A DNA stretch of 64,000 nucleotides from positions 1-64,000 of the forward strand of contig NZ_JASJOO010000006.1 of the NCBI RefSeq assembly GCF_030070105.1, read 5' to 3'. The translations under genes and the position numbers were made by a program. Origin of the DNA: Bermanella sp. WJH001. GTDB taxonomy: Bacteria; Pseudomonadota; Gammaproteobacteria; Pseudomonadales; Oceanobacteraceae. Of this stretch, positions 1-64,000 are shown one piece after another (within the stretch, counting starts at the first letter, position 1; every line of letters starts with the position of its first letter). The notes below the pieces were generated by a model. That model had not been told where the DNA came from. It was given only the letters and a program-made list of their open reading frames with translations, and searched no databases.

Positions 1-435
1 CGCAACAGGGCTTTTTTTATGCCTAAAGCTTTACAATACCCTACCTGCTTCGCAGGCAGCGGCCATGCTGGCGTTGTACCTAAAGGGCATGCTCGCTTCG
101 CGATCAAGCTTCAAATTTAAAATCCACATCAATGAAGGTCACTTTAATCTTCGCTCGGTTGGTTTTTTGATTAAAGTTTAAGTTTAAGCAATTACTGGCC
201 TAATGACGAGTGCATCATAAAGTCGTACGAATCCGCACCTGCGGGTGTAATAGCCCATCTTGGCTGAAGACTTCAATAACTATCGGTACAAAAGTACATC
301 AACTGGCTATTGAAAAAAGTTTAGTCTGAAAAACCGCTTAAAATTACTTTCGAGCGACGAACTAAGCCTATCCAAGAAGTGTAATTATTTGTATCCTAGC
401 TTGGCTGGCTAAAACAATAATAAAGAGGCCAACTC
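1..435. other. Gene-free left edge
   Basis: No convincing coding region is seen. The first 20 bases end in a T-rich run that looks like the 3' arm of a terminator belonging to a gene outside the window. Short hairpins such as CCTGCTTCGCAGG near 51-63 and one copy of a dispersed palindromic repeat (225-250) occupy the stretch. The promoter for the operon starting at 436 should lie in the last 100 bases, but no clear -35/-10 pair stands out. Confidence 0.6.
225..250. repeat. Dispersed small palindromic repeat, copy 1
   Basis: The sequence GTACGAATCCGCACCTGCGG followed by GTGTAA is a variant of two copies at 41553-41580 and 41715-41742. Its core can form a CCGCA-CC-TGCGG hairpin. The compensatory change (TCGCA/TGCGA in the later copies, CCGCA/TGCGG here) suggests that the structure is conserved. 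Confidence 0.55.
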
Positions 436-1611
436 TTGCTACAGCATTCAATACTGACATTACTACTGCTTTCAGTTGCCTTTCATTCGCAATCTGAAAT
501 GGCTGACCTTTCGGAATCTGAGTTATCAGATGTTACCGGCGAGGGGATTGGTCTTGTCTATGAAGACTATCAAATCGAAATGCTAGCAGAGAGCCTAAAC
601 GCTCGAAGTGACGGTGGAACCGGGACTTTAGCGGGTGGTGATGCAGGTAACCAATTTCAAATAACTGGCATTGTTGATTCAGCAGGCAATGCAGTTGATG
701 TACAAATCGCACAATATTACTTTGCTGGTACCGGCACAAACTACGGTACTGATTTAACGGGTAAGACGGTTAACATTGGTCGTTTAAACAACCCAATATC
801 AATTGATTTAAAAGATGGTGATGGACTAGGTGATGGCACCGATGGCTGGGCCGATAAGTCAGTGCTTCAAATTGGCATGCCAACTAAATATCAAGAAGAT
901 GGAACAGGCCCAGGTCTGAATGCTCAAGGTTATGATTGTACTGACGCTGCAGCAGTTCAAGGCTCTGGCTTGTGTGCATCTCGTCCAAATGATGGCTCCT
1001 TTCGTGGTGAACGATTCGACATGGGCTTTCGAGTAAACCGTCAATTCTCAGATTCAACTAAAGATATAAACCTTAATTTTCATGCACAGTCAGCCAATAT
1101 GGACGGAAGCTATTGGCGCTTTTGGGGTGGCAGTGCGGATGTTGACGGCGAAGGTGCTGGTGGTGTTGTTGAAACATTGATGATGGAAGTCCAAATGAAC
1201 TTCTACGCCAGTAAGGTGATGTTTAATAGTTGTGAATTAGACGGTTCTGCTTGTGGTGAAGAAGTAGGCTTTGAAGGTTTTTCAATGGAGTTAGCCTTAG
1301 GTGACGCAAAATATTATCAACCAATGACCATTGCAGTCACAGATGCTGGTTTTTTAAGTATTATTATTCAGCCATTGTCATCACCAGGAGACAGTCGTGT
1401 GCCTAATTCCGGTACAGGTACAATTGGTGCTAATGGTCTAGTGGGTTCTTCTGATGCGACCACTTGGAATTGGTATAACGATTATTATGAGAATGGCCGT
1501 AAAACTAATATCGAAATATCCAATTTAACAGTCGGAACAGAAAGCTTTGGTAGCTCTTCACTTCAAGGTTTACAAATTCAACATTTAGAGGTGATCAGTC
1601 ATGACCTTTAA
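436..1611 (+). CDS. Secreted protein with N-terminal VTGEG motif
   Basis: This 391-residue protein has an N-terminal signal peptide (hydrophobic stretch at about residues 5-17) followed by SESELSDVTGEGIGL, the kind of motif seen just after the signal peptide in FilA-like/DUF6160-type exported proteins of Pseudomonas and Acinetobacter (recalled, not searched). The rest is Gly/Asp/Asn-rich and probably beta-rich, with Cys pairs near residues 165-180 and 265-272. The start is TTG, supported by AAAGAGG about seven bases upstream. It is the first gene of a three-gene overlapping operon whose products all carry the same N-terminal signature. A role in surface structures or filament assembly is only a guess; the biochemical function is unknown. 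Confidence 0.7.
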   Translation: MLQHSILTLLLLSVAFHSQSEMADLSESELSDVTGEGIGLVYEDYQIEMLAESLNARSDGGTGTLAGGDAGNQFQITGIVDSAGNAVDVQIAQYYFAGTGTNYGTDLTGKTVNIGRLNNPISIDLKDGDGLGDGTDGWADKSVLQIGMPTKYQEDGTGPGLNAQGYDCTDAAAVQGSGLCASRPNDGSFRGERFDMGFRVNRQFSDSTKDINLNFHAQSANMDGSYWRFWGGSADVDGEGAGGVVETLMMEVQMNFYASKVMFNSCELDGSACGEEVGFEGFSMELALGDAKYYQPMTIAVTDAGFLSIIIQPLSSPGDSRVPNSGTGTIGANGLVGSSDATTWNWYNDYYENGRKTNIEISNLTVGTESFGSSSLQGLQIQHLEVISHDL

Positions 1612-2176
1612 ATATTTTTTAATATCTTTTCTATTTATTTCATTTTCTTCAAATGCACTTGAAGAAATATCCGATGAAAGCCTAGCCAGTGTGAGTGGCC
1701 AAAACGGTGTAAACCTATCTGGTGAACTTAATCTCAATGAAAACGGTGGTCCACTTACTTCATCAGATGCTGGAAATGCTGGTGTGTGGGGAACTTGCAC
1801 AGAAAAACAAGCAGCGACAGTAGAACGTTGTGGTGCTCGTCTTGCTGTTCAGCCTAGTGAAAACGGTGGTTGGATTGCCCTAGATGAAATGAAAGGTAAA
1901 TTATCATTTGAAGGGTTAACGTTAAGGTCTCGTGCAATCGATGGTGCGATGGATGACTTTGGTGGGGATGAAGTAGCCGCTGACGGTAAAACCGTTTTAG
2001 AAATTGGTTTGCCGGATAAAGTGAAATTTGAAAATTTTCAATACTCTGTGGTTACGAGTTCTCAGGCCCGCCCGACAGATGTCGGTTACACTCAACAAGT
2101 ACGCCATGGGGTGAACTTTAATGGCTCCGTTAATATGCAAGGGAATTTATTAGTATTCCCAACGGGGAATCCATAA
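1601..2176 (+). CDS. Secreted protein with N-terminal VSGQ motif, small
   Basis: This 191-residue protein has a signal peptide (FLISFLFISFSSNA) followed directly by EEISDESLASVSGQNG, the signature shared with the genes on both sides. It overlaps the upstream gene by 11 bases and ends one base into the next start, so translation of all three is probably coupled. Residues near 120-130 (KTVLEIGLPDK) resemble KSVLQIGMPTK of the upstream protein, indicating paralogy. It is about half the size of its upstream neighbour and stops shortly after the region they share. The function is unknown. Confidence 0.7.
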   Translation: MTFKYFLISFLFISFSSNALEEISDESLASVSGQNGVNLSGELNLNENGGPLTSSDAGNAGVWGTCTEKQAATVERCGARLAVQPSENGGWIALDEMKGKLSFEGLTLRSRAIDGAMDDFGGDEVAADGKTVLEIGLPDKVKFENFQYSVVTSSQARPTDVGYTQQVRHGVNFNGSVNMQGNLLVFPTGNP

Positions 2177-4500
2177 TGAATAAATTATTATATTCTCCTT
2201 TATTTTTAATGGTTGGTTTTGCCAATGCAGAGCTAATTGGCATGGATGAAGATTTTCTTGAATCTGTTTCAGGTCAAACAGGTTTAACCGTTGAGATGCA
2301 TAAACAAATTAAAGTGAATGAGATCCGATATTCAGATAAAGATGGTGCGTCGGGTGAAATCTTAGACTTTAAAGATATTGTGATTGGTCATCCTGATGAT
2401 GTGAATAATAAACAAGCTGTGTCAATTCATACGATTGATGTAGATGGTAGTGATGGCTTGGTAATTGTTAGTCAGTATCAGGCTACCCGCTTACAAATTG
2501 GCTCTATATCTGTGGGTAATCACAGAGGCAGTGCTCTGGATGCATATGCAACACGTCAAAGCTTTGGTCAAATTCAATATGACTGGACCGGAACAAATGT
2601 GCTGAGCATTAATGGTAAAAGTGCTGGCGATTCAGGTTTTATTATCTCAAGCGACACAAATATTACGGACAGTGATTTCCGCTGGACAACAAACGGAAAT
2701 ACTTTGCAAGTCAATGACATGGTCTATAACAGCAGCATAACGGATATGACGTTAGATGTTGAAGACGATACCGTTAAAGCTTACTTAGCCTTGCGCATGC
2801 CGACTATGTCATATGATTATAATATTGGATCAATTTGTTTTTCGGATGTGGATTGTGTTGCCGGTAATTCTTTCGGTAATTTTGCTCAATCTCGTGCTTA
2901 TAAAAACAGTAGTATTTTTATTTATGGTGGTGGTCGTGAAGGCACGGGTATCACTATGAATATGCATTTCGAATTTGACGACAGTGTTAATGCCTTAGGT
3001 GACGGTAACGTTACCAGTTATACGGATGAAGCAACGGTTAAAATTGCTAAGCAGTCTGGCATGGTTGATATAGCCGGATTTACATTTGATATAGGCACAG
3101 GCGAAGCGATATTAGGTGATCACATTGCCATGCAGTGGGATAGCGTAGTGGGTAACTTTAAATCGGACTTGGTTGAAATAGCTGGTAAGAGTGTGGGTGC
3201 GTTTGAAGTACGTTATGACTTTAGTGATGGCACACATGATTCAGTGGATTATAAAAACCAGTTAAAACTTGCCCCAGGAATTGCTTTTGCTGGCGAAGAC
3301 TTCTTAACCGATAGCGCGCTTGTGAATGCAGGCTTTGATACGGTCATGAAAGACTTTTATGCCAATGTTACAAACGTATCGGATGGTATTAGCTTGTATA
3401 ACCAGTGGAATATGACGGCAGATTTTATTTATACCGATGATAATCACACGGTTATGGCTGATAATTTTTATGCATATGGTGATGGTTATTCTACGTTAGA
3501 TATTCGTGATGGCAGTTTATCGGTTGATGCCTCAAATGCAGGATCAGATTTTCTAGCAATCGGTATACGTAATTACAAAGTAAATTATGGTCTAGATGGT
3601 TTGCGAGTAGGTGGTGATACTGCTGAGCTACAAAATGGTCATGAGATGCTTGGGTTTTTTAGTGATGCTACCTTTACATTAAATGGAGCCCTTGAAGTAC
3701 GAGGCGGTGGTGCCAGTGGAAGCGGTATCAACATAGACGCAGACATGTTAATTACCGATGGTAACTTCACTTTAACCAAGTCAAACGGCATTGGAATACA
3801 TCTGGATGATGTGAGCTATGAATTTCATATGCGTAATATGACAATGGACGTAGATAACGACGGCATTAAGCTTGTGTTAGGGGAGTTATGGACCGAATTT
3901 GCAGCCAATGATATTCGTTTTGGTGGCCGCACCACAGGTGAAAGCTTGGGCGGTATTGCTATGACTCAATATCAAAAAGGTTCAGAAATTGTCATTAGTG
4001 GTGGCGGTGCACAAGTCAATCGCTGTATGAGAGCAAGTGGCGTCGATGCCGCTGCATGTGCGGCCAATGGTGGCACTTGGATCGATACAATTGGTGCAGA
4101 TGGTGATGAAGGGCTTACGATTAAACATAAACAGATTCTATTGCAGGAAAACATCGCTGAAGGTAAATCTAATTCTGTGACATATGAAACAAATCGTGTA
4201 GCGGGTGTGTCAGGTACCGGTCAGTCCATCAAACTCAATAATATCTACACATCTGATGGTTATGACGATGCAACCAATACATTTGGTGTTGAGAATAAGA
4301 TAACGGTTGATGTGGCTTCTGCAGGCACGGCTCAGACAGCGGAATTGTTCATTACCAATAATGTTCGTTTTAAAGAGTTAAATGTCGATAGCGTGCAGTT
4401 AATACACGGTGCATCGTCCACTTCATCAAATATGCTGCAAGGCATCAAAATGCAAAACGTCGATTTCTCATCTCAGTTGTCAGTAAGCCCTATACCGTAA
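2176..4500 (+). CDS. Large secreted protein with N-terminal VSGQ motif and internal repeats
   Basis: This 774-residue protein begins with a short signal peptide (LLYSPLFLMVGFANA) and then MDEDFLESVSGQTGL. The body is Asp/Gly/Asn-rich and probably built of repeated beta-strand units: segments such as ITDMTLDVEDDTVKAYL (about residue 190) and MRNMTMDVDNDGIKLVL (about 555) look like diverged repeats. A Cys-containing insertion lies near residues 615-635. The ATG overlaps the previous stop as TAATG. It is the last gene of the operon and is followed by about 150 bases before leuA. It may be an adhesin-like or filament-associated outer-surface protein, but nothing proves this. Confidence 0.7.
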   Translation: MNKLLYSPLFLMVGFANAELIGMDEDFLESVSGQTGLTVEMHKQIKVNEIRYSDKDGASGEILDFKDIVIGHPDDVNNKQAVSIHTIDVDGSDGLVIVSQYQATRLQIGSISVGNHRGSALDAYATRQSFGQIQYDWTGTNVLSINGKSAGDSGFIISSDTNITDSDFRWTTNGNTLQVNDMVYNSSITDMTLDVEDDTVKAYLALRMPTMSYDYNIGSICFSDVDCVAGNSFGNFAQSRAYKNSSIFIYGGGREGTGITMNMHFEFDDSVNALGDGNVTSYTDEATVKIAKQSGMVDIAGFTFDIGTGEAILGDHIAMQWDSVVGNFKSDLVEIAGKSVGAFEVRYDFSDGTHDSVDYKNQLKLAPGIAFAGEDFLTDSALVNAGFDTVMKDFYANVTNVSDGISLYNQWNMTADFIYTDDNHTVMADNFYAYGDGYSTLDIRDGSLSVDASNAGSDFLAIGIRNYKVNYGLDGLRVGGDTAELQNGHEMLGFFSDATFTLNGALEVRGGGASGSGINIDADMLITDGNFTLTKSNGIGIHLDDVSYEFHMRNMTMDVDNDGIKLVLGELWTEFAANDIRFGGRTTGESLGGIAMTQYQKGSEIVISGGGAQVNRCMRASGVDAAACAANGGTWIDTIGADGDEGLTIKHKQILLQENIAEGKSNSVTYETNRVAGVSGTGQSIKLNNIYTSDGYDDATNTFGVENKITVDVASAGTAQTAELFITNNVRFKELNVDSVQLIHGASSTSSNMLQGIKMQNVDFSSQLSVSPIP

Positions 4501-4654
4501 TTTCTAGGGCTTACCCCCATACAAATCATGGAAATTAGCCCGTATTCCAGCTATAGTTTGCCCCAATATTTCTAATCTTTTTTGCATCGAAAACCCTCAG
4601 TTCTGTCTATTTTATGATCTGCATTTGAAGGTATGATGTACAGCAGGAGTGACC

Positions 4655-6190
4655 ATGAGTCAGTTAATCATTTTTGATACAACTATGCGTGATGGCGAGC
4701 AGAGCCCTGGCGCGTCAATGACCCGTGATGAGAAAGTCCGTATTGGTAAAGCACTCGAAAAAATGCGAGTGGACGTAATTGAAGCAGGTTTTGCTGCCGC
4801 AAGCCCTGGTGACTTTGAGTCGATTGCCGCGGTTGCTGCTGCGGTTAAAGAAAGCACAATTTGTTCTTTAGCTCGTGCCGTAGATGGTGATATCGACCGT
4901 GCTGCGCAAGCACTTAAAGCGGCTGAACATGCTCGTATTCATACGTTTATCGCAACCAGTCCTATTCATATGGAACACAAATTAAGAATGGCACCCGATC
5001 AAGTGGTTGAGCGTGCAATCTATGCAGTTAAACGCGCACGTAACTTAGTGGCGGATGTGGAGTTTTCTTGTGAAGATGCTGGCCGTTCTGATATGGATTT
5101 CTTGTGCCGTATTATCGAAGCCGCCATTGATGCTGGTGCGAGTACGATCAATATTCCAGATACAGTGGGTTATGCCATTCCTGAAGAGTTTGGTTACAAA
5201 ATCAAAACCCTATTAAATCGTATTCCCAATGCAGATAAAGCAATTTTTTCTGTGCATTGTCATAACGACTTAGGTTTGGCTGTTGCTAACTCATTGGCGG
5301 CCGTTGCAAATGGTGCGCGCCAAGTAGAGTGTACAATTAATGGTTTAGGTGAGCGTGCGGGTAATGCTGCGCTTGAAGAAATAGTCATGGGCATCAAAAC
5401 ACGCAGTGATTTATTCGATGTAACAACCGGTATCAATACTGAAATTATTGTACCGACCTCGCGTATGGTTTCCACCATTACCGGTTTCCCTGTACAGCCA
5501 AACAAAGCCATCGTTGGTGCCAACGCATTTGCCCATGAGTCAGGGATCCACCAAGATGGTGTGCTAAAACACCGCGAAACCTATGAAATCATGCGTGCTG
5601 AAGATGTGGGTTGGGGTGCCAACAAAATGGTGATGGGAAAACACTCAGGTCGTGCAGCCTTCCGTTCACGCTTAGAAGAGTTAGGCACCTCGTTTGGCAG
5701 CGACCAAGAATTAAACATTGCGTTTGCGCGCTTTAAAGAACTGGCTGATAAAAAGCATGAAATCTTTGATGAAGATTTACAGGCACTTGTGAGTGCGGCC
5801 CGTAACATGGATGAAAAATATCAGCTTGTGACCCTAGAAGCCCACAGCCAAACAGGTGAAACACCAAAAGCAAAATTAACCCTAGCGGTTGATGGTAAAG
5901 AGCAAGTGGTGAGCTCTGATGGTAGTGGCCCCGTGGATGCCGTTTTTAAAGCCATCGAACAACAAGCCCATTCAGGCGCTAATGTGCAGCTTTACTCAGT
6001 GAATGCCATCACGCAAGGCACAGACAGCCAAGGTGAGGTGACGGTACGTTTAGAAAAAGGCGGTCGAATTGTTAATGGATTGGGCAGTGACACAGACATC
6101 GTCGTGGCATCTGCAAAAGCTTATATCAATGCGTTAAATCTATTAGAAAATAATAGCAACAAGGCACACCCTCAAGTAGAAGGCGTGTAA
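4655..6190 (+). CDS. leuA: 2-isopropylmalate synthase
   Basis: LeuA condenses acetyl-CoA with 2-oxoisovalerate, the committed step of leucine synthesis. The N-terminal [14 protein letters not shown] motif, the metal-binding HCHNDLGLA and the [12 protein letters not shown] segment are diagnostic, and the C-terminal part (from about residue 385) is the LeuA allosteric dimer domain. The length (511 residues) is normal for the long bacterial type. A GTG six bases upstream is also in frame, but it lies inside the AGGAG ribosome-binding site; the ATG here, five bases after AGGAG, is the better start. No leucine-rich leader peptide is apparent upstream. The gene is followed closely by the holD-like gene. 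Confidence 0.95.
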
Positions 6191-6194
6191 TTTA

Positions 6195-6977
6195 ATGTTA
6201 TATACCGCAGCACAGCTAACGTATCTGGAGCATTTGGGCATTGATATCTGGGTACCCAATAGTCTTCAGCATGATGCTGCGCAAATAACACAGAATTCAA
6301 ACGTTGAAACCTTGGTTGAGTCTAGCTCTCAACCCACTGGCGCGAGTACTCAAAACACTGAGTTTACTCCGCCAAGTCATTTTGAAGATGTGCCGGTTAC
6401 TGCTATTCAACCTGCTGCCGAGGTGGTCGAGCCAGCGGCTAAAGTGCATGTACAACAACCTCAGAACAATAAACCACTAAGCTCTACATTAAATTCGGCA
6501 GTATCCTCGAACATCCCGGCTCCTGCTTTTCCAAAGGTATCTCAAGGACAACCATCGGAGCCTGTGCAAAGGGTTGAATTTAATGTTCAGTTTTGGTGTT
6601 ACAGCTCAGGTGTTTGGCTAGTAAGTGGTGATGTTTATACATCACGAGAGCAGCACAAGTTAGTGCATAATATTGCGCAATTTATACAAGGTAAGAGGCG
6701 TAAGCCTCGCAATGTTAATGTATTTTCTTGGCCAATGATCGACAGCCCCAATGTGGATCAAGGTGAAGAAATTGCCATTAAGTATTTATCGGGTCATATT
6801 GATCGCTTACAGCAAGCCTGCGAAAGAAATCTTGTGATGGTATTCAATGATTGTGAATACTTCCCAAGCCAAATTCCTCACGTTAAGTTAGATGTTAGCT
6901 TGCAACAACTGCTGCATGAACCCATGGCTAAAAAAGCACTTTGGCAGCAGCTAATTCCCCTTAAGCTAGATAATTAA
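6195..6977 (+). CDS. Probable DNA polymerase III psi subunit (HolD-like), with long linker
   Basis: The 260-residue protein resembles HolD at both ends. The N-terminus (YLEHLGIDIWVP) parallels the chi-binding start of E. coli psi (QLQQLGITQWSL), and the C-terminus (EPMAKKALWQQLIP) parallels NPTARAALWQQI. Between them lies a Gln/Pro/Ala-rich low-complexity stretch of about 100 residues (roughly 30-125) absent from the 137-residue E. coli protein. The next gene is rimI, exactly as in the holD-rimI order of enterics. Similar Pseudomonas genes are often annotated as hypothetical or TonB-like. The protein would link clamp loader and SSB-bound chi at the replisome. The assignment rests on end motifs and synteny only. 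Confidence 0.6.
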   Translation: MLYTAAQLTYLEHLGIDIWVPNSLQHDAAQITQNSNVETLVESSSQPTGASTQNTEFTPPSHFEDVPVTAIQPAAEVVEPAAKVHVQQPQNNKPLSSTLNSAVSSNIPAPAFPKVSQGQPSEPVQRVEFNVQFWCYSSGVWLVSGDVYTSREQHKLVHNIAQFIQGKRRKPRNVNVFSWPMIDSPNVDQGEEIAIKYLSGHIDRLQQACERNLVMVFNDCEYFPSQIPHVKLDVSLQQLLHEPMAKKALWQQLIPLKLDN

Positions 6978-6995
6978 TTTTTTATAGAGTTCTCT

Positions 6996-7445
6996 ATGGT
7001 TGCTTTTCGCCCTATGCATTTGGACGATGTGGAAGCTGTATTTCGTATTGAAAAACAAGCTTATGATTTTCCTTGGTCTAAAAATTTATTTGAGCAAGCG
7101 ATAAAATCCAGCAAATACTGTGTTGTTGCTGAATACCAAAATCAAATTGTGGGTTATGGTGTTTTATCTTATGTGGTTGGTGAAGCTGAACTGCTTAATA
7201 TTTGCATTGACCTAGAACAGCAAGGTAAGGGCTTTGCTAAGTTATTGTTGGATCATTTAATTGAGCATGCAACAAAAAAAGATAATCACGATATGTATTT
7301 AGAAGTACGTGTGACCAATGGTGCGGCCATTCATATTTATGAGCAAGCCGGTTTTAATGAAATTGGTCGCCGTAAAAATTACTATCCGACAAAATCAGGC
7401 AAAGAAGATGCTATTTTAATGGCATTACCATTATTTAAAGATTAA
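6996..7445 (+). CDS. rimI: Ribosomal protein S18-alanine N-acetyltransferase
   Basis: This 149-residue GNAT-fold acetyltransferase transfers acetyl from acetyl-CoA to the N-terminal alanine of ribosomal protein S18. The acetyl-CoA loop appears as QQGKGFAKLLLDHL (about residues 75-88), followed by LEVRVTNGAAIHIYEQAGF, typical of RimI. Length and the position after a holD-like gene match the family. The gene ends just before a strong terminator shared with the convergent cytochrome gene. Confidence 0.92.
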   Translation: MVAFRPMHLDDVEAVFRIEKQAYDFPWSKNLFEQAIKSSKYCVVAEYQNQIVGYGVLSYVVGEAELLNICIDLEQQGKGFAKLLLDHLIEHATKKDNHDMYLEVRVTNGAAIHIYEQAGFNEIGRRKNYYPTKSGKEDAILMALPLFKD

Positions 7446-7467
7446 TTTATCTGTAACCCATATTCAT

Positions 7468-7505
7468 AAAAAAGCCAGCCCGTTTAAAACGGGCTGGCTT
7501 TTTTT
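7468..7505. terminator. Bidirectional intrinsic terminator
   Basis: A perfect stem (AAAGCCAGCCCG / CGGGCTGGCTTT) with loop TTTAAAA is flanked by A and T runs on both sides. It can stop transcription from rimI (+) and from the convergent peroxidase-like gene (-). Confidence 0.9.
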
Positions 7506-7525
7506 ATTGCTTTCGCATTAGTCAT

Positions 7526-9055
7526 TTAAAGTGCAAGGCCGTTTTTATCTTTAGCATTGAGTTGATGGTTATCTGCACTATCTTGCGCATTGGGAATCCA
7601 AGGGGCGAGACACTCGCGGTCAGTCACACATGGATCGGTTAGAGCCTCTAAAAAAGCCACAATGTGATCTACTTGATCATCACTTAAGGCTAGGTTTTTT
7701 GGCACAAGGCTGTTGCCCGCTAATTGTTCGGCCTTGAGTTTAGCAAGGGCAGCTTTGCTGTTGGCTTCGGCGTTTGGATACAACGTAGCGCAATCACTCA
7801 TGTCTTCAAACTGTGGCAGGTTGCATACCCCCATATCATTCTGGTTGGCGACAAAATCATTGATTGATTGCGTTTGATTGACGTAATGACGAACCACACT
7901 AGTAAGGGTTGGCATACTACCAGCGTGACTGTAAGGGCCAGTGACGGCAATATTTAATAACGAAGCGGTGCGGAATGCGTATTTATCATTCTCTTCGCCG
8001 GTTTCGCGCATGCGACCAAAATCATCAGTGCCATTTGTACCGTTGCCTTTACCAACCCCAATTTGTGGATATGCCACCGTGTGGTGTTTTTCATCTGTAA
8101 ATAGTTGTCCTGTGTGGCAAGCAACACAACCGGCACCGCCGTCTTTAGGTTTTGTGAAAAATAATTGGGCGCCTTTTTTAGCTGAATCTGAAATCGCATC
8201 TTTATTACCATCTAAATACTGCTGCCAAGGGTGATCAGTGAACACCATGGAGCGCTCGTATTCAGCAAGGGCGTGAGCTATGCGATCATAAGTGATTAAG
8301 TCTTCAGCAGCGGTTGCACCACCAAATGCAGTTTGGAATTCAACTAACCAACTATTCGCACCGATGCCATCTGCAACCCCTTCACCATAGTTGCCAATAC
8401 GAGCGGCTAAATGATCACGCACCGATTGATTATTTTCACCGGATTCAAATGTGAAACCACGCATCTCGTCAGCCGAGGTGACAGGGAAACGAGCTTGAGC
8501 GGCGGCAAGGTTCCGACCTGCGTTATTATCAGCTTGATCAAAAGTTGAGTCTGGAGTGCGAATATCGCCGCTGGCACCATTAGCACCGGCAACAACGTTT
8601 AATGATTCCACTCGTGAATCATGAAATAGCGTACTGTCCCATAAACCTAAGTTGAAAACAGTAGGTGCATTACGAGGCACACTTGGTAGAGATTCTGTTG
8701 TGCCGTTCATGTGAATACGGCCTAAACCTAAAAGGTCGTCATCATTGGATGATACACCCACAGAAAGTGAAAGATCATCACCGCCGCCCAATACGGGGTG
8801 GTGACAGGTAACACAAGCACTATCAAAATCACCTCCAAGCGCTTTGGTAAAAAATAGCTTTTTACCTAGTTGGGGTAGGGCATCGTTGATATTCGGAAGG
8901 TCACGTTGCGGGTGACTATTTAAATTATGAGTGCTAATGATTTCGCTAAGTTGATTGTCTAATTCACTGGATTGATCTGAGTTTGAGCCACAGGCACTGA
9001 GTGTAATGATGAAAAACGTTGCGCTGAGAGTATTGAGGATAGGCGTTATTTTCAT
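7526..9055 (-). CDS. Di-haem cytochrome c peroxidase / MauG-like lipoprotein
   Basis: This 509-residue protein carries a lipoprotein signal (lipobox LSAC, Cys22) and two c-type haem motifs, CVTCH at residues 81-85 and CVACH at 310-314. The layout fits the bacterial di-haem peroxidase (CcpA/MauG) superfamily. It is longer than classical CcpA (about 320-350 residues), with an extended linker between the haem domains and a C-terminal part containing four further Cys (CNLPQF, CATLYP, CVTDREC). It should sit in the periplasm anchored to a membrane. The role could be peroxide reduction or a MauG-type oxidation; no partner gene is adjacent, so the substrate is unknown. Confidence 0.85.
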   Translation of the reverse strand: MKITPILNTLSATFFIITLSACGSNSDQSSELDNQLSEIISTHNLNSHPQRDLPNINDALPQLGKKLFFTKALGGDFDSACVTCHHPVLGGGDDLSLSVGVSSNDDDLLGLGRIHMNGTTESLPSVPRNAPTVFNLGLWDSTLFHDSRVESLNVVAGANGASGDIRTPDSTFDQADNNAGRNLAAAQARFPVTSADEMRGFTFESGENNQSVRDHLAARIGNYGEGVADGIGANSWLVEFQTAFGGATAAEDLITYDRIAHALAEYERSMVFTDHPWQQYLDGNKDAISDSAKKGAQLFFTKPKDGGAGCVACHTGQLFTDEKHHTVAYPQIGVGKGNGTNGTDDFGRMRETGEENDKYAFRTASLLNIAVTGPYSHAGSMPTLTSVVRHYVNQTQSINDFVANQNDMGVCNLPQFEDMSDCATLYPNAEANSKAALAKLKAEQLAGNSLVPKNLALSDDQVDHIVAFLEALTDPCVTDRECLAPWIPNAQDSADNHQLNAKDKNGLAL

Positions 9056-9141
9056 TGTTTTAGTCCCTTAATAATTTTTATTGCATGGATTAAACCTTAT
9101 TAATTGTACGTATATAAAGCTTTATATTTTCTAAAAGCAAA

Positions 9142-9176
9142 AAAAAACCGCCACTTTAAAAAAGTGGCGGTTTTTT
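9142..9176 (-). terminator. Intrinsic terminator after the SulP gene
   Basis: The stem ACCGCCACTTT/AAAGTGGCGGT has A/T runs on both sides. On the minus strand it follows the stop of the SulP transporter gene by about 15 bases and ends in a U run. Confidence 0.88.
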
Positions 9177-9190
9177 ATGAGACGTTAGTT

Positions 9191-10717
9191 TTAGCCTAAT
9201 TTGTCTGTAGCAACGTGATACTGCGGATCTTCAATTACGTCCACTTCAACCATGTTACCTGCTTTAGACAGCAGTGTGCGGCATTCTGGGCTTAAATGCT
9301 TAAGGCTGAGTGTTTTGCCTTCTTTATTGTAACGCTCGGCCAAGGTGTCGATCACCTCAAGGCCAGAGTGGTCTGCAACCCGTGAATGTTTGAATTCAAT
9401 AACAACGTTATTAGGATCATTTTTTGGATCAAATAACTCAAGAAAATAGGACGTCGAACCAAAGAATAATGGGCCATGTAATTCGTAAGTTTTCACACCA
9501 TTTTCTTCTTTAATATCGGCACGAATATGTTGCGCATGCTCCCATGCAAAAACTAAAGCCGATACGATGACACCAATTATAACGGCCATGGCCAAGTCAG
9601 TCGCAACAGTGATACCGGATACAAGAATTAAAACAAACGCATCTGTTCTTGGGATTTTTTTAAGAATACGGAAGCTAGACCATTCAAAGGTGCCAAGTAC
9701 GACCATCATCATGACGCCCACCAATGCCGCCAAAGGGATTTGTGCAATGATGTCAGAGGCAAACAAGATAAACATTAAGAGTGCAATGGCTGCTGTAATC
9801 CCAGATAAACGACCACGGCCACCAGAGTTAATGTTAATCATGGATTGACCAATCATGGCGCAACCACCCATACCACCAAAAAAACCATTGACGGTATTTG
9901 ATGCGCCTTGAGCAAGGCACTCACGGTTACTATTACCGCGGGTTTGGGTTAGTTCGTCAATTAAGGTAAGAGTAAGCAAAGATTCAATCAGGCCCACACC
10001 GGCTAAGATCAAGCTATAAGGCAAAATGATCCAAAGGGTTTCAAGAGTAAACGGAACAGCTGGGATACTAAATTCAGGTAAGCCGCCTGCAATGTTGGCT
10101 ACATCGCCAACCGTACGAGTATCTAGACCTAACCAAATTGCGCCAAAGCTCACAACAACAATGGCCGCCAGCGCAGAAGGAATAGCATTGGTGAGTTTAG
10201 GTAAGAAGTGAATAATTGCCATTGTGAGCGCAACTAGGCCTAACATGACATATAGCGCGTTGCCTTCTAACCAAGCTTTCATGCCGGCATCGTCAACAAA
10301 TTTAAACTGCTCGAGCTGACTTAAGAAAATCACAATGGCTAAGCCGTTTACAAAACCCAGCATTACCGGCTGTGGTACTAAGCGAATAAACTTGCCTAGC
10401 TTTAAAATACCGGCTGTCATTTGAATCAAACCACACAGCACCACAGCAGCAAATAAGTATTCGACCCCATGGTCAGCAACCAGAGCCACCATAACAACCG
10501 CCATAGCACCGGTTGCACCACTGATCATACCTGGGCGACCACCAAAGATAGATGTGATGATGCCCACCATAAATGCCGCGTATAAGCCCACAAGTGGGTT
10601 AACGCCTGCTACAAAGGCAAACGCAACCGCTTCTGGCACAAGGGCTAGTGCAACGGTAAGACCCGATAAAATATCGTTTTTGGGGTTGTCGGTGGTTTTT
10701 CTGATGAGATTAAACAT
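9191..10717 (-). CDS. SulP family inorganic anion transporter with STAS domain
   Basis: This membrane protein of about 508 residues starts its transport domain at [20 protein letters not shown], has the usual multi-helix SulP core, and ends in a cytoplasmic STAS domain (from about residue 420; [20 protein letters not shown]). Family members move sulfate, bicarbonate or other anions. This clade resembles BicA-like bicarbonate or sulfate carriers, but the substrate cannot be read from sequence. An in-frame TTG extends the frame by ten codons; the ATG here is preceded by GAGG at six bases, so I chose it. The gene stands alone and diverges from the CbiM-like gene. Confidence 0.88.
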
Positions 10718-10836
10718 CTGATCCTCGATAAGAGTGGTGCACTGCAAAAATAGCGGCGTAGAGTACCTAAAATGCCGTAAAATAACCAGCTAAGGCATTT
10801 AAGACGCGCGACTGGTGGTCGAATAAGGAGCCTGTT

Positions 10837-11505
10837 TTGAGTATAGAATCTGGATTGTTGCCCGTATGGTTTATTTACCTGCTATTTTACCCAAGCTTAT
10901 TGATCGTGGTTTGGGCTTTGAGGCGGGTTAATTGGAGAGCGCTTAAAGAGCAGTCCCTGCTACAGCATGTGTTTTACAGTGCGTGTTTGGCGCTTGCCAT
11001 TTTGTGGTCCATCAGGGCTGGTTTAAGCAGCGGTTTGGGAATTCACTTTATGGGCCTGACGGCCGCTACGTTAGTAATGGGGTGGCCATTGGCTTTGATT
11101 GCCGGTGGCATTGGTTTGTTATGTGTCACCATTATTGGCTTAGAAAGTTATGCCGGCTTTGGTGTGAACTTCATGATATCGGTTGCACTACCTGTATTGA
11201 CGTCTTTTTGGGTGCTGAAGTTTGTTCAGCATAAATTACCAGCTAATCCATTTGTGTACATTTTTTTATGTGGCTTTTTTAATGGCGCAATCGCCATATT
11301 GGCTGTGGCGTGTGTCACGTCAGTCATGCTTGGGGTATTAGAGGTTTATACTTGGGAAGCGGTTTATGACGAGTACTTTATGTACTTACCGCTTATGTTA
11401 TTTCCTGAAGCATTTATCAACGGCATGGTGGTCGCAGGTGTGATGGGAACGTTCCCCCATTTATTGAGCTCGTTTAATATGGATAAATATTTCAGTGATG
11501 ATTAA
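10837..11505 (+). CDS. CbiM-like energy-coupling-factor permease family membrane protein
   Basis: This 222-residue hydrophobic protein has about six membrane segments. The central MGLTAATLVMGWPLALIAGG and the C-terminal PEAFINGMVVAGVMG resemble the S-component-like CbiM family of ECF transporters (metal or vitamin uptake). No ATPase or T-component gene lies next to it, so if it transports a metal it does so without the usual local partners. The start is TTG, with AAGGAG six bases upstream. Substrate is unknown. Confidence 0.7.
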   Translation: MSIESGLLPVWFIYLLFYPSLLIVVWALRRVNWRALKEQSLLQHVFYSACLALAILWSIRAGLSSGLGIHFMGLTAATLVMGWPLALIAGGIGLLCVTIIGLESYAGFGVNFMISVALPVLTSFWVLKFVQHKLPANPFVYIFLCGFFNGAIAILAVACVTSVMLGVLEVYTWEAVYDEYFMYLPLMLFPEAFINGMVVAGVMGTFPHLLSSFNMDKYFSDD

Positions 11506-11555
11506 CCACGAACGCTCAAATAATGGTAGGGGGGTGCCCCGCGCCCGATGAATCA

Positions 11556-12104
11556 CTAATGCTTAACCGGATGCTTTTGCAATTTACGTTGTAGCGTACG
11601 ACGATGCATTCCTAGCTCACGAGCGGTTACTGAAATATTGCCATCATTTGCTTGCAGAGTTTGCTGAATTTTTTCCCACTCCAAACGCTTAACCGATGTG
11701 GGTTTATCGGCAACTTCTGATTCACTTGTGGGCTCTGATGATGCGTCATGATTAAATGCGTTCAGAAGTTCATCAATATCCACAGGTTTACATAAGTATT
11801 GATGAGCTCCTAGTTTGATTGCATCTACCGCTGTGGCAATGCTGGCATAACTGGTGAGCATAACAATCTGGCATTGTGGCGACAGGGTTTTTAATTGTTC
11901 AATTAAATGTAAGCCACTTTCTTGTTCAAGTTTTAAATCAAGTGAAATAAATTTAGGTCGGTGTTGTTGGCAAAGTGATAGAGCTTGTTCGCCATTTTGT
12001 GCTTGTAACACATTAAACCCTCGACGAGTTAAACTGCGAACCATCACGTTTAATAGTGTTGTGTCATCATCAATCACTAAAAATGTATTGTCATTATTCA
12101 ACAT
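11556..12104 (-). CDS. regA: Response regulator of the RegA/PrrA/RoxR redox family
   Basis: The 182-residue protein has a receiver domain (residues 1-120, acidic pocket Asp12-Asp14, phosphoacceptor Asp56 in SLDLKLE, Lys in CKPVD) and a Fis-type helix-turn-helix at about 143-178 (ISVTARELGMHRRTLQRKL). That combination and the short length are typical of RegA/PrrA/ActR/RoxR, which control respiration and redox genes. It overlaps the sensor kinase gene by 11 bases, so the two are co-translated. Confidence 0.9.
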   Translation of the reverse strand: MLNNDNTFLVIDDDTTLLNVMVRSLTRRGFNVLQAQNGEQALSLCQQHRPKFISLDLKLEQESGLHLIEQLKTLSPQCQIVMLTSYASIATAVDAIKLGAHQYLCKPVDIDELLNAFNHDASSEPTSESEVADKPTSVKRLEWEKIQQTLQANDGNISVTARELGMHRRTLQRKLQKHPVKH

Positions 12105-13341
12105 GAAACGGCACCTTAATGGTCGTTAAGCAACCTTGTTTATAATTACCGAGAGTCACACTGCCGCCTATACGTAAAATACTACTATGACTGAGTAATA
12201 AACCAATACCCAAGCCATTACTGGATTCCACTGGTTGATTGGGTAGAGAGAAATCATCGGCAATCCCTTCACCATAATCTTGAATATCCATTTGCCAAAA
12301 TTGAGCGTTCCATTTCAAAGATAACTCTATAGGTTGATCAGAGGCGTGATTGGCATTATCTAATAAGTTAATAATAGCTTGCATTAAAACCAGTGGATAC
12401 TGCACCTGAGGGCTATGGTTTATGGTTTTAAAATCATCTGCCCAAATGAATTTAGCGTTTGGTTGTAGCAATAACCACTGTTGGGTGGTGTTATGTAAAA
12501 AAGCATGCAGTGACTGGTTGTCACTAACATCCAATTGGCTAGGTTGACTGAGGCGTTTTAATTTTTGCTGGCACAACTCAATTTGCTGGTGGATTAATTG
12601 TAAATCTTCACGACTGTCGTTATCTAAATTCTTGAGTTGTTGTAATTCATGACTGAGCATTTTAATGGTGGTCAGGGGTGAGCCTAACTCGTGAGCGGTG
12701 CTGGCGGCTTGGCTGGCCAAAAGCATGAGGTGTTCGTTTTGCAAAACTTGTTCACGATAATGGGCGGTTTGTTTCTCTTTTTCGCGCAGATCAAATGCCA
12801 TTTCCACGACAAAATAGGCAATTAAAAGGGCGCTTAAAATAAAGGTAAACCACATGCCTATGATATGAAAACTCAAACCAGCATGAGCAAGGTGATGATC
12901 AAGGGCGGGAAGGGGGAAATAAAAAAATAATAAAAACCCATATAAGGCCATGGACAACATACACAATATCCACGTCATCGCCCAACTTAATGTGGCGGCA
13001 CTAATGACAATGGGGACTAATAAATAAGTGATGAATGGATTGTTGGCTCCGCCACTGACATAAATTAAACCTGCAATTAATACCGTGTCTGCTAATAAAT
13101 ATGCAAAGAGTTCATAGGGTGCCGCTTGATTATGTTTGGCTCGCCAAAGATTTAATAAACTCAGTAAAGTAAGTGTGGTCAGTATTCCCCATAACATAAA
13201 TTTTTGCATGGGTGGGGTTTGTTCTAACCCAATTAATGCCAAAGCCAATGCAATGCCACAGCAAACAATTAAACGCAGTACCGCTAAGCGTTTTAAATTT
13301 TGAACGATAGGTGAAGTGAGCGCACTGGTATTACTTCGCAT
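12094..13341 (-). CDS. regB: Redox sensor histidine kinase of the RegB/PrrB/RoxS family
   Basis: The kinase (about 415 residues from the ATG chosen here; a GTG four codons upstream is also possible) has about six N-terminal membrane helices with the ubiquinone-binding GGANNPF motif at about residues 97-103, then an H-box (TAHELGSPLTTI, His217) and an ATPase domain (NLLDNANHAS, GLGIGLLLSHS). A Cys at about 257 (ELCQQKL) sits where RegB has its redox-active cysteine. RegB senses the quinone pool and phosphorylates RegA. Its start overlaps the csiR stop by 11 bases, placing a redox sensor downstream of a glutarate repressor in one transcription unit. Confidence 0.92.
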   Translation of the reverse strand: MRSNTSALTSPIVQNLKRLAVLRLIVCCGIALALALIGLEQTPPMQKFMLWGILTTLTLLSLLNLWRAKHNQAAPYELFAYLLADTVLIAGLIYVSGGANNPFITYLLVPIVISAATLSWAMTWILCMLSMALYGFLLFFYFPLPALDHHLAHAGLSFHIIGMWFTFILSALLIAYFVVEMAFDLREKEKQTAHYREQVLQNEHLMLLASQAASTAHELGSPLTTIKMLSHELQQLKNLDNDSREDLQLIHQQIELCQQKLKRLSQPSQLDVSDNQSLHAFLHNTTQQWLLLQPNAKFIWADDFKTINHSPQVQYPLVLMQAIINLLDNANHASDQPIELSLKWNAQFWQMDIQDYGEGIADDFSLPNQPVESSNGLGIGLLLSHSSILRIGGSVTLGNYKQGCLTTIKVPFHVE

Positions 13342-14059
13342 GCTCAAACTCACTATTGTGTAATAACTTATATGGCCCTAATAAATGTTCATATACTAGT
13401 TGGCAGGCAAGGTCGGTGTTGCGGTTAAGCAATGCATCCATTAATGCATCGTGATCTTTTTGGTTTGCATCAAATACTTGATTGTTCACCATGTATTGCT
13501 TAAGCCACAGATTTCGATAACGGGATGCTTTTTCATATAAGCCGTGACGCACATCTAACAAGGTAGGAGATTGACAGCCAGACGTTATGGCGCTGTGGAA
13601 ATTATGATGTAAGGCTTCCCATTGCTGCATGCTGCTGCGCGCCTCTTCTAAGTTGCCGGCTTGTTTTAGGCTCTCATTTAACAGTGGTGCCGCTTTTTTC
13701 AGTTGGTGAGCACTCGCGATGATGCCAGCCTCCCAAGCGTCATCGCCGTGGGCGATGGCTAGTTTCACACATAGGGATTCGATGTGCGCGCGAGTGTGAT
13801 AGATATCGGCCAATTCTGCCTTTGAAATGGGGTGCACACGAAAGCCCCGCTGATTTTCAACAATCACCAGCTGCTCAACTAATAATTGCGATAAGGCCTC
13901 ACGCAAGGGGCTTACCCCCACGTTGTACCGCTCTTTTAAGCGAGCCATGCGCAGCTTTTCACCTGGAGCAAAAAAGCCCTCAAGAATGTCCTGCTTTAAT
14001 TGGCTTACCACTTGGCCTGCAAAATTCTCAGTACTGTTGTGTAAGGCATGGTTGACCAT
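13331..14059 (-). CDS. csiR: GntR/FadR-family repressor of glutarate catabolism (CsiR/GlaR)
   Basis: The N-terminal winged helix (PGEKLRMARLKERYNVGVSP, LREALSQLL) and C-terminal FCD-type helical domain match E. coli CsiR/GlaR, which represses csiD-lhgO and is relieved by glutarate. The gene diverges from csiD, with a pair of palindromes between them. An upstream ATG at 14098 adds 13 residues, but its ribosome-binding site is poor; AGGGA lies five bases before the ATG chosen here, and the shorter product aligns better with the E. coli protein. The 3' end overlaps regB. Confidence 0.88.
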   Translation of the reverse strand: MVNHALHNSTENFAGQVVSQLKQDILEGFFAPGEKLRMARLKERYNVGVSPLREALSQLLVEQLVIVENQRGFRVHPISKAELADIYHTRAHIESLCVKLAIAHGDDAWEAGIIASAHQLKKAAPLLNESLKQAGNLEEARSSMQQWEALHHNFHSAITSGCQSPTLLDVRHGLYEKASRYRNLWLKQYMVNNQVFDANQKDHDALMDALLNRNTDLACQLVYEHLLGPYKLLHNSEFEHAK

Positions 14060-14144
14060 GTATATCCCTATAACGATGGGTAGGTAATGATTGGGCATAT
14101 TCTACGGTAACTTGCACATTGTTGAAATAGCGTCTAAAAATCAT

Positions 14145-14175
14145 AATGTTGACATTAATATAAAATGTCGACATT
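14145..14175. promoter_or_regulatory. Probable CsiR operator pair
   Basis: AATGTTGACATT (14145-14156, near-palindrome) and AATGTCGACATT (14164-14175, perfect palindrome) are repeated with centres 19 bases apart, about two helical turns, between divergent csiR and csiD. They are the natural candidates for CsiR binding. An in-frame ATG of the csiD reading frame at 14165 lies inside the second palindrome, which argues against it being the true start. Confidence 0.65.
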
Positions 14176-14221
14176 ATTGCTTGATCATCATCAACTCAAG
14201 GTAGTACCGGGAGAGCGAGTC

Positions 14222-15163
14222 ATGTCAGCACAGGAATCAGTGGCCAAAGCCAGTATTGATAACGGTTTTCGTCAATCGAACCATCCTCACAATCCAAGAT
14301 TGCAGCACATTAGCTTGAGTGAAGAGGCACTGACGACCTTTGAGCAGCTCACCTCAGCATGGGATTTGCAGGCCATTGAATACAAGCCATTCTTGCGATT
14401 TGCGGTGGCTAACGCCCTAGATGAAGCGTGTCATGGGGAATTATCCCCGTTACTGAATGCCATCATGCAAAACCGCGAACAGGGGGCGTTTTTGTTGGAT
14501 TACAACGGTGTTGAGCAAGATGAGGCGACGGACTTTTATGTGAAGTTATCCACCGCGGTTTCTCACTTAATTGGTGTGCCTAATTTTGATTCTATGTACG
14601 GCAAATATTACGCGCGCTTCACGGTGAGAAATAAAGACGACAGTGATAGCTATTTACGCCAAGCTCATCGTCGCATGGAGCTGCATAACGATGGCACCTA
14701 TGTGAATGAACGTACTGACTTTGTACTTATGATGAAAATGAAAGAAGAAAACATGGAAGGGGGCGATTCCCTGATTTTACATGTGGATGATTGGCAGGAT
14801 CTAAACAAGTTTTATAACCATCCGCTCGCCAAGCAAGACATTCAATGGGGTTCACCTCCAAGTAAACAGGTGGATTATAAAGTTCACCATCCGGTTTTTT
14901 TTGAAGAAGATAAAAATGGCAAACCTCATATGTTGTTTATCGATCAATTTGCGGAACCGCAAAACATGCGCCAAGGTTTGTATTTGCATCAGATGGGCGA
15001 GTCATTAGAGAGCGAAAAAAACTGCAGTAATATTGAAGTGCCAGTTGGATCTATCTTGGTGCTACAAAATCATTGTTGGTTACATGGCCGTGATAAATTT
15101 GTGTCCAACCCAGGTCTTGAGCGCGAACTGTTAAGACAACGTGGCCACTTTACAGCCAATTAA
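14222..15163 (+). CDS. csiD: Glutarate 2-hydroxylase (CsiD/GlaH)
   Basis: CsiD is an Fe(II)/2-oxoglutarate dioxygenase that converts glutarate to L-2-hydroxyglutarate. The iron site is visible as ELHNDGTY (His155, Asp157) and the distal His in WLHGRDKF (about 288). QAHRRMELHNDGTYV and RELLRQRGHF closely follow E. coli CsiD. The ATG chosen here has GGAG eight bases upstream and gives 313 residues, close to E. coli; the longer frame from 14165 would start inside the operator. lhgO follows and completes conversion to 2-oxoglutarate. Confidence 0.93.
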   Translation: MSAQESVAKASIDNGFRQSNHPHNPRLQHISLSEEALTTFEQLTSAWDLQAIEYKPFLRFAVANALDEACHGELSPLLNAIMQNREQGAFLLDYNGVEQDEATDFYVKLSTAVSHLIGVPNFDSMYGKYYARFTVRNKDDSDSYLRQAHRRMELHNDGTYVNERTDFVLMMKMKEENMEGGDSLILHVDDWQDLNKFYNHPLAKQDIQWGSPPSKQVDYKVHHPVFFEEDKNGKPHMLFIDQFAEPQNMRQGLYLHQMGESLESEKNCSNIEVPVGSILVLQNHCWLHGRDKFVSNPGLERELLRQRGHFTAN

Positions 15164-15203
15164 TTTTGGCGAGTATTTATACTTGGTGTGTATTTGTTAT
15201 TCT

Positions 15204-15228
15204 TGGACCTAATATAGGTCCATTTTCT
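15204..15228 (+). other. Intercistronic hairpin between csiD and lhgO
   Basis: TGGACCT-AATAT-AGGTCCA is a perfect seven-pair hairpin followed by TTTTC. It sits in the 83-base gap between csiD and the likely lhgO start. It could be a weak terminator or an RNA-processing/stability element that lowers lhgO relative to csiD. Confidence 0.5.
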
Positions 15229-15246
15229 TTTATACGGGCGGGCAGC

Positions 15247-16458
15247 GTGAATACGTTTGATTACATCATTATTGGCGGCGGTATTGTGGGTGTCTCCACC
15301 GCGTGGCAATTACAAAAGCGGTTTCCGCAAAAAAAAATAGCAATCATTGAAAAAGAAAGTGAGTTTGCTTGCCATCAAACGGGTCACAATAGTGGTGTGA
15401 TTCATGCTGGTGTGTATTATCAGCCTGGTTCATTAAAAGCGAAATTTTGTAAAGAAGGGGTTCAGGCCACCATCGAGTTTTGCAAAGAGCATCAGATTCA
15501 TTATGAGCAGTGCGGAAAATTACTGGTAGCCACAACCCCTCTTGAGCATGAACGCATGTTGTCGTTGTACGCGCGCTGTGCTGAAAATGGCATCGAGGCT
15601 GAGCTATTAGATCAAGCGCAGCTTAAGCAGCGCGAACCAAACATCAGTGGGATCGGCGCTATTTTTGTTAAACAAACAGGCATCGTTAATTATCAGCAAG
15701 TGACCATAAAAATGGCCGAACGGTTTCAGCAATTGGGCGGTACTGTTTTGTTGAATCACGAGGTGGTTGATTTAGTTGAGAATGATGACGGCATTCACGT
15801 TGTGGCTCTGCATAACGGTCAGCAGGTTCCTCTAGAAAGTGATTTTTTAGTTGCTTGCTCTGGTTTGATGGCGGATCGCACAACAAAAATGTTAGGCATA
15901 AAAACGGACTTTCAAATTATTCCATTTCGTGGGGAGTACTATCAACTACCTGCTAAACACAATCACATCGTGAATCATTTAATTTATCCCATTCCCGATC
16001 CTGACTTGCCATTTTTAGGTGTGCACCTTACCCGTATGATCGATGGCAGTGTGACAGTGGGCCCTAATGCGGTACAAGGTTGGAAGCGAGAAGGTTATGG
16101 CAAGATTAACATCAGTTTTAAAGATATTGTTGACATGATGGGTTTTAGTGGTTTTTGGCGCGTGTTAAAAAACAATTTTAAAGTCGGTTTAATTGAGACA
16201 TTTAATTCTTGGTGGAAGCCTGGTTATTTAAAAACCGTACAAAAATACTGCCCAAGTTTAACGCTTAATGATTTACAACCTTACCCTGCCGGCATTCGTG
16301 CACAAGCGGTAATGAAAGATGGCAGTATGGTCCATGACTTTTTATTTGCACAAAGCCCGCGCTCACTTCATGTATGTAATGCACCAAGCCCTGCGGCCAC
16401 TTCGGCTTTGCCTATTGGTGCTTACATTTGTGACAAAATTACAAAAGCGCAGTCTTAA
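15247..16458 (+). CDS. lhgO: L-2-hydroxyglutarate oxidase/dehydrogenase
   Basis: This FAD enzyme oxidises L-2-hydroxyglutarate to 2-oxoglutarate, passing electrons to the membrane quinone pool. The dinucleotide-binding motif IIGGGIVGVSTAWQL is right at the N-terminus, followed by CHQTGHNSGVIHAGVYY and LGVHLTRMIDGSVTVGPNA, all characteristic of LhgO. A TTG at 15166 would extend the protein by 27 residues translated through an intercistronic hairpin; the GTG here puts the FAD motif at residue 5, as in E. coli, so it is preferred even though its ribosome-binding site is weak. The product is 403 residues. Confidence 0.92.
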   Translation: MNTFDYIIIGGGIVGVSTAWQLQKRFPQKKIAIIEKESEFACHQTGHNSGVIHAGVYYQPGSLKAKFCKEGVQATIEFCKEHQIHYEQCGKLLVATTPLEHERMLSLYARCAENGIEAELLDQAQLKQREPNISGIGAIFVKQTGIVNYQQVTIKMAERFQQLGGTVLLNHEVVDLVENDDGIHVVALHNGQQVPLESDFLVACSGLMADRTTKMLGIKTDFQIIPFRGEYYQLPAKHNHIVNHLIYPIPDPDLPFLGVHLTRMIDGSVTVGPNAVQGWKREGYGKINISFKDIVDMMGFSGFWRVLKNNFKVGLIETFNSWWKPGYLKTVQKYCPSLTLNDLQPYPAGIRAQAVMKDGSMVHDFLFAQSPRSLHVCNAPSPAATSALPIGAYICDKITKAQS

Positions 16459-16476
16459 GCATATTGCATGGGAAGA

Positions 16477-17397
16477 TTACCAATGAATGGATTGGCTAAA
16501 ATCATGAATATGTTTAGCCAGCCAGTTTACCGCTGGATCTTCGCTGTAAAGTGGGTGGTGCACCATGGTCATGTTTATGGCGGGAATGCCTTTAGGTGGT
16601 TTGACAATGCGCACCTTCATCATCTGACTAAATAATTGTGCCATATGCAGAGGTAAGGTCATGATGGCATTGGTTTTCTCTACAATACGGGCGGCAGCCA
16701 TATAGTTAACCGTTCTAGCCATGTGGTGGCGAGATAAATTTTGTTGTTCAAGCCAAGTATCCACTGAGTTGGCACTCACTTGACTGACATCCCAAAACAC
16801 AACGTGTGAGAGCTTTAAGTACTGCTTTAAACTTAAACTGCTTTTTACGCTAGCATGATCGTTGGCCACGAGGCACACCTGCGATTCGTTCAGCCAATGT
16901 TCACTGATCAAATGACTGGGCAATGCTTGTTCCGCATCCATGCCAACCACTAAGTCGACTTCGCCATTCCCTAGGCGGGTTTGGCTGGCATCTTCAGCAA
17001 TCATTTCAATTTCAATTTTAATATTTGGCGCAATACTTAATAAATGGCTGAGTAATTCAGGAAAAATAACCGCTTCAAAATAATCCGTACTGGCAATGGT
17101 AAACGTACGTTTAGCATTGGCGGCATCAAACTGAGCGGTAGGAGTAATGGACTGCTGTAAAAGCTGCAATGCACTGCGTACTTGTGGTGCCATTGCTAAT
17201 GCTCTTGGGGTGGGCTGTAAGCCTTGTTCTGTGCGCACAAGTATCGGGTCGCCCAGTTGTTCGCGTAAGCGATTAAGGGCATGGCTCATGGCCGATTGAC
17301 TTAAAAATACCTTATCAGCGGCACGGCTGACATGACATTCACTGACCAGTGCTTCAAAAATAATAAGCAGGTTTAAGTCAAATTGGCGCAGATTCAT
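16477..17397 (-). CDS. LysR-family regulator, divergent from speB
   Basis: This 306-residue LysR-type regulator has an N-terminal winged helix (VSRAADKVFLSQSAMSHALN) and the usual ligand-binding domain. A second in-frame ATG three codons upstream overlaps the AAAGGA ribosome-binding site, so the ATG eight bases after AAAGGA is chosen. It diverges from agmatinase and is the likely regulator of speB. It ends 18 bases from the convergent lhgO stop. The inducer is unknown; agmatine or a related metabolite is an inference from position. Confidence 0.85.
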   Translation of the reverse strand: MNLRQFDLNLLIIFEALVSECHVSRAADKVFLSQSAMSHALNRLREQLGDPILVRTEQGLQPTPRALAMAPQVRSALQLLQQSITPTAQFDAANAKRTFTIASTDYFEAVIFPELLSHLLSIAPNIKIEIEMIAEDASQTRLGNGEVDLVVGMDAEQALPSHLISEHWLNESQVCLVANDHASVKSSLSLKQYLKLSHVVFWDVSQVSANSVDTWLEQQNLSRHHMARTVNYMAAARIVEKTNAIMTLPLHMAQLFSQMMKVRIVKPPKGIPAINMTMVHHPLYSEDPAVNWLAKHIHDFSQSIHW

Positions 17398-17430
17398 GGG
17401 GTGCATCCTTTACGATAAAATATTAATTAT

Positions 17431-17444
17431 ATACATACTTGTAT
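17431..17444. promoter_or_regulatory. Possible LysR-type binding site
   Basis: ATACA-TACT-TGTAT is a perfect inverted repeat of the T-N11-A kind typical of LysR sites, lying between the divergent LysR and speB genes. Only the symmetry and position support it. Confidence 0.4.
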
Positions 17445-17521
17445 TTAAAATATGCATTTCACTAATTATCACCCCATGACTACACTTAGTTCATCTTTTT
17501 ACTTGTTTACGAAGGCTCACC

Positions 17522-18451
17522 ATGTCGGGTTCAAATGCTGCCAATGCAAACTATCCAATCTACGGCGCATTGGGTGTTACGTTTTTAGAATTTCCGTTAG
17601 TCACTGATTTAACAACCTCAGATGCTGATGTCATTGTCAGCGGTGTACCTTTTGATATGGCCACATCTGGTCGTGGTGGTTCACGTAATGGCCCACAAGG
17701 GGTGCGCGCGGCCTCTATCAACATGGCTTGGGAAGGTGAGCGTTGGCCTTGGGACTTTGCTTTAAATGACCATTTAAACGTGGGTGATATAGGTAACGTG
17801 AACTTTAAACACGGCGAGCCACAAACACTTGTGGATAATCTTGAGGCTCATATTTTAGACATTGTGAAAGCGGGTAAGAATCCACTGACCATAGGGGGTG
17901 ATCATTTTATTACCTTGCCAATTTTGCGCTCGGTTGCAAAAGAGCACGGCCCTGTGGCCTTGATTCATTTTGATGCCCATACCGATACCTACAGTGGCGG
18001 CAGTAAATACGATCACGGCACGTTTTTACATCATGGTGTTGAAGAAGGCCTAGTGGATACCGAGCACTCATTGCAAATTGGGATTCGAACGAATTTCACG
18101 CGTAAAGATTACCCGTTTGAAGTATTAGACGGTGCATGGGTAGGTGATCACGGTCCCCATGAAACCTTAAAGCGGATTAAACAACGTGTGGGTGATAAAA
18201 AAGTCTATGTCACATTTGATATAGATTGTTTGGACCCAGCCTATGCTCCAGGTACAGGCACTCCTGTGGCTGCGGGATTAACCACAGATTGTGCGTTAAA
18301 AATTATTCGTGGCTTACGAGGTTTGAATTTAATTGGTATGGATGTGGTAGAAGTTGCACCAGCCTATGACCATGCTGAAATCACATCGCTAGCGGCGGCA
18401 ACCTTAGCGTTAGAATACTTGTATGTTTTAGCGGCCAATAAGCAGTTGTAA
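17522..18451 (+). CDS. speB: Agmatinase
   Basis: SpeB hydrolyses agmatine to putrescine and urea. The binuclear manganese motifs of ureohydrolases are intact: GGDHF, HFDAHTDTY and FDIDCLDPAYAPGTGTP. Segments such as GVPFDMATSGRGG and GMDVVEVAPAYDHAEIT follow E. coli SpeB nearly residue for residue; length (309) is normal. No speA lies adjacent, so the gene probably serves catabolism of external agmatine, feeding the putrescine genes downstream. Confidence 0.95.
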   Translation: MSGSNAANANYPIYGALGVTFLEFPLVTDLTTSDADVIVSGVPFDMATSGRGGSRNGPQGVRAASINMAWEGERWPWDFALNDHLNVGDIGNVNFKHGEPQTLVDNLEAHILDIVKAGKNPLTIGGDHFITLPILRSVAKEHGPVALIHFDAHTDTYSGGSKYDHGTFLHHGVEEGLVDTEHSLQIGIRTNFTRKDYPFEVLDGAWVGDHGPHETLKRIKQRVGDKKVYVTFDIDCLDPAYAPGTGTPVAAGLTTDCALKIIRGLRGLNLIGMDVVEVAPAYDHAEITSLAAATLALEYLYVLAANKQL

Positions 18452-18573
18452 AAGCTGGGTGTATATTTGGTCTACCTACTGAGGCATATGGTGACATCCG
18501 ATTTAATCACGTAACGTTGTCTTTACTGATTGAAATTGAAGATGTGCTGTCTTTCATTTTATTGAGTGTTTAT

Positions 18574-18610
18574 TAGCGCGGTCCAGTCTTCCTCTGGCCG
18601 CGCTTTTTTT
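18574..18610 (+). terminator. Intrinsic terminator after speB
   Basis: AGCGCGG-T-CCAG / CTGG-CCGCGCT forms an 11-pair stem with one bulged base, followed by seven T. It lies 120 bases after the speB stop. Confidence 0.85.
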
Positions 18611-18631
18611 GTGTCTAAACGTTCTTACTAT

Positions 18632-19453
18632 TTAAGATGCACTTGCTGATGTGTCTAACTCATTTAGATGACTTAGAAACAGTGTGAAAATTTCAGACTG
18701 TGTGGATGTGTTTAAGCGGGTGTGAATATTTTTACGGTGTACCTTTACCGTGCCTAAACTAATATTGAGTTGATTGGCGATGGCCTTTGATGAGTGCCCT
18801 TGCAAAATTAAAGCGGTAATTTCTTGCTCACGTTTAGTGAGTACGCCATTGGCAAACGTGCTTAATGCGTGATTCATGGCACCAGCTTCGGTTTCGTATT
18901 TCACATATTCTTGTGATTGAGATAACCAAAATTGGCGCACTAATGAGTTAATAATAGGGTACACATCATTTAGCCGTTTAAGTTCTGCACGGGTGATGGT
19001 ACCTAGGCGTGTTTTACGTCCAATGGTGATGGCGCATGCCACATCATTATCCAAGTGAATAATAATGTTGATCTCATCAACAAAATCAAAATCTTTGTAG
19101 CAGGTTTGGTAGTATTCGGTGGTTTCAAATGAATCCGGTGCAATATCGGTTAAACGGCTTATGTTCGGTATTGTGCCGTCTTCTATCCCTTTGCAAAGCG
19201 GATCAAGAATGTATTCTTTTTTAAGGTAGCTACGTAAAGTTGGGCTGTGTTCAGCCTGATTTGTTGGGTGCAGAACAATTGGCTTAAATGCTTTTTTAAA
19301 CGTCAGCATTAATACACTATCAAAATTACATTGGCTGGCCAAAAACTCCTCAAGCGCATTTGGAAAGCTGCGCAAGCGAATATGATCAATTAAGGATGCC
19401 AGTTGTTTTTGCCAATTAACCTGATGAGGAGGTTGGCCCGTTATGGAGTTCAT
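18632..19453 (-). CDS. LuxR-type transcriptional regulator
   Basis: The 273-residue protein has a C-terminal GerE/LuxR helix-turn-helix at about 205-262 (LTKREQEITALILQGHSSKAI, LNISLGTVKVHRKNIH). The N-terminal 200 residues look like an unassigned ligand- or partner-binding domain without a receiver aspartate pattern. It sits immediately downstream of spuC on the same strand, 78 bases away, so it may be co-transcribed and act on polyamine genes. The autoinducer-binding signature of LuxR itself is not evident, so quorum sensing is not implied. Confidence 0.82.
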   Translation of the reverse strand: MNSITGQPPHQVNWQKQLASLIDHIRLRSFPNALEEFLASQCNFDSVLMLTFKKAFKPIVLHPTNQAEHSPTLRSYLKKEYILDPLCKGIEDGTIPNISRLTDIAPDSFETTEYYQTCYKDFDFVDEINIIIHLDNDVACAITIGRKTRLGTITRAELKRLNDVYPIINSLVRQFWLSQSQEYVKYETEAGAMNHALSTFANGVLTKREQEITALILQGHSSKAIANQLNISLGTVKVHRKNIHTRLNTSTQSEIFTLFLSHLNELDTSASAS

Positions 19454-19531
19454 GTTGCCTCTGTAAAATTGTGGTCAGACATCAAAACAACGAAAGCAGG
19501 TTTTAGGCTTTCGTTGTTTTACTGACAACGT

Positions 19532-20893
19532 TTAGCTAATAGATTTTAGTGTTAAATCAAAACATAAAACGGCTTTATCAAGCAGTTCGTCAACTTCTGC
19601 ATGGCTAATAATTAATGGTGGTGAAAGTACCATGCGGCTTCCAGTTGCACGCATAATTAAGCCATTCTCAAAACAATGATCACGGCAAATTAAACCAATA
19701 TTAATATCGTCGCCAAAAAATTCTTTTGGCGCTTTATTTTTCACAAGAGCGATGCCGGCAATTAAACCTGTGCCAACAATGTTGCCAACCAACGGGTGGT
19801 CACCTAAACGTTTGCGCAGTTCGCTTTGAAAATAGGGGCCAATATCATTAGCCACATAATCAACAATGTTTTCTTGTTTCATTAAGCGGATGTTTTCAAG
19901 GGCGACGGCGGCACTTACTGGGTGTCCGGAATACGTATAACCATGATGAAAATCATCATCGTGGGCCATTAATGCATCGGTGATACGAGATCCAACGGCC
20001 ACAGCCGCTATGGGTAAATAGCCAGATGATAGGCCTTTAGCCATGGAAATAATGTCCGGTTTAATACCAAAGGTATCACTGCCAAACCAGTTTCCTGTGC
20101 GCCCAAAGCCACAAATGACTTCATCAGCGGCTAATAAAATATCGTACTTATCACAAATCTTTTGAATTTCACCCCAGTAATTAGCTGGCGGTACAATCAC
20201 CCCCCCAGCCCCTTGGATAGGCTCACCAATAAAACAGGCTACATTATCAGGGCCCACTTCAAGGATGCGATCCTCGAGTGCTTTGGCACAGGCAAGACCA
20301 AACTCTTCTTCACTCATATCGCCACCTTCCCCATACCAGTAAGGCTGGCGGATGTGTTCGATACCAGGCACCAAGGGCGCGCCTTGTTTATGCATGCCAC
20401 CCATGCCACCTAAGCTGGCACCGGCGAGGGTTGAGCCATGATAAGCATTGTCACGAGCAATTATGATATTACGGTAGGGTTTCCCTTTTACGGCCCAGTA
20501 GTGACGAACTAAGCGCATAATCGTGTCGATGGCTTCAGAGCCGGAGTTCGCAAAGAATATGTGGTTTAAATCATGGGGTGTGACACTGGCAATTTCTTTA
20601 GCAAGGAGTGCGGCTTGTTCATGGCTGGTTTGGAAGAAGGTGTTGTAATACGGCAGCGTTTGCATTTGTTTGTAAGCAGCATCAGCAAGTTCTTTGCGAC
20701 CATAACCCATGTTGACGCACCAAAGGCCTGCCATGCCATCGAGCATTTTTTTACCTTCGCTGTCCCAAATATAGACACCTTGTGCTTTTTCAATGATACG
20801 GGCGCCTTTGGCATTTAAGGCTGAGGTATTCGTAAAAGGGTGCAAGTGGTGCTGGGCATCTATGTGTTGGATGTCTTGGGTGTGCTTGGACAT
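19532..20893 (-). CDS. spuC: Putrescine:pyruvate aminotransferase (class III)
   Basis: The 453-residue PLP enzyme matches SpuC of Pseudomonas: FFANSGSEAIDTIMRLVRHY, ADEVICGFGRTGNWFGS and Schiff-base Lys286 in SMAKGLSSGYLP. SpuC transfers the amino group of putrescine (and often cadaverine) to pyruvate, giving 4-aminobutyraldehyde. The gene has AAGGAG before its ATG. A sigma-70-like promoter at 20947-20975 is overlapped by the palindrome TTGTGATCACAA, which also occurs twice upstream of puuA, so the GntR regulator at 21129-21842 probably represses it. Confidence 0.88.
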   Translation of the reverse strand: MSKHTQDIQHIDAQHHLHPFTNTSALNAKGARIIEKAQGVYIWDSEGKKMLDGMAGLWCVNMGYGRKELADAAYKQMQTLPYYNTFFQTSHEQAALLAKEIASVTPHDLNHIFFANSGSEAIDTIMRLVRHYWAVKGKPYRNIIIARDNAYHGSTLAGASLGGMGGMHKQGAPLVPGIEHIRQPYWYGEGGDMSEEEFGLACAKALEDRILEVGPDNVACFIGEPIQGAGGVIVPPANYWGEIQKICDKYDILLAADEVICGFGRTGNWFGSDTFGIKPDIISMAKGLSSGYLPIAAVAVGSRITDALMAHDDDFHHGYTYSGHPVSAAVALENIRLMKQENIVDYVANDIGPYFQSELRKRLGDHPLVGNIVGTGLIAGIALVKNKAPKEFFGDDINIGLICRDHCFENGLIMRATGSRMVLSPPLIISHAEVDELLDKAVLCFDLTLKSIS

Positions 20894-20946
20894 GTTTGCT
20901 CCTTATAAAATAGCTCAGTATCAATATAGGTTGGATTCTTTGCCTT

Positions 20947-20975
20947 ATTTTGTGATCACAAAATTAATAAGTCAA
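20947..20975 (-). promoter_or_regulatory. spuC promoter with overlapping GntR-type operator
   Basis: On the minus strand TTGACT (20970-20975) is followed after 17 bases by CAAAAT (20947-20952). The perfect palindrome TTGTGATCACAA (20950-20961) covers part of the spacer and the -10 element, a classical repressor position. TGT-N4-ACA symmetry fits GntR/FadR-type operators. Confidence 0.6.
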
Positions 20976-21128
20976 TAGTATGAGTATTTGTATTGATGAG
21001 CCAAACTCGAGATATTTGGGTTTTAGCCGCAGCAAATAGCCATGCCCATACCAGCCGCGCAGCCACCCCCCGCTCGTCATGACTCGCTTAAAGCTTAGCA
21101 GTTAGATGTGTTTTGTAACGGTCGCTGG

Positions 21129-21842
21129 TTAGCCGTGTCGATTTGATTCGTCGATAAAACGCTGAAGCGCCTCAGGGGTGCTGGCAAAATTAAAGCCTTC
21201 TCGAATATCTGCCTTAATGGCAAGTTGCAGGGCAAATCCGTCTCGGTTTTCAATGGCAGTGAGGGCTTCTGTGTGTCGATCCACCTGAGTGGATAGCTCT
21301 AAGTGGGCACTGGCTAGCTTCATAAATGGGCCAAGTTGCAGCCATAAACTTTCGATCAAAGGAAGCGTGACTTGATGGGGGTTGGCGTTGTATAAGGTGC
21401 GGTGAAACTCTTGGTTTAAGGCACTGATGGGTTCGTGGTTTCCAGAGATCTGAGTGTGGTCAATTTGAGCATCAATTTGCTGTAAAAGCTGCAATCTTGA
21501 ATCATCAATGTAAGGAAGTGCTCGCTCTGCTGCGTGGCTTTCGATGGCCATGCGAGCATGGCATAACTCATTGAACTTCATGGCCGTCATTTTTGGCACC
21601 ATGACACGCCGATTACCTTGAATTTCAAGTGCATTTTCAGCGGCCAGTTGGCGCAGGGCTTCTCGAACAGGCATGGGGCTTACATCCAGTTCTTTTGCCA
21701 GCTCGCGGATGGTCAGCGCCCGCCCAGGCAGGATTTTTCCATACATGACTGAGTGACGTAAAGTGGCATATACCCATTGGGTGATAGTTACAGATGCATC
21801 ACGCTCAGCTAAGGTAAATTCAATGGGGGAGTTCTTGTCCAT
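21129..21842 (-). CDS. GntR/FadR-family regulator of polyamine genes
   Basis: This 237-residue protein has an N-terminal winged helix (ALTIRELAKELDVSPMPVREA) and a C-terminal FCD domain (His-rich helices, e.g. LNQEFHRTLYNANP). It lies between spuC and puuA and diverges from puuA. Palindromes TTGTGATCACAA occur in front of both targets, suggesting that this protein binds them. The effector may be a polyamine or gamma-glutamylated intermediate; this is inference from the neighbourhood. Confidence 0.82.
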   Translation of the reverse strand: MDKNSPIEFTLAERDASVTITQWVYATLRHSVMYGKILPGRALTIRELAKELDVSPMPVREALRQLAAENALEIQGNRRVMVPKMTAMKFNELCHARMAIESHAAERALPYIDDSRLQLLQQIDAQIDHTQISGNHEPISALNQEFHRTLYNANPHQVTLPLIESLWLQLGPFMKLASAHLELSTQVDRHTEALTAIENRDGFALQLAIKADIREGFNFASTPEALQRFIDESNRHG

Positions 21843-21939
21843 ATTGTATTAGTGGCCTTGAATAATACTTTTCAAATCGATATCGCATTTTGCTGAATAA
21901 AGCGTATGTTACTCGGTTGTGAGGGACCTTTAAATATTT

Positions 21940-21974
21940 TTGTGATCACAATACCTTAGTTATTGTGATCACAA
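21940..21974. promoter_or_regulatory. Tandem operator upstream of puuA
   Basis: Two exact copies of TTGTGATCACAA lie at 21940-21951 and 21963-21974, centres 23 bases apart, in the divergent region between the GntR-type regulator and puuA. With the third copy at spuC they define a shared operator. TGTGA and TCACA are directly adjacent here, unlike a CRP site, which needs six bases between them. Confidence 0.7.
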
Positions 21975-22059
21975 AAATGTTGAATGTTTTAAAATTTTTT
22001 GTAAATTGCAGTTAAAACCTGCTTTGCCGCTTGTCGGTTACGATCAAAGAGAAATGACA

Positions 22060-23412
22060 ATGTCATCCAATAGCGATTTAGAATTTGATTTATTTATTAC
22101 GGATTTAAACGGTAATTTACGTGGTAAACGTATGCCGCCCAGTGCCAGTAAAAAAATGGCAAAAGAAGGCATCAAATTACCGCGCTCAGTGGTGGGCATG
22201 GATGTCTGGGGTAATGACGTATGGGAGAACGGTTTAGTATTTGAAACAGGTGATAGTGATGGTATCTGTATGCCAGTGCACTTAGACCCGATTCCAGTAC
22301 CTTGGGCGCAATCACCGCGTAATCAAATCTTGGCCATGATGTATAACCCAGATGGTACCCCATTTTTGGCGGATCCTCGCCAAATACTGGCACACATTAC
22401 AGAGCGCTTTAAAAAACTAGGCATTACGCCAGTAATGGCCACTGAACTTGAGTTTTACTTGATGGATGCGGAGTCTGAAAAAAGCCAGCGTCCGCGTCCA
22501 CCTAAAATGCTTGATGGTCATGGTCGTCGCTTGAGCGAAACCGATTGTTACTCAATTGATGAAATGGATAACCTTGAAGCGTTCTTTACCGAAGTACGTG
22601 AAACCTGCGAAGTGCAAGGTGTGCCTGCCGATACGATTATTTCTGAGTTGGGCCCTGGTCAGTTTGAGATCAACTTGAATCATGTGGATAACCCAATGCT
22701 GGCGGCTGATCAGGCAATCATGTTTAAGCGCCTTATTAAGGGTGTTTCCCGTAAACATGGTATCAGTGCTTCGTTCATGGCGAAGCCGTATGCAGACCAA
22801 AGTGGTAACGGCTTCCATGTGCATTTCAGCTTGTTAGATGAAAAAGGTAACAATATCTTTGATGACGGCACAGATGAGGGTACTGACATTTTAAAACATG
22901 CGGTTGCAGGTTTAATTCATACCATGGCCGACGGCATGTTGGTATTTGCGCCACACTTAAACTCTTATCGTCGTTTTATGAAGGGTGCTCATGCGCCAAC
23001 CGTTGCTTGCTGGGGGTATGAAAACCGTACGGTTGCCGTTCGAATACCTGAAAGCCCAGGTATTGCACGCCGCATTGAGCACCGCGTATCTGGTGCCGAT
23101 GCAAACCCGTATTTAGTGCTTGCAACTATTTTAGCCGGTGCACTTTATGGTATTGAAAATAAACTCATGCCGCCTCAGCCAATTGAAGGGGATGCCTACA
23201 CTGAAACAGAAGCAGACGATTACAGTGATGAGTACGAACTACCAAACAAGTGGGACCAAGCAACCGAAGTATTTAAAGAGTCTGACGTGCTTAATCAATA
23301 CCTAGGTGAAGAATTCATTCGTGTATTCTCAGCGGCCAAAGAGCAAGAGCAATTGCGTTTTGATGAGCGTATTTCCGATGTGGAATATGAGTCTTATTTA
23401 GGCGTGTTATAA
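22060..23412 (+). CDS. puuA: Gamma-glutamylputrescine synthetase (glutamine synthetase family)
   Basis: A glutamine-synthetase-fold ligase of 450 residues that joins glutamate to putrescine using ATP (PuuA/SpuB/SpuI). Metal and substrate motifs are present: TELEFYL, GPGQFEINL, NGFHVHFSL, the ATP-site RVSGADANPYLV. It lacks the adenylylation-type C-terminus of housekeeping GlnA. Two ATGs are close (22054 and 22060); the second is eight bases after AAAGAG and preferred, while a further upstream TTG is unlikely. It is under the TTGTGATCACAA operators and is followed by the polyamine importer. Activity on cadaverine or other diamines is possible. Confidence 0.9.
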   Translation: MSSNSDLEFDLFITDLNGNLRGKRMPPSASKKMAKEGIKLPRSVVGMDVWGNDVWENGLVFETGDSDGICMPVHLDPIPVPWAQSPRNQILAMMYNPDGTPFLADPRQILAHITERFKKLGITPVMATELEFYLMDAESEKSQRPRPPKMLDGHGRRLSETDCYSIDEMDNLEAFFTEVRETCEVQGVPADTIISELGPGQFEINLNHVDNPMLAADQAIMFKRLIKGVSRKHGISASFMAKPYADQSGNGFHVHFSLLDEKGNNIFDDGTDEGTDILKHAVAGLIHTMADGMLVFAPHLNSYRRFMKGAHAPTVACWGYENRTVAVRIPESPGIARRIEHRVSGADANPYLVLATILAGALYGIENKLMPPQPIEGDAYTETEADDYSDEYELPNKWDQATEVFKESDVLNQYLGEEFIRVFSAAKEQEQLRFDERISDVEYESYLGVL

Positions 23413-23788
23413 CCTTATTGTTCACGCCAATGGGGAGGTCTTAATTGTCCGCACAAAAGTGATGCGGGTTTATATTGGCCTCCCCATTTTAGTGCGCTTT
23501 TACATGTGAATTGTGGCGCATATAGACTAAATACCTAATGGGGGGTATATAGTAAAAACAACCCATTGCGTACATTGAAATGAGAAACACGGGACGTGTT
23601 TACAGAATATAAAAAGCCCCCAAAGAGAGGCTTGAACGTGCAAGTTTTGACCTGACGGATCCAGCCAAAACCATAAAAATAAAAATAAAGCTCGTTCCTA
23701 TTGATGCTGTGTTTATTGAGCGCACAAATGGGGATGAGGCAAGACAATGTGGCCCTACACTACACATTGCAACACTGGAGATAACGAA
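23413..23788 (+). other. Gene-free stretch between puuA and potF
   Basis: No credible gene. A compound hairpin occupies 23429-23490, and the remainder presumably holds the promoter of the pot operon, though I see no clear -35/-10 or sigma-54 element. An in-frame ATG of the potF frame at 23747 has no ribosome-binding site. Confidence 0.6.
23429..23490 (+). terminator. Compound hairpin, probable puuA terminator
   Basis: AATGGGGAGG (23429-23438) pairs perfectly with CCTCCCCATT (23479-23488), followed by a short T run. The loop itself contains a small CCGCA/TGCGG hairpin. It starts 17 bases after the puuA stop. Confidence 0.6.
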
Positions 23789-24883
23789 ATGAATCCGTTT
23801 AAGCTAGGTATCGCAACCGCTTTAACATTGGCCTTGGCGCATAATGCTTTAGCACAAGAAAATGTTTTAAATATCTACAACTGGTCAGACTATATTGATC
23901 CAGCTGATGTGACAAAATTCGAAAAAGAAAGCGGCATTAAAGTGAATTATGATGTTTATGATTCTAATGAAATGCTAGAAGCGAAACTAATGGCAGGTAA
24001 CAGTGGCTACGACGTTGTTGTACCTACTGGCGCATTCCTTGAGCGTCAATTACAAGCAGGTGTTTACGCCAAGATTGATAAAACAAAGTTAAGCAATTAC
24101 AAAAATGTAGATGCTGAGCTTGCTAAAAAAATTGCTCGTAGTGACAAAGAAAACCTACATAACGTACCTTATGCATGGGGCACCATTGGCTTAGGGTATA
24201 ACCTAGAGATGCTGCAAAAGCGTCTAGGTAAAGACATGCCGCTTGATACCTTAGACTTAATATTCAAACCTGAATTAAGCGCTAAGTTGAAAGATTGTGG
24301 TGTGGCCTTACTTGATGCGCCAGCGGATGTTTTGTCTGTGGCAATGAACTACTTAGGCCTTGATCCAAACTCAGAAAACAAAGCAGACCTTAAGAAAGCC
24401 ACCGACTTATTAAAAGCCAATCGTGCAAACTATAAGTACTTTCATTCCAGCCAATATATTTCAGATTTAGCAAATGGCGATGTATGTCTCGCACTAGGCT
24501 ATAATGGAGATATATTACAGTCGCAGAGCCGTGCTGAAGAAGCGGGTCAAGGAATTCAAGTGGCGTACTCCATTCCTAAAGAAGGTACACAAGTATGGTT
24601 TGACCTAATGGCCATTCCTGCCGATGCCCCAAACAAGGAAAACGCATACAAGTTCATTGATTTTGTGTTGCGTGGCGAAACTGCGGCTAACATTTCAAAT
24701 TATGTGTATTACGCTGTACCCAATACTGAGGCCACTCCTTTTATAGAAAAAGAAGTGTTAAGTAATCCTGGTATCTATCCGACGGATGCAGTTAAAGCTA
24801 AGCTATTTCCTCAGCTAGCGCATACAGCTAAGTTTGATCGTCTGTTATCTCGTGCTTGGACCGGTATTAAAACCGGACGTTAA
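23789..24883 (+). CDS. potF: Polyamine ABC transporter substrate-binding protein
   Basis: Periplasmic binding protein of 364 residues with a Sec signal (LGIATALTLALAHNALAQ) and the polyamine-binding family start NVLNIYNWSDYIDP, SNEMLEAKLMAGNSGYDVVVP. It delivers putrescine or related polyamines to PotGHI and matches PotF/SpuD/SpuE. The ATG chosen follows TGGAG by eight bases; an ATG 14 codons upstream would precede the signal peptide with a polar tail and is unlikely. A hairpin follows the gene, as is usual where the binding protein is made in excess over the membrane components. Confidence 0.93.
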   Translation: MNPFKLGIATALTLALAHNALAQENVLNIYNWSDYIDPADVTKFEKESGIKVNYDVYDSNEMLEAKLMAGNSGYDVVVPTGAFLERQLQAGVYAKIDKTKLSNYKNVDAELAKKIARSDKENLHNVPYAWGTIGLGYNLEMLQKRLGKDMPLDTLDLIFKPELSAKLKDCGVALLDAPADVLSVAMNYLGLDPNSENKADLKKATDLLKANRANYKYFHSSQYISDLANGDVCLALGYNGDILQSQSRAEEAGQGIQVAYSIPKEGTQVWFDLMAIPADAPNKENAYKFIDFVLRGETAANISNYVYYAVPNTEATPFIEKEVLSNPGIYPTDAVKAKLFPQLAHTAKFDRLLSRAWTGIKTGR

Positions 24884-24890
24884 CTAACTT

Positions 24891-24920
24891 AATACCCGCC
24901 TATGGTGGGTATTTTATTTT
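24891..24920 (+). terminator. Attenuating hairpin between potF and potG
   Basis: AATACCCGCC-TAT-GGTGGGTATT forms a ten-pair stem (one G-T pair) followed by TTATTTTT, eight bases after potF. It probably terminates part of the transcription, lowering potGHI relative to potF. Confidence 0.75.
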
Positions 24921-24960
24921 TAACAGCCTTAAGGCTAAGAGCAGAATATTGGCGGTTACC

Positions 24961-26133
24961 ATGAATGTTTCTGAATTAAAATCAACCATAACCGGTGTGG
25001 CGAATCCTGTGAATACTGAACTACCTCTATGGAAACAACCAGATGCGACACCTTTTGTTCGCATTGAAAACATCACAAAAAAGTTTGATGACTTTACAGC
25101 TGTTGATAACGTCTCGTTAAATATTTATAAAAAAGAACTGTTCTGTTTATTGGGCGGATCCGGTTCAGGTAAAAGTACCTTGCTTCGAATGCTTGCGGGC
25201 TTTGAAAGCCCAACAAGTGGTCGCATTATTATTGATGGTGTTGACATGGAAGGTATACAGCCTTGGAATCGTCCAGTGAATATGATGTTCCAGTCTTATG
25301 CTTTATTTCCCCACTTATCAGTAGCTGACAATATTGCCTTTGGTTTAAAACGAGAAGGTGCCAGCAAGCAAGACGTTAAAAGACGAGTAGCCGAAATGCT
25401 CGACATGGTTCAGCTTGGTCATTTAGGCAAACGCAAACCTCATCAGTTATCTGGTGGTCAACGCCAGCGTGTTGCGTTAGCCCGTTCGTTAGTTAAGCGC
25501 CCAAAATTATTATTATTAGATGAGCCGCTCGGTGCATTAGATAAAAAACTGCGTGAAGAAACTCAGTTTGAAATCATGAACCTACAAGAAGATTTAGGTG
25601 TGACCTTTGTGGTGGTTACCCATGACCAAGAAGAGGCTATGACCCTAGCCACGCGTATTGGGGTAATGAACCAAGGTTTAATTGTACAAACCGACGCGCC
25701 TCACGATGTGTATGAATATCCAAATAGTCGATTTGTTGCCGAATTCATTGGCTCAGTAAATTTACTTGAAGGTGTGGTGACTGAAGATAACGTCGACAGT
25801 GTGCGTATTAAATCAAAAGATGCGGGCTGTGAATTTTATGTGCCCCATGGCATCAGCTGTGCGCCTCAACAAAAAGTGCACGTGGCCCTTCGCCCTGAAA
25901 AAATTAAAATGACCCGCATCAAACCAGTACAAGAAGAAAACCTGATGCAAGGTGAAATTCTTGAAATTGCTTACATGGGAAGCTTGTCTGTGTATCGCGT
26001 GCAATTGCAAAGTGGTAAAGAGATTCGTGTTACTCAACCAAACTTTGCTCGTGATATGGGTGAACGCTTTACTTGGAATGAGAAAGTATTCTTGTCTTGG
26101 GATGTGGATAGTAGCGTGGTACTAACATCATGA
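24961..26133 (+). CDS. potG: Polyamine ABC transporter ATP-binding protein
   Basis: The ATPase of the importer: Walker A GGSGSGKST, signature LSGGQRQRVALARSL, Walker B LLLLDEPLGALD, H-loop VTHDQEEA, then a C-terminal TOBE domain (VALRPEKIKMTRI). It aligns with E. coli PotG throughout (390 residues). An in-frame TTG four codons upstream with AAGAG at seven bases is an alternative start; the ATG is kept because the added residues are not conserved. Its stop overlaps potH by four bases. Confidence 0.93.
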   Translation: MNVSELKSTITGVANPVNTELPLWKQPDATPFVRIENITKKFDDFTAVDNVSLNIYKKELFCLLGGSGSGKSTLLRMLAGFESPTSGRIIIDGVDMEGIQPWNRPVNMMFQSYALFPHLSVADNIAFGLKREGASKQDVKRRVAEMLDMVQLGHLGKRKPHQLSGGQRQRVALARSLVKRPKLLLLDEPLGALDKKLREETQFEIMNLQEDLGVTFVVVTHDQEEAMTLATRIGVMNQGLIVQTDAPHDVYEYPNSRFVAEFIGSVNLLEGVVTEDNVDSVRIKSKDAGCEFYVPHGISCAPQQKVHVALRPEKIKMTRIKPVQEENLMQGEILEIAYMGSLSVYRVQLQSGKEIRVTQPNFARDMGERFTWNEKVFLSWDVDSSVVLTS

Positions 26134-27086
26134 GTTCATTTTCTGGAAACGTGTGGCTTTCTGGATTTTCAACTTGGAAGGCGCGCTTAACTATATTTAC
26201 CAAAATCAATTGGGGTCGCCTTGGTGTGATCTCAGTTCCTTACCTTTGGTTAGCAGTGTTCTTTTTTATACCGTTTTTAGTGGTATTTAAAATTTCACTT
26301 TCCGAATCGGCCATTGCTATTCCACCGTACAGTGACCTACTGGACTTTAATGTTGAAGAGGCTTATCTCAATATTAAATTGAATCTAGGTAATTACCTGT
26401 ATTTATGGGAAGACAGCTTTTATTTTGATGCCTACCTCAGCTCGATTAAAATCGCCGCGGTTTCAACTTTCTTTACTTTGTTAGTGGGTTTTCCCATTGC
26501 ATATTTGATTGCAAGAAGTGATGAAAAAATTCGTGGTATTTTATTAGCACTGGTTATTTTGCCATTTTGGACATCGTTCCTATTACGCGTATACGCGTGG
26601 GTGGGTTTGTTAAAAAACCAAGGTCTGATCAACGAAGTGTTACTTTCGTTGGGGATTATTAATGAACCACTCACCATGCTGCAAACTGACTTTGCGGTTT
26701 ATATCGGTATTGTTTATACCTACTTACCTTTCATGATTTTACCTTTGTATTCTGCTCTTGAAAAAATGGATATTTCTCTACTTGAGGCAGCAGAAGATTT
26801 AGGTGCACGCCCTATTCAAAGCTTTTTCATGGTCACCATTCCTTTGGCTATGCCCGGCATTATTGCTGGCTGCATGTTGGTATTTATTCCGGCTGTGGGT
26901 GAGTACGTGATACCTGCACTTTTAGGTGGCTCAGATACCTTGATGATTGGTCGCGTATTGTGGGATGAATTCTCGTTGAATCGTGATTGGCCAATGGCAT
27001 CTGCAGTTGCAACTGTCATGCTGGTGTTCTTAGTGTTGCCGATCATGTTAATACGCAACAAGTCTGGTAAAGAGGAGGGCATGTAA
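26130..27086 (+). CDS. potH: Polyamine ABC transporter permease
   Basis: This 318-residue inner-membrane permease has six membrane helices and the EAA coupling loop (EAAEDLGARPIQSFFMVTIPL). ISLSESAIAIPPYSDLL and YVPFMILPLY-type segments parallel E. coli PotH. It starts inside the potG stop (ATGA) and ends inside the potI start (TAATG), so the three are translationally coupled. Confidence 0.93.
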   Translation: MSSFSGNVWLSGFSTWKARLTIFTKINWGRLGVISVPYLWLAVFFFIPFLVVFKISLSESAIAIPPYSDLLDFNVEEAYLNIKLNLGNYLYLWEDSFYFDAYLSSIKIAAVSTFFTLLVGFPIAYLIARSDEKIRGILLALVILPFWTSFLLRVYAWVGLLKNQGLINEVLLSLGIINEPLTMLQTDFAVYIGIVYTYLPFMILPLYSALEKMDISLLEAAEDLGARPIQSFFMVTIPLAMPGIIAGCMLVFIPAVGEYVIPALLGGSDTLMIGRVLWDEFSLNRDWPMASAVATVMLVFLVLPIMLIRNKSGKEEGM

Positions 27087-27763
27087 TGAAAAGACGTTCT
27101 CTGTTTTTAAATTCAACGGCGGCATTTTTAAGTTTAAAAATTGCCTTCATCAGTGCCACCCTTGCGGTGGTGTTGGGCACCATGGCTGGTTTTGCTTTAT
27201 CTCGAATGGGGCGTTTTCGCGGTAAATTACTATTTTCTGGCTGGGTCAGTGCTCCTCTGGTAATGCCCGAAGTGATCACAGGTCTTTCGTTGTTACTATT
27301 GTTTGTAGCAATGGAAAGTGCGTTTGGCTGGCCAGCTGGTCGTGGTGAGTTAACGGTTATTATTGCTCATACAACATTCTGTTTAGCGTATGTTGCGGTA
27401 ATTGTGCAGTCACGATTAGTCGTGCTGGATGACACATTAGAAGAAGCCGCAATGGATTTAGGTGCTAAACCTTCTACCTTATTTTTCTTGGTGACATTGC
27501 CGCTCATTTCACCTGCCATTATTGCAGGTTGGTTGCTGTCGTTTACGTTGTCATTAGATGACTTGGTGATCGCAAGCTTTGTATCTGGCCCAGGTGACAG
27601 TACGTTACCTATGGTGATTTTCTCCAAGGTACGTTTAGGGGTGACACCAGAAGTAAATGCGCTAGCCACATTAATGATCGCAATCGTAGCCATTGGCGTT
27701 ATTTTCGCCATGTTATATATGCGTAAGCAAAACAAAATGTTGGCAGCAGCCCAAGAAGGCTAA
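27086..27763 (+). CDS. potI: Polyamine ABC transporter permease, short N-terminus
   Basis: The second permease has the family core (PLVMPEVITGLSLLLLFVA, EEAAMDLGAKPSTLFFLVTLPL, FTLSLDDLVIASFVSGPG) and clearly is PotI/SpuH. At 225 residues it is about 55 shorter than E. coli PotI (281). The missing part is the N-terminal region with the first membrane helix and the following periplasmic segment: MKRRSLFLNSTAAF leads straight into what is helix 2 in relatives. An in-frame TAA lies at 27068-27070 and a strong GAGGAGG site precedes the ATG, so no longer start exists. It therefore seems to be an in-frame deletion. Whether the transporter still works is unknown. Confidence 0.88.
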   Translation: MKRRSLFLNSTAAFLSLKIAFISATLAVVLGTMAGFALSRMGRFRGKLLFSGWVSAPLVMPEVITGLSLLLLFVAMESAFGWPAGRGELTVIIAHTTFCLAYVAVIVQSRLVVLDDTLEEAAMDLGAKPSTLFFLVTLPLISPAIIAGWLLSFTLSLDDLVIASFVSGPGDSTLPMVIFSKVRLGVTPEVNALATLMIAIVAIGVIFAMLYMRKQNKMLAAAQEG

Positions 27764-27816
27764 TTAATATTAATAATGGTGCTGTGAGCAGCACCTATTT
27801 AAAAATAGGTTAGAAA

Positions 27817-28536
27817 ATGAAAGTCGGTATTTTAGCCACAGGTATTACACCCGATGAGCTGATTAATCAATTTGGCTCGTATTCTGAAATGTTTATGCAG
27901 TTATTTAACAATAACGGTTATGAGTTTGAATACGACGTTTATGATGTTCGCGATGATGTATTCCCATCTTCGGTGAATGATTGTGAAGCTTGGATTATTA
28001 CGGGTTCAAAATTTAATGTTTACCAAAATCTTGAGTGGATGCAAAAATTAAAAACACTCATATTAGATATTCATGCTAGTAAAAAACCGTTAGTTGGCAT
28101 TTGTTTCGGGCATCAAATTATTGCGGAAGCATTTGGCGGTAAAGTAGATAAATACCCTGGAGGTTGGGGTGTTGGTTTGCATAATTACCGTCTAATCGGA
28201 AGCCAAAATTTTATCGCAGATGGTTCTCACGATTTTACCATTAATGCGATGCATCAGGATCAAGTGCTTGTCAAACCCGAGAATGCAGTCGTGTTTGCCG
28301 AGTCTGATTTTTGCCAATATGCAGGCCTTTTGTATGATGATCAAATCTTAACTTTTCAAGCTCATCCTGAATTTACGCTTGATTATGAAGATGCGCTAGT
28401 AGAAGCACGCAAAGGCCCTGTTGTGCCGACTGACGTGGCGGAAGAAGGTTTAAAAACTTTACGTACAGAAAATGCGAAAACCGAGTCAAATAAAGTGGCT
28501 CATTGGATGGCTGACTTTATTAAAGATCGAGTTTGA
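27817..28536 (+). CDS. Class I glutamine amidotransferase-type hydrolase, paralogue 1
   Basis: A single-domain class I GATase of 239 residues with the full triad: Cys96 in GICFGHQ, His183 and Glu185 in FQAHPEF. It follows potI in the polyamine operon by 53 bases. In puu/spu pathways the gamma-glutamyl-GABA hydrolase (PuuD, SpuA) is also a class I amidotransferase-fold enzyme, so gamma-glutamyl hydrolysis is a reasonable proposal. The sequence, however, looks more like GMP-synthase-like GATases than classical PuuD. A paralogue follows. Confidence 0.75.
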   Translation: MKVGILATGITPDELINQFGSYSEMFMQLFNNNGYEFEYDVYDVRDDVFPSSVNDCEAWIITGSKFNVYQNLEWMQKLKTLILDIHASKKPLVGICFGHQIIAEAFGGKVDKYPGGWGVGLHNYRLIGSQNFIADGSHDFTINAMHQDQVLVKPENAVVFAESDFCQYAGLLYDDQILTFQAHPEFTLDYEDALVEARKGPVVPTDVAEEGLKTLRTENAKTESNKVAHWMADFIKDRV

Positions 28537-28566
28537 TCGTTTTTTAATATAGAAGGTTATGCAATC

Positions 28567-28602
28567 AAAAAGTCGTGCAGGTAACTGTTACGGCTTTTTT
28601 TT
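28567..28602 (+). terminator. Probable terminator between the two amidotransferase genes
   Basis: AAAAAGTCGT pairs with ACGGCTTTTT (one G-T pair), with an inner CAG/CTG, followed by T residues. It suggests partial uncoupling of the second paralogue. Confidence 0.55.
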
Positions 28603-28623
28603 GGATCTTTGCGAGGCTGAAAC

Positions 28624-29331
28624 ATGAAAATTGGAATATTGGTCACAGGTCATATCGATGAGCCACACATTAAAAATTATGGCGGTTATGCGCAAATGTT
28701 TCAGCGGTTATTTGAAGCGGCCGGAGTCACATTTGAATATGAGGTGTTTTATGTGATCGATGAGCAATGGCCTGAGTATATTGATAGTTGTGATGGGTGG
28801 TTAATTACGGGCTCAGCCAGTGGTGTATATGACAATACACCTTGGATGCAAAAACTGAAAAAATGGATCATTCATGCTCATGAGCAGCATATCCCCATGG
28901 TTGGAATATGTTTTGGTCATCAAATTATTGCACAAGCTTTTGCCGGTCACGTTGAAAAGTTTAGTGGCGGTTGGGGAGTGGGCCCTCATCGTTATGAACT
29001 CAATGACTTTTTATTAGAAGGTAAAGGTGATGTTCAGCTGCATGCAGTGCATCAAGATCAGGTGGTAAAAAAGCCATTAAACGCGGTTTGTCTGGCCAGT
29101 TCTGAATTTTGTGAGAATGCAATACTAGCTTACGGTAACACGATTTTAACCATACAGGCTCACCCTGAATTCACCAAAGAATATGCAACGGACTTACTTG
29201 AGTTACACCAAGGACACGCTATTGCCACAGAGCCTGCGCAACAAGCATTGGCTAAATTAAACGGTCAGTATCCTGTTGATGATATGGCGGTGGCGCGCTG
29301 GATGGCTCGTGTCTTTTTGTTAAAAGCCTAG
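28624..29331 (+). CDS. Class I glutamine amidotransferase-type hydrolase, paralogue 2
   Basis: A 235-residue paralogue of the preceding gene with the same architecture: catalytic Cys96 in GICFGHQ, His180 and Glu182 in QAHPEF, and shared segments SGGWGVG/PGGWGVG and VHQDQV/MHQDQV. The two proteins differ in the substrate-side loops. It probably acts on a related gamma-glutamyl compound, which would suit a pathway handling more than one diamine, but this is inference. It ends the polyamine operon before a strong bidirectional terminator. Confidence 0.72.
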   Translation: MKIGILVTGHIDEPHIKNYGGYAQMFQRLFEAAGVTFEYEVFYVIDEQWPEYIDSCDGWLITGSASGVYDNTPWMQKLKKWIIHAHEQHIPMVGICFGHQIIAQAFAGHVEKFSGGWGVGPHRYELNDFLLEGKGDVQLHAVHQDQVVKKPLNAVCLASSEFCENAILAYGNTILTIQAHPEFTKEYATDLLELHQGHAIATEPAQQALAKLNGQYPVDDMAVARWMARVFLLKA

Positions 29332-29456
29332 TCACGTTGACGGATTTTCAGCCATGCTGAGGCCAGTGTGTCATCAGCTTGTGCGAAACCCAGCGTTATC
29401 AAATAACAGGTTTATAGTACGGGCTGATCGGTTTAACGTATTCGCTTTGAATAACT

Positions 29457-29486
29457 AAAAAGGGTAGGCGATGGCCTACCCTTTTT
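29457..29486. terminator. Bidirectional intrinsic terminator
   Basis: A 13-pair perfect stem (AAAAAGGGTAGGC / GCCTACCCTTTTT) with loop GATG separates the amidotransferase gene (+) from the VOC gene (-). Confidence 0.9.
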
Positions 29487-29490
29487 AGTA

Positions 29491-29991
29491 TTAGTACGCG
29501 CCTTCGCTATAAATTAATTCATAACTATGACTGTAAATTTCAAGAATATTGCCGAACGGGTCTTCCATATAAATCATGCGGTAGGGCTTTTCTCCTGGGT
29601 AATAATAACGCGGTGCTTGCATGCGCTTTTTACCACCAGCAGCCACAATGCGTTCGGCTAACTCTTCTACATTTGGGTCTTGTACACAAAAGTGAAAGAT
29701 GCCTGTTTTCCAGTATTCAAAGTTGTTTTCAGGGTTTACTTGGTTTTTAAATTCGAACAGTTCCACTCCAATCCGATCACCTGTTGATAAATGGGCAATA
29801 CGAAAGCTTTCCCAGCCTGCGCCAAATACATCGGTACACATTTCACCAATGGGGCTGTTATCTTCGATGATCTCGGTGGGTTCCATAATACGGTACCAGC
29901 CGAGTACCTCTGTGTAGAACGTAACGGCTGCCTCTAAATTAGGCACAGAAATGCCGATATGAGAAAAATTGCGAGGGTAAACGTTATTCAT
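29491..29991 (-). CDS. VOC-superfamily (glyoxalase/dioxygenase fold) protein
   Basis: The 166-residue protein has two beta-alpha-beta-beta-beta modules typical of the VOC fold: FSHIGISVPNLEAAVTFYTEVLGW at the start (first metal ligand His) and GIFHFCVQDPNVEELAERI plus MEDPFGNILEIYSHSYE in the second half (His and Glu ligands). Members include glyoxalases, dioxygenases and resistance proteins, so the reaction cannot be named. It diverges from a LysR gene that is interrupted by a stop codon, probably its former regulator. Confidence 0.8.
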   Translation of the reverse strand: MNNVYPRNFSHIGISVPNLEAAVTFYTEVLGWYRIMEPTEIIEDNSPIGEMCTDVFGAGWESFRIAHLSTGDRIGVELFEFKNQVNPENNFEYWKTGIFHFCVQDPNVEELAERIVAAGGKKRMQAPRYYYPGEKPYRMIYMEDPFGNILEIYSHSYELIYSEGAY

Positions 29992-30090
29992 CTTGAGCCT
30001 ATTGGTTGCGGGTGAAAGTTGAATAAATCTTACACAGGGTTAATAATTAGTAAAAATTATCAAATATTATAATTATGAGTATATTTTGTA

Positions 30091-30963
30091 ATGATTAATC
30101 CAGTATGGCTGCGCAGCTTTTGCACCTTGGTAGAGGTGGGGCATTTCACCCGAACAGCAGAGCAACTCCATATGACACAGTCAGGGGTGAGTCAGCATAT
30201 TCATAAATTGGAAGAGCATCTGGGGCAGCTTGTATTAGCCCGAGACGGCAAGCAATTTACCCTGACACCGTCGGGTGAAAACTTATATAAACAAGGTCGT
30301 GAGATTGTACGGGCACTGTCTAATTTAGAGCAGAGTGTGAGTTTGGACCCAAGCCATGAAGGGTTAGTTAGAATCATGTCTCCAGGCAGTGTCGGATTAA
30401 AGCTATATGCAAAGTTAATTGCGTTTCAGCACAAGCATCAAAAGCTTTCCATTGATTATCGCTTTGCTCCCAATGCCAGTATCGAAAAAGCCCTTATTAA
30501 TAATGAAGTTGATTTTGGTTTTATGTCGCGCCCATCACAATTAAGCGAAATTAAAACACAAGCTGTCGCGCAATAGTCATTATTGTTAGTTACCCCTAAG
30601 TCCATAAAACAGCCCACATGGGAGTCGCTCAAACAATTAGGTTTTATTGATCACCCAGATGGTGCTCATCATGCGCAATTATTACTGAGTGAAAACTTTG
30701 CAGCGTTTGGGCATATTAATGATTTTAAAAAAACAGGATTTTCAAATCAGATTCATTTGATTTTAGAGCCTGTCAGTTTAGGTTTAGGTTTTACCGTATT
30801 GCCGGCCTATGCTGTTGATGCATTTTCTAAAAAACAACTCATCAATGTGCATACGTTGAACAAGCCTGTGAGTGAGGTTTTGTATGTGTGCTCACATAAA
30901 TACAAGGTACTGGCTAAACGTATGCAAACAGTCATTGATGAATCATGTTCTTATTTATCGTGA
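30091..30963 (+). pseudogene. LysR-family regulator interrupted by in-frame amber codon
   Basis: A single reading frame of 290 codons encodes a complete LysR regulator: helix-turn-helix (HFTRTAEQLHMTQSGVSQHI) in the N-terminal part and an effector domain with VSLGLGFTVLPAYA near the end. A TAG at 30574-30576 splits it after 161 residues; translation in the same frame resumes at once (SLLLVTPK). A single base change (for example from CAG or GAG) would restore it. The downstream half has only a poor TTG start and no ribosome-binding site, so it is not an independent gene. Either a recent pseudogene, a sequencing error, or stop readthrough. Confidence 0.82.
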
Positions 30964-30986
30964 ATCAAATAGAGCTTAAACACTGA

Positions 30987-32069
30987 TTATTCATTCACGT
31001 ATTTTTTATGAACACGACGAGTCACCCCGGTAAAGAGTGTGTAAGGAATCGTATTTGCATAGCGCGCCACTTCTGCTGCGGGTAAGTTGTCACCCCATAA
31101 TTCAACCCTTGATCCCACTTTTGCATCTTTAATATGAGTGAGATCCACGGTTAACATATCCATAGAGACACGCCCGATAATCTGTGTGCGCTGCCCGTTA
31201 ACAATAACAGGAGTGCCTTCTTTTGCATGTCGTGGATAACCATCGGCATAACCCATGGCAACGGTGCCCACTTTTGTCGGGGTTTGGCAAACATGGCGAT
31301 GACTGTAGCCAACCCCTTCGCCCGCATCTAACGCTCTTATGGCTATGATTTCTGATGAGAGAGTCATAACCGCTTTCAGTTGATCTGCTAATGGGTGTGA
31401 ATGTTCAAACGGTGTCGCACCATAGAGCATGATGCCTGGGCGTTGAAACTCATGGCGTGTTTCCTCATGCCCGAGCGTTGCGGCGCTATTGGCAATACTG
31501 ATAGGCGCATCAATTGAGGCGGTGGTTTGATTAAAGCAATCAATTTGTTTGCGTGTAATTTCGCTGGTGAGATCATCAGCACTGGCAAAATGGCTCATTA
31601 AAACAATCTGATGAACTTGTGGCAGTTGAGTTAGTTTTTCATACGCCATGACATAATCATTCGGCATAACACCTAACCTGTGCATGCCGCTATCCATTTT
31701 TAACCAGATATTAATTGGGCGGTTAAGGTTAGCTTGAGCAAGAGTCTCAATTTGCTCAAGGCTGTGAACCGCACACCAAAATTGGTTATCGCTGATAATC
31801 GGTAATTCATCAGCGGTAAAAAAACCTTCAAGAAGCAATATGGGCTTTTTAATACCCCCATGGCGCAACTCTAGGGCTTCTTCAATGCAGGCAACACCAA
31901 ATGCATCTGCTTCGGGCTCAAGGGCAAGTGCCAGTTTAATTGCACCATGGCCGTAACCATCAGCTTTGATAATGGCAACGGCTTGTTGGTGGGGTGCAAC
32001 GGATTTTGCTAAACGATAATTATCGCGAAACGCATTTAAATTAATAGTGGCGGTGGCAGCTCTGCCCAT
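30987..32069 (-). CDS. Alanine racemase (DadX-type)
   Basis: PLP-dependent racemase of 360 residues interconverting L- and D-alanine. The PLP lysine is Lys35 in IIKADGYGHG and the second catalytic base Tyr255 in GVGYSHRH; GRVSMDMLTVDL is also diagnostic. It lies 52 bases downstream of dadA on the same strand, with a DadR-like Lrp gene divergent beyond, so it is probably the catabolic DadX acting in L-alanine degradation rather than the only cell-wall racemase. Sequence alone does not distinguish Alr from DadX. Confidence 0.92.
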   Translation of the reverse strand: MGRAATATINLNAFRDNYRLAKSVAPHQQAVAIIKADGYGHGAIKLALALEPEADAFGVACIEEALELRHGGIKKPILLLEGFFTADELPIISDNQFWCAVHSLEQIETLAQANLNRPINIWLKMDSGMHRLGVMPNDYVMAYEKLTQLPQVHQIVLMSHFASADDLTSEITRKQIDCFNQTTASIDAPISIANSAATLGHEETRHEFQRPGIMLYGATPFEHSHPLADQLKAVMTLSSEIIAIRALDAGEGVGYSHRHVCQTPTKVGTVAMGYADGYPRHAKEGTPVIVNGQRTQIIGRVSMDMLTVDLTHIKDAKVGSRVELWGDNLPAAEVARYANTIPYTLFTGVTRRVHKKYVNE

Positions 32070-32121
32070 GGTACTTCTCTCATAACCTTTTATATTAAGG
32101 CGTTTTATTTAGTGTAAAAAT

Positions 32122-33381
32122 TTATGCGTAATAACGCTCGATCGATAAACCCTCTGGGTCTATATCGGGAATTTTTTGGTTAATAATGTCGCATACAAAT
32201 TTTGCAGACCCCAATGACATGGTCCAACCCAAGGTGCCATGACCTGTGTTTAAAAATAAATTTGAATAACGAGTGCCGCCCAATACTGGAGTGCTATCTG
32301 GTGTCATGGGGCGAAGGCCTGTCCAAAACTCAGCCTTAGCAATATCAGTGGCACCTGGGAACATATCTTGGATGACAAAATCAACACTTGCGCGGCGTTT
32401 TTTAGGGCACTCTAAGTTATACGAAGCAATTTCTGCGGTGCCACCTACACGAATACGATCATCAAAACGGGTGACCGCCACCTTGTAGGTTTCATCCATA
32501 ATCGTTGATTGGGGGGCGCGACTTTCATCCTCAATCGGCAGTGTCAGTGAATAACCTTTAATAGGGTAAATAGGCACATCAATACCGACGGTTTTTAAAA
32601 CTTGCGGTGAGTAACTGCCCAACGCACATAAAAAATTATCGGCCATGATGATGCCGGCATCTGTGCTGACACTGGTGATTTTGCCTTTGCTTTCATTTAA
32701 CTTTTCTATGCGGGTATTCATCATAAAATTGACACCCAATTTTTCACATTCTTTGGCAAGGGCGGTTGTGAATTTAAAACAGTCTCCAGTTTCATCACCA
32801 GGCAAGCGTAAGCCACCAACAAATTTATCTTTTACTTGTGCTAAGGCTGGTTCGTGTAGAAGGCAGCCGTCCATATCCAGTTTTTGGTGTTCAATCCCAA
32901 GTTCTTGCAATACCTTTATGTCTTTATGCAGCGCATCGATTTGTTTTTGTTTGCGAAATAATTGCAGTGTTCCACGTTGGCGGGCATCGTAATCAAGGTT
33001 TAATTCTTTACGAATTTCCACAAAACAGTCACGGCTATATTGGGCAATGCGCAACATGCGCGCTTTATTCGTTTGATAAGAATGTGTATTGCAGTTCGCT
33101 AACATCTTGGTCATCCAAGACAAGGTATAGCCATCCACCTCTTTGAGGTTAATCATAAAAGGGGCAAGATCTTGTAGCATCCAGCCGATGGCTTTAATGG
33201 GCACACCAGGGGCCGCCCAAGGGGAGCTGTAGCCAGGTGAGATCATGCCTGCATTGCCATGACTGGTTTCTTGTGCCACATGGTTTTGACGATCAATCAC
33301 GGTAACTTGGTGACCAGACTTAGCTAAATACCAAGCACTGGCCACGCCTAACACGCCGCCACCCAAAATCGCTATATGCAT
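32122..33381 (-). CDS. dadA: D-amino acid dehydrogenase small subunit type
   Basis: Membrane-associated FAD enzyme (419 residues) that oxidises D-alanine and other D-amino acids to 2-oxo acids and ammonia. The FAD motif ILGGGVLGVASAWYLAKSGH opens the protein; ETSHGNAGMISPGYSSPWAAPG and TGLRPMTPDSTPVLGG and GHGTLGWTMSLGSA follow DadA closely. GAGGC precedes the ATG. With the racemase downstream and the Lrp-type regulator divergent it forms a dad locus. Confidence 0.94.
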   Translation of the reverse strand: MHIAILGGGVLGVASAWYLAKSGHQVTVIDRQNHVAQETSHGNAGMISPGYSSPWAAPGVPIKAIGWMLQDLAPFMINLKEVDGYTLSWMTKMLANCNTHSYQTNKARMLRIAQYSRDCFVEIRKELNLDYDARQRGTLQLFRKQKQIDALHKDIKVLQELGIEHQKLDMDGCLLHEPALAQVKDKFVGGLRLPGDETGDCFKFTTALAKECEKLGVNFMMNTRIEKLNESKGKITSVSTDAGIIMADNFLCALGSYSPQVLKTVGIDVPIYPIKGYSLTLPIEDESRAPQSTIMDETYKVAVTRFDDRIRVGGTAEIASYNLECPKKRRASVDFVIQDMFPGATDIAKAEFWTGLRPMTPDSTPVLGGTRYSNLFLNTGHGTLGWTMSLGSAKFVCDIINQKIPDIDPEGLSIERYYA

Positions 33382-33520
33382 GATCGCCTCAAAAAAGCTG
33401 TGTTGATGATTAATTGGTAAGCGCTAGTTTAGGTGAATTTTATGAGAATATTCCTTTGATTTTTTATTAATTAAAGGATAAAACACTGTATAAATTTAAA
33501 AATGCAGTGGAAATAAGATA

Positions 33521-34018
33521 ATGAAAGAGGTCAAAAAGCGTTCGTTAGATCGTTTAGATATGAGCATTTTACGTAACCTGCAAAACGATGCTCGCATCAG
33601 TTATGTGGATTTAGCTGAAAAGGTGGGGTTAAGCTCCACACCTTGCATTGAGCGGGTTAAACGCCTAGAAAAAGAAGGCTATATCGAGGGGTATTATGCG
33701 CGCTTAAACCCCGAGGCCTTAGGGTTTAGTATGCTGGTATTTGTGGAGATATCCCTTTCATATCAATCACCTGATGCCTTTAAAGAATTTAACAAAGCGG
33801 TGAAACAGCTGCCTTATATACTGGAGTGCCATTTGGTATCAGGGGATGCGGATTACCTGATCAAAGCCCGCATTGATGGGATGTCGGAGTATCGTGCGCT
33901 GCTGGGGGATATGCTGTTAACTCTACCAGGGGTGAAACATTCAAAGAGTTATATTGTGATGGAAGAAGTGAAAGAAACACAAGAGCTTCCTTTAGAATTT
34001 CGCCAGAAAAAAAACTAA
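33521..34018 (+). CDS. Lrp/AsnC-family regulator (DadR-like)
   Basis: The 165-residue protein has an N-terminal helix-turn-helix (ISYVDLAEKVGLSSTPCIERVKRLE) and a C-terminal RAM ligand-binding domain (CHLVSGDADYLIKARI). It diverges from dadA with 139 bases between, the arrangement of dadR in pseudomonads, where alanine-bound Lrp activates dadAX. The ribosome-binding site is weak (AATAAGATA before ATG). Confidence 0.88.
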   Translation: MKEVKKRSLDRLDMSILRNLQNDARISYVDLAEKVGLSSTPCIERVKRLEKEGYIEGYYARLNPEALGFSMLVFVEISLSYQSPDAFKEFNKAVKQLPYILECHLVSGDADYLIKARIDGMSEYRALLGDMLLTLPGVKHSKSYIVMEEVKETQELPLEFRQKKN

Positions 34019-34032
34019 TCACAAAAATAGCC

Positions 34033-34060
34033 TTGCAAAATCAATGTGGCGAGTTATGAT
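34033..34060 (+). promoter_or_regulatory. Sigma-70-type promoter for the DAHP synthase leader
   Basis: TTGCAA (34033-34038) and TATGAT (34055-34060) are separated by 16 bases. The predicted transcription start is about 34067, just before the ATG of the leader reading frame at 34068 and upstream of the attenuator. Confidence 0.6.
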
Positions 34061-34067
34061 CAAAAGC

Positions 34068-34232
34068 ATGAATACACAAATTTGCACAAACCAAACCAAT
34101 TTAAATACTCGCTTGCTTAGCATTGCGGGTATTTTTGTTGCGCTTGAAAATGTTGCATCCGTTGTGGCTTCTTATTGGTATTCAGCAGTGTTTTATTTTG
34201 GCTATTTTAGCCAGATGCCGAATCGCCATTAG
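34068..34232 (+). CDS. Aromatic-rich leader peptide of DAHP synthase gene
   Basis: A 54-codon reading frame (in-frame ATGs also at 34044 and 34056) whose end is crowded with aromatic codons: in YWYSAVFYFGYF (34173-34208) eight of twelve residues are Tyr, Trp or Phe. It then ends SQMPNRH and stop, and is followed by overlapping hairpins and a U-run terminator before the DAHP synthase gene, the committed enzyme of aromatic amino acid synthesis. This is the layout of a ribosome-stalling attenuator as in trp and phe operons. The start is uncertain: ATG 34068 lies at the predicted transcription start and has no ribosome-binding site, so leaderless translation or a downstream TTG/GTG is possible. 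Confidence 0.65.
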   Translation: MNTQICTNQTNLNTRLLSIAGIFVALENVASVVASYWYSAVFYFGYFSQMPNRH

Positions 34233-34275
34233 TACAATTTAATTTCATGGCAGTTCGGCTCAATCAGCCGACTGC
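34213..34275 (+). promoter_or_regulatory. Alternative hairpins of the aromatic attenuator
   Basis: Segment 1 GCCGAATCGCCAT (about 34217-34229) can pair with segment 2 ATGGCAGTTCGGC (34247-34259; 11 of 13 positions). Segment 2 (GCAGTTCGGCT) can alternatively pair with segment 3 AGCCGACTGC (34266-34275; ten pairs, one bulge). Segment 3 with its neighbour (ACTGCT) can also pair with AGCAGT inside the terminator loop. A ribosome at the leader stop codon would cover segment 1, favouring 2:3 and termination; a ribosome stalled on the aromatic codons would permit 1:2 and free segment 3 to interfere with the terminator. Confidence 0.6.
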
Positions 34276-34277
34276 TT

Positions 34278-34318
34278 AAAAACCCCGATGAGCAGTTAGC
34301 TGATCGGGGTTTTTTTTT
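34278..34318 (+). terminator. Attenuator terminator before DAHP synthase
   Basis: AAAACCCCGAT ... ATCGGGGTTTT with an inner AGC/GCT pairing is followed by a run of T, 46 bases after the leader stop and about 70 bases before the DAHP synthase start. Confidence 0.85.
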
Positions 34319-34385
34319 AACGTTACTTTTTCAATCGTGAAAAAGAACAATTAAAAAGGGGGTTAACTTAGAAAAGGAAAATATC

Positions 34386-35489
34386 ATGCAATCGGCCCAG
34401 CTTCTTAAAGACGATTCACTTAATCAATCGACACATGCTAAGTCGGTTATTACCCAGGCTTTACCGTCACCGACGGAACTCAAACAATTGTTAACGTTAA
34501 GTTCTTCGCTTGAGCAACAGGTAGAGAGTCAGCGCCAGCAAATTCGCAATATTTTGCAAGGCACTGATACACGCCTAATGATTATTACCGGCCCTTGTTC
34601 ATTGCATGATGAAGCCGCCGCGCTGGATTACGCTAAGCGCCTTAAAATGTTAAGTGATCAAGTATCCGACAACATATTAATTGTGATGCGCGCCTATGTT
34701 GAAAAACCACGTACTACCACTGGCTGGAAAGGCCTCGCCTACGACCCGCAACGCAATGGTACCGGGGATATTGAACACGGCTTACATTGCTCTCGCCAAT
34801 TGATGATTAAATTAATTGAGCTGGGTTTGCCACTGGCCACCGAAGCCTTAAATCCCATGACCATGATGTACTTAGATGATTTAATCAGTTGGACGGCCAT
34901 CGGTGCGCGCACGGCTGAATCACAAATTCACCGTGAAATGATCAGTCATCTCAATATGCCTGTGGGCATTAAAAACGGCACCGATGGCTCGGTGGATACC
35001 GCAGTTAACGCGATGATCTCAGCGAGCCGCCCCCATCATTGTTTAGGTATGGATGCCAACGGTAATATCGCCATGCTCGATACACCGGGGAACCCTGATA
35101 CACACGTGGTATTGCGTGGAGGCCGTAACTTAACCAATTACGATGCCGATAGTATTGCGCAAACATTAACGCAATTACAAAAAGCAGAACACGATAATCA
35201 ATTGCACGCCAAAGTTATTGTGGATTGCTCCCATGACAACTCGCAAAAACAACACGACAATCAATTGCCCATTGCTAAAGAAGTTGTACAGCAGATTATA
35301 AATGGAAATAACAATATCAGCGGCATCATGTTAGAAAGCTTCATTGAACCGGGCAAACAATCAATGGAAGGGTGTAACCATGACGGCTGTTTAAAATACG
35401 GTATGTCCATTACCGATGCGTGTATCAGTTGGGAGCAAACACAGACGCTTATTGAGCAGTTAAATAGTAAATTAAGCTCAGTTGAGTAA
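34386..35489 (+). CDS. 3-deoxy-7-phosphoheptulonate (DAHP) synthase, class I
   Basis: This 367-residue enzyme condenses phosphoenolpyruvate and erythrose 4-phosphate, the entry to the shikimate pathway. GPCSLHD, MRAYVEKPRTTTGWKGL, IGARTAESQIHRE, VGIKNGTDG and VDCSHDNSQKQH mark the AroF/AroG/AroH family. Which aromatic amino acid inhibits it cannot be decided from the sequence. AAGGA precedes the ATG. A leader peptide with Tyr, Phe and Trp codons and a terminator upstream imply attenuation by aromatic aminoacyl-tRNA supply. Confidence 0.93.
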   Translation: MQSAQLLKDDSLNQSTHAKSVITQALPSPTELKQLLTLSSSLEQQVESQRQQIRNILQGTDTRLMIITGPCSLHDEAAALDYAKRLKMLSDQVSDNILIVMRAYVEKPRTTTGWKGLAYDPQRNGTGDIEHGLHCSRQLMIKLIELGLPLATEALNPMTMMYLDDLISWTAIGARTAESQIHREMISHLNMPVGIKNGTDGSVDTAVNAMISASRPHHCLGMDANGNIAMLDTPGNPDTHVVLRGGRNLTNYDADSIAQTLTQLQKAEHDNQLHAKVIVDCSHDNSQKQHDNQLPIAKEVVQQIINGNNNISGIMLESFIEPGKQSMEGCNHDGCLKYGMSITDACISWEQTQTLIEQLNSKLSSVE

Positions 35490-35545
35490 TACTGAGCGCG
35501 CGTTATCGCGCAGCGATAATTAAACGAACTAAGATAGGATCTAAA

Positions 35546-35941
35546 ATGCTGTTACACACGATACAACCAAGGTTCAGTGATACCGATGCGCTTGGGCATA
35601 TAAGCAATACGGCATTTCCTGTTTGGTTTGAAGAAGCAAGAACGCCGTTATTTGAAATGTATCACCCAACGTTGGATGTAAAATCGTGGCCGTTAATTAT
35701 TGCTCGTATTGAACTGGATTTGCTGGCGCAAACCTATTGGGGGGGTGATGTCGACATTAAAACCTATATTAGTAAGTTAGGATCGTCATCGTGTGAAGTA
35801 ACACACGAAGCGTGGCAAAAAGACAAGATGGTGGCTAAGGGTAAAGCGGTGATGATTTATTTTGATTATGAAAATGAAAAATCTGTCCCGATTCCAGAAG
35901 ACATTCGTGCTCAGTTATCAGTGCATTTAAAAATGGAATAA
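35546..35941 (+). CDS. Acyl-CoA thioesterase (4HBT/YbgC-like hotdog)
   Basis: The 131-residue protein has the single-hotdog thioesterase start RFSDTDALGHISNTAFPVWFEEAR with the catalytic Asp in the SDTDALGH segment. Family members hydrolyse acyl-CoA or 4-hydroxybenzoyl-CoA-like thioesters; the substrate is unknown. It lies 56 bases after the DAHP synthase gene and may be co-transcribed. A bidirectional terminator follows. Confidence 0.85.
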   Translation: MLLHTIQPRFSDTDALGHISNTAFPVWFEEARTPLFEMYHPTLDVKSWPLIIARIELDLLAQTYWGGDVDIKTYISKLGSSSCEVTHEAWQKDKMVAKGKAVMIYFDYENEKSVPIPEDIRAQLSVHLKME

Positions 35942-35979
35942 AATCCATTTAAACGAGTCACTCAAGGTAAAACGCTTAT

Positions 35980-36012
35980 AAAAAAATACCCAGCATGGCT
36001 GGGTATTTTTTT
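35980..36012. terminator. Bidirectional intrinsic terminator
   Basis: AAAAAATACCCAGC-ATG-GCTGGGTATTTTTT is a perfect stem between the thioesterase (+) and puuB (-) genes. Confidence 0.9.
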
Positions 36013-36049
36013 ACTTAATCGGGCGCAGGGCACCCTCGTACAGGTGGGA

Positions 36050-37333
36050 TTAAAATCCCATTTTATCGCGCAAGTTATAATAAAACGCGCCCATGGCAGT
36101 GAACGGCACACGGAAAGTACGGCCACCCGGGAATGGGTATTGTGGTAAACCAGCAAACACATCAAAACGTTGGCTGTCGCCTGTGATCACTTCGCTTAAT
36201 ACTTTACCAGCCAAGTGGGTACAGGTTAGGCCATGGCCTGAGTAACCTTGGGCGTAATACATGTTTTTACCAATGCGACCAAATTGAGGTAAACGCATCA
36301 GTGTTAACAAGAAATTACCGGTCCATGCGAAGTCCACTTTTGTGCCTTTTAATTGTGGAAAGGTTTTCAACATGTTGGGCACAATCATGGATTCAATTTT
36401 TTTCGGTTCGCGAGCACCGTAAGTCACACCGCCGCCATAAATTAAACGGCCTTCGTTTGATAGACGGTAATAATCCAAAAGATAGTTGCAGTCTTCTACG
36501 CAGTTATCTTGTGGCAATAGTTGTTTTTGTTGTGCTTCGCTTAACACTTCAGTGGTAATCACTTGCGTGCCGCACGGAATGGCTTTTGATTGCAACTTAG
36601 GAATTAAGCCGCCTAAGTACGCATTACCGGCTACTACAATATAATCACAGGTCACGCTACCATTGGCGGTGTAAACCACAGGTTTGTCACCTTCTTCGAT
36701 GCGAATGACTTCTGAGTCTTCATAAATCTTACCGCCCATAGATTCAACGGCAGCGGCTTCACCAAGGGCTAAATTGAGTGGGTGAAAGTGACCGCCTGAT
36801 TTATCTAATAAACCACCAGTGTAACGTTCAGAGCCAATGTGTTGTTTAATTGTATCGGCACTTAAAAGCTCAAGATCTTTGTGACCATGGGCTTCCCACA
36901 AGGCTTTTTTGCCTTCTAATTCTTTTAATTGACGATCATTACAAGCGGCAAAAATACCACCGTCTTTTAAATGGCAATCAATATTATATTGCTCGGCGAA
37001 GCGGCGAATAATACGGCCACCTTCAAACGCCATTTTGCCCATCTCGGCACCCACTTCTTTGCCGTAATGTTTTTCAATAAAGTCGATATCACGGCTATAA
37101 GAATGCACAATTTGACCGCCATTACGACCAGATGCCCCAAAGCCAATGCGCTTTGCTTCTAGCACGGTGACGTTAAAGCCTTTTTCTGCAAGGTGGATAG
37201 CGGTTGATAATCCAGTAAAGCCGGCACCAATTACACAGATATCTGATGTGATATTGCCATTTAATGCAGGGCGTAGATTTTTGTCATTGGCAGAATCGGC
37301 GTAATACGATGTTGTGTGTTCAGGGGCAGTCAT
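36050..37333 (-). CDS. puuB: Gamma-glutamylputrescine oxidase (FAD)
   Basis: A DAO-family flavoprotein of 427 residues oxidising gamma-glutamylputrescine to the aldehyde with release of ammonia and H2O2. The FAD motif VIGAGFTGLSTAIHLAEKGF, the GASGRNGGQIVHSYSRD segment and the C-terminal YYAQGYSGHGLTCTHLAGK match PuuB/OrdL enzymes. GAGG lies before the ATG. It uses the product of PuuA and so belongs to the same pathway as 22060-29331, although it is 7 kb away and no TTGTGATCACAA palindrome is seen upstream. Confidence 0.9.
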   Translation of the reverse strand: MTAPEHTTSYYADSANDKNLRPALNGNITSDICVIGAGFTGLSTAIHLAEKGFNVTVLEAKRIGFGASGRNGGQIVHSYSRDIDFIEKHYGKEVGAEMGKMAFEGGRIIRRFAEQYNIDCHLKDGGIFAACNDRQLKELEGKKALWEAHGHKDLELLSADTIKQHIGSERYTGGLLDKSGGHFHPLNLALGEAAAVESMGGKIYEDSEVIRIEEGDKPVVYTANGSVTCDYIVVAGNAYLGGLIPKLQSKAIPCGTQVITTEVLSEAQQKQLLPQDNCVEDCNYLLDYYRLSNEGRLIYGGGVTYGAREPKKIESMIVPNMLKTFPQLKGTKVDFAWTGNFLLTLMRLPQFGRIGKNMYYAQGYSGHGLTCTHLAGKVLSEVITGDSQRFDVFAGLPQYPFPGGRTFRVPFTAMGAFYYNLRDKMGF

Positions 37334-37582
37334 TCATTTACCTCGACCTAGGGCAGTGCTTCACTTTCTAGGTTAGTTTATTAAGGCAACAAGCTTAGTT
37401 TTAAGCTCAATTAATTCATGTTGTTACGATACTGCGCCAGCGGCTACGCTGGATATACCCAGTAGGGGATATATTGTTTTGGTACGTTCAATCGTGCCAA
37501 CCAAGCTGTTTATATCAGCTTGAGAATCGGCGCAATAGTGCGACTTTTTATTTAAATAAGCACGAATTATTTTTACGTTTTT

Positions 37583-38509
37583 TCACTGTTTTACCTGTTC
37601 TAAGCATTGGCAAAATTGTTCTATGATCATTTGGTTTGGGTGACTGCTTCGGTAGATGGCACTGAAGGTATTAATGTACCCATAGCGTTGGCTTAAAAGT
37701 GGTTTTAACTGTTGATCGAGCCCCCAGTTGTTGACCATGTGGGTAGGTAACATCCCTAGATAATGACCACTTAAAATAAGTGTAGCACGGGCTTCTTGGT
37801 GATGGGCTTTAGCGTGTTTTTCCCATTTGAGCATATCAGGGTGCATTTCTCGCCCTGGCATGAGGCGCGGGGATTCTACAAATTTGTACTGCAGAAGTTG
37901 GCTGGGTTTGATTTGCTCATCGTTGATGGCATATAAAGGGTGGCCTTTGGCGCAATAAAGCAGCATTTGTTCATCAAACAAATCAACGCGATTCAGTTCG
38001 TGAAAATTCTGGGTAAGAACCGTGATGCCAATATCTACTTTTTTATCCAACACCGCGGTGATGATTTCATCCGATGACATGGTGCTAATGTGCACGTTAA
38101 CGTCAGGGGCCTGTTTGGAGAACAAGTCCAATGCATTGACGATGCACGAGTCGTGACCGCCGAGCATGTGTTCTGCAAAGCCCAGATGAAGCTGACCAAT
38201 TAAACGGTTGTGGTTATGGTTAATGCGGTTACGAAAGCTATCGAGTGCACCCAGTAAATCCAAGGTGGCATCGTAGACAATTTGACCGTGCAGGGTGAGT
38301 TTAAAGCCACTGCGACCACGTTCACACAAACGCATATCTAAGCGTTTTTCCAGATCAGATATATAGTTAGAGATAGTGGAGTTAGCGAGATTCAGTTGCA
38401 GCTCGGCCGCGGTAAAACCACCGGCTTCAACGACAGATTTAAAGACGCGTAATAGGCGTAAATCAATATCGGCCAATTGGCCTGAAATAGCGGCTTTTTT
38501 ACGCCCCAT
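37583..38509 (-). CDS. LysR-family regulator divergent from gabD
   Basis: The 308-residue LysR protein has a recognisable winged helix (GGFTAAELQLNLANSTISNYISDLEKRL) after a short basic N-terminal extension (MGRKKAAISG). GGAGATCACC precedes the ATG. It diverges from gabD with 135 AT-rich bases between, so it probably regulates gabD and the aminotransferase gene behind it. The effector could be GABA or succinate semialdehyde; no direct evidence. Confidence 0.85.
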   Translation of the reverse strand: MGRKKAAISGQLADIDLRLLRVFKSVVEAGGFTAAELQLNLANSTISNYISDLEKRLDMRLCERGRSGFKLTLHGQIVYDATLDLLGALDSFRNRINHNHNRLIGQLHLGFAEHMLGGHDSCIVNALDLFSKQAPDVNVHISTMSSDEIITAVLDKKVDIGITVLTQNFHELNRVDLFDEQMLLYCAKGHPLYAINDEQIKPSQLLQYKFVESPRLMPGREMHPDMLKWEKHAKAHHQEARATLILSGHYLGMLPTHMVNNWGLDQQLKPLLSQRYGYINTFSAIYRSSHPNQMIIEQFCQCLEQVKQ

Positions 38510-38644
38510 GGTGATCTCCGTGGTGAAATAATTATATTTGTATATTTAAATGTAAAGTCTATTAAATCATTATATAAACAAAAGAAATACTGCTTTATAA
38601 ACCCATTCATAAATGTAAGGGCCTACAGGCCGTAAGGAATTCAC

Positions 38645-40108
38645 ATGAGTATTCAGTTAAACAATCCAAGCCTGCTACAAACTCAAGCGTTCATTGATGG
38701 GCAATGGTGCGATGCCGATAGTGGTAAAACCTTTGCGGTAGTAAACCCTGCAACCGGTGAAACCATTGCTCAGGTAGCAGATGCAGGGCAAGCCGAAACG
38801 TTACGCGCCATTGAAGCCGCTAAAGCAGCCATGCCTGCTTGGAAGGCAGAGCCTGCCAAAGTACGTGCGGCAATCTTAGAAAAATGGCATGACTTAGTCA
38901 TGGCCAACCAAGCAGACTTGGCCAAGCTTATGACCTTAGAGCAAGGTAAAACCCTAGCGGAATCAACCGGTGAAGTGGCTTATGGCGCGTCATTCATCAA
39001 ATGGTTCGCAGAAGAAAGTAAGCGTATTTATGGTGATGTATTACAAGGCACTCCAGATCGTCGTGGCATTGTGATCAAACAGCCAGTTGGTATTGTGGGT
39101 GCGATTACGCCGTGGAATTTTCCAAATGCCATGATCACACGTAAAGCAGCACCGGCTTTGGCCGTAGGGTGTGCCATGGTATTAAAACCAGCAGCAGAAA
39201 CGCCATTGTCGGCTTTAGCATTAGCTGAGTTGGCTAAGCAGGCCGGCTTACCAGCGGGTTTATTTAATGTGGTGGTGGGCACAGACGCCCCAGCCATTGG
39301 TGGTGAGTTAACCTCTAACCCAGATGTGAAAAAAGTCACGTTCACTGGCTCTACCCCTGTGGGTAAGTTGCTCATGAAACAATGCGCGGATACCGTGAAG
39401 CGAACCTCCATGGAGTTAGGTGGCAACGCCCCCGTGATTGTATTTGATGACGCGGATTTAGACGCGGCGGTACAAGGGGCGTTGGTTTCAAAATACCGTA
39501 ACTCAGGGCAAACCTGTATTTGTTCAAATCGTTTAATTGTGCAAGAAGGTATTTACGATGCATTCGTAGAAAAATTCACACAAGCGGTTAATAACTTCAA
39601 CTTTGGTAACGGCTTAGAAGACGGCAGTACTCACGGCCCTGTGATCACAGAAAAAGCCATGAATGATATTCACGCAAAAGTTGAAAGCGCTGTGGCACAA
39701 GGGGCAACCGTTGTGGCTGGTGGTAAACCAAAAGGTGGTAACGGGTATTTTTATGAGCCAACCATTTTGACCAATGTTGATAGCAGCATGCGCGTGTTTC
39801 GTGAAGAAATTTTTGGCCCTGTGGCGCCTATCTTTAAATTTAAAACCGAACAAGAAGCCATTGAAATGGCCAACGATACCGAGTTTGGTTTAGCGGCATA
39901 TTTTTACAGCGAAAACCTTTCTCGTATTTGGCGTGTGGCTGAAAGTATTGATTACGGCATGGTCGGTGTAAACGAAACCGCCATTAGCTCCGAAATCATT
40001 CCGTTTGGTGGCGTAAAGGAATCGGGCCAAGGTCGTGAAGGATCAAAGTACGGACTAGATGATTATTTAGAAGTTAAATACATCTGTATCGGCGGCATTA
40101 ACAAATAA
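38645..40108 (+). CDS. gabD: Succinate-semialdehyde dehydrogenase, NAD(P)+-dependent
   Basis: The 487-residue aldehyde dehydrogenase has TPWNFPNAMITRK, FTGSTPVGKLL, catalytic Glu in MELGGNAP and catalytic Cys in NSGQTCICSNR. It follows GabD of E. coli and Pseudomonas closely and would oxidise succinate semialdehyde to succinate, or glutarate semialdehyde to glutarate if cadaverine is the substrate. AAGGAATTCAC precedes the ATG. The class III aminotransferase gene follows after 83 bases. Confidence 0.92.
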   Translation: MSIQLNNPSLLQTQAFIDGQWCDADSGKTFAVVNPATGETIAQVADAGQAETLRAIEAAKAAMPAWKAEPAKVRAAILEKWHDLVMANQADLAKLMTLEQGKTLAESTGEVAYGASFIKWFAEESKRIYGDVLQGTPDRRGIVIKQPVGIVGAITPWNFPNAMITRKAAPALAVGCAMVLKPAAETPLSALALAELAKQAGLPAGLFNVVVGTDAPAIGGELTSNPDVKKVTFTGSTPVGKLLMKQCADTVKRTSMELGGNAPVIVFDDADLDAAVQGALVSKYRNSGQTCICSNRLIVQEGIYDAFVEKFTQAVNNFNFGNGLEDGSTHGPVITEKAMNDIHAKVESAVAQGATVVAGGKPKGGNGYFYEPTILTNVDSSMRVFREEIFGPVAPIFKFKTEQEAIEMANDTEFGLAAYFYSENLSRIWRVAESIDYGMVGVNETAISSEIIPFGGVKESGQGREGSKYGLDDYLEVKYICIGGINK

Positions 40109-40191
40109 GTTAAGCGTTGAATTATCTTAACGGTAACCGCGCGTGCAGCGTGGTTATCTTTTTAAAACCATGACTGGTTATTGGAAGCATC

Positions 40192-41541
40192 ATGAGCACC
40201 ATCATTTATCCAACCACGAATTTAAAACACACCGAAACCCTGACAGTTGAAAAGGGTGAAGGGGTTTATATTTACGATAACAAAGGCAATAAATACATTG
40301 AGGGTTTAGCGGGCCTTTGGTGCACGTCTTTAGGGTATGGTAATCAAGAAATTATCGACGCAGCAGCTGAACAAATGGGTAAGTTATCTTATTCACATAT
40401 GTTTGGTGGTAAAACCCATCAAGTGGGCATGGACTTGTCTGAAAAAATTTCAGCCATGGTGCCAGTAGATAACGCCAAAGTATTTTTTGGTAACTCAGGC
40501 AGTGACGCAAACGACAGTCACATTAAAATGCTGCGTTATTATTTTAATGCCATAGGTAAGCCTGAGAAGTTTAAAATCATCGCCCGTGATCGCTCTTATC
40601 ATGGCGTAACGGTGGCCTCTGCATCGTTAACCGGTTTAGCACCAAACCATACCCATTTTGATTTACCCATTGATGCACTTGGAATTTTACGTACTGATGT
40701 ACCGCATTATTACCGTGGTAAGTTAGACGGCGAAAGCGAAGCCCAGTTTGTTGAGCGCATTACTAATAATCTAGAAAATATGATTCTAGAAGAAGGCCCA
40801 GAAACCATCGCCGCTTTTATTGCAGAACCCATTACAGGGGCCAGCGGTGTGATCGTACCGCCTGCGGGTTATTATGAAAAAGTACAAGCCATTTTGGCGA
40901 AGTACGATATTTTATTCTGGGCAGATGAAGTCATCACAGGTTTTGGTCGTACTGGTAACGATTTTGGTTGTACCACCATGGGCATTAAACCGGCCATGAT
41001 GACGCTGGCGAAGCAGTTGTCCTCTGCATACATGCCGATCAGTGCGTCGGTGATTCGCGGTGATATGTATGAAGCCATGATTGAACCATCTAGCCAGGTT
41101 GGAGTGTTTGGCCATGGCTATACTTATTCAGGCCACCCAGTTGCTTGTGCGGTTTCGTTAAAAGTATTAGAGATTTATGAGCGCGATAACATATTTGCAA
41201 AAGCCGCAGACGTTGGTGCTTACCTGCAAAGTGAATTGCAAAAATTTGCAGATCATCCATTAGTGGGTGAGATTCGTGGTGCAGGTATGATTGGCGCCCT
41301 TGAATTGGTAGCGAATAAACACACTGGTCAGCCTTTTGCTGGTGGTGTGATTGGCGGTTACGCTATGCAAGCTTGCCAAAATCACGGCATGATCACGCGC
41401 GCAGTTGCAGGCTCATCATTGGCGTTTTGCCCGCCATTAATTTGTACCAAAGCGCACATTGATGAAATGATGATGAAGTTAGCTAAAGCCCTTGATGATA
41501 CGTTAGCTTATGCGGTTAAAGAGAAACTGCTGGTGGCTTAA
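40192..41541 (+). CDS. Class III aminotransferase, probable GABA/diamine transaminase
   Basis: A 449-residue PLP enzyme with FFGNSGSDANDSHIKMLRYY, WADEVITGFGRTGNDFGC and Schiff-base Lys274 in TLAKQLSSAYMP. It belongs to the omega-amino-acid:pyruvate group rather than to classical E. coli GabT. Its place behind gabD makes GABA or 5-aminovalerate transamination the likely role. It resembles SpuC in this window but is clearly a different subfamily. Confidence 0.85.
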   Translation: MSTIIYPTTNLKHTETLTVEKGEGVYIYDNKGNKYIEGLAGLWCTSLGYGNQEIIDAAAEQMGKLSYSHMFGGKTHQVGMDLSEKISAMVPVDNAKVFFGNSGSDANDSHIKMLRYYFNAIGKPEKFKIIARDRSYHGVTVASASLTGLAPNHTHFDLPIDALGILRTDVPHYYRGKLDGESEAQFVERITNNLENMILEEGPETIAAFIAEPITGASGVIVPPAGYYEKVQAILAKYDILFWADEVITGFGRTGNDFGCTTMGIKPAMMTLAKQLSSAYMPISASVIRGDMYEAMIEPSSQVGVFGHGYTYSGHPVACAVSLKVLEIYERDNIFAKAADVGAYLQSELQKFADHPLVGEIRGAGMIGALELVANKHTGQPFAGGVIGGYAMQACQNHGMITRAVAGSSLAFCPPLICTKAHIDEMMMKLAKALDDTLAYAVKEKLLVA

Positions 41542-41552
41542 GATGTAAAACG

Positions 41553-41580
41553 GTACGAACTCGCACCTGTGAGTGAATAA
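41553..41580. repeat. Dispersed small palindromic repeat, copy 2
   Basis: GTACGAACTCGCACCTGTGA followed by GTGAATAA matches the copy at 41715-41742 except for one base and is related to 225-250. It lies a dozen bases after the aminotransferase stop. Confidence 0.65.
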
Positions 41581-41642
41581 AAAAGTAGTTTGGTTTAGTA
41601 AGAGTAAAAGGTAAGAGTAACTCATCATGCGAGACAAGTAAT

Positions 41643-41688
41643 TGATGGGTTACGACGTTCGTTGTACTCACATCTAACCTATCCTACT
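41643..41688 (-). repeat. Degenerate copy of a long palindromic repeat
   Basis: Read on the minus strand the ends are GTAGGATAGGTTAG and CGTAACCCATCA, matching the outer arms of the element at 45981-46024. The inner part differs. It lies between two direct copies of the shorter repeat. Confidence 0.5.
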
Positions 41689-41714
41689 GCATTCATATCA
41701 TCACATTGTAAACC

Positions 41715-41742
41715 GTACGAACTCGCACCTGCGAGTGAATAA
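41715..41742. repeat. Dispersed small palindromic repeat, copy 3
   Basis: GTACGAACTCGCACCTGCGA followed by GTGAATAA, with the hairpin core ACTCGCA-CC-TGCGAGT. It has the same orientation as the copy at 41553-41580 and lies just before a bidirectional terminator. Confidence 0.65.
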
Positions 41743-41768
41743 AAACGGCCTCTTAAGAGGCCGTTTTT
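41741..41768. terminator. Bidirectional intrinsic terminator
   Basis: AAAAACGGCCTCTT/AAGAGGCCGTTTTT is a perfect 28-base palindrome between the aminotransferase gene (+) and the unknown gene at 41831-42835 (-). Confidence 0.85.
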
Positions 41769-41830
41769 ATTTGGAAATATAAGCGGCTGAAATATGCTGC
41801 ACAGGGATGAAACACATCTCAAAAAAGCGA

Positions 41831-42835
41831 TTAAGCTTTCTCAATGCTCATATAAACCAATGTTTGGTTAAGTAGCTGGTAAGCAATTTCACCAAAAGTG
41901 ATCGGACCAGTTAAGCTGCCAGTTTGCTTGCCTTCAAGTTCTGAATATAAGAAATTCAAAATACAGTTACAGCCGTAACTGGCTTTGTCGGTTTCTTGGT
42001 TTTTAATGGCTTGATTAAAGCTGGCAACATAATCCGCAACTGGCGTGGCAAATTGGTATTCAACGTCGGCAAATACGGGAGCGTAAAGTGCGACATCGCC
42101 ACCGTTAACCGCTTGTACAGACACGTTAACATTGATGCCGTTGTAATCAGCCACTAACGGTAAGCGAGTATCGATGCCATTGTTGTTAATGTATTGAGCT
42201 AGGTTAGTTTCAACACCGTCAACCAAACAAGTATCAACACTAAAACCTGTGCTTGGGAAAACAATCTTAGGGCCATTACCTTGCTCAAATAAATTCACAA
42301 TGTGAATGCTCGCCATTTGATCTGCCGGTAATGGAACATGCATAGCAACGGCTTTGTCGGCCATGGCCATGGCACCTGGGCCAAATACTGTTTTCGCTTG
42401 GTGTGTGTCTACATCATCTAAATGCACACCTGCAACCCAACCAATTAATGGTGAGAAAAACATATTAGGAAAGCTAGGTGCATTTTGGGCGTATTCAGCA
42501 TGTACATCACTACCTGCCGGTAAAATTGTAATGGTAAAACCGTTATCCGGTGCATCTTGTGCAATACGTGAAATAGACTTGCTATCGTATGGTGTGATGC
42601 GTGGTTGAGTATTACCACTTAAACCTTCGATGGCGTTCACGAAGATTTTATCTTTACTAACCAAACCACCGTTTTCACTCATAAAGTAAGGGATGGTACC
42701 ACCAATCCAGTTACCACTTGGTAATTGTGATAATAACGATTCATCGGCAGCGATAATTAAAAAATCACCGGATTCAATACGATCAATGGTGCTGTCTAAA
42801 TCTAGTAGTTGGCTCGTAATATTGACGTTTGACAT
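41831..42835 (-). CDS. Unknown protein with FIST_C-like C-terminus
   Basis: A soluble protein of 334 residues, no signal peptide or membrane segment. The C-terminal 50 residues contain a Cys-x-Cys (GCNCILNFL, residues 289-291), then GPITFGEIAYQLLNQTLVYMS, which resembles the end of FIST_C sensory domains (GE-x-n-NQTL). I recall similar proteins being annotated DUF6976, but did not verify this. It lies 23 bases downstream of the three-repeat gene on the same strand and is surely in one operon with it. Function unknown; a ligand-sensing role is a guess. Confidence 0.7.
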   Translation of the reverse strand: MSNVNITSQLLDLDSTIDRIESGDFLIIAADESLLSQLPSGNWIGGTIPYFMSENGGLVSKDKIFVNAIEGLSGNTQPRITPYDSKSISRIAQDAPDNGFTITILPAGSDVHAEYAQNAPSFPNMFFSPLIGWVAGVHLDDVDTHQAKTVFGPGAMAMADKAVAMHVPLPADQMASIHIVNLFEQGNGPKIVFPSTGFSVDTCLVDGVETNLAQYINNNGIDTRLPLVADYNGINVNVSVQAVNGGDVALYAPVFADVEYQFATPVADYVASFNQAIKNQETDKASYGCNCILNFLYSELEGKQTGSLTGPITFGEIAYQLLNQTLVYMSIEKA

Positions 42836-42858
42836 ATACTTCTCTTAATTCGTGTAGA

Positions 42859-44079
42859 TCAACTAGCCATGGCTAGATGTTGTTCAATTTGTTTAATTTC
42901 ATTGTTCAATGAGCGTAAATTACGAACGAAATACTGTTGAATCATTTCACGTGCTTCATTGTCATCTTCTGTTGTACGGGCTTTAACTAATAATAGTTTT
43001 AAAGCCATTTGACCCGATTCAATAAATACCTTGCCTTGAATAATGTCACCCCAAATTGAGTGATCACTTTCAGGTAATTCTAAATCATTATTTTGCTCAT
43101 TAAGTTGGCGTACCATTTTTGAAATAGACAATAACTCCGGCTTAAGTTTCGCCATGTTCTTTTTCAAATAAGATAAAAGTTCTTTAGAAATTTGAAAGCG
43201 TTCATCTTGGCTAATATCGTTTTTACGATATAAGTTTTTAAGTTGAGCAATGTATAAACTCAAACCTGTATTTTTTGACAGTAAATCCACTTCACCACTT
43301 AAGATGCTATGCCAAATTGGATGATCAACAGTCAACGTGACTTTTTTATTATGACCGGCTTGAGCGTTGGCCTGCTCGTTGGCGGCAACTGGCTTCGCTT
43401 CAATTACACCAATTTGAGCGTACTCACTTTTTAGCTGAGAACGATTTTTGATGAAAAACTGACGTAGTGTTGCAACCGAGTCTTGCATAACACTCGCATC
43501 GTCTTTGCTGTTAAAACACGATAGCTCTAGGCGTGATAATAAGAACTTCAATGACGGTAAATTAGTTTTAAAACTAATTTCGTGTTTGATGATACCGCGC
43601 CAAATTGGGTCCGTTTGTAACGGCAGTTGGCTTTGTACCTGGCTTTCTTGTTGTTCAGTTTGATTATCAGAAATAATCTGGCTGACCAATGTGCGGTCAA
43701 TTCCCGTTAAGCTGTGAATGGTATCTGAGCTTAATTGCTTGCTGGCGGCCAGCAACACCGTTTGTTGTAATTGATATGTGTATTTGCTGTGCTCAGGACC
43801 AATAAACGCAGGAGGGTTTAATGTTCTGTGTTTAGAAAACGTTTGGTGCGAAGCTTGCATTTCAATGATGGTATCAAAGCGACCGGTTTTTATATGGTGC
43901 CAACGAACTTTTTGAGTTCGCTGTTTAGTGGCACTAAACAAGCCCCTTGATTTGTTGACCATTTCTTCGATTTGAATTTCAAGAACTTCGTTCTCTAAAT
44001 TCATGGTCATATCTTTTATTCGAAAAGGGGGGTAAATCCCCATAATCTGTTCCACTTCTCGCCGATTTAAGCGTTCCAT
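42859..44079 (-). CDS. Unknown protein with three tandem ~65-residue repeats
   Basis: A 406-residue soluble protein in two parts. Residues 157-223, 253-319 and 340-399 are three diverged copies of one unit: an IW(R/H/G)xII start, a hydrophobic LK(F/Y)LL-type helix, and an R/K-rich helix ending in a LKxE-x-x-I pattern. Residues 1-140 end in a helical segment (LSSDTIHSLTGIDRTLVSQII) that looks like a helix-turn-helix; with the preceding KVRWHHIKTGRFDTIIE it recalls the N-terminal region of ISL3 transposases, but without zinc-binding Cys. No transposase catalytic domain is present. It diverges from the aldehyde dehydrogenase fusion gene and may regulate it. Function unknown. Confidence 0.7.
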   Translation of the reverse strand: MERLNRREVEQIMGIYPPFRIKDMTMNLENEVLEIQIEEMVNKSRGLFSATKQRTQKVRWHHIKTGRFDTIIEMQASHQTFSKHRTLNPPAFIGPEHSKYTYQLQQTVLLAASKQLSSDTIHSLTGIDRTLVSQIISDNQTEQQESQVQSQLPLQTDPIWRGIIKHEISFKTNLPSLKFLLSRLELSCFNSKDDASVMQDSVATLRQFFIKNRSQLKSEYAQIGVIEAKPVAANEQANAQAGHNKKVTLTVDHPIWHSILSGEVDLLSKNTGLSLYIAQLKNLYRKNDISQDERFQISKELLSYLKKNMAKLKPELLSISKMVRQLNEQNNDLELPESDHSIWGDIIQGKVFIESGQMALKLLLVKARTTEDDNEAREMIQQYFVRNLRSLNNEIKQIEQHLAMAS

Positions 44080-44130
44080 CTGACCTTCCTAGTTGAGAAT
44101 ATTTACTATTCATTATTCTTTTTATTTATG

Positions 44131-44195
44131 AGAACCAATTCTAATCTAATGAATTGTTCTGACAAGTGTTTTGTGATTATATTGTCTAAGACAAT
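44131..44195. promoter_or_regulatory. Inverted repeats between divergent unknown gene and aldehyde dehydrogenase fusion
   Basis: Two symmetric elements: AGAACCAATTC (44131-44141) with GAATTGTTCT (44151-44160), one bulged base; and the perfect 15-base palindrome ATTGTCT-A-AGACAAT (44181-44195). Both lie in the region that must carry the two divergent promoters and are candidate regulator sites. Confidence 0.5.
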
Positions 44196-44226
44196 TAGAG
44201 CCACCGCTCAACCTAAGGAAGGAAAG

Positions 44227-45963
44227 ATGGAAATGGTAGATTTACGCCCAAGTTTGGATCAATTAAATGGACTCACGCACAAAAAAGCGGCAGCTGGCGA
44301 GTGTCTTTTGGCACAAAATAGTAAGCCCTCACATTGTTTTTATATTTTAAGTGGGCAAGCTCACTTAGAAGTACATGATAAAGAGCTCGATCGAAAAGCA
44401 AGGTTATCCACCACTTTTACAACAGGTGACTGCATTGGCGCTAAAGAATTATTAAGCGATCAAGCGTGTATGCATAATGTGATTGCCGATAATGACATTG
44501 AATACATTACATTAACGTTACCTGAGCTCAGAAAATTATTATTAGATGAGCCTAATTTTTACTCATTAATCCTACAAACGCTTAGTAAGCAAATGAATGT
44601 AGCCCTTCAAAATGAAGCGGATATGGCGTTAAACCAAGCACCAATTAAAGAAGTTGAGTTTATTGTTAGTGGAGCAAACGCGGCTCACGAAGCGATTCAA
44701 AACCTACCAGAAAACGCAATTGACGATGCCATTATGGCGGTGGCTAACGCGGTAAATGATCAAGCTGATAATCTAGCCAAGTTGACCGTATTAGAAAGCG
44801 GCATGGGTGTGCTTGAACATAAAATTCAAAAAATAAAACTGGGTACCGTAGCTGTTGCACAAGGCCTACAAGGTAAACCTGGTGTCGGTAGTGTGATTGA
44901 ACAAAAAGACGGCAGCACAGGCCTAGCAAATAGCATGGGTGTTGTGTTTGCCATGATTCCTGTGACAAACCCAGTGGAAACGTTAACCTTTAAATTTTTA
45001 ATCGCGCTCAAATCACGTAATGCCATTATTATTAGCAGTCACCGTAAAGCGAAAAATGTTGGTAATCAAACAGTTGAAATTATTCAAAACGTATTAAAAC
45101 AATTAGATTTACCGGTTAACTTAATTCAAACCGCTCAACAGCCTTCATCTCGTGCATTAACGCAAGCATTTATGACCCATGACGATGTGCACTTTATTTT
45201 AGCCACAGGTGGCCCTTCGATGGTGAAATCGGCCTACCAATCAGGCACCCCCGCTATTGGTGTGGGTAAAGGCAATGCACCTGTATGGATTGAAAAAACA
45301 TGTGACGTTAAAAAAGCCGCTGACGATGTGGTGTTTAGTAAAAGCTTTGATAACGGCATTGTTTGCGGCTCAGAAAATAACTTGTTAGTTGATGCGGATA
45401 TTTATGACGACTTTTTAACCCATGCACAAAACGCAGGGGCCGCGGTTTTTAATGACTTTGAAATACACGCATTACTTGAAGTGGTTTTCCATGACGATCA
45501 TTTAGACAGCCGTTTTGTGGGTAAAAGTGCTCAAGATGTATGTGATGAACTAGGCATCAAACGTGATTATCCAATTAAACTGATATTGGCCGAAACCCAA
45601 GGGCAGCCTGAAAATACACCATTGCTTAAAGAAAAATTATTGCCGGTATTATCTGTGACCAAGATTCACAATGATGACCAAGCCATGAGCTTAGCTAAAG
45701 CAATTTTAGCCGATGAAGGGGCGGGTCACACGGCAATCATACACAGTAATAACGAGCAGTTAGTGAAAGCGTATGCACAATGTGCCGATGTGAGTCGGGT
45801 GTTAGTTAATGGTGCCGGCACACTTGGTTGTATCGGTGCGAATAATGGCCTTCAACTTTCTTGGACATTAGGTTGTGGCACACAAGGTGGCGGCGCCACC
45901 AGTGATAACGTCAGTTATGAGCACTTGTTAAATATTAAACGTATTGCTTACGCACAGAACTAA
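44227..45963 (+). CDS. Cyclic-nucleotide-binding-like domain fused to CoA-acylating aldehyde dehydrogenase
   Basis: The 578-residue protein joins two domains. Residues about 7-120 form a cNMP-binding-like beta-roll (FYILSGQAHLEVHD, GDCIGAKELLSD); the phosphate-cassette Arg of true cAMP receptors is not evident, so binding of cAMP is uncertain. Residues about 150-578 match the N-terminal acylating aldehyde dehydrogenase of AdhE: LESGMGVLEHKI, PVTNPVETL, ILATGGPSMVKSAY, and catalytic Cys380 in FDNGIVCGSE. It would interconvert an aldehyde with its acyl-CoA. No alcohol dehydrogenase part is present. The ATG follows AAGGAAGGAAAG; an ATG at 44128 would add 33 poorly conserved residues across the palindromes and is rejected. 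Confidence 0.85.
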   Translation: MEMVDLRPSLDQLNGLTHKKAAAGECLLAQNSKPSHCFYILSGQAHLEVHDKELDRKARLSTTFTTGDCIGAKELLSDQACMHNVIADNDIEYITLTLPELRKLLLDEPNFYSLILQTLSKQMNVALQNEADMALNQAPIKEVEFIVSGANAAHEAIQNLPENAIDDAIMAVANAVNDQADNLAKLTVLESGMGVLEHKIQKIKLGTVAVAQGLQGKPGVGSVIEQKDGSTGLANSMGVVFAMIPVTNPVETLTFKFLIALKSRNAIIISSHRKAKNVGNQTVEIIQNVLKQLDLPVNLIQTAQQPSSRALTQAFMTHDDVHFILATGGPSMVKSAYQSGTPAIGVGKGNAPVWIEKTCDVKKAADDVVFSKSFDNGIVCGSENNLLVDADIYDDFLTHAQNAGAAVFNDFEIHALLEVVFHDDHLDSRFVGKSAQDVCDELGIKRDYPIKLILAETQGQPENTPLLKEKLLPVLSVTKIHNDDQAMSLAKAILADEGAGHTAIIHSNNEQLVKAYAQCADVSRVLVNGAGTLGCIGANNGLQLSWTLGCGTQGGGATSDNVSYEHLLNIKRIAYAQN

Positions 45964-45980
45964 TTATTATTGCACGTTTG

Positions 45981-46024
45981 TAGGATGGGTTAGCATTACC
46001 CGTTAGGGTAAAGCGTAACCCATC
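45981..46024. repeat. Long palindromic repeat element
   Basis: GATGGGTTA pairs with TAACCCATC, and inside it TTACCC pairs with GGGTAA around GTTA, giving a nearly continuous hairpin of about 40 bases. Its outer arms recur in opposite orientation at 41643-41688. It is probably a non-autonomous (REP/MITE-like) element. Confidence 0.6.
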
Positions 46025-46124
46025 AGTCTGTAAATTGATGGTTATGGGGCGCGTTGCTTGCGCCACCAATCTATCCTTTAACGTAGTTTTTCTATGTAGG
46101 ATTCAAGCTATTTTTCGAATGCAA

Positions 46125-46156
46125 AAAAAAGCCCGCTATAAAAAGCGGGCTTTTTT
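46125..46156. terminator. Bidirectional intrinsic terminator
   Basis: AAAAAGCCCGCT-TATAAAA-AGCGGGCTTTTT is flanked by A and T runs between the aldehyde dehydrogenase fusion (+) and ppa (-). Confidence 0.88.
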
Positions 46157-46174
46157 ATTGATGCTAGATTCTTA

Positions 46175-46711
46175 TTATTTGGCAGCGTTGTAAGCTGCGA
46201 TAGAATCAACGATGGCTTTTTTAGCCTCAGCCGCGTCACCCCAGCCTTCTACTTTCACCCACTTGCCTTGCTCTAGGTCTTTGTAGTTTTCGAAGAAGTG
46301 AGCGATTTGATCACGCAATAATTTAGGCACGTCGTTGATGTCATTGATGTCATCGTACATTTTAGTGATTTTAGTGTGCGGTACGGCCAGTAATTTAGCA
46401 TCACCACCGGCTTCGTCGGTCATGTTTAATACACCAACCGGGCGACAACGAATCACAGAACCCGCTTGTACTGGGTAAGGGGTAATCACCAATACATCCA
46501 GTGCATCGCCATCATCCGCTAGGGTGTGGTTAATGAAACCATAGTTAGCAGGGTAAAACATGGGTGTTGCCATGAAGCGGTCAACCAATAGCGCGCCGCC
46601 CATATCTTTGTCGATTTCATATTTGATTGGGCTTGAGTTGGCTGGGATCTCGATCGCTACATAAATGTCTTCAGGAGCGTCTTTGCCTGCTGGGATTTGA
46701 TCGAAGTTCAT
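46175..46711 (-). CDS. ppa: Inorganic pyrophosphatase
   Basis: Family I soluble pyrophosphatase of 178 residues. [22 protein letters not shown] contains the catalytic Asp cluster, and [18 protein letters not shown] and [20 protein letters not shown] are typical. It hydrolyses pyrophosphate released by biosynthesis. AGGA precedes the ATG. It is convergent with the aldehyde dehydrogenase fusion and separated from the nitrate cluster by 147 bases. Confidence 0.96.
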
Positions 46712-46858
46712 GGTGTGGTCCTATTAACAATAAGAGTAACAAATTAAAGTCATCAAATTATAGCGCCCTATATGTATCAGGGCTAGTTATCAAATAGGAG
46801 ACGGCGGTGACACAGGTTTAAGGAAGGTGTAAGGCTCTGCAAGGCAGAGCCTGTGGTG

Positions 46859-49582
46859 TTAGCCTTTAGCAATTATGCCTTTTATTTCAGGCACACAACT
46901 GCCGCAGTTTGTACCGGCTTTGAGTTTATCGCCCACCATGGCGGGGGTTTTACAGCCTGCTTTTACCGCGGCGGCAATGGTTTTTTCGCCTACGCTGTAA
47001 CAAGCGCACACGATGCGACCAATGTCTTCACCGGCGGGAGCGTGACCACTTAACAGGGCCATACGAGCACGTTCATCTAAGTTCTGTTTTGCAAATTGGC
47101 TGGCAAGCCAAGTGCGTTCAGGCAGTTGAGTATTGGGTGCCACCATGGCGACGGCTTCGAGTTGGCCTTGTTTATTCATAAGTGCCAGACGGTATAAACC
47201 TGAGGCTGCATCTTCAAAGCTTAATATTTCTAATTCTTGTTGTTCAATTTGAGCAATGCTGTCAAATCCTAACCAGCTCATCATGGCTTTAATTGGCGAT
47301 TCCAACTTTTCGCTGTGAGCAAGTTCAAGCCGAGTGTGCTGGTTGCCTTGCGCGGATACCACGTATTCGCTGTCAGGCCATTGGATTGGATTGCGACTCA
47401 ATACAAAACCAAACCAGTTAGCATTGTAAGCATTGACTTGCACAGGCGTGTGTTTGCTTTCAGGCTGTTTACTAAAAGCATCCACTTCTGGGTTGACCAC
47501 AGGGTTAATACGGCCGGTGCGTGACAGTTGCGCTGTCCAGTGCATGGGCACAAAAATATCACCTTGTTTAGGGTTTTGATTAATGCTCACAGGGGCCAGC
47601 ATGTTGCCCCATTTACTTTTTACACTCACTAATTGGCCGTCGATTAAGTTGCGCGACTTTGCATCGTTGGCATGCATTTCCACATAAGGTTGGCTGATGT
47701 GTTGGTTAAGCTGTGGCGCTAACGCAGTACGTGTCATGGTGTGCCATTGGTCACGAATACGGCCGGTGTTTAAACGTAATGGATAATCATTACTTGGCAA
47801 GTTAACAGGTAATTTGGGTGTGATTGCTAATAATTTTGCTTTGCGATTAGGCGTAAAAAAATCCCCTTGCGCAAAAAAGCGTTCACGGCCTTTAGGGTAT
47901 TGTGCATTCACTGGCCATTGTATTGGTGCAAGATTTTCGTATTCATCATTGCTGATGTTGGCTAAACCACTAATATCAAAATCACGGCGTCTATGCTCAG
48001 CAGCGTCTGAATTTTCAAAACCAGAAAGGGCGGCATGTTCACGAAAAATTTCTGCTTGGTTTTGATAATTAAAACCGTCTGCAAAGCCCATACGCTTGGC
48101 TACATCACAAATAATTTGCCAATCATGCATGGCATTACAAGCGGGTTGAAATAAACCACGCTGGCGAGAAATACGACGTTCACTATTGGTCACTGTGCCG
48201 TCTTTTTCACTCCAGCCTGTGGCGGGCAATTTAACGTGAGCTAAATCGCCCGTGTCGGTTTGGTCAATGCAGTCACTGATCACAACAAGCTCACACTTTT
48301 TCAGTGCGCGTTTTACTTTATCGGCATTGGGCAAGCTAACAACGGGATTGGTCGCCATTACCCATACGGCTTTTATTTTGCCTTCGTCAATGGCATCAAA
48401 CATGTCCACGGCCATTAAACCACTTTGTGTGGCCATGGTAGGGGACTGCCAGAAGGTTTTCACGCGGGCAATGCTGTCTTGGGTAAAGTCCATGTGAGCG
48501 GCTAATGTGTTGGCAAGGCCGCCTACCTCACGACCACCCATGGCGTTGGGTTGGCCTGTCATTGAAAACGGCCCCATGCCTGGTTTACCAATACGACCTG
48601 TGGCAAGGTGACAATTTAGAATGCTGTTAACCTTGTCTGTGCCAGAACTGGATTGGTTAACACCTTGGCTATATAGGGTGACGCTTTTTTCTGTATTGCA
48701 GAACCAATTATAAAATTGTTTTAAGTCGTCTTCATTGACACCCAGTGTGTTTGCTAACGCTTTGATGTCACCTGCACTTTGTTGCGCAGTGTTGATCGCT
48801 TCGTCTAAACCTTCGCAATATTGCTGTACGTAATCAGAATTAATTTTATTTTGTTGGTTAATACTATTCAGTAGACCGTTGAATAACCAAACATCGGTGC
48901 CCAGGTTCAGTGGTAAATGTAAATCTGCAATGTCACAGGTTTGAGTGCGACGAGGGTCAATCACCACCACTTTTACATTGGGGTTGGCTTCTTTGTATTT
49001 TTTAATACGTTGAAATAATACAGGGTGACACCAAGCGGTGTTACTGCCCACCAGTGTAATTAATTCGGCTTTTTCAAAATCATCGTAACAACCTGGAACC
49101 GTATCGGTACCAAAAGCACGTTTGTGACCCACAACCGATGACGACATACATAGGCGTGAATTGGTATCGATGTTGCCACTGCCTATGTAACCTTTCATTA
49201 ACTTATTGGCGACGTAATAATCTTCAGTGAGTAATTGGCCTGATACATAAAACGCTACAGCGTCAGGGCCGTGTTGTTTAATGATGTCACTAAATCCATT
49301 GGCTACTTTATCAAGCGCTTCATCCCAAGACACCACTTGGTTGTTGATTTTTGGCTCCAGTAAACGCTCATTAAGTGAAACCGTTTGATCAAGGGCACTG
49401 CCTTTTGAACACAAACGGCCAAGATTCGCTGGGTGATGATCCAGCCCTGATACACGAATGCTACGCTGGGCCTCATTGATTGTGGCTTTTATGCCACAAC
49501 CAACGCCGCAGTAGGCACAGGTTGTGTGCTTGGTGGTTTCGTTTGTATTTTTGCTGGTCAGGGTTGAGGTAATAACGCTCAT
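46859..49582 (-). CDS. nasA: Assimilatory nitrate reductase catalytic subunit
   Basis: A 907-residue molybdopterin enzyme of the cytoplasm reducing nitrate to nitrite. The N-terminal [4Fe-4S] ligands are CAYCGVGC (Cys22, 25, 29) and Cys58 (GRLCSKG). LNTGRIRDQWHTMTRT lies in the C-terminal cofactor domain. A C-terminal BFD-type [2Fe-2S] domain (VCACYSVGEKTI, GTNCGSCVPEI) is fused, as in proteobacterial NasA/NasC. Its ATG overlaps the stop of the upstream flavoprotein by four bases, so the pair is co-translated. Confidence 0.94.
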   Translation of the reverse strand: MSVITSTLTSKNTNETTKHTTCAYCGVGCGIKATINEAQRSIRVSGLDHHPANLGRLCSKGSALDQTVSLNERLLEPKINNQVVSWDEALDKVANGFSDIIKQHGPDAVAFYVSGQLLTEDYYVANKLMKGYIGSGNIDTNSRLCMSSSVVGHKRAFGTDTVPGCYDDFEKAELITLVGSNTAWCHPVLFQRIKKYKEANPNVKVVVIDPRRTQTCDIADLHLPLNLGTDVWLFNGLLNSINQQNKINSDYVQQYCEGLDEAINTAQQSAGDIKALANTLGVNEDDLKQFYNWFCNTEKSVTLYSQGVNQSSSGTDKVNSILNCHLATGRIGKPGMGPFSMTGQPNAMGGREVGGLANTLAAHMDFTQDSIARVKTFWQSPTMATQSGLMAVDMFDAIDEGKIKAVWVMATNPVVSLPNADKVKRALKKCELVVISDCIDQTDTGDLAHVKLPATGWSEKDGTVTNSERRISRQRGLFQPACNAMHDWQIICDVAKRMGFADGFNYQNQAEIFREHAALSGFENSDAAEHRRRDFDISGLANISNDEYENLAPIQWPVNAQYPKGRERFFAQGDFFTPNRKAKLLAITPKLPVNLPSNDYPLRLNTGRIRDQWHTMTRTALAPQLNQHISQPYVEMHANDAKSRNLIDGQLVSVKSKWGNMLAPVSINQNPKQGDIFVPMHWTAQLSRTGRINPVVNPEVDAFSKQPESKHTPVQVNAYNANWFGFVLSRNPIQWPDSEYVVSAQGNQHTRLELAHSEKLESPIKAMMSWLGFDSIAQIEQQELEILSFEDAASGLYRLALMNKQGQLEAVAMVAPNTQLPERTWLASQFAKQNLDERARMALLSGHAPAGEDIGRIVCACYSVGEKTIAAAVKAGCKTPAMVGDKLKAGTNCGSCVPEIKGIIAKG

Positions 49583-50838
49583 GCGGCTACCTCAGAATGA
49601 TTAACGTGTTGATTCATTGTGTCACTTTGAGCTTGGCATAATGCTTTGCCAAACATTAAATAAGGGCGAATTGACTGAATATCAGTTTTGGCATCAAGTA
49701 GCTCATGATAAAACGGCCCTTCTTGTGTGTCACCATATAACACGACACCAATGATTTTATTATCTTCAACAACGATCTTTTTATAAATGCCTTGTTGTGT
49801 ATGGCGATAGTAGATGTACTCACTTTCAGGGGTGCCTAAAAAGTTACCAACAGAAAATAAATTAATCCCTGTTACTTTTAATTTGGTGGCGGTAGGTAGT
49901 GTTTGAAATTGTGCTACACCATGTTCGCTTAAATGGTTTGCCAGCACTTTTGCTTGATCATATAAAGGGGCAACTAAACCAAATGTATCGCCACGGTGTT
50001 CGATACACTCGCCTAAAGCATAAATACTTGGGTCATAGGTTTGTAAGGTGTCGCTAACAATGATGCCATTTTTGCAATATAAACCGCAGTCTTGCGCTAA
50101 TTGAATATTTGGGCGAATCCCGATGGCCATAATAACAAGATCGGCTTCTAATTCACTGCCATCGGCAAAGCAGACTTTTTCAACTCGGTTATTTCCTTGA
50201 ATGGATTGCGTAGCAGCCTCCATTTTAAAATGTAAACCACGGGTTTCTAATGCGTGCTTAAGCAGTTCACCGGCCTCTTGGTCAAGTTGGCGGTTTAAAG
50301 GCACGTCACAATTATGCACAACGGTGACATCCATACCGCGACCGCATAATCCCATCGCGGCTTCTAAGCCTAATAAGCCGGCACCAATGACAACGGCCTT
50401 TTTATGCTGCCCTGCCACATTAATCATGTTTTCAACATCACGAATATCGCGAAAGCTCATGACGCCATCTAATTCAGCCCCTTCAATGGGTAACATAAAT
50501 GGGTTTGAGCCTGTTGCAATCACTAAGCGGTCATAGGGGGTGCTCTCGCCATCCTTGGTAATTACACGTTTGCGAAGACGGTCTATTTTTACAATGGCTT
50601 TATCTGTACCAGCATGAAGGGTGATGCCGTTGGCGTCATACCAAGGGCGATCGAAAATCATAATTTCGTCTAACGTTTTTTCACCGGCCAATAAAGGGGA
50701 AAGCATGATGCGGTTGTAGTTACCATAAGGTTCATTACCAAAAACCGTGATGTCATAGGCATGTTCAGTACTGATTAACTCTTCTAATAATTTAGCACCG
50801 GCCATACCGTTGCCAATAATCACTAATTTGGCTGTCAT
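49579..50838 (-). CDS. FAD/NAD(P)H-dependent oxidoreductase partner of nitrate reductase
   Basis: A 419-residue flavoprotein with two dinucleotide-binding motifs, VIIGNGMAGAKLLEEL at the N-terminus (FAD) and VVIGAGLLGLEAAMGL at about residue 148 (NAD(P)H). It resembles the N-terminal half of NirB and NasB-type reductases and would pass electrons from NAD(P)H to nitrate reductase. It is preceded by a 170-base region with three hairpins and a terminator, so it may have its own control apart from nirBD. AAAGAGC lies before the ATG. Confidence 0.85.
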   Translation of the reverse strand: MTAKLVIIGNGMAGAKLLEELISTEHAYDITVFGNEPYGNYNRIMLSPLLAGEKTLDEIMIFDRPWYDANGITLHAGTDKAIVKIDRLRKRVITKDGESTPYDRLVIATGSNPFMLPIEGAELDGVMSFRDIRDVENMINVAGQHKKAVVIGAGLLGLEAAMGLCGRGMDVTVVHNCDVPLNRQLDQEAGELLKHALETRGLHFKMEAATQSIQGNNRVEKVCFADGSELEADLVIMAIGIRPNIQLAQDCGLYCKNGIIVSDTLQTYDPSIYALGECIEHRGDTFGLVAPLYDQAKVLANHLSEHGVAQFQTLPTATKLKVTGINLFSVGNFLGTPESEYIYYRHTQQGIYKKIVVEDNKIIGVVLYGDTQEGPFYHELLDAKTDIQSIRPYLMFGKALCQAQSDTMNQHVNHSEVAA

Positions 50839-50874
50839 GCTTTGCTCTTTATGTCGAATAAATTGATTAAGGTG

Positions 50875-50973
50875 AGAAAAAAGGGGCCATCGGATTAGGC
50901 ATTCGATGGCCCAAAGGGGTTCTCTACCTTAAGCGATGCTTAATTTTACGGCTTCCAAATGGATTAGGTAAAA
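50875..50973 (-). promoter_or_regulatory. Structured leader with terminator between nirD and nitrate reductase genes
   Basis: On the minus strand three successive hairpins appear: TTTTAC/GTAAAA (50944-50973), the perfect TTAAGC-ATC-GCTTAA (50929-50943), and GGGCCATCG/CGATGGCCC (50884-50912) followed by a run of T (terminator). The sequence CCTAATCC occurs in both outer hairpins. It may simply end nirBD transcripts, or it may be an attenuator antagonised by a NasT/NasR-type antiterminator as known for other nas leaders; no such gene is in the window. Confidence 0.5.
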
Positions 50974-51012
50974 CGCCACATTGTTTAAGTCTTTATGAAC
51001 GTAGACGTGCTG

Positions 51013-51339
51013 TTAAACAGCCACCAATACACGATTGTTTTCTATCTTGGTTTGATAGGTCGCAATGCGTACGGTTTCATCTTCTAGACACTCACCTGTT
51101 GATAGTGAGTAATGCTGTTTATATAAAGGACTTGCTACGGTGAGCACGCCTTTTATGTCACAGATTAAACCGCGGCTGAGCACGTTGGCTTTGCCGATTG
51201 GGTCAAAATTATTGATGGCGAAAATTTGTTCGCCAACAGCAGGGCGAAAGATCGCCACTTGCTGTTCGTTAACTAATGCACATACGCCAGTATCAAGGTT
51301 GATATCATCTAATGCGCATACGTCGATAAAATTACTCAT
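51013..51339 (-). CDS. nirD: Nitrite reductase (NAD(P)H) small subunit
   Basis: A 108-residue Rieske-fold subunit without cluster ligands, as in E. coli NirD (FIDVCALDDI, GLICDIKGVLTVASPLYKQHYSL). It partners NirB in reducing nitrite to ammonia. AAGGA lies six bases before the ATG chosen; an in-frame TTG two codons upstream is not needed. The gap to nirB is nine bases. Confidence 0.93.
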   Translation of the reverse strand: MSNFIDVCALDDINLDTGVCALVNEQQVAIFRPAVGEQIFAINNFDPIGKANVLSRGLICDIKGVLTVASPLYKQHYSLSTGECLEDETVRIATYQTKIENNRVLVAV

Positions 51340-51348
51340 GATCAATCC

Positions 51349-53895
51349 TTAGCTGATGGCGATTAAGTTTTCTTTTTTCATGCGTTCAGTTTCATTTGCC
51401 GGACGAATTTGACCACGTTCTTTTACAAACTGGATGTTATCGTCTTTTTTGTCAGCATTAATGAAGTGGCTGAAGCGCTTAAGTTTTTCTGGTGACTCGA
51501 TGGTGGTTTTCCATTCGCACTGATAAGTGCCCACAACCGCGGCCATTTGGCTTTCTAATTCGTCTGCCATGCCTAGGCTGTCATCTAGTACCACTTGTTT
51601 TAGGTAATCTAAACCGCCTTCAAGGTTATCCATCCAAACGCTGGTGCGTTGTAGACGGTCAGCCGTTTTAACGTAGAACATTAAGAAACGGTCGATGTAT
51701 TTGATTAAGGTTTCTTTATCTAAGCCTTGTGCTAATAAATCGGTGTGACGAGGTTTCATGCCGCCGTTACCACATACGTATAGGTTCCAGCCGTTTTCTG
51801 TGGCGATTACACCCACGTCTTTAGATTGGGCTTCGGCACATTCACGGGTACAACCAGAGACTGCAAATTTAATTTTGTGTGGCGAACGTAAACCCTTATA
51901 GCGGTTTTCTAATTCAATGGCTAAACCCACTGAGTCATCAACACCGTAACGACACCAGGTTGAGCCGACACAAGATTTAACCGTACGTAATGATTTACCG
52001 TAAGCGTGGCCGGTTTCAAAACCTGCATCTACTAAGCGTCTCCAGATTTCAGGCAGTTGATGTAACTGTGCACCAAACATATCCACACGTTGGCCGCCGG
52101 TTAGTTTTGTATATAAACCATAATCTTTAGCAATTTGACCAATGGTGATTAAACCTTCAGGCGTCACTTCACCACCTGCCATACGAGGCACCACTGAGTA
52201 AGTACCATCTTTTTGCATGTTGCCTAGGTAAATGTCGTTGGTGTCTTGCAGACCAATGTGTTTGTCGTCCAGTACGTATTCGTTCCAGCAAGAAGCTAAT
52301 ACCGAACCCACTAGTGGTTTACAGATTTCACAACCGTGACCTTTACCGTGTTTAGATAGCAACTCACCAAATGACTTAATGCCTTCAATGCGCACAATGT
52401 TGTAAATATCTTGGCGGGTATAAGCAAAGTGTTCACAAATGTCGGTGTTAACTTCAACCCCAAGTTTAGCAAGTTCGCTGTTCATCACTTGAGTGACCAG
52501 CGCAGTACAACCACCACAACCGGTACCGGCTTTGGTATCGGCTTTCACATCACCAATGGTTTGTGCGCCATCTTGAACTGAGCAACAAATAGCCCCTTTG
52601 CTCACATCAAAACATGAACAAATTTGTGCCGTATCAGGTAGGGCGTCTGGGCCCAACATAGGTTTGGCGGCACCATCCAGTGAAGGTAAAATCAGTGCTT
52701 CTGGTGATGCTGGTAACTCAATGTTATTTAATGCCATTTGTAATAGGTTGCCGTAATCTTCGGCATCACCAATCATGACCGCGCCTAGAAGTAATTTTTT
52801 ATCGGCGCTTACGACAATCTTTTTATAAACTTGGTTTACTTCATCTGTGTAGGCATAACTCAGTGCGCCTTCACTGCGAGCATGGCAGTCGCCAATAGAG
52901 GCTACGTCGACACCCATTAATTTTAGTTTGGTGCTCATATCAGCACCTTCAAATACAGCATCACCACTTTGAGTTAAATGTTGCGCCGCCACTTTAGCCA
53001 TGTTGTAACCCGGTGCGACTAAACCGTAAATCATGCCACCCCAAAGTGCACACTCACCAATGGCATAAATATTTTCATCGGATGTTTGGCAATGGTTATT
53101 GATGCTGATACCACCACGTGGTCCAAGTTCTAATTCACTTTCGCGGGCAATGGCGTCAGACGGGCGAATACCAGCGCTGAATAAAATCACGTCGGTTTCT
53201 AAACTCTCACCGTCAGCGTACTCCATTTTGTGGAAACATTCATCACCATCAGTAATGTTTTGAGTATTTTTGCTGGTATGTACTTTTACACCCAGTTCTT
53301 CAATTTTGGTTTTCAGTAATGCGCCACCGGCGTCATCTACTTGCACCGCCATTAGGCGAGGGGCGAATTCAACCACGTGTGTTTCTAAACCTAAATCGTG
53401 TAATGCTTTCGCGGCTTCTAAACCTAACAAACCACCACCGACAACCACACCTACTTTGCCTTTAGCGGCAGATGCTTTAATGCTTTCTAAATCTTCAATG
53501 GTACGGTACACCAAGCAGTTGTCACGTTCATGGCCCGGTACAGGTGGTACAAATGGGTAAGAACCTGTGGCTAAAATTACTTTGTCATAACTTAAGGTTT
53601 CGCCCGTTTGAGTGGTTACGGTTTTGGCGGCACGATCAAGACTAGCTGCTTTGCAGTTTAGTTTTAATTCGATGTTGTTGGCTTCAAAAAAGCCGTCGCT
53701 TACCAGACTTAAGTCTTCTGCGGTTTTACCTGAGAAGTAAGACGAAAGGTAAACACGGTCATAAGCTGGGCGAGGTTCTTCACACAAAACAGTTATGTTG
53801 TAGTTTTGTGCTTGTTCTAACTCAACCAAGCTTTCAAGAAATTTATGGCCCACCATGCCATTACCAATCACGATGAGGTTTTGTTTGTTTGTCAT
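51349..53895 (-). CDS. nirB: Nitrite reductase (NAD(P)H) large subunit
   Basis: An 848-residue enzyme reducing nitrite to ammonium with NAD(P)H. It has an N-terminal FAD/NAD(P)H module (VIGNGMVGHKFLESL, VVVGGGLLGLEAAKAL), a BFD-type [2Fe-2S] domain (ICSCFDVSKGAICC, GTGCGGCTALV) and a C-terminal siroheme/[4Fe-4S] domain (CVGSTWCRYG, GCTRECAEAQ). An ATG at 53937 extends the frame by 14 codons, but lies about five bases from the predicted sigma-54 transcript start; the ATG here follows GGAGAGAG and is chosen. Confidence 0.95.
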   Translation of the reverse strand: MTNKQNLIVIGNGMVGHKFLESLVELEQAQNYNITVLCEEPRPAYDRVYLSSYFSGKTAEDLSLVSDGFFEANNIELKLNCKAASLDRAAKTVTTQTGETLSYDKVILATGSYPFVPPVPGHERDNCLVYRTIEDLESIKASAAKGKVGVVVGGGLLGLEAAKALHDLGLETHVVEFAPRLMAVQVDDAGGALLKTKIEELGVKVHTSKNTQNITDGDECFHKMEYADGESLETDVILFSAGIRPSDAIARESELELGPRGGISINNHCQTSDENIYAIGECALWGGMIYGLVAPGYNMAKVAAQHLTQSGDAVFEGADMSTKLKLMGVDVASIGDCHARSEGALSYAYTDEVNQVYKKIVVSADKKLLLGAVMIGDAEDYGNLLQMALNNIELPASPEALILPSLDGAAKPMLGPDALPDTAQICSCFDVSKGAICCSVQDGAQTIGDVKADTKAGTGCGGCTALVTQVMNSELAKLGVEVNTDICEHFAYTRQDIYNIVRIEGIKSFGELLSKHGKGHGCEICKPLVGSVLASCWNEYVLDDKHIGLQDTNDIYLGNMQKDGTYSVVPRMAGGEVTPEGLITIGQIAKDYGLYTKLTGGQRVDMFGAQLHQLPEIWRRLVDAGFETGHAYGKSLRTVKSCVGSTWCRYGVDDSVGLAIELENRYKGLRSPHKIKFAVSGCTRECAEAQSKDVGVIATENGWNLYVCGNGGMKPRHTDLLAQGLDKETLIKYIDRFLMFYVKTADRLQRTSVWMDNLEGGLDYLKQVVLDDSLGMADELESQMAAVVGTYQCEWKTTIESPEKLKRFSHFINADKKDDNIQFVKERGQIRPANETERMKKENLIAIS

Positions 53896-53952
53896 TTTCT
53901 CTCTCCATGCCGAATTAAACGGGCGGGCAAAGTTCATATCTGATGTATCTTT

Positions 53953-53968
53953 AGCAATGGCTGTGCCA
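53953..53968 (-). promoter_or_regulatory. Sigma-54 (-24/-12) promoter of nirB
   Basis: On the minus strand TGGCACAGCCATTGCT matches the sigma-54 consensus TGGCAC-N5-TTGC exactly, with GG and GC ten bases apart. Transcription should start near 53942, 47 bases before the nirB start. Sigma-54 with NtrC is the usual control of nitrate assimilation in gammaproteobacteria. Confidence 0.8.
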
Positions 53969-54070
53969 TGTTTGTAAGTTGTTGTTTTTAAAGGGTTATA
54001 TGGTTTTCGTGGCGTTTTTTGTGCACGTAAATCGAGGTGTTAGCAATTTTATGTTCTTTGATGGTGCATG

Positions 54071-54100
54071 ACACCAAGGGTGGTGTGTTCACTCTTGGTG
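54071..54100. promoter_or_regulatory. Candidate enhancer upstream of the nirB sigma-54 promoter
   Basis: ACACCA-AGGG-TGGTGT (54071-54086) is a perfect inverted repeat, and an outer CACCAAG/CTTGGTG pairing spans 54072-54100. It lies about 130-160 bases upstream of the predicted start, where NtrC sites usually sit. CACC/GGTG half-sites resemble NtrC sites, but the spacing is one base longer than the usual TGCACC-N5-GGTGCA. No U run follows, so it is not a good terminator. Confidence 0.45.
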
Positions 54101-54115
54101 CAAAAGTATTTTCAG

Positions 54116-54925
54116 TTAACTGGCTGCAATGAGCTTTTTGTTGCGGTCTATTTCTTCGTACAAGGCGGTGATGTCATTCATTTGTTTTAGGATGCTCTCA
54201 GTGGTCATGGATATAACCAACGGTGTGCTGCTACCTTTATCTAAAACCTTGAAGCCTTGTTTTGAAAAATTCCATTGTGTAGCCACTTTTTTCAGTTTGT
54301 GATTTACAAAATGTGTGTTGTCTGGGCTGTTGATCAGTTCGTTTAATGCTTGGTCAAATTCTGATATGGCTTGTTTTAGCCCGTGATCATAGCTTTTGAT
54401 ATCGCCTGATAAGCTGATTGCGCTGTACAGTTTAGCGATACGTTGACTTAACATGCGTTGGCGGCCGGATAGGTTGACCCAGCGGGCACTGTCTCGTTCT
54501 GCGGCTTTTTCAAGTTCACTGACTAATGTTTCACACGTCTGTAGTGTTTCATCGCTTAGCGCTAGTATATTTGCGGTACTGTCTTCATTGGCTTGTTTGC
54601 TTAACTCTGATTTATATATAGCCCACTGTGCTTGTATGGCGGACAAGCTGGCTTCTATTTGAACTGGTGAGCCAAGTTCCACTGAAAATTTATTAAGGTC
54701 CACTAAATTGGATTCAAACTTTTCAAAGCTGCTTGTAAATTGTTGTTCGGCTTTTGCAGGTTGAATATCCATGGCTTTTAATAAGTACGCTTTTGCCATG
54801 CGCTGGCTAAGCATGCGTAATCGACCAGATTCGTTAATGGCTTGAGATAGGCTACTGATTTCAGCGACACTTGGAATCGAAAAAGAGCTTAAGCCAAGGG
54901 TGAGCATTAAAATGAGAACTTTCAT
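54116..54925 (-). CDS. Standalone periplasmic PilJ/NarX-type P-box protein
   Basis: A 269-residue exported protein (signal peptide VLILMLTLGLSSFSIPSVA) made only of helical sensor domain. It carries two copies of a P-box-like motif: ESGRLRMLSQRMAKAYL (about residues 32-48) and LSGRQRMLSQRIAKLYS (about 152-168). In NarX/NarQ and PilJ-type receptors such motifs form the nitrate/nitrite-binding helix. There is no membrane anchor after the signal peptide and no kinase or methyl-accepting domain. Lying between the porin and nirB, it may bind nitrate or nitrite in the periplasm for an unlinked partner; this is inference. Confidence 0.78.
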   Translation of the reverse strand: MKVLILMLTLGLSSFSIPSVAEISSLSQAINESGRLRMLSQRMAKAYLLKAMDIQPAKAEQQFTSSFEKFESNLVDLNKFSVELGSPVQIEASLSAIQAQWAIYKSELSKQANEDSTANILALSDETLQTCETLVSELEKAAERDSARWVNLSGRQRMLSQRIAKLYSAISLSGDIKSYDHGLKQAISEFDQALNELINSPDNTHFVNHKLKKVATQWNFSKQGFKVLDKGSSTPLVISMTTESILKQMNDITALYEEIDRNKKLIAAS

Positions 54926-54977
54926 TCTAATATCCTTTTAGCAAGAGTAATAAAGAGGTATTTGTCGTTTTTAAAGG

Positions 54978-55011
54978 AAAGACGAAATGGCTCGAAAGCC
55001 ACTTCGTCTTT
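54978..55011 (-). terminator. Probable terminator after the porin gene
   Basis: AAAGACGAAATGGCT and AGCCACTTCGTCTTT form a 15-base stem with one mismatch around CGAA, immediately downstream of the porin stop on the minus strand. Confidence 0.7.
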
Positions 55012-55023
55012 TAACGCGATTGC

Positions 55024-56220
55024 TTAGAACTTAGCGCTTGCAGTTAACCAAATTTTAGTGGTGTCTGCTTTGCTTACATTATTTTCTGCATAGTCTGATG
55101 CAAAGTACTGAGCCACTTTAAAGTTGGCGCCATAAGTACCAAAGCTCTTATCAACCATTAAGCCAATTTCGTTACCTAGTGGGTCGCCACCTTCAGCGGT
55201 AGAGAAATTATGGAATTGACCAACGACTTTAATACCAGAGATCATGCTGACACCGCTTGCATAAAAGTCTTGAATACCATCATTACCTGCGCCACCTAAG
55301 AACACATCACTCCAACCAAAGAATTTATGGTTAGTACCTAGTGGTGTAGCAAAGGCTGCATCACCGCCGTCACTGCCAAACGCTTCATAACCTATGGTTG
55401 CTTTAACTGCACCTAGCTTGGTGCCAGCATTTACATGGTAGTAAAGTGAGTCGAAATCACCGCCTGCTGCAGTGGTTTTGTTTTGAGTGACTAGTTCAGC
55501 TTCAAAGCTGATGCCTTCGATGGCACCAGTCGAACGAATACCGAAGGTATCGTAGTCAACTAGCCCATTTGTAGTCGGTGAATCAGAAATGCCGTAATAG
55601 AATACGCTTGCCGATAAGTCTTTATCGATAGCGTATTTAACATTCAATAAACGGATATCTTCTTCAGTATTGTCGTTTGTAATGGTATTGCGGTTGTTCG
55701 CTACAGCGGCAAAAACAGTTGTATTTGCTAATGCTTTTGTTGAAACACTAATGGCATCAAAGGTGGCTTCATCTTGACGGAATGCTACACCACCCACATG
55801 ACGTTGATTATCAAGCACAATACGTTGATTACCTGCTTTAATGCTGGTATCGGCTGCATCAAACTGTAAGTAGGCCTGGTTTAGCTGAGTGGTTTCTTGG
55901 TCAAGAATTAAATCGTAGTCTGCTTTTGTATTACCGTTTTCTTTATCGTAAAAGTCATCGGTAAGTTGAAAAACGTTATCCCCTTCCACTAAGGCTGAGA
56001 AGCCATACATGTTACCGGTTTTAATTGTCGCACGTGATTTTAGAGTGTTAGCAAGGGCGGCATCCGCGCCACCTTTCACATCGGCACTTTCAACACGATA
56101 GCGGAAGTTCAAATCTACGCTGCCACCTTTTACAAACTCATCAAAGCTTTGTGCTTGAACACTTAAAGCAGAACTTAAAGCGATACTTGCAATGCTGGTA
56201 GCCAGTAATGTTTTTTTCAT
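55024..56220 (-). CDS. Outer-membrane porin (alginate_exp-like), nitrate cluster
   Basis: A 398-residue beta-barrel protein with a Sec signal (MKKTLLATSIASIALSSALS, cleavage after VQA) and a C-terminal aromatic residue (SAKF), as in outer-membrane barrels. GNQRIVLDNQRHVGGVAFRQ is typical of the alginate-export-like family. Its sigma-54-type promoter and position next to the nitrate transporter suggest it admits nitrate or nitrite, or another nitrogen source, under nitrogen limitation. Confidence 0.8.
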   Translation of the reverse strand: MKKTLLATSIASIALSSALSVQAQSFDEFVKGGSVDLNFRYRVESADVKGGADAALANTLKSRATIKTGNMYGFSALVEGDNVFQLTDDFYDKENGNTKADYDLILDQETTQLNQAYLQFDAADTSIKAGNQRIVLDNQRHVGGVAFRQDEATFDAISVSTKALANTTVFAAVANNRNTITNDNTEEDIRLLNVKYAIDKDLSASVFYYGISDSPTTNGLVDYDTFGIRSTGAIEGISFEAELVTQNKTTAAGGDFDSLYYHVNAGTKLGAVKATIGYEAFGSDGGDAAFATPLGTNHKFFGWSDVFLGGAGNDGIQDFYASGVSMISGIKVVGQFHNFSTAEGGDPLGNEIGLMVDKSFGTYGANFKVAQYFASDYAENNVSKADTTKIWLTASAKF

Positions 56221-56323
56221 GATGTTTTCCTTTTATAGGTTTTAAGGTTGAGATCAAAAAGTAAGTTAAGTTTTTTACTATCTTGTTACGTTTTTAATTT
56301 TTTAAGTTTCGATATCTACCTAG

Positions 56324-56339
56324 AGCAACGCATATGCCA
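56324..56339 (-). promoter_or_regulatory. Sigma-54 (-24/-12) promoter of the porin gene
   Basis: On the minus strand TGGCATATGCGTTGCT keeps the GG-N10-GC spacing and the TTGCT end of the consensus, with one change in the -24 block (CAT for CAC). The start would be near 56313, about 90 bases before the porin ATG. Confidence 0.68.
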
Positions 56340-56633
56340 ACGTTTAAAAAAAATGAAAACAAGTAACAAAACACGGCTTGTGCACAATGCTGATTCAAAA
56401 AAATCATGAAATTTCAAAAACGTCATCATCATGGTGCGATAAATAAGGTCTAAAAAAGGGCGGCGTGATATCTAGCCATGGTTTTTTGGTGCGCGCTCAG
56501 TGCACTTAATTAAGGCGCTTTAGGTTTAAATGGTGCTCATATGTGGGGTTTTTCGGGCTTTAATGTGCTGATTGTCAGACAATTTGTGCACTTTTTTAGT
56601 ATTTTTAGGGGGAAATGGCGTATTTGATGGTTT

Positions 56634-56649
56634 TGGCATGATGCCTGCT
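56634..56649 (+). promoter_or_regulatory. Sigma-54 (-24/-12) promoter of the nitrate transporter gene
   Basis: TGGCATGATGCCTGCT has GG and GC exactly ten bases apart, with CTGCT in place of TTGCT and CAT for CAC. Transcription would start near 56660, 37 bases before the ATG. Confidence 0.6.
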
Positions 56650-56696
56650 CTAGTGGGGTTAATGAAATTAAAACCTTATGAAATTAGGAGTAGTAC

Positions 56697-58172
56697 ATGT
56701 CTGAAGTTGGACTGAATTTATTGAAGGTGAAAGAGCCTAAAATAAAAATGTTGCACGTGAGTTGGTTTGCGTTCTTTTTAACATTTGTTGTGTGGTTCAA
56801 CCACGCACCGCTAATGGGGTTCATAAAAGAAGCATTTGATCTTACGACTCAAGAAGTAAAAGCGCTGTTAATTTTAAACGTCGCGTTAACCATTCCTGCG
56901 CGTATCATCATTGGTATGTTGGTTGATAAGTTTGGTCCTCGTCATGTCTATGCAGGTTTGTTATTAACCACAGGTGTGTTGTGTACCGCCTTTGCGTTAT
57001 CTCAAACTTATGAGCAATTAGCATTGTTCCGTTTTTTAATGGGCTTTGTTGGTGCTGGCTTTGTAATTGGTATTCGCCTAGTGGGTGAATGGTTCCCTGC
57101 TAAAGAAGTGGGTGTTGCTGAAGGTATTTACGGTGGTTGGGGGAATTTTGGTTCTGCGGCCGCAGCCATGTTAATGCCAACTCTTGCACTAATGTTCGGT
57201 GGTGAAGATGGTTGGAGATACGCTCTGATTTCAACTGCCGTTGTTGCGTTTGTGTATGGCCTTATCTTTTTCAAAGTAGCACGTAATACACCTAAAGGTT
57301 CTACCTACTTCAAACCTAAAAAATCCGGTGGCTTACAAGTAAGCAGCAAAAAAGATCTTTATTTTTACCTAGCCATGAATATTCCTATGTATATTGCTCT
57401 GGCTGTGTTGACTTGGAAGTTATCGCCAACAAATCTTGGTCTATTAAATGAGCTGGCAACAAACGGCATCTATGTTGGTTTAGTGTTGTTGTTTTTTGTT
57501 CAAACCAAACAAATCTTTAATGCCAATAAAGAGCACCTATCTCAACCGGTACCTGAATTACAACAGTATAAGTTTAAACAAGTGGCGATTTTGCAATTAG
57601 CGTACTTTGTAACGTTTGGTTCAGAGTTGGCGGTTGTATCTATGTTGCCTCTGTATTTCTTAGAAACATTTGAAGGTTTGTCTGCGGTAACAGCAGGTTT
57701 ATTAGCATCTGGTTTTGCTTTTATGAATTTAGCGGCTCGTCCTGGTGGTGGCTGGTTAAGTGATAAATTTGGTCGTCGTAAAACGTTATCTATTTTGATT
57801 TGTGGTTTAACCATTGGTTACTTAGTACTAAGCCAGATTGAAGGTACGTGGTGGATTCCTCTAGCGGTTATTGCCACTATGTGTTGTTCTTTCTTTGTTC
57901 AAGCTGGTGAAGGTGCGGTATTTGCTATGGTGCCATTAGTTAAACGCAGCATGACAGGTCAAATTGCGGGTATGACAGGTGCGTACGGTAACGTGGGTGC
58001 GGTTATCTTTTTAACAGTATTATCGTTTGTTGATTACAGCACGTTCTTCATTGTAATCGCAGCGTGTGCGGCAGTGATCTTTGTGGCGGTTCAATTCATT
58101 GAAGAACCAAAAGGTCATGTTGCTGAAGTGAACGAAGATGGTAGTGTTGAGCTGATTCAAGTCGGTTCATAA
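56697..58172 (+). CDS. MFS nitrate/nitrite transporter (NarK/NasA type)
   Basis: A 491-residue, 12-helix carrier. [17 protein letters not shown] opens helix 1, and the nitrate signature glycines are seen in [19 protein letters not shown]. It imports nitrate for the reductases of the cluster. The C-terminal half is NNP-family as well ([20 protein letters not shown]). AGGAG precedes the ATG, and a sigma-54-type promoter lies upstream. The PP2C-kinase fusion gene follows after 112 bases. Confidence 0.9.
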
Positions 58173-58284
58173 TCTAACATGACAATTTGAAGGGCTTAAG
58201 TACTTAACCGTTGCAAAGATAAGTACTTAGGCTCTTTATTTATTTAAGGCCCTAACTTTTAGGGCCACATGGTTTGAGGCGTTT

Positions 58285-59991
58285 GTGCATTTACAATCTC
58301 AATTATCTTTAACGGTTGGTCAACAAAGCAGTGCAGGTTTAAAAGCCAGCAACGAAGATTGCATTGGTATGCGTATACCTGATCAACCTGCGTTAACTAT
58401 TAAAGGAGCCGTTGCGGTTATTGCGGACGGTGTGAGTGCGGCTGAAGCCGGTAAAGAAGCCAGTGAAATGTGTGTGCGTAATTTTATCAGTGATTATTAC
58501 GCCACCCCAGATGCTTGGTCGGTGAAAACCGCAGGGCAAAAGATTGTACTGGCTTTAAACCGTTGGTTAGTGGGTCAAAGCCAAATCAAAGGCCATGTGA
58601 GCACGCTCAGTGCTTTGATTTTAAAATCTCAAACGGCTTATATTTTTCATATTGGTGATACTCGAATTTACCGTTTAAGAAAGGGTAACTTTGAGTGCTT
58701 AACCACAGATCATTCTATTAGCATCAATAAAGATACCGTATATTTGTCGCGTGCCATGGGAATGGATAATCACCTAGAAATGGATTTTCAGCAGTTTGAA
58801 ATCGAGCAAGGTGATGTGTTTTTTCTAAGTACTGATGGTGTGCATGATTTTATTTGCCCTAAAGATATTCAGGCAGAAATAGAAAATAGCTCCGATCTTA
58901 ATGCCTCATGTCTGCGTCTAAATGAAAAAGCATTAGCAGCAGGCAGTAATGATAATGTGAGTTGTCAGTTGGTTCGAGTGGATGCGTTACCCGATGCGAA
59001 CAATCAAGAGATCTATCAGAAGCTAAGTGATTTGCCATTCCCTCCGCCTTTGTCTGTTGGGCAGAGCCTTGATGGGTTGACGGTTGTGAAGATCCTGCAC
59101 GAAAGCCCAAGAAGTCAGGTGTATTTAGTTAAAAATTCGAGCGGTGAGCGTTTCATATTAAAAACCCCTTCGGTGAACTTTGAAGATGACCCTGCTTATA
59201 TTGAGCGTTTTGTTTTAGAGCAATGGATCGGTAAGCGCATTGATAGCCCATATGTGGTGAAAATCATAGAGCCTGAAAATAAAACCGCGTTATATACACT
59301 CATGGAATACGTGGATGGTTTAACACTAGAGCAGTGGATGAAGGAAAATCCAAAGCCTGATATTAAAGAAGTCTTACGACTGGTGGAATTAATCAGTCGT
59401 GGCATTCGAGCACTGCATCGTAAAGATATTCTGCACCAAGACATTAAGCCCGATAATATTTTATTAACGGCTGATGGTATTCCTAAAATTATTGACTTTG
59501 GTTCTTGTTATGCTGCAGGCGTCGAAGAAATTGATACGCCATTTGATCGAGAGCAAGCTCTGGGTACTGCGGTTTATAGTGCGCCTGAGACACGCTTTAG
59601 AATGCGTAAAACTAAAAAATCAGACTTATTTAGTTTAGCCTTAGTGGTTTATGAGATCTTAACCGGTCGATTACCTTTTGGTGAGCAATTAGAAAAACTT
59701 AAAGATCAGCGTAAGCTATCGAGTCTTAAATACCAAACAGCTATGCAGTTTAATCCAATGGTACCAGCTTGGATGGATCAAGCACTTAAGCGAGCATTAT
59801 CGCCTTTACCTGAGCATCGCCAAGATGCCATGTCAGAATTTATATTTGATTTACAACGACCCAACACCGCTTATAAACAATCGACATTTGTGCCATTGTC
59901 TCAGCGTAACCCTCTCAAGTTTTGGCAGGGCTTGGCTTTAATCGAGGCGGTCATACTTGTTGGTTTTATTTATTTTCTTTTAAACTCATAA
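58285..59991 (+). CDS. PP2C phosphatase-Ser/Thr kinase fusion, membrane-anchored
   Basis: The 568-residue protein joins an N-terminal PP2C phosphatase (about 1-235; metal Asp48 in IADGVS, Asp125 in HIGDTR, Asp184 in STDGVHD, Asp223 in SNDN) to a Hanks-type kinase (about 262-530; Lys293 in FILKTP, catalytic Asp386 in HQDIKPDN, DFG 404-406) and one C-terminal membrane helix (about 547-566). The glycine loop of the kinase is degenerate (LHESPRSQVYLV). The same fusion sits beside nasA/nirBD in Pseudomonas, so a role in nitrate assimilation is likely, although the target is not known to me. The start is GTG, with GAGG five bases upstream. Confidence 0.9.
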   Translation: MHLQSQLSLTVGQQSSAGLKASNEDCIGMRIPDQPALTIKGAVAVIADGVSAAEAGKEASEMCVRNFISDYYATPDAWSVKTAGQKIVLALNRWLVGQSQIKGHVSTLSALILKSQTAYIFHIGDTRIYRLRKGNFECLTTDHSISINKDTVYLSRAMGMDNHLEMDFQQFEIEQGDVFFLSTDGVHDFICPKDIQAEIENSSDLNASCLRLNEKALAAGSNDNVSCQLVRVDALPDANNQEIYQKLSDLPFPPPLSVGQSLDGLTVVKILHESPRSQVYLVKNSSGERFILKTPSVNFEDDPAYIERFVLEQWIGKRIDSPYVVKIIEPENKTALYTLMEYVDGLTLEQWMKENPKPDIKEVLRLVELISRGIRALHRKDILHQDIKPDNILLTADGIPKIIDFGSCYAAGVEEIDTPFDREQALGTAVYSAPETRFRMRKTKKSDLFSLALVVYEILTGRLPFGEQLEKLKDQRKLSSLKYQTAMQFNPMVPAWMDQALKRALSPLPEHRQDAMSEFIFDLQRPNTAYKQSTFVPLSQRNPLKFWQGLALIEAVILVGFIYFLLNS

Positions 59992-60081
59992 ATAGAGTCG
60001 AGTATCTTAATAAAAATAGACGGCTTGGTTCACTGCTTTTCCACGAGTAAAATTTGATGGATGCTCAACCCTAAAAACGTC

Positions 60082-60114
60082 ATCCCCGACGCGCGAAGCC
60101 CTTTGATCGGGGAT
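60082..60114. repeat. REP-like hairpin
   Basis: ATCCCCGA (60082-60089) pairs with TCGGGGAT (60107-60114) inside the segment GTCATCCCCGACGC ... GATCGGGGATCC. It resembles extragenic palindromes dispersed in many gammaproteobacterial genomes; only one copy is seen here. Confidence 0.5.
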
Positions 60115-60302
60115 CCATTTCTACTTTTGCGAAGGATTTGAGTGTTTCATTGCACTGTTATGGCATTGGCACACGCGTTGGCGTTGCCTCTCGTCAAGTG
60201 GTGGGGGACGTTGAATGTCTGATGAATTTAAAATTATGGGACAGTAGTGATCTTGAATTGGTTTTTAATTAAAAAACATAAAATTAATTTTAAAATGGCA
60301 TA

Positions 60303-60332
60303 AAAAAACCAGACTCAAGAGTCTGGTTTTTT
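60303..60332. terminator. Intrinsic terminator
   Basis: ACCAGACTC-AA-GAGTCTGGT is flanked by A and T runs, 22 bases beyond the stop of the minus-strand phosphate-binding-like gene. It could also stop transcripts coming from the kinase gene. Confidence 0.88.
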
Positions 60333-60353
60333 ATTGATACGGCTTTTAGATGG

Positions 60354-60776
60354 TTAAGGTTTATAAATAACCTTAACCGTACCATCAACCGAACCCTCAT
60401 CAATGTAGCCGATGATATTTGGGTTGCTAGCCACCATGTTTTTCACTTCTGAGTCACCACCAACCACTTGTGGTGCTTGACCTTTACCGGTGAAAATTAG
60501 GCGCGACCAATAAGACTTTAACTGTGCTTCTGATTTTTTAACCACTGCAGAGTAAAAATCATTTCGGGCCGGGTTACCTTCACCCTGATCAACTGGGATG
60601 ACAGATACACCACCTAGGTCTTTCTTTTTACCTAAGAAGGCTTTGACCACATCATCTTCACTGGATGCACCAATTGGACTGCCTTTACCAACTACCACAA
60701 CTGAGCCAGCTTGAGCCACTGCGAAACAGCTTGCGAGGGTAAGAGCGGTTAGAAGTTTAAATGTTAAATTTTTCAT
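60354..60776 (-). CDS. Small PstS-like phosphate-binding protein
   Basis: A 140-residue exported protein (signal peptide ending VAQA) with a single PBP-like lobe: VVVGKGSPIGASSEDDVVKAFLGKK, EGNPARNDFYSAV, LKSYWSRLIFTGKG. It resembles the short proteins annotated as phosphate ABC transporter substrate-binding proteins, about half a normal PstS. GGGAGGAG lies eight bases before the ATG chosen (an ATG two codons earlier is too close). It follows the porin gene by 14 bases and may act with it in anion uptake or sensing. Confidence 0.75.
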   Translation of the reverse strand: MKNLTFKLLTALTLASCFAVAQAGSVVVVGKGSPIGASSEDDVVKAFLGKKKDLGGVSVIPVDQGEGNPARNDFYSAVVKKSEAQLKSYWSRLIFTGKGQAPQVVGGDSEVKNMVASNPNIIGYIDEGSVDGTVKVIYKP

Positions 60777-60790
60777 AATCATCTCCTCCC

Positions 60791-61996
60791 TTAAAATACT
60801 GTATCAATGGTGATTGAAAGAATGTTGGCTGTGTCTTCGGCAGGAACTGCAGCGAATTCCCCCTTTGTATCACCCACATCAACCATGTCATATTGTACTT
60901 TAACAGCTACACCTGGTTTCCAATCATAACGAACACCTAGAGCTGTGCGGTCTTGCTCTTTGTTAAACGCAGCTTGGGCTGCTGCTACGCCACCATCCAC
61001 CGCAGGGTTGCCTGTTGCAGTTGCATTACGAGTATCATCGTCAGTTGTTTCATTGTGAGCGAGTGTCAAGTAGGGCATCCATTGCCCAATACGGTAACCA
61101 CCCATTAAGTAATAGCCATCTTGGTCTGGAAAAATAGTATCAACAGTTAAGCTATTGAACTCACTAATTAGCACTAAATCACCATCGTCATACATGGCAG
61201 CTAAGCCATAGAACACACCTAACTGCGAGCCGGTAAGTTGCTCATCAGATTTATCTGTAGCAGCTAGTGCAGCATTAATACCAGCTACTTGTGTTGCTAG
61301 AGTGGTTCCAGATTTTAAGGAAGCATCAGCTTGTGAATAACCAGCACGCAACGTGAGGGTTCCATTGTTCATGCTGAGGTTGAATGCTAATAAATCCTTT
61401 GAAATGGCCGTTTCAGTTTCAGAGCGGCCATATTGAAATTGGGTATAAGCGCTCCAGTCACCAATTTCAAAATCGTAAGTTAAATCAACTGCTTCAAAGT
61501 TGGCAGAGTCTTCAAGCACTCCATAAACCTCAACTGGCGGTTGGGTCCATGGCATGGCGTAACCCACATCAAAAAATTCAGAAAGTAAGTAATTAGGTTT
61601 ACGTAAGCGACCCACTTTAGCTGATAAACCATTACCAAAGCTGTGCTTTAAATATAACCAGTCAGCCTTGGTATCAAAATCGTTTTCACCTTTTGATACT
61701 AATTGAGTAATCACCGAGGTGCTGTCATCAATGTTAAAGGTCATTTGAATACCCGCTTTGGTATAGCGGCGGAAGTTCGCTTCGTCGGTAATACCACGGT
61801 GGTAGCTTGCTTCATTGTCTGATTGCACTAAACCAAAACTGGCAAAACCGTTAATACGCAGTTTGTTATCTTGTTCAGCAATGCGTTTATTCATTTGCTG
61901 CACTTGTTTATTGAGCTGCTCAACAGTGATCGCCTGAGTTGGCATGGCTGCCATTAATAAGGGGATCGCTGCGCAGGCAATTTGTTTCATCGCCAT
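60791..61996 (-). CDS. Outer-membrane porin with N-terminal coiled coil
   Basis: A 401-residue barrel protein with a signal peptide (cleavage near PTQA), a short heptad-like segment just after it (VEQLNKQVQQMNKRIAEQDNKL) and a beta-rich body ending in ITIDTVF with the terminal aromatic typical of outer-membrane barrels. The coiled coil resembles that of phosphate- or anion-selective trimeric porins, although the family is not certain. It is co-transcribed with the small PstS-like gene. Confidence 0.75.
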   Translation of the reverse strand: MAMKQIACAAIPLLMAAMPTQAITVEQLNKQVQQMNKRIAEQDNKLRINGFASFGLVQSDNEASYHRGITDEANFRRYTKAGIQMTFNIDDSTSVITQLVSKGENDFDTKADWLYLKHSFGNGLSAKVGRLRKPNYLLSEFFDVGYAMPWTQPPVEVYGVLEDSANFEAVDLTYDFEIGDWSAYTQFQYGRSETETAISKDLLAFNLSMNNGTLTLRAGYSQADASLKSGTTLATQVAGINAALAATDKSDEQLTGSQLGVFYGLAAMYDDGDLVLISEFNSLTVDTIFPDQDGYYLMGGYRIGQWMPYLTLAHNETTDDDTRNATATGNPAVDGGVAAAQAAFNKEQDRTALGVRYDWKPGVAVKVQYDMVDVGDTKGEFAAVPAEDTANILSITIDTVF

Positions 61997-62304
61997 AATT
62001 CATCCTGTTTTTTGTTTGATTAATGAACAGCCCTGAAAAGGCTGGGGCCATACATTGGGTATAGCACATATGTGTAAAAGCGCTAAAAAAGAGAAAAAAA
62101 GTCTCAAAAAAGAGTAAGAATGGAAAAAATTGTCTAATAAACTGGTAGGTTTGTGCCAACTGTTTAGACGTGGCGGGTTCTGGTGACTTTTGCGGCTTAT
62201 ATTAGTGCGCACTGTATTTTGATGGTGTTGTTAAATGGCGCCTACCAATTTCAAGGTCTTTGGTTTTAAATAGGCTCACAAAATTAAGGTCATACAAATT
62301 AACC
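61997..62304. other. Divergent intergenic region between porin and mpl
   Basis: No gene is seen. It must carry both promoters. An AT-rich, purine-rich run (62080-62130) is the only notable composition; no clear operator was found. A TTG at 62260 in the mpl frame is not needed as a start. Confidence 0.5.
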
Positions 62305-63672
62305 ATGCATATTCATATTTTAGGTATTTGCGGCACGTTCATGGGGTCGTTGGCTCAACTGGCTATTGCACAAGGGCATCGTGTTACCGGCTCTGACCAA
62401 AATGTTTATCCACCCATGAGTACCCAGCTTGAGCAGGCAGGCATCGAAATCATGCAAGGCTTTGATGAAAGCCACTTACAGCCCAAGCCAGATTTAGTTG
62501 TAATTGGTAATGCCATGAGCCGTGGCAATGTGGCGGTTGAGTATGTGTTAAATCAACAGATTCCATATACCTCTGGGCCTGCATATTTAGCGGAGCATAT
62601 CTTAAAAGGTAAATGGGTGATGGCGGTGGCAGGCACTCACGGTAAAACCACCACCACAAGTATGCTGACTTGGGTATTGCAAGATTGCGGTTTTGAACCG
62701 GGCTTTTTAATTGGCGGTGTGCCTAAAAACTTTGGTGTGTCCGCCCGTATGGGCTCAAGTGACTTTTTTGTGGTTGAAGCAGACGAATATGACAGCGCGT
62801 TTTTTGATAAGCGTTCAAAGTTTGTGCATTACCACGGTCGCACGGTGATTTTAAATAATCTTGAATTTGATCATGCGGATATTTTTAATGACATTGAGGC
62901 CATTAAAACTCAGTTTCATCACCTAGTGCGCACGATTCCAAGTGATGGCCAGATCATTTATCCAGCGGATGAAACGCATCTGCAAGCTACCCTGGAAAAA
63001 GGCTGCTGGACCCCTAAAGTACAAATTGGGGTGGATTGGCAATATCAGTTAATTGATGCATCTGGCTCACATTTTAAGGTGTTGCAAAAAGACAATGTGG
63101 TGGGTGAGGTCAACTGGAGCCAAACCGGTATTCATAACGTGAAGAACGCATTGGTATGTATTGCGGCAGCTTACCATGTGGGTATTTTACCAAAGGACGC
63201 CATTGCGGCGTTAAATCGCTTTGAGGGTGTGAAGCGCCGCATGGAGCTGGTTTGCAAGGTGAACGACATCGAGGTTTACGATGACTTTGCTCACCACCCA
63301 ACGGCCATTGAGAGCACCTTGGCAGGGGTTAAAAACAGCGAGCGTTATACCCATATCTGGGCTGTGATTGAACCAAGATCCAATACCATGCGTATGGGAA
63401 TACACAAACAGGCCCTACCAAGCTCAGTTAAAAATGCCGATACCAGTATTTGGTTTCAACCTAAAGGCCTTGATTGGGAAATGCAGCCAGTTATTGATGG
63501 ATGTAGTGAATTAGGCCAATCGGCACTATTAATGGATGACGTAGACGCTATAATCGCCCACCTTGTGGAAAATGCCCAAGCAGGTGATGCCATCGTATTA
63601 ATGAGTAATGGCGGTTTTGCCGGTATTCACCAACAGCTGGCAAACGCTTTAAAGGAAAAGTATGGCGCTTGA
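62305..63672 (+). CDS. mpl: UDP-N-acetylmuramate:L-alanyl-gamma-D-glutamyl-meso-diaminopimelate ligase
   Basis: Mpl recycles cell-wall tripeptide by joining it to UDP-MurNAc. HIHILGICGTFMGSLAQLA at the start, the ATP-binding GTHGKTTTTSMLTW, EADEYDSAFFDKRSKF and YDDFAHHPTAIESTL are characteristic. From this ATG the product is 455 residues and begins exactly as in E. coli (MRIHILGICGTFMG); the upstream TTG would add 15 residues without support. No strong ribosome-binding site is seen. It overlaps ubiX by 11 bases. Confidence 0.94.
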   Translation: MHIHILGICGTFMGSLAQLAIAQGHRVTGSDQNVYPPMSTQLEQAGIEIMQGFDESHLQPKPDLVVIGNAMSRGNVAVEYVLNQQIPYTSGPAYLAEHILKGKWVMAVAGTHGKTTTTSMLTWVLQDCGFEPGFLIGGVPKNFGVSARMGSSDFFVVEADEYDSAFFDKRSKFVHYHGRTVILNNLEFDHADIFNDIEAIKTQFHHLVRTIPSDGQIIYPADETHLQATLEKGCWTPKVQIGVDWQYQLIDASGSHFKVLQKDNVVGEVNWSQTGIHNVKNALVCIAAAYHVGILPKDAIAALNRFEGVKRRMELVCKVNDIEVYDDFAHHPTAIESTLAGVKNSERYTHIWAVIEPRSNTMRMGIHKQALPSSVKNADTSIWFQPKGLDWEMQPVIDGCSELGQSALLMDDVDAIIAHLVENAQAGDAIVLMSNGGFAGIHQQLANALKEKYGA

Positions 63673-64000
63673 ATATGAACAGCATGCACCGATAACCGTT
63701 GCCATTACCGGTGCATCTGGTGCCCCTTATGCTTTGCGGTTGCTGCAGTGTTTAGTGGCCGCTAAGCGCCCTGTGTATGTGATGGTCAGTAAAGCGGCGC
63801 AAGTTGTGTTTGCCACCGAAACACAAGTGAAACTGCCCGGTACACCAGAAAAGATGCAAGCTCATTTAACGCAGTACTGCCAAGCGCAAGAAGGTCAAAT
63901 CCAAGTATTTGGCCGTGAACAATGGTTTGCACCCGTTGCCAGTGGCTCGGGTCGAAAAGGAGCAATGATTGTTTGCCCTTGTTCAACCGGAACCTTAAGT
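63662..64000 (+). CDS. ubiX: Flavin prenyltransferase UbiX (3' end outside window)
   Basis: The first 113 codons of UbiX, which makes the prenylated FMN used by the UbiD decarboxylase in ubiquinone synthesis. VAITGASGAPYALRLL is the FMN-binding start, followed by VMVSKAAQVV and the C-terminal part of the visible sequence FAPVASGSGRKGAMIVCPCS, all diagnostic. AAAGGAAAAGT precedes the ATG, which lies inside the mpl end. The gene runs off the window edge, so its length is unknown. Confidence 0.92.
   Translation, partial: MALEYEQHAPITVAITGASGAPYALRLLQCLVAAKRPVYVMVSKAAQVVFATETQVKLPGTPEKMQAHLTQYCQAQEGQIQVFGREQWFAPVASGSGRKGAMIVCPCSTGTLS

Follow-up and report, generated by a model that had tools for sequence, protein, structure and literature searches.

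A DUF6976 gene pair with a predicted FIST fold, divergent from a cNMP-like aldehyde dehydrogenase fusion in Bermanella

Organization of the divergent locus

The window is a stretch of 64,000 nucleotides from Bermanella sp. WJH001 (contig NZ_JASJOO010000006.1), in which an initial annotation made from the sequence alone had placed three open reading frames around a divergent control region. All three were found at the coordinates it gave. A two-gene operon on the reverse strand (41831-44079) encodes a protein of 406 aa, here called B (42859..44079), and a DUF6976 protein of 334 aa (41831..42835). It lies divergent from a forward-strand gene (44227-45963) for a 578-aa fusion of a cNMP-like domain to an acylating aldehyde dehydrogenase. 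The region between them (44080..44226) has the expected length of 147 bases, but the two inverted repeats proposed there as control elements do not hold up. The longer (44076-44090 and 44216-44230) is rejected as a regulatory site, its arms being two near-identical, facing Shine-Dalgarno/start regions, and the 11-nt repeat, equalled in 19 of 200 dinucleotide shuffles, is unproven as one. The region looks regulatory because the block 44121-44180 is well conserved (an alignment of the window with L053, L054, and L047 shows identity in 47 of 60 columns), not because of the repeats. An 18-base motif, chosen by eye from Reinekea divergent regions and searched in three genomes with up to three mismatches, occurred 8, 3, and 15 times, and its reversed form 7, 8, and 13 times; because these counts resemble one another, no shared operator is claimed.

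A Shine-Dalgarno-like AAGGAAAG lies immediately 5' of the ATG at 44227, the start of the 578-aa reading of the fusion; a longer ORF of 611 aa from 44128 is mechanically possible. The proposed pairing of a cNMP-like with an acylating aldehyde dehydrogenase domain is borne out by Pfam, both families exceeding their cut-offs in the 611-aa form (cNMP_binding, PF00027, 35.0 bits versus 27.5, at 44284..44541; Aldedh, 89.3 bits versus 23). The dehydrogenase domain (44632..45951) is AdhE/EutE-like, with NCBIfam scores of 399 bits to AdhE and 360 bits to the acetylating acetaldehyde dehydrogenase ACDH, neither reaching its equivalog cut-off (951 and 620, respectively). It aligns over its full length with the solved acylating enzymes 8cei and 5j78, including Cys380 of the 578-aa form (nt 45364-45366), which is invariant in four fusions and which we take to be the catalytic residue. 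The fusion thereby shares the full dehydrogenase domain and catalytic-Cys position of AdhE/EutE-type acylating acetaldehyde dehydrogenases, but lacks the Fe-ADH half of AdhE and has an N-terminal cNMP-like domain instead. The usual phosphate cassette consensus includes Glu and Arg. The window fusion lacks not only the Arg, as had been noticed at the outset, but also the Glu; the cassette is degenerate across the fusions of relatives, with Arg retained at a usual spacing in Gynuella (L049). With the cNMP-like part of the window protein alone, phmmer recovered nothing from the PDB at E 0.01, whereas the four-row profile did.

The DUF6976 protein and its partner

Both proteins of the operon had been regarded as unassignable, which stands for B, with no Pfam family over cut-off, but not for its neighbour, which belongs to PF22396 (DUF6976; E 4.6e-139, 463.2 bits, profile positions 2-321 of 321, over cut-off). 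In the literature collection searched, no paper came up under the names DUF6976 or PF22396. The predicted structure of the DUF6976 protein (pLDDT 92) has a FIST fold. Its best PDB matches are FBXO22, of which three chains were recovered with probabilities of 0.92-0.97 (Foldseek), followed by chorismatase and cyanuric acid hydrolase; these enzymes fit a FIST fold, since the FBXO22 paper names them as sharing it (PMC11185555). The FBXO22 FIST domain is the closest solved fold, at 9-10% identity, in a protein that is, unlike DUF6976, a eukaryotic F-box substrate receptor. By sequence, hhalign aligns DUF6976 with the FIST profile over the C-terminal 90 columns only (probability 9.7, E 0.0033). The Pfam FIST_N and FIST_C models do not match the window protein, for which DUF6976 alone is listed at E <= 1, and the source genome holds 0 FIST_C matches. 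A sequence-only link to solved structures is rejected, as both rows obtained (E 0.27 and 0.64) are at chance level. Across DUF6976 proteins, His112 and a CxC motif (Cys289 and Cys291) are conserved to near-invariant.

Known FIST proteins such as NosP are described as auxiliary sensors of signalling kinases, NosP itself being a small sensor encoded beside its partner NahK/NosK (PMC12570481). The predicted fold is common to NosP and DUF6976, and by eye their C-terminal CxC, TxGE, and NQT residues can be aligned. DUF6976 differs in that the Pfam FIST models do not recognize it and in having a helical domain as partner instead of a histidine kinase.

That helical domain, of about 72 aa and without a Pfam family found for it, occurs in three tandem copies in B: aa 152-223 (43411..43626, 34.3 bits), aa 251-321 (43117..43329, 27.5 bits), and aa 334-399 (42883..43080, 24.1 bits), all on the reverse strand. 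They were recognized (E 2.0e-24) with a home-made HMM built from 41 stand-alone small proteins of the surveyed loci. Residues 1-149 (43633..44079) comprise a beta-rich part and a helix-turn-helix (HTH; residues about 103-149, nt 43633-43773); the predicted model of the whole protein has a pLDDT of 78 and a pTM of 0.41. The N-terminus is weakly reminiscent of ISL3-family transposases. B itself lies below every cut-off (NCBIfam ISL3 transposase, E 0.012; Pfam Zn_ribbon_ISL3 and HTH_Tnp_ISL3 not listed at E <= 1), and the likeness runs through two relatives, L158 with an ISL3 Zn-ribbon over cut-off (28.0 versus 25.5 bits) and L155 with weak Zn-ribbon and HTH matches. Unlike in an ISL3 transposase, no catalytic domain is among the Pfam matches. 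The partner domain is present in 1 to 5 copies across loci (five in L155, four in L158), and is fused to hemerythrin in L132 (Pfam) and, by eye, to a receiver-like N-terminus in L130.

Distribution and neighbourhood of the pair

The best 80 of 184 DUF6976 stretches span 11 bacterial phyla, as judged by record names, and one archaeal MAG. In 78 of these 80 loci the partner domain is encoded immediately 5' of the DUF6976 gene, whether alone, in three copies, or fused, and in the other two the contig starts at the gene; 41 of the loci supplied the training sequences of the HMM, which leaves 37 of the 78 finds as independent. The gap between the two genes has a median of 17 nt and is at most 50 nt in 68 of 78 cases. 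In the tree, L155 and L158 are labelled 'ISL3_1copy' despite their five and four copies, and L055 and L117 'alone' although the contig ends within the gene upstream. The full fusion is far narrower. Among 194 genomes from the order, 4 carry it, and those 4 are also the ones with B; the fusion is adjacent and divergent in 7 of the 80 best loci besides the window and G075, the trio being present in few genera only. The fusion thus travels with both partner genes, as first suggested; the opposite pattern, a fusion mostly found without them, was looked for and is not the case in the 194 genomes. What needs revision is the picture of a system centred on the fusion: the link is real, but the core is the operon pair. 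The fusion is a lineage-specific add-on, since the pair is wider than the fusion and some relatives hold a different acetaldehyde dehydrogenase in its place.

That enzyme, of the MhpF type, occupies the divergent slot in L061, L064, and L065, Cellvibrionaceae-type relatives (Pfam; in L061 and L064 PRK08300 also exceeds its cut-off). By family names the MhpF/DmpF type performs the reaction presumed for the fusion, but it is an unrelated family (PF09290) without a cNMP-like domain in Pfam. Proximity to acetaldehyde and alcohol genes recurs elsewhere. An aldehyde dehydrogenase follows DUF6976 in L067 (best NCBIfam match ExaC, 801 bits, below the cut-off of 900), an Fe-ADH adjoins the pair in L083 and on a Sphaerotilus plasmid, and pqqB/C/E homologues lie within 4 kb in 6 of the 80 best loci (families confirmed for L082 only); in L094 they precede the pair, all sharing one strand. 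A published table matches P. aeruginosa nosP (FIST), nahK/ercS', erbR, and ercA to the ped alcohol-oxidation cluster of Pseudomonas (PMC12997753). PQQ-dependent ethanol oxidation as a general theme is rejected for this lineage, as 0 of 13 B-carrying genomes have a PQQ alcohol dehydrogenase (E 1e-50). Neighbours of 52 representatives of the 80 best loci were surveyed with a home-made ORF caller, noisy in high-GC contigs. The proximal set held 166 ORFs, of which 142 entered the sample and 123 of these were scanned, 19 being left out (one of the two Gynuella pairs, the second, and ORFs that looked spurious or were excessively long); two already recognized ORFs from outside the sample but within the 166 (L065:7288-8274 and L083:3095-4276) were added by hand, giving 125 proteins. 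The distal set held 271 ORFs, with 147 in the sample and 123 scanned. Aldedh was found in 5 of the 125 proximal proteins and AcetDehyd-dimer in 3, one of them the hand-added L065; both are absent among 25 of 168 families listed for the distal set, in which single-member families may be hidden and which includes a piece of AdhE (L066). The survey gives a lead, not a test.

An anti-phage role is rejected. PADLOC gave no match for DUF6976, B, or the partner of L097, and only E 0.028 for that of L121; the fusion matches PADLOC TIR effectors only via its cNMP-like part (E 7.2e-6). DUF6976 was found by tblastn in no phage record and in 3 of 72,556 plasmid records.

Possible roles of the pair

The reading favoured here, held with somewhat less than even confidence, is that B and DUF6976 form a two-protein sensory or regulatory module, which in the window may tune the divergent acylating acetaldehyde dehydrogenase via the shared region. 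DUF6976 would be a FIST-fold signal receiver acting with the co-encoded partner domain, here in three copies, and its trigger may be a small signal such as an aldehyde, or a redox or NO-like cue. Because the partner domain of B carries a transposase-like HTH head, we infer that the pair acts through this head on the 147-bp region, adjusting expression of the enzyme, with control presumably running in that direction and acetaldehyde the presumed substrate. The degenerate cNMP-like domain could serve as a second point of control or docking.

It is also conceivable, if rather doubtful, that the pair is a general signalling module feeding redox-, NO-, or O2-type signals to chemosensory and receiver proteins, with the closeness of aldehyde genes incidental or indirect. 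The pair is followed in L155 by two receiver proteins, CheW, an MCP, and a CheA-type kinase (similar genes occur by eye in L071 and L158) and in L154 by CheR- and CheB-like ORFs (by eye); CheW lies near L108, a hemerythrin-GGDEF gene after L096, and response regulator and EAL genes flank the pair in L138. The hemerythrin fusion of L132 points the same way, as do the 4 proteins with a histidine-kinase ATPase domain and the 4 with a receiver domain among the 125 proximal ones, and 62 of the 80 best loci have none of eight tested aldehyde, alcohol, and PQQ families within 4 kb. Such a role fits poorly with the divergent slot of sister-like clades, which is filled by acetaldehyde dehydrogenases of two unrelated families, and with the confinement of fusion and B to the same few genomes.

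An unlikely possibility is a protein complex, in which the helical repeats of B and a DUF6976 scaffold dock the dehydrogenase via its cNMP-like domain, so that control is post-translational or positional rather than transcriptional. It would suit the variable copy number, the degenerate cassette (the domain may therefore bind something else), and the FIST domain of FBXO22, a protein-binding domain described as having no obvious pocket for a ligand (PMC11185555). The HTH in B argues against it, and docking through the cNMP-like domain cannot be general because the MhpF-type enzymes of the same slot show none in Pfam. It is very improbable that DUF6976 is itself an enzyme with the type of fold seen in chorismatase and cyanuric acid hydrolase, its substrate being a metabolite produced close by. 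Least credible of all is a neighbourhood kept by descent alone, its three genes having unrelated jobs; the trio's restriction to few genera would agree with this, but the pair stays adjacent across 11 bacterial phyla, and the divergent dehydrogenase has been swapped for an unrelated family in relatives.

The module favoured above might belong to something broader. DUF6976 and its helical partner could, although this is less than probable as a whole, constitute a widespread, undescribed cytosolic sensing cassette, a FIST-fold receiver with a repeat adaptor, whose outputs would vary from a transposase-like DNA-binding head near acetaldehyde dehydrogenases or pqq genes, through hemerythrin or receiver domains, to chemosensory arrays, and which in marine Bermanella and Reinekea would control an acetaldehyde dehydrogenase with a sensor-like domain of its own. 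The pair is widespread, of a signalling type, and apparently undescribed. With FIST as the predicted fold, a family of partners, a set of domain fusions, and acetaldehyde as a lead to metabolism, it becomes directly testable; if the reading is true, FIST-type sensing would reach beyond the kinase-linked NosP.

The fusion gene and its divergent operon

The three genes reported in the initial annotation are present as open reading frames at 44227-45963 (+), 42859-44079 (-) and 41831-42835 (-). The first (578 aa) has the architecture proposed for it: a cNMP-binding domain, matched by Pfam at 35.0 bits against a cut-off of 27.5, precedes an acylating aldehyde dehydrogenase domain of AdhE/EutE-like type, the latter aligning lengthwise, catalytic-Cys block included, with 8cei (acetylating succinate-semialdehyde dehydrogenase) and 5j78 (acetaldehyde dehydrogenase). 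The two further matches to this fusion in its own genome are weak (E 2e-6 and 6e-5), and therefore no second acylating enzyme of its kind is seen there in searches with the fusion. The phosphate cassette of cNMP-binding domains usually carries Glu and Arg. Against this consensus the window cassette lacks not only the Arg, as had been noted, but also the Glu; it is degenerate in relatives too, with a partial exception in Gynuella, where the Arg is kept. The cNMP-like part (44284-44541) weakly matches PADLOC TIR effector models (E 7.2e-6), presumably through their cyclic-nucleotide-binding part.

The two minus-strand genes form an operon whose products had both been left unassigned. One, of 334 aa, is assignable to DUF6976 (PF22396, E 4.6e-139); the other, B (406 aa), joins an HTH-bearing N-terminus to three copies of a partner domain. 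Nearby, a divergent LysR-type gene (37583-38509), a semialdehyde dehydrogenase (38645-40108) and a class III aminotransferase (40192-41541) look like ordinary amine catabolism genes (37583-41541). Literature searches, whose scope excluded most subscription papers and bioRxiv and which therefore cannot prove that nothing has been published, found no paper on DUF6976/PF22396, nor one combining a cNMP-binding domain with an acylating or acetaldehyde dehydrogenase.

The 147 bases between fusion and operon (44080-44226) are plausibly a common control region, since 47 of 60 columns (44121-44180) are identical among the window and loci L053, L054 and L047, the last from a more distant congener whose three proteins are just 57-68% identical to the window's. 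Of two inverted repeats claimed here, the 15-nt one is present but consists of the facing Shine-Dalgarno/start regions of both genes, and the 11-nt one was equalled in 19 of 200 shuffles. Motifs like TGTGACGCRCRTCTATAA occur in Reinekea divergent regions (G162:C12:295995, G564:C5:599005, G565:C12:51136 and others), at a count not above the reversed-pattern control; G565 has several TGTGATG..CGTCTAAAA variants.

Co-occurrence and replacement in the divergent slot

B travels with the fusion: matches spanning the cNMP-like part occur in 4 of 194 genomes of the order, and B in the same four. DUF6976 occurs in six, in one as broken pieces. The other 33 genomes with a fusion match at E 1e-40 match the dehydrogenase part only, from residue 152 of a possible 611-aa form (start at 44128) onwards, and the window's genome is the only one among 369 of its class with the complete fusion. 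At G093:C1:2205174-2205837 (L038, L040, L041) DUF6976 fragments lie in differing frames, probably a decayed copy.

Among the best 80 of 184 DUF6976 loci, 15 carry a three-copy B. The fusion is adjacent and divergent in seven (L053, L054, L056, L058, L059, L060, L081), and an MhpF-type acetaldehyde dehydrogenase occupies that position in three (L061, L064, L065). L062 and L066 have neither enzyme in the slot, their genomes carrying fusions elsewhere; L067, cut upstream by its contig, has an ExaC-like aldehyde dehydrogenase immediately downstream, and L057 and L063 are also cut upstream. In the tree, a single three-copy clade (100/100) contains two subclades (100/97 and 100/90), of Cellvibrionaceae-type and of fusion loci, and L062 belongs to neither. 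Function is hinted at most strongly by this divergent position, in which one acetaldehyde dehydrogenase family is replaced by another that is unrelated to it.

Other arrangements were observed. One Gynuella genome has two tandem B-DUF6976 pairs (L048:6237-10973, on a contig shared with L066) and its fusion gene on a different contig (L049). An additional partner-domain gene in L119 (9293-9565, -; E 2.3e-7) lies some 0.4 kb upstream of DUF6976 in the reverse orientation, and no separate DUF6976 was detected for it. In Treponema MAGs the partner domain is fused to hemerythrin (L132:9330-9986) or to a receiver-like N-terminus (L130:9356-9985).

Wider neighbourhoods and a candidate sensing cassette

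Six of the 80 best DUF6976 loci have homologues of PqqB, PqqC and PqqE no more than 4 kb away (all three exceed NCBIfam cut-offs in L082, the one locus so checked). Five belong to one Azonexus-like clade of 11 rows, with pqqB and pqqC upstream and pqqE downstream, all on the opposite strand; the remaining six rows have no pqq genes within reach. L094 has pqqB, pqqC, pqqE, partner and DUF6976 in that order on one strand. An Fe-ADH lies 3' of the pair in L083 and on a Sphaerotilus plasmid, as does a class III ADH in Reinekea forsetii (L058). In L155 the pair precedes two receiver proteins, CheW, an MCP and a CheA-type kinase (by Pfam); by eye, chemosensory genes adjoin it in L158 and L071, and CheR/CheB-like genes in L154. 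Any of eight query families falls within 4 kb in 18 of the 80 loci and none in 62; the near/far tally (550,527 versus 641,545 bases; far matches in L102, L066 and L056) is circular because these families were drawn from the neighbours themselves. A PQQ alcohol dehydrogenase was found in none of 13 B-carrying genomes at E 1e-50, which counts against a single ethanol theme.

DUF6976 has a FIST fold by predicted model. According to PMC12570481, the FIST proteins of the NosP type are sensors; they bind heme and NO, and kinases are under their control. The P. aeruginosa counterparts listed for P. putida ped-cluster genes in PMC12997753 are nosP (PA1975), nahK/ercS', erbR, pqqD and ercA. There is thus a precedent for finding a FIST protein close to genes of alcohol oxidation and PQQ, although the partner of DUF6976 is not a kinase.

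From the observed genes, folds, co-occurrence and replacement in the slot we propose that the FIST-fold receiver and its helical-repeat partner may act together as a cassette for sensing. Here the HTH head of the partner would likely read the shared promoter and so determine how much of the presumed acetaldehyde dehydrogenase is made; the degenerate cNMP-like domain of this enzyme may provide a second control or docking point.
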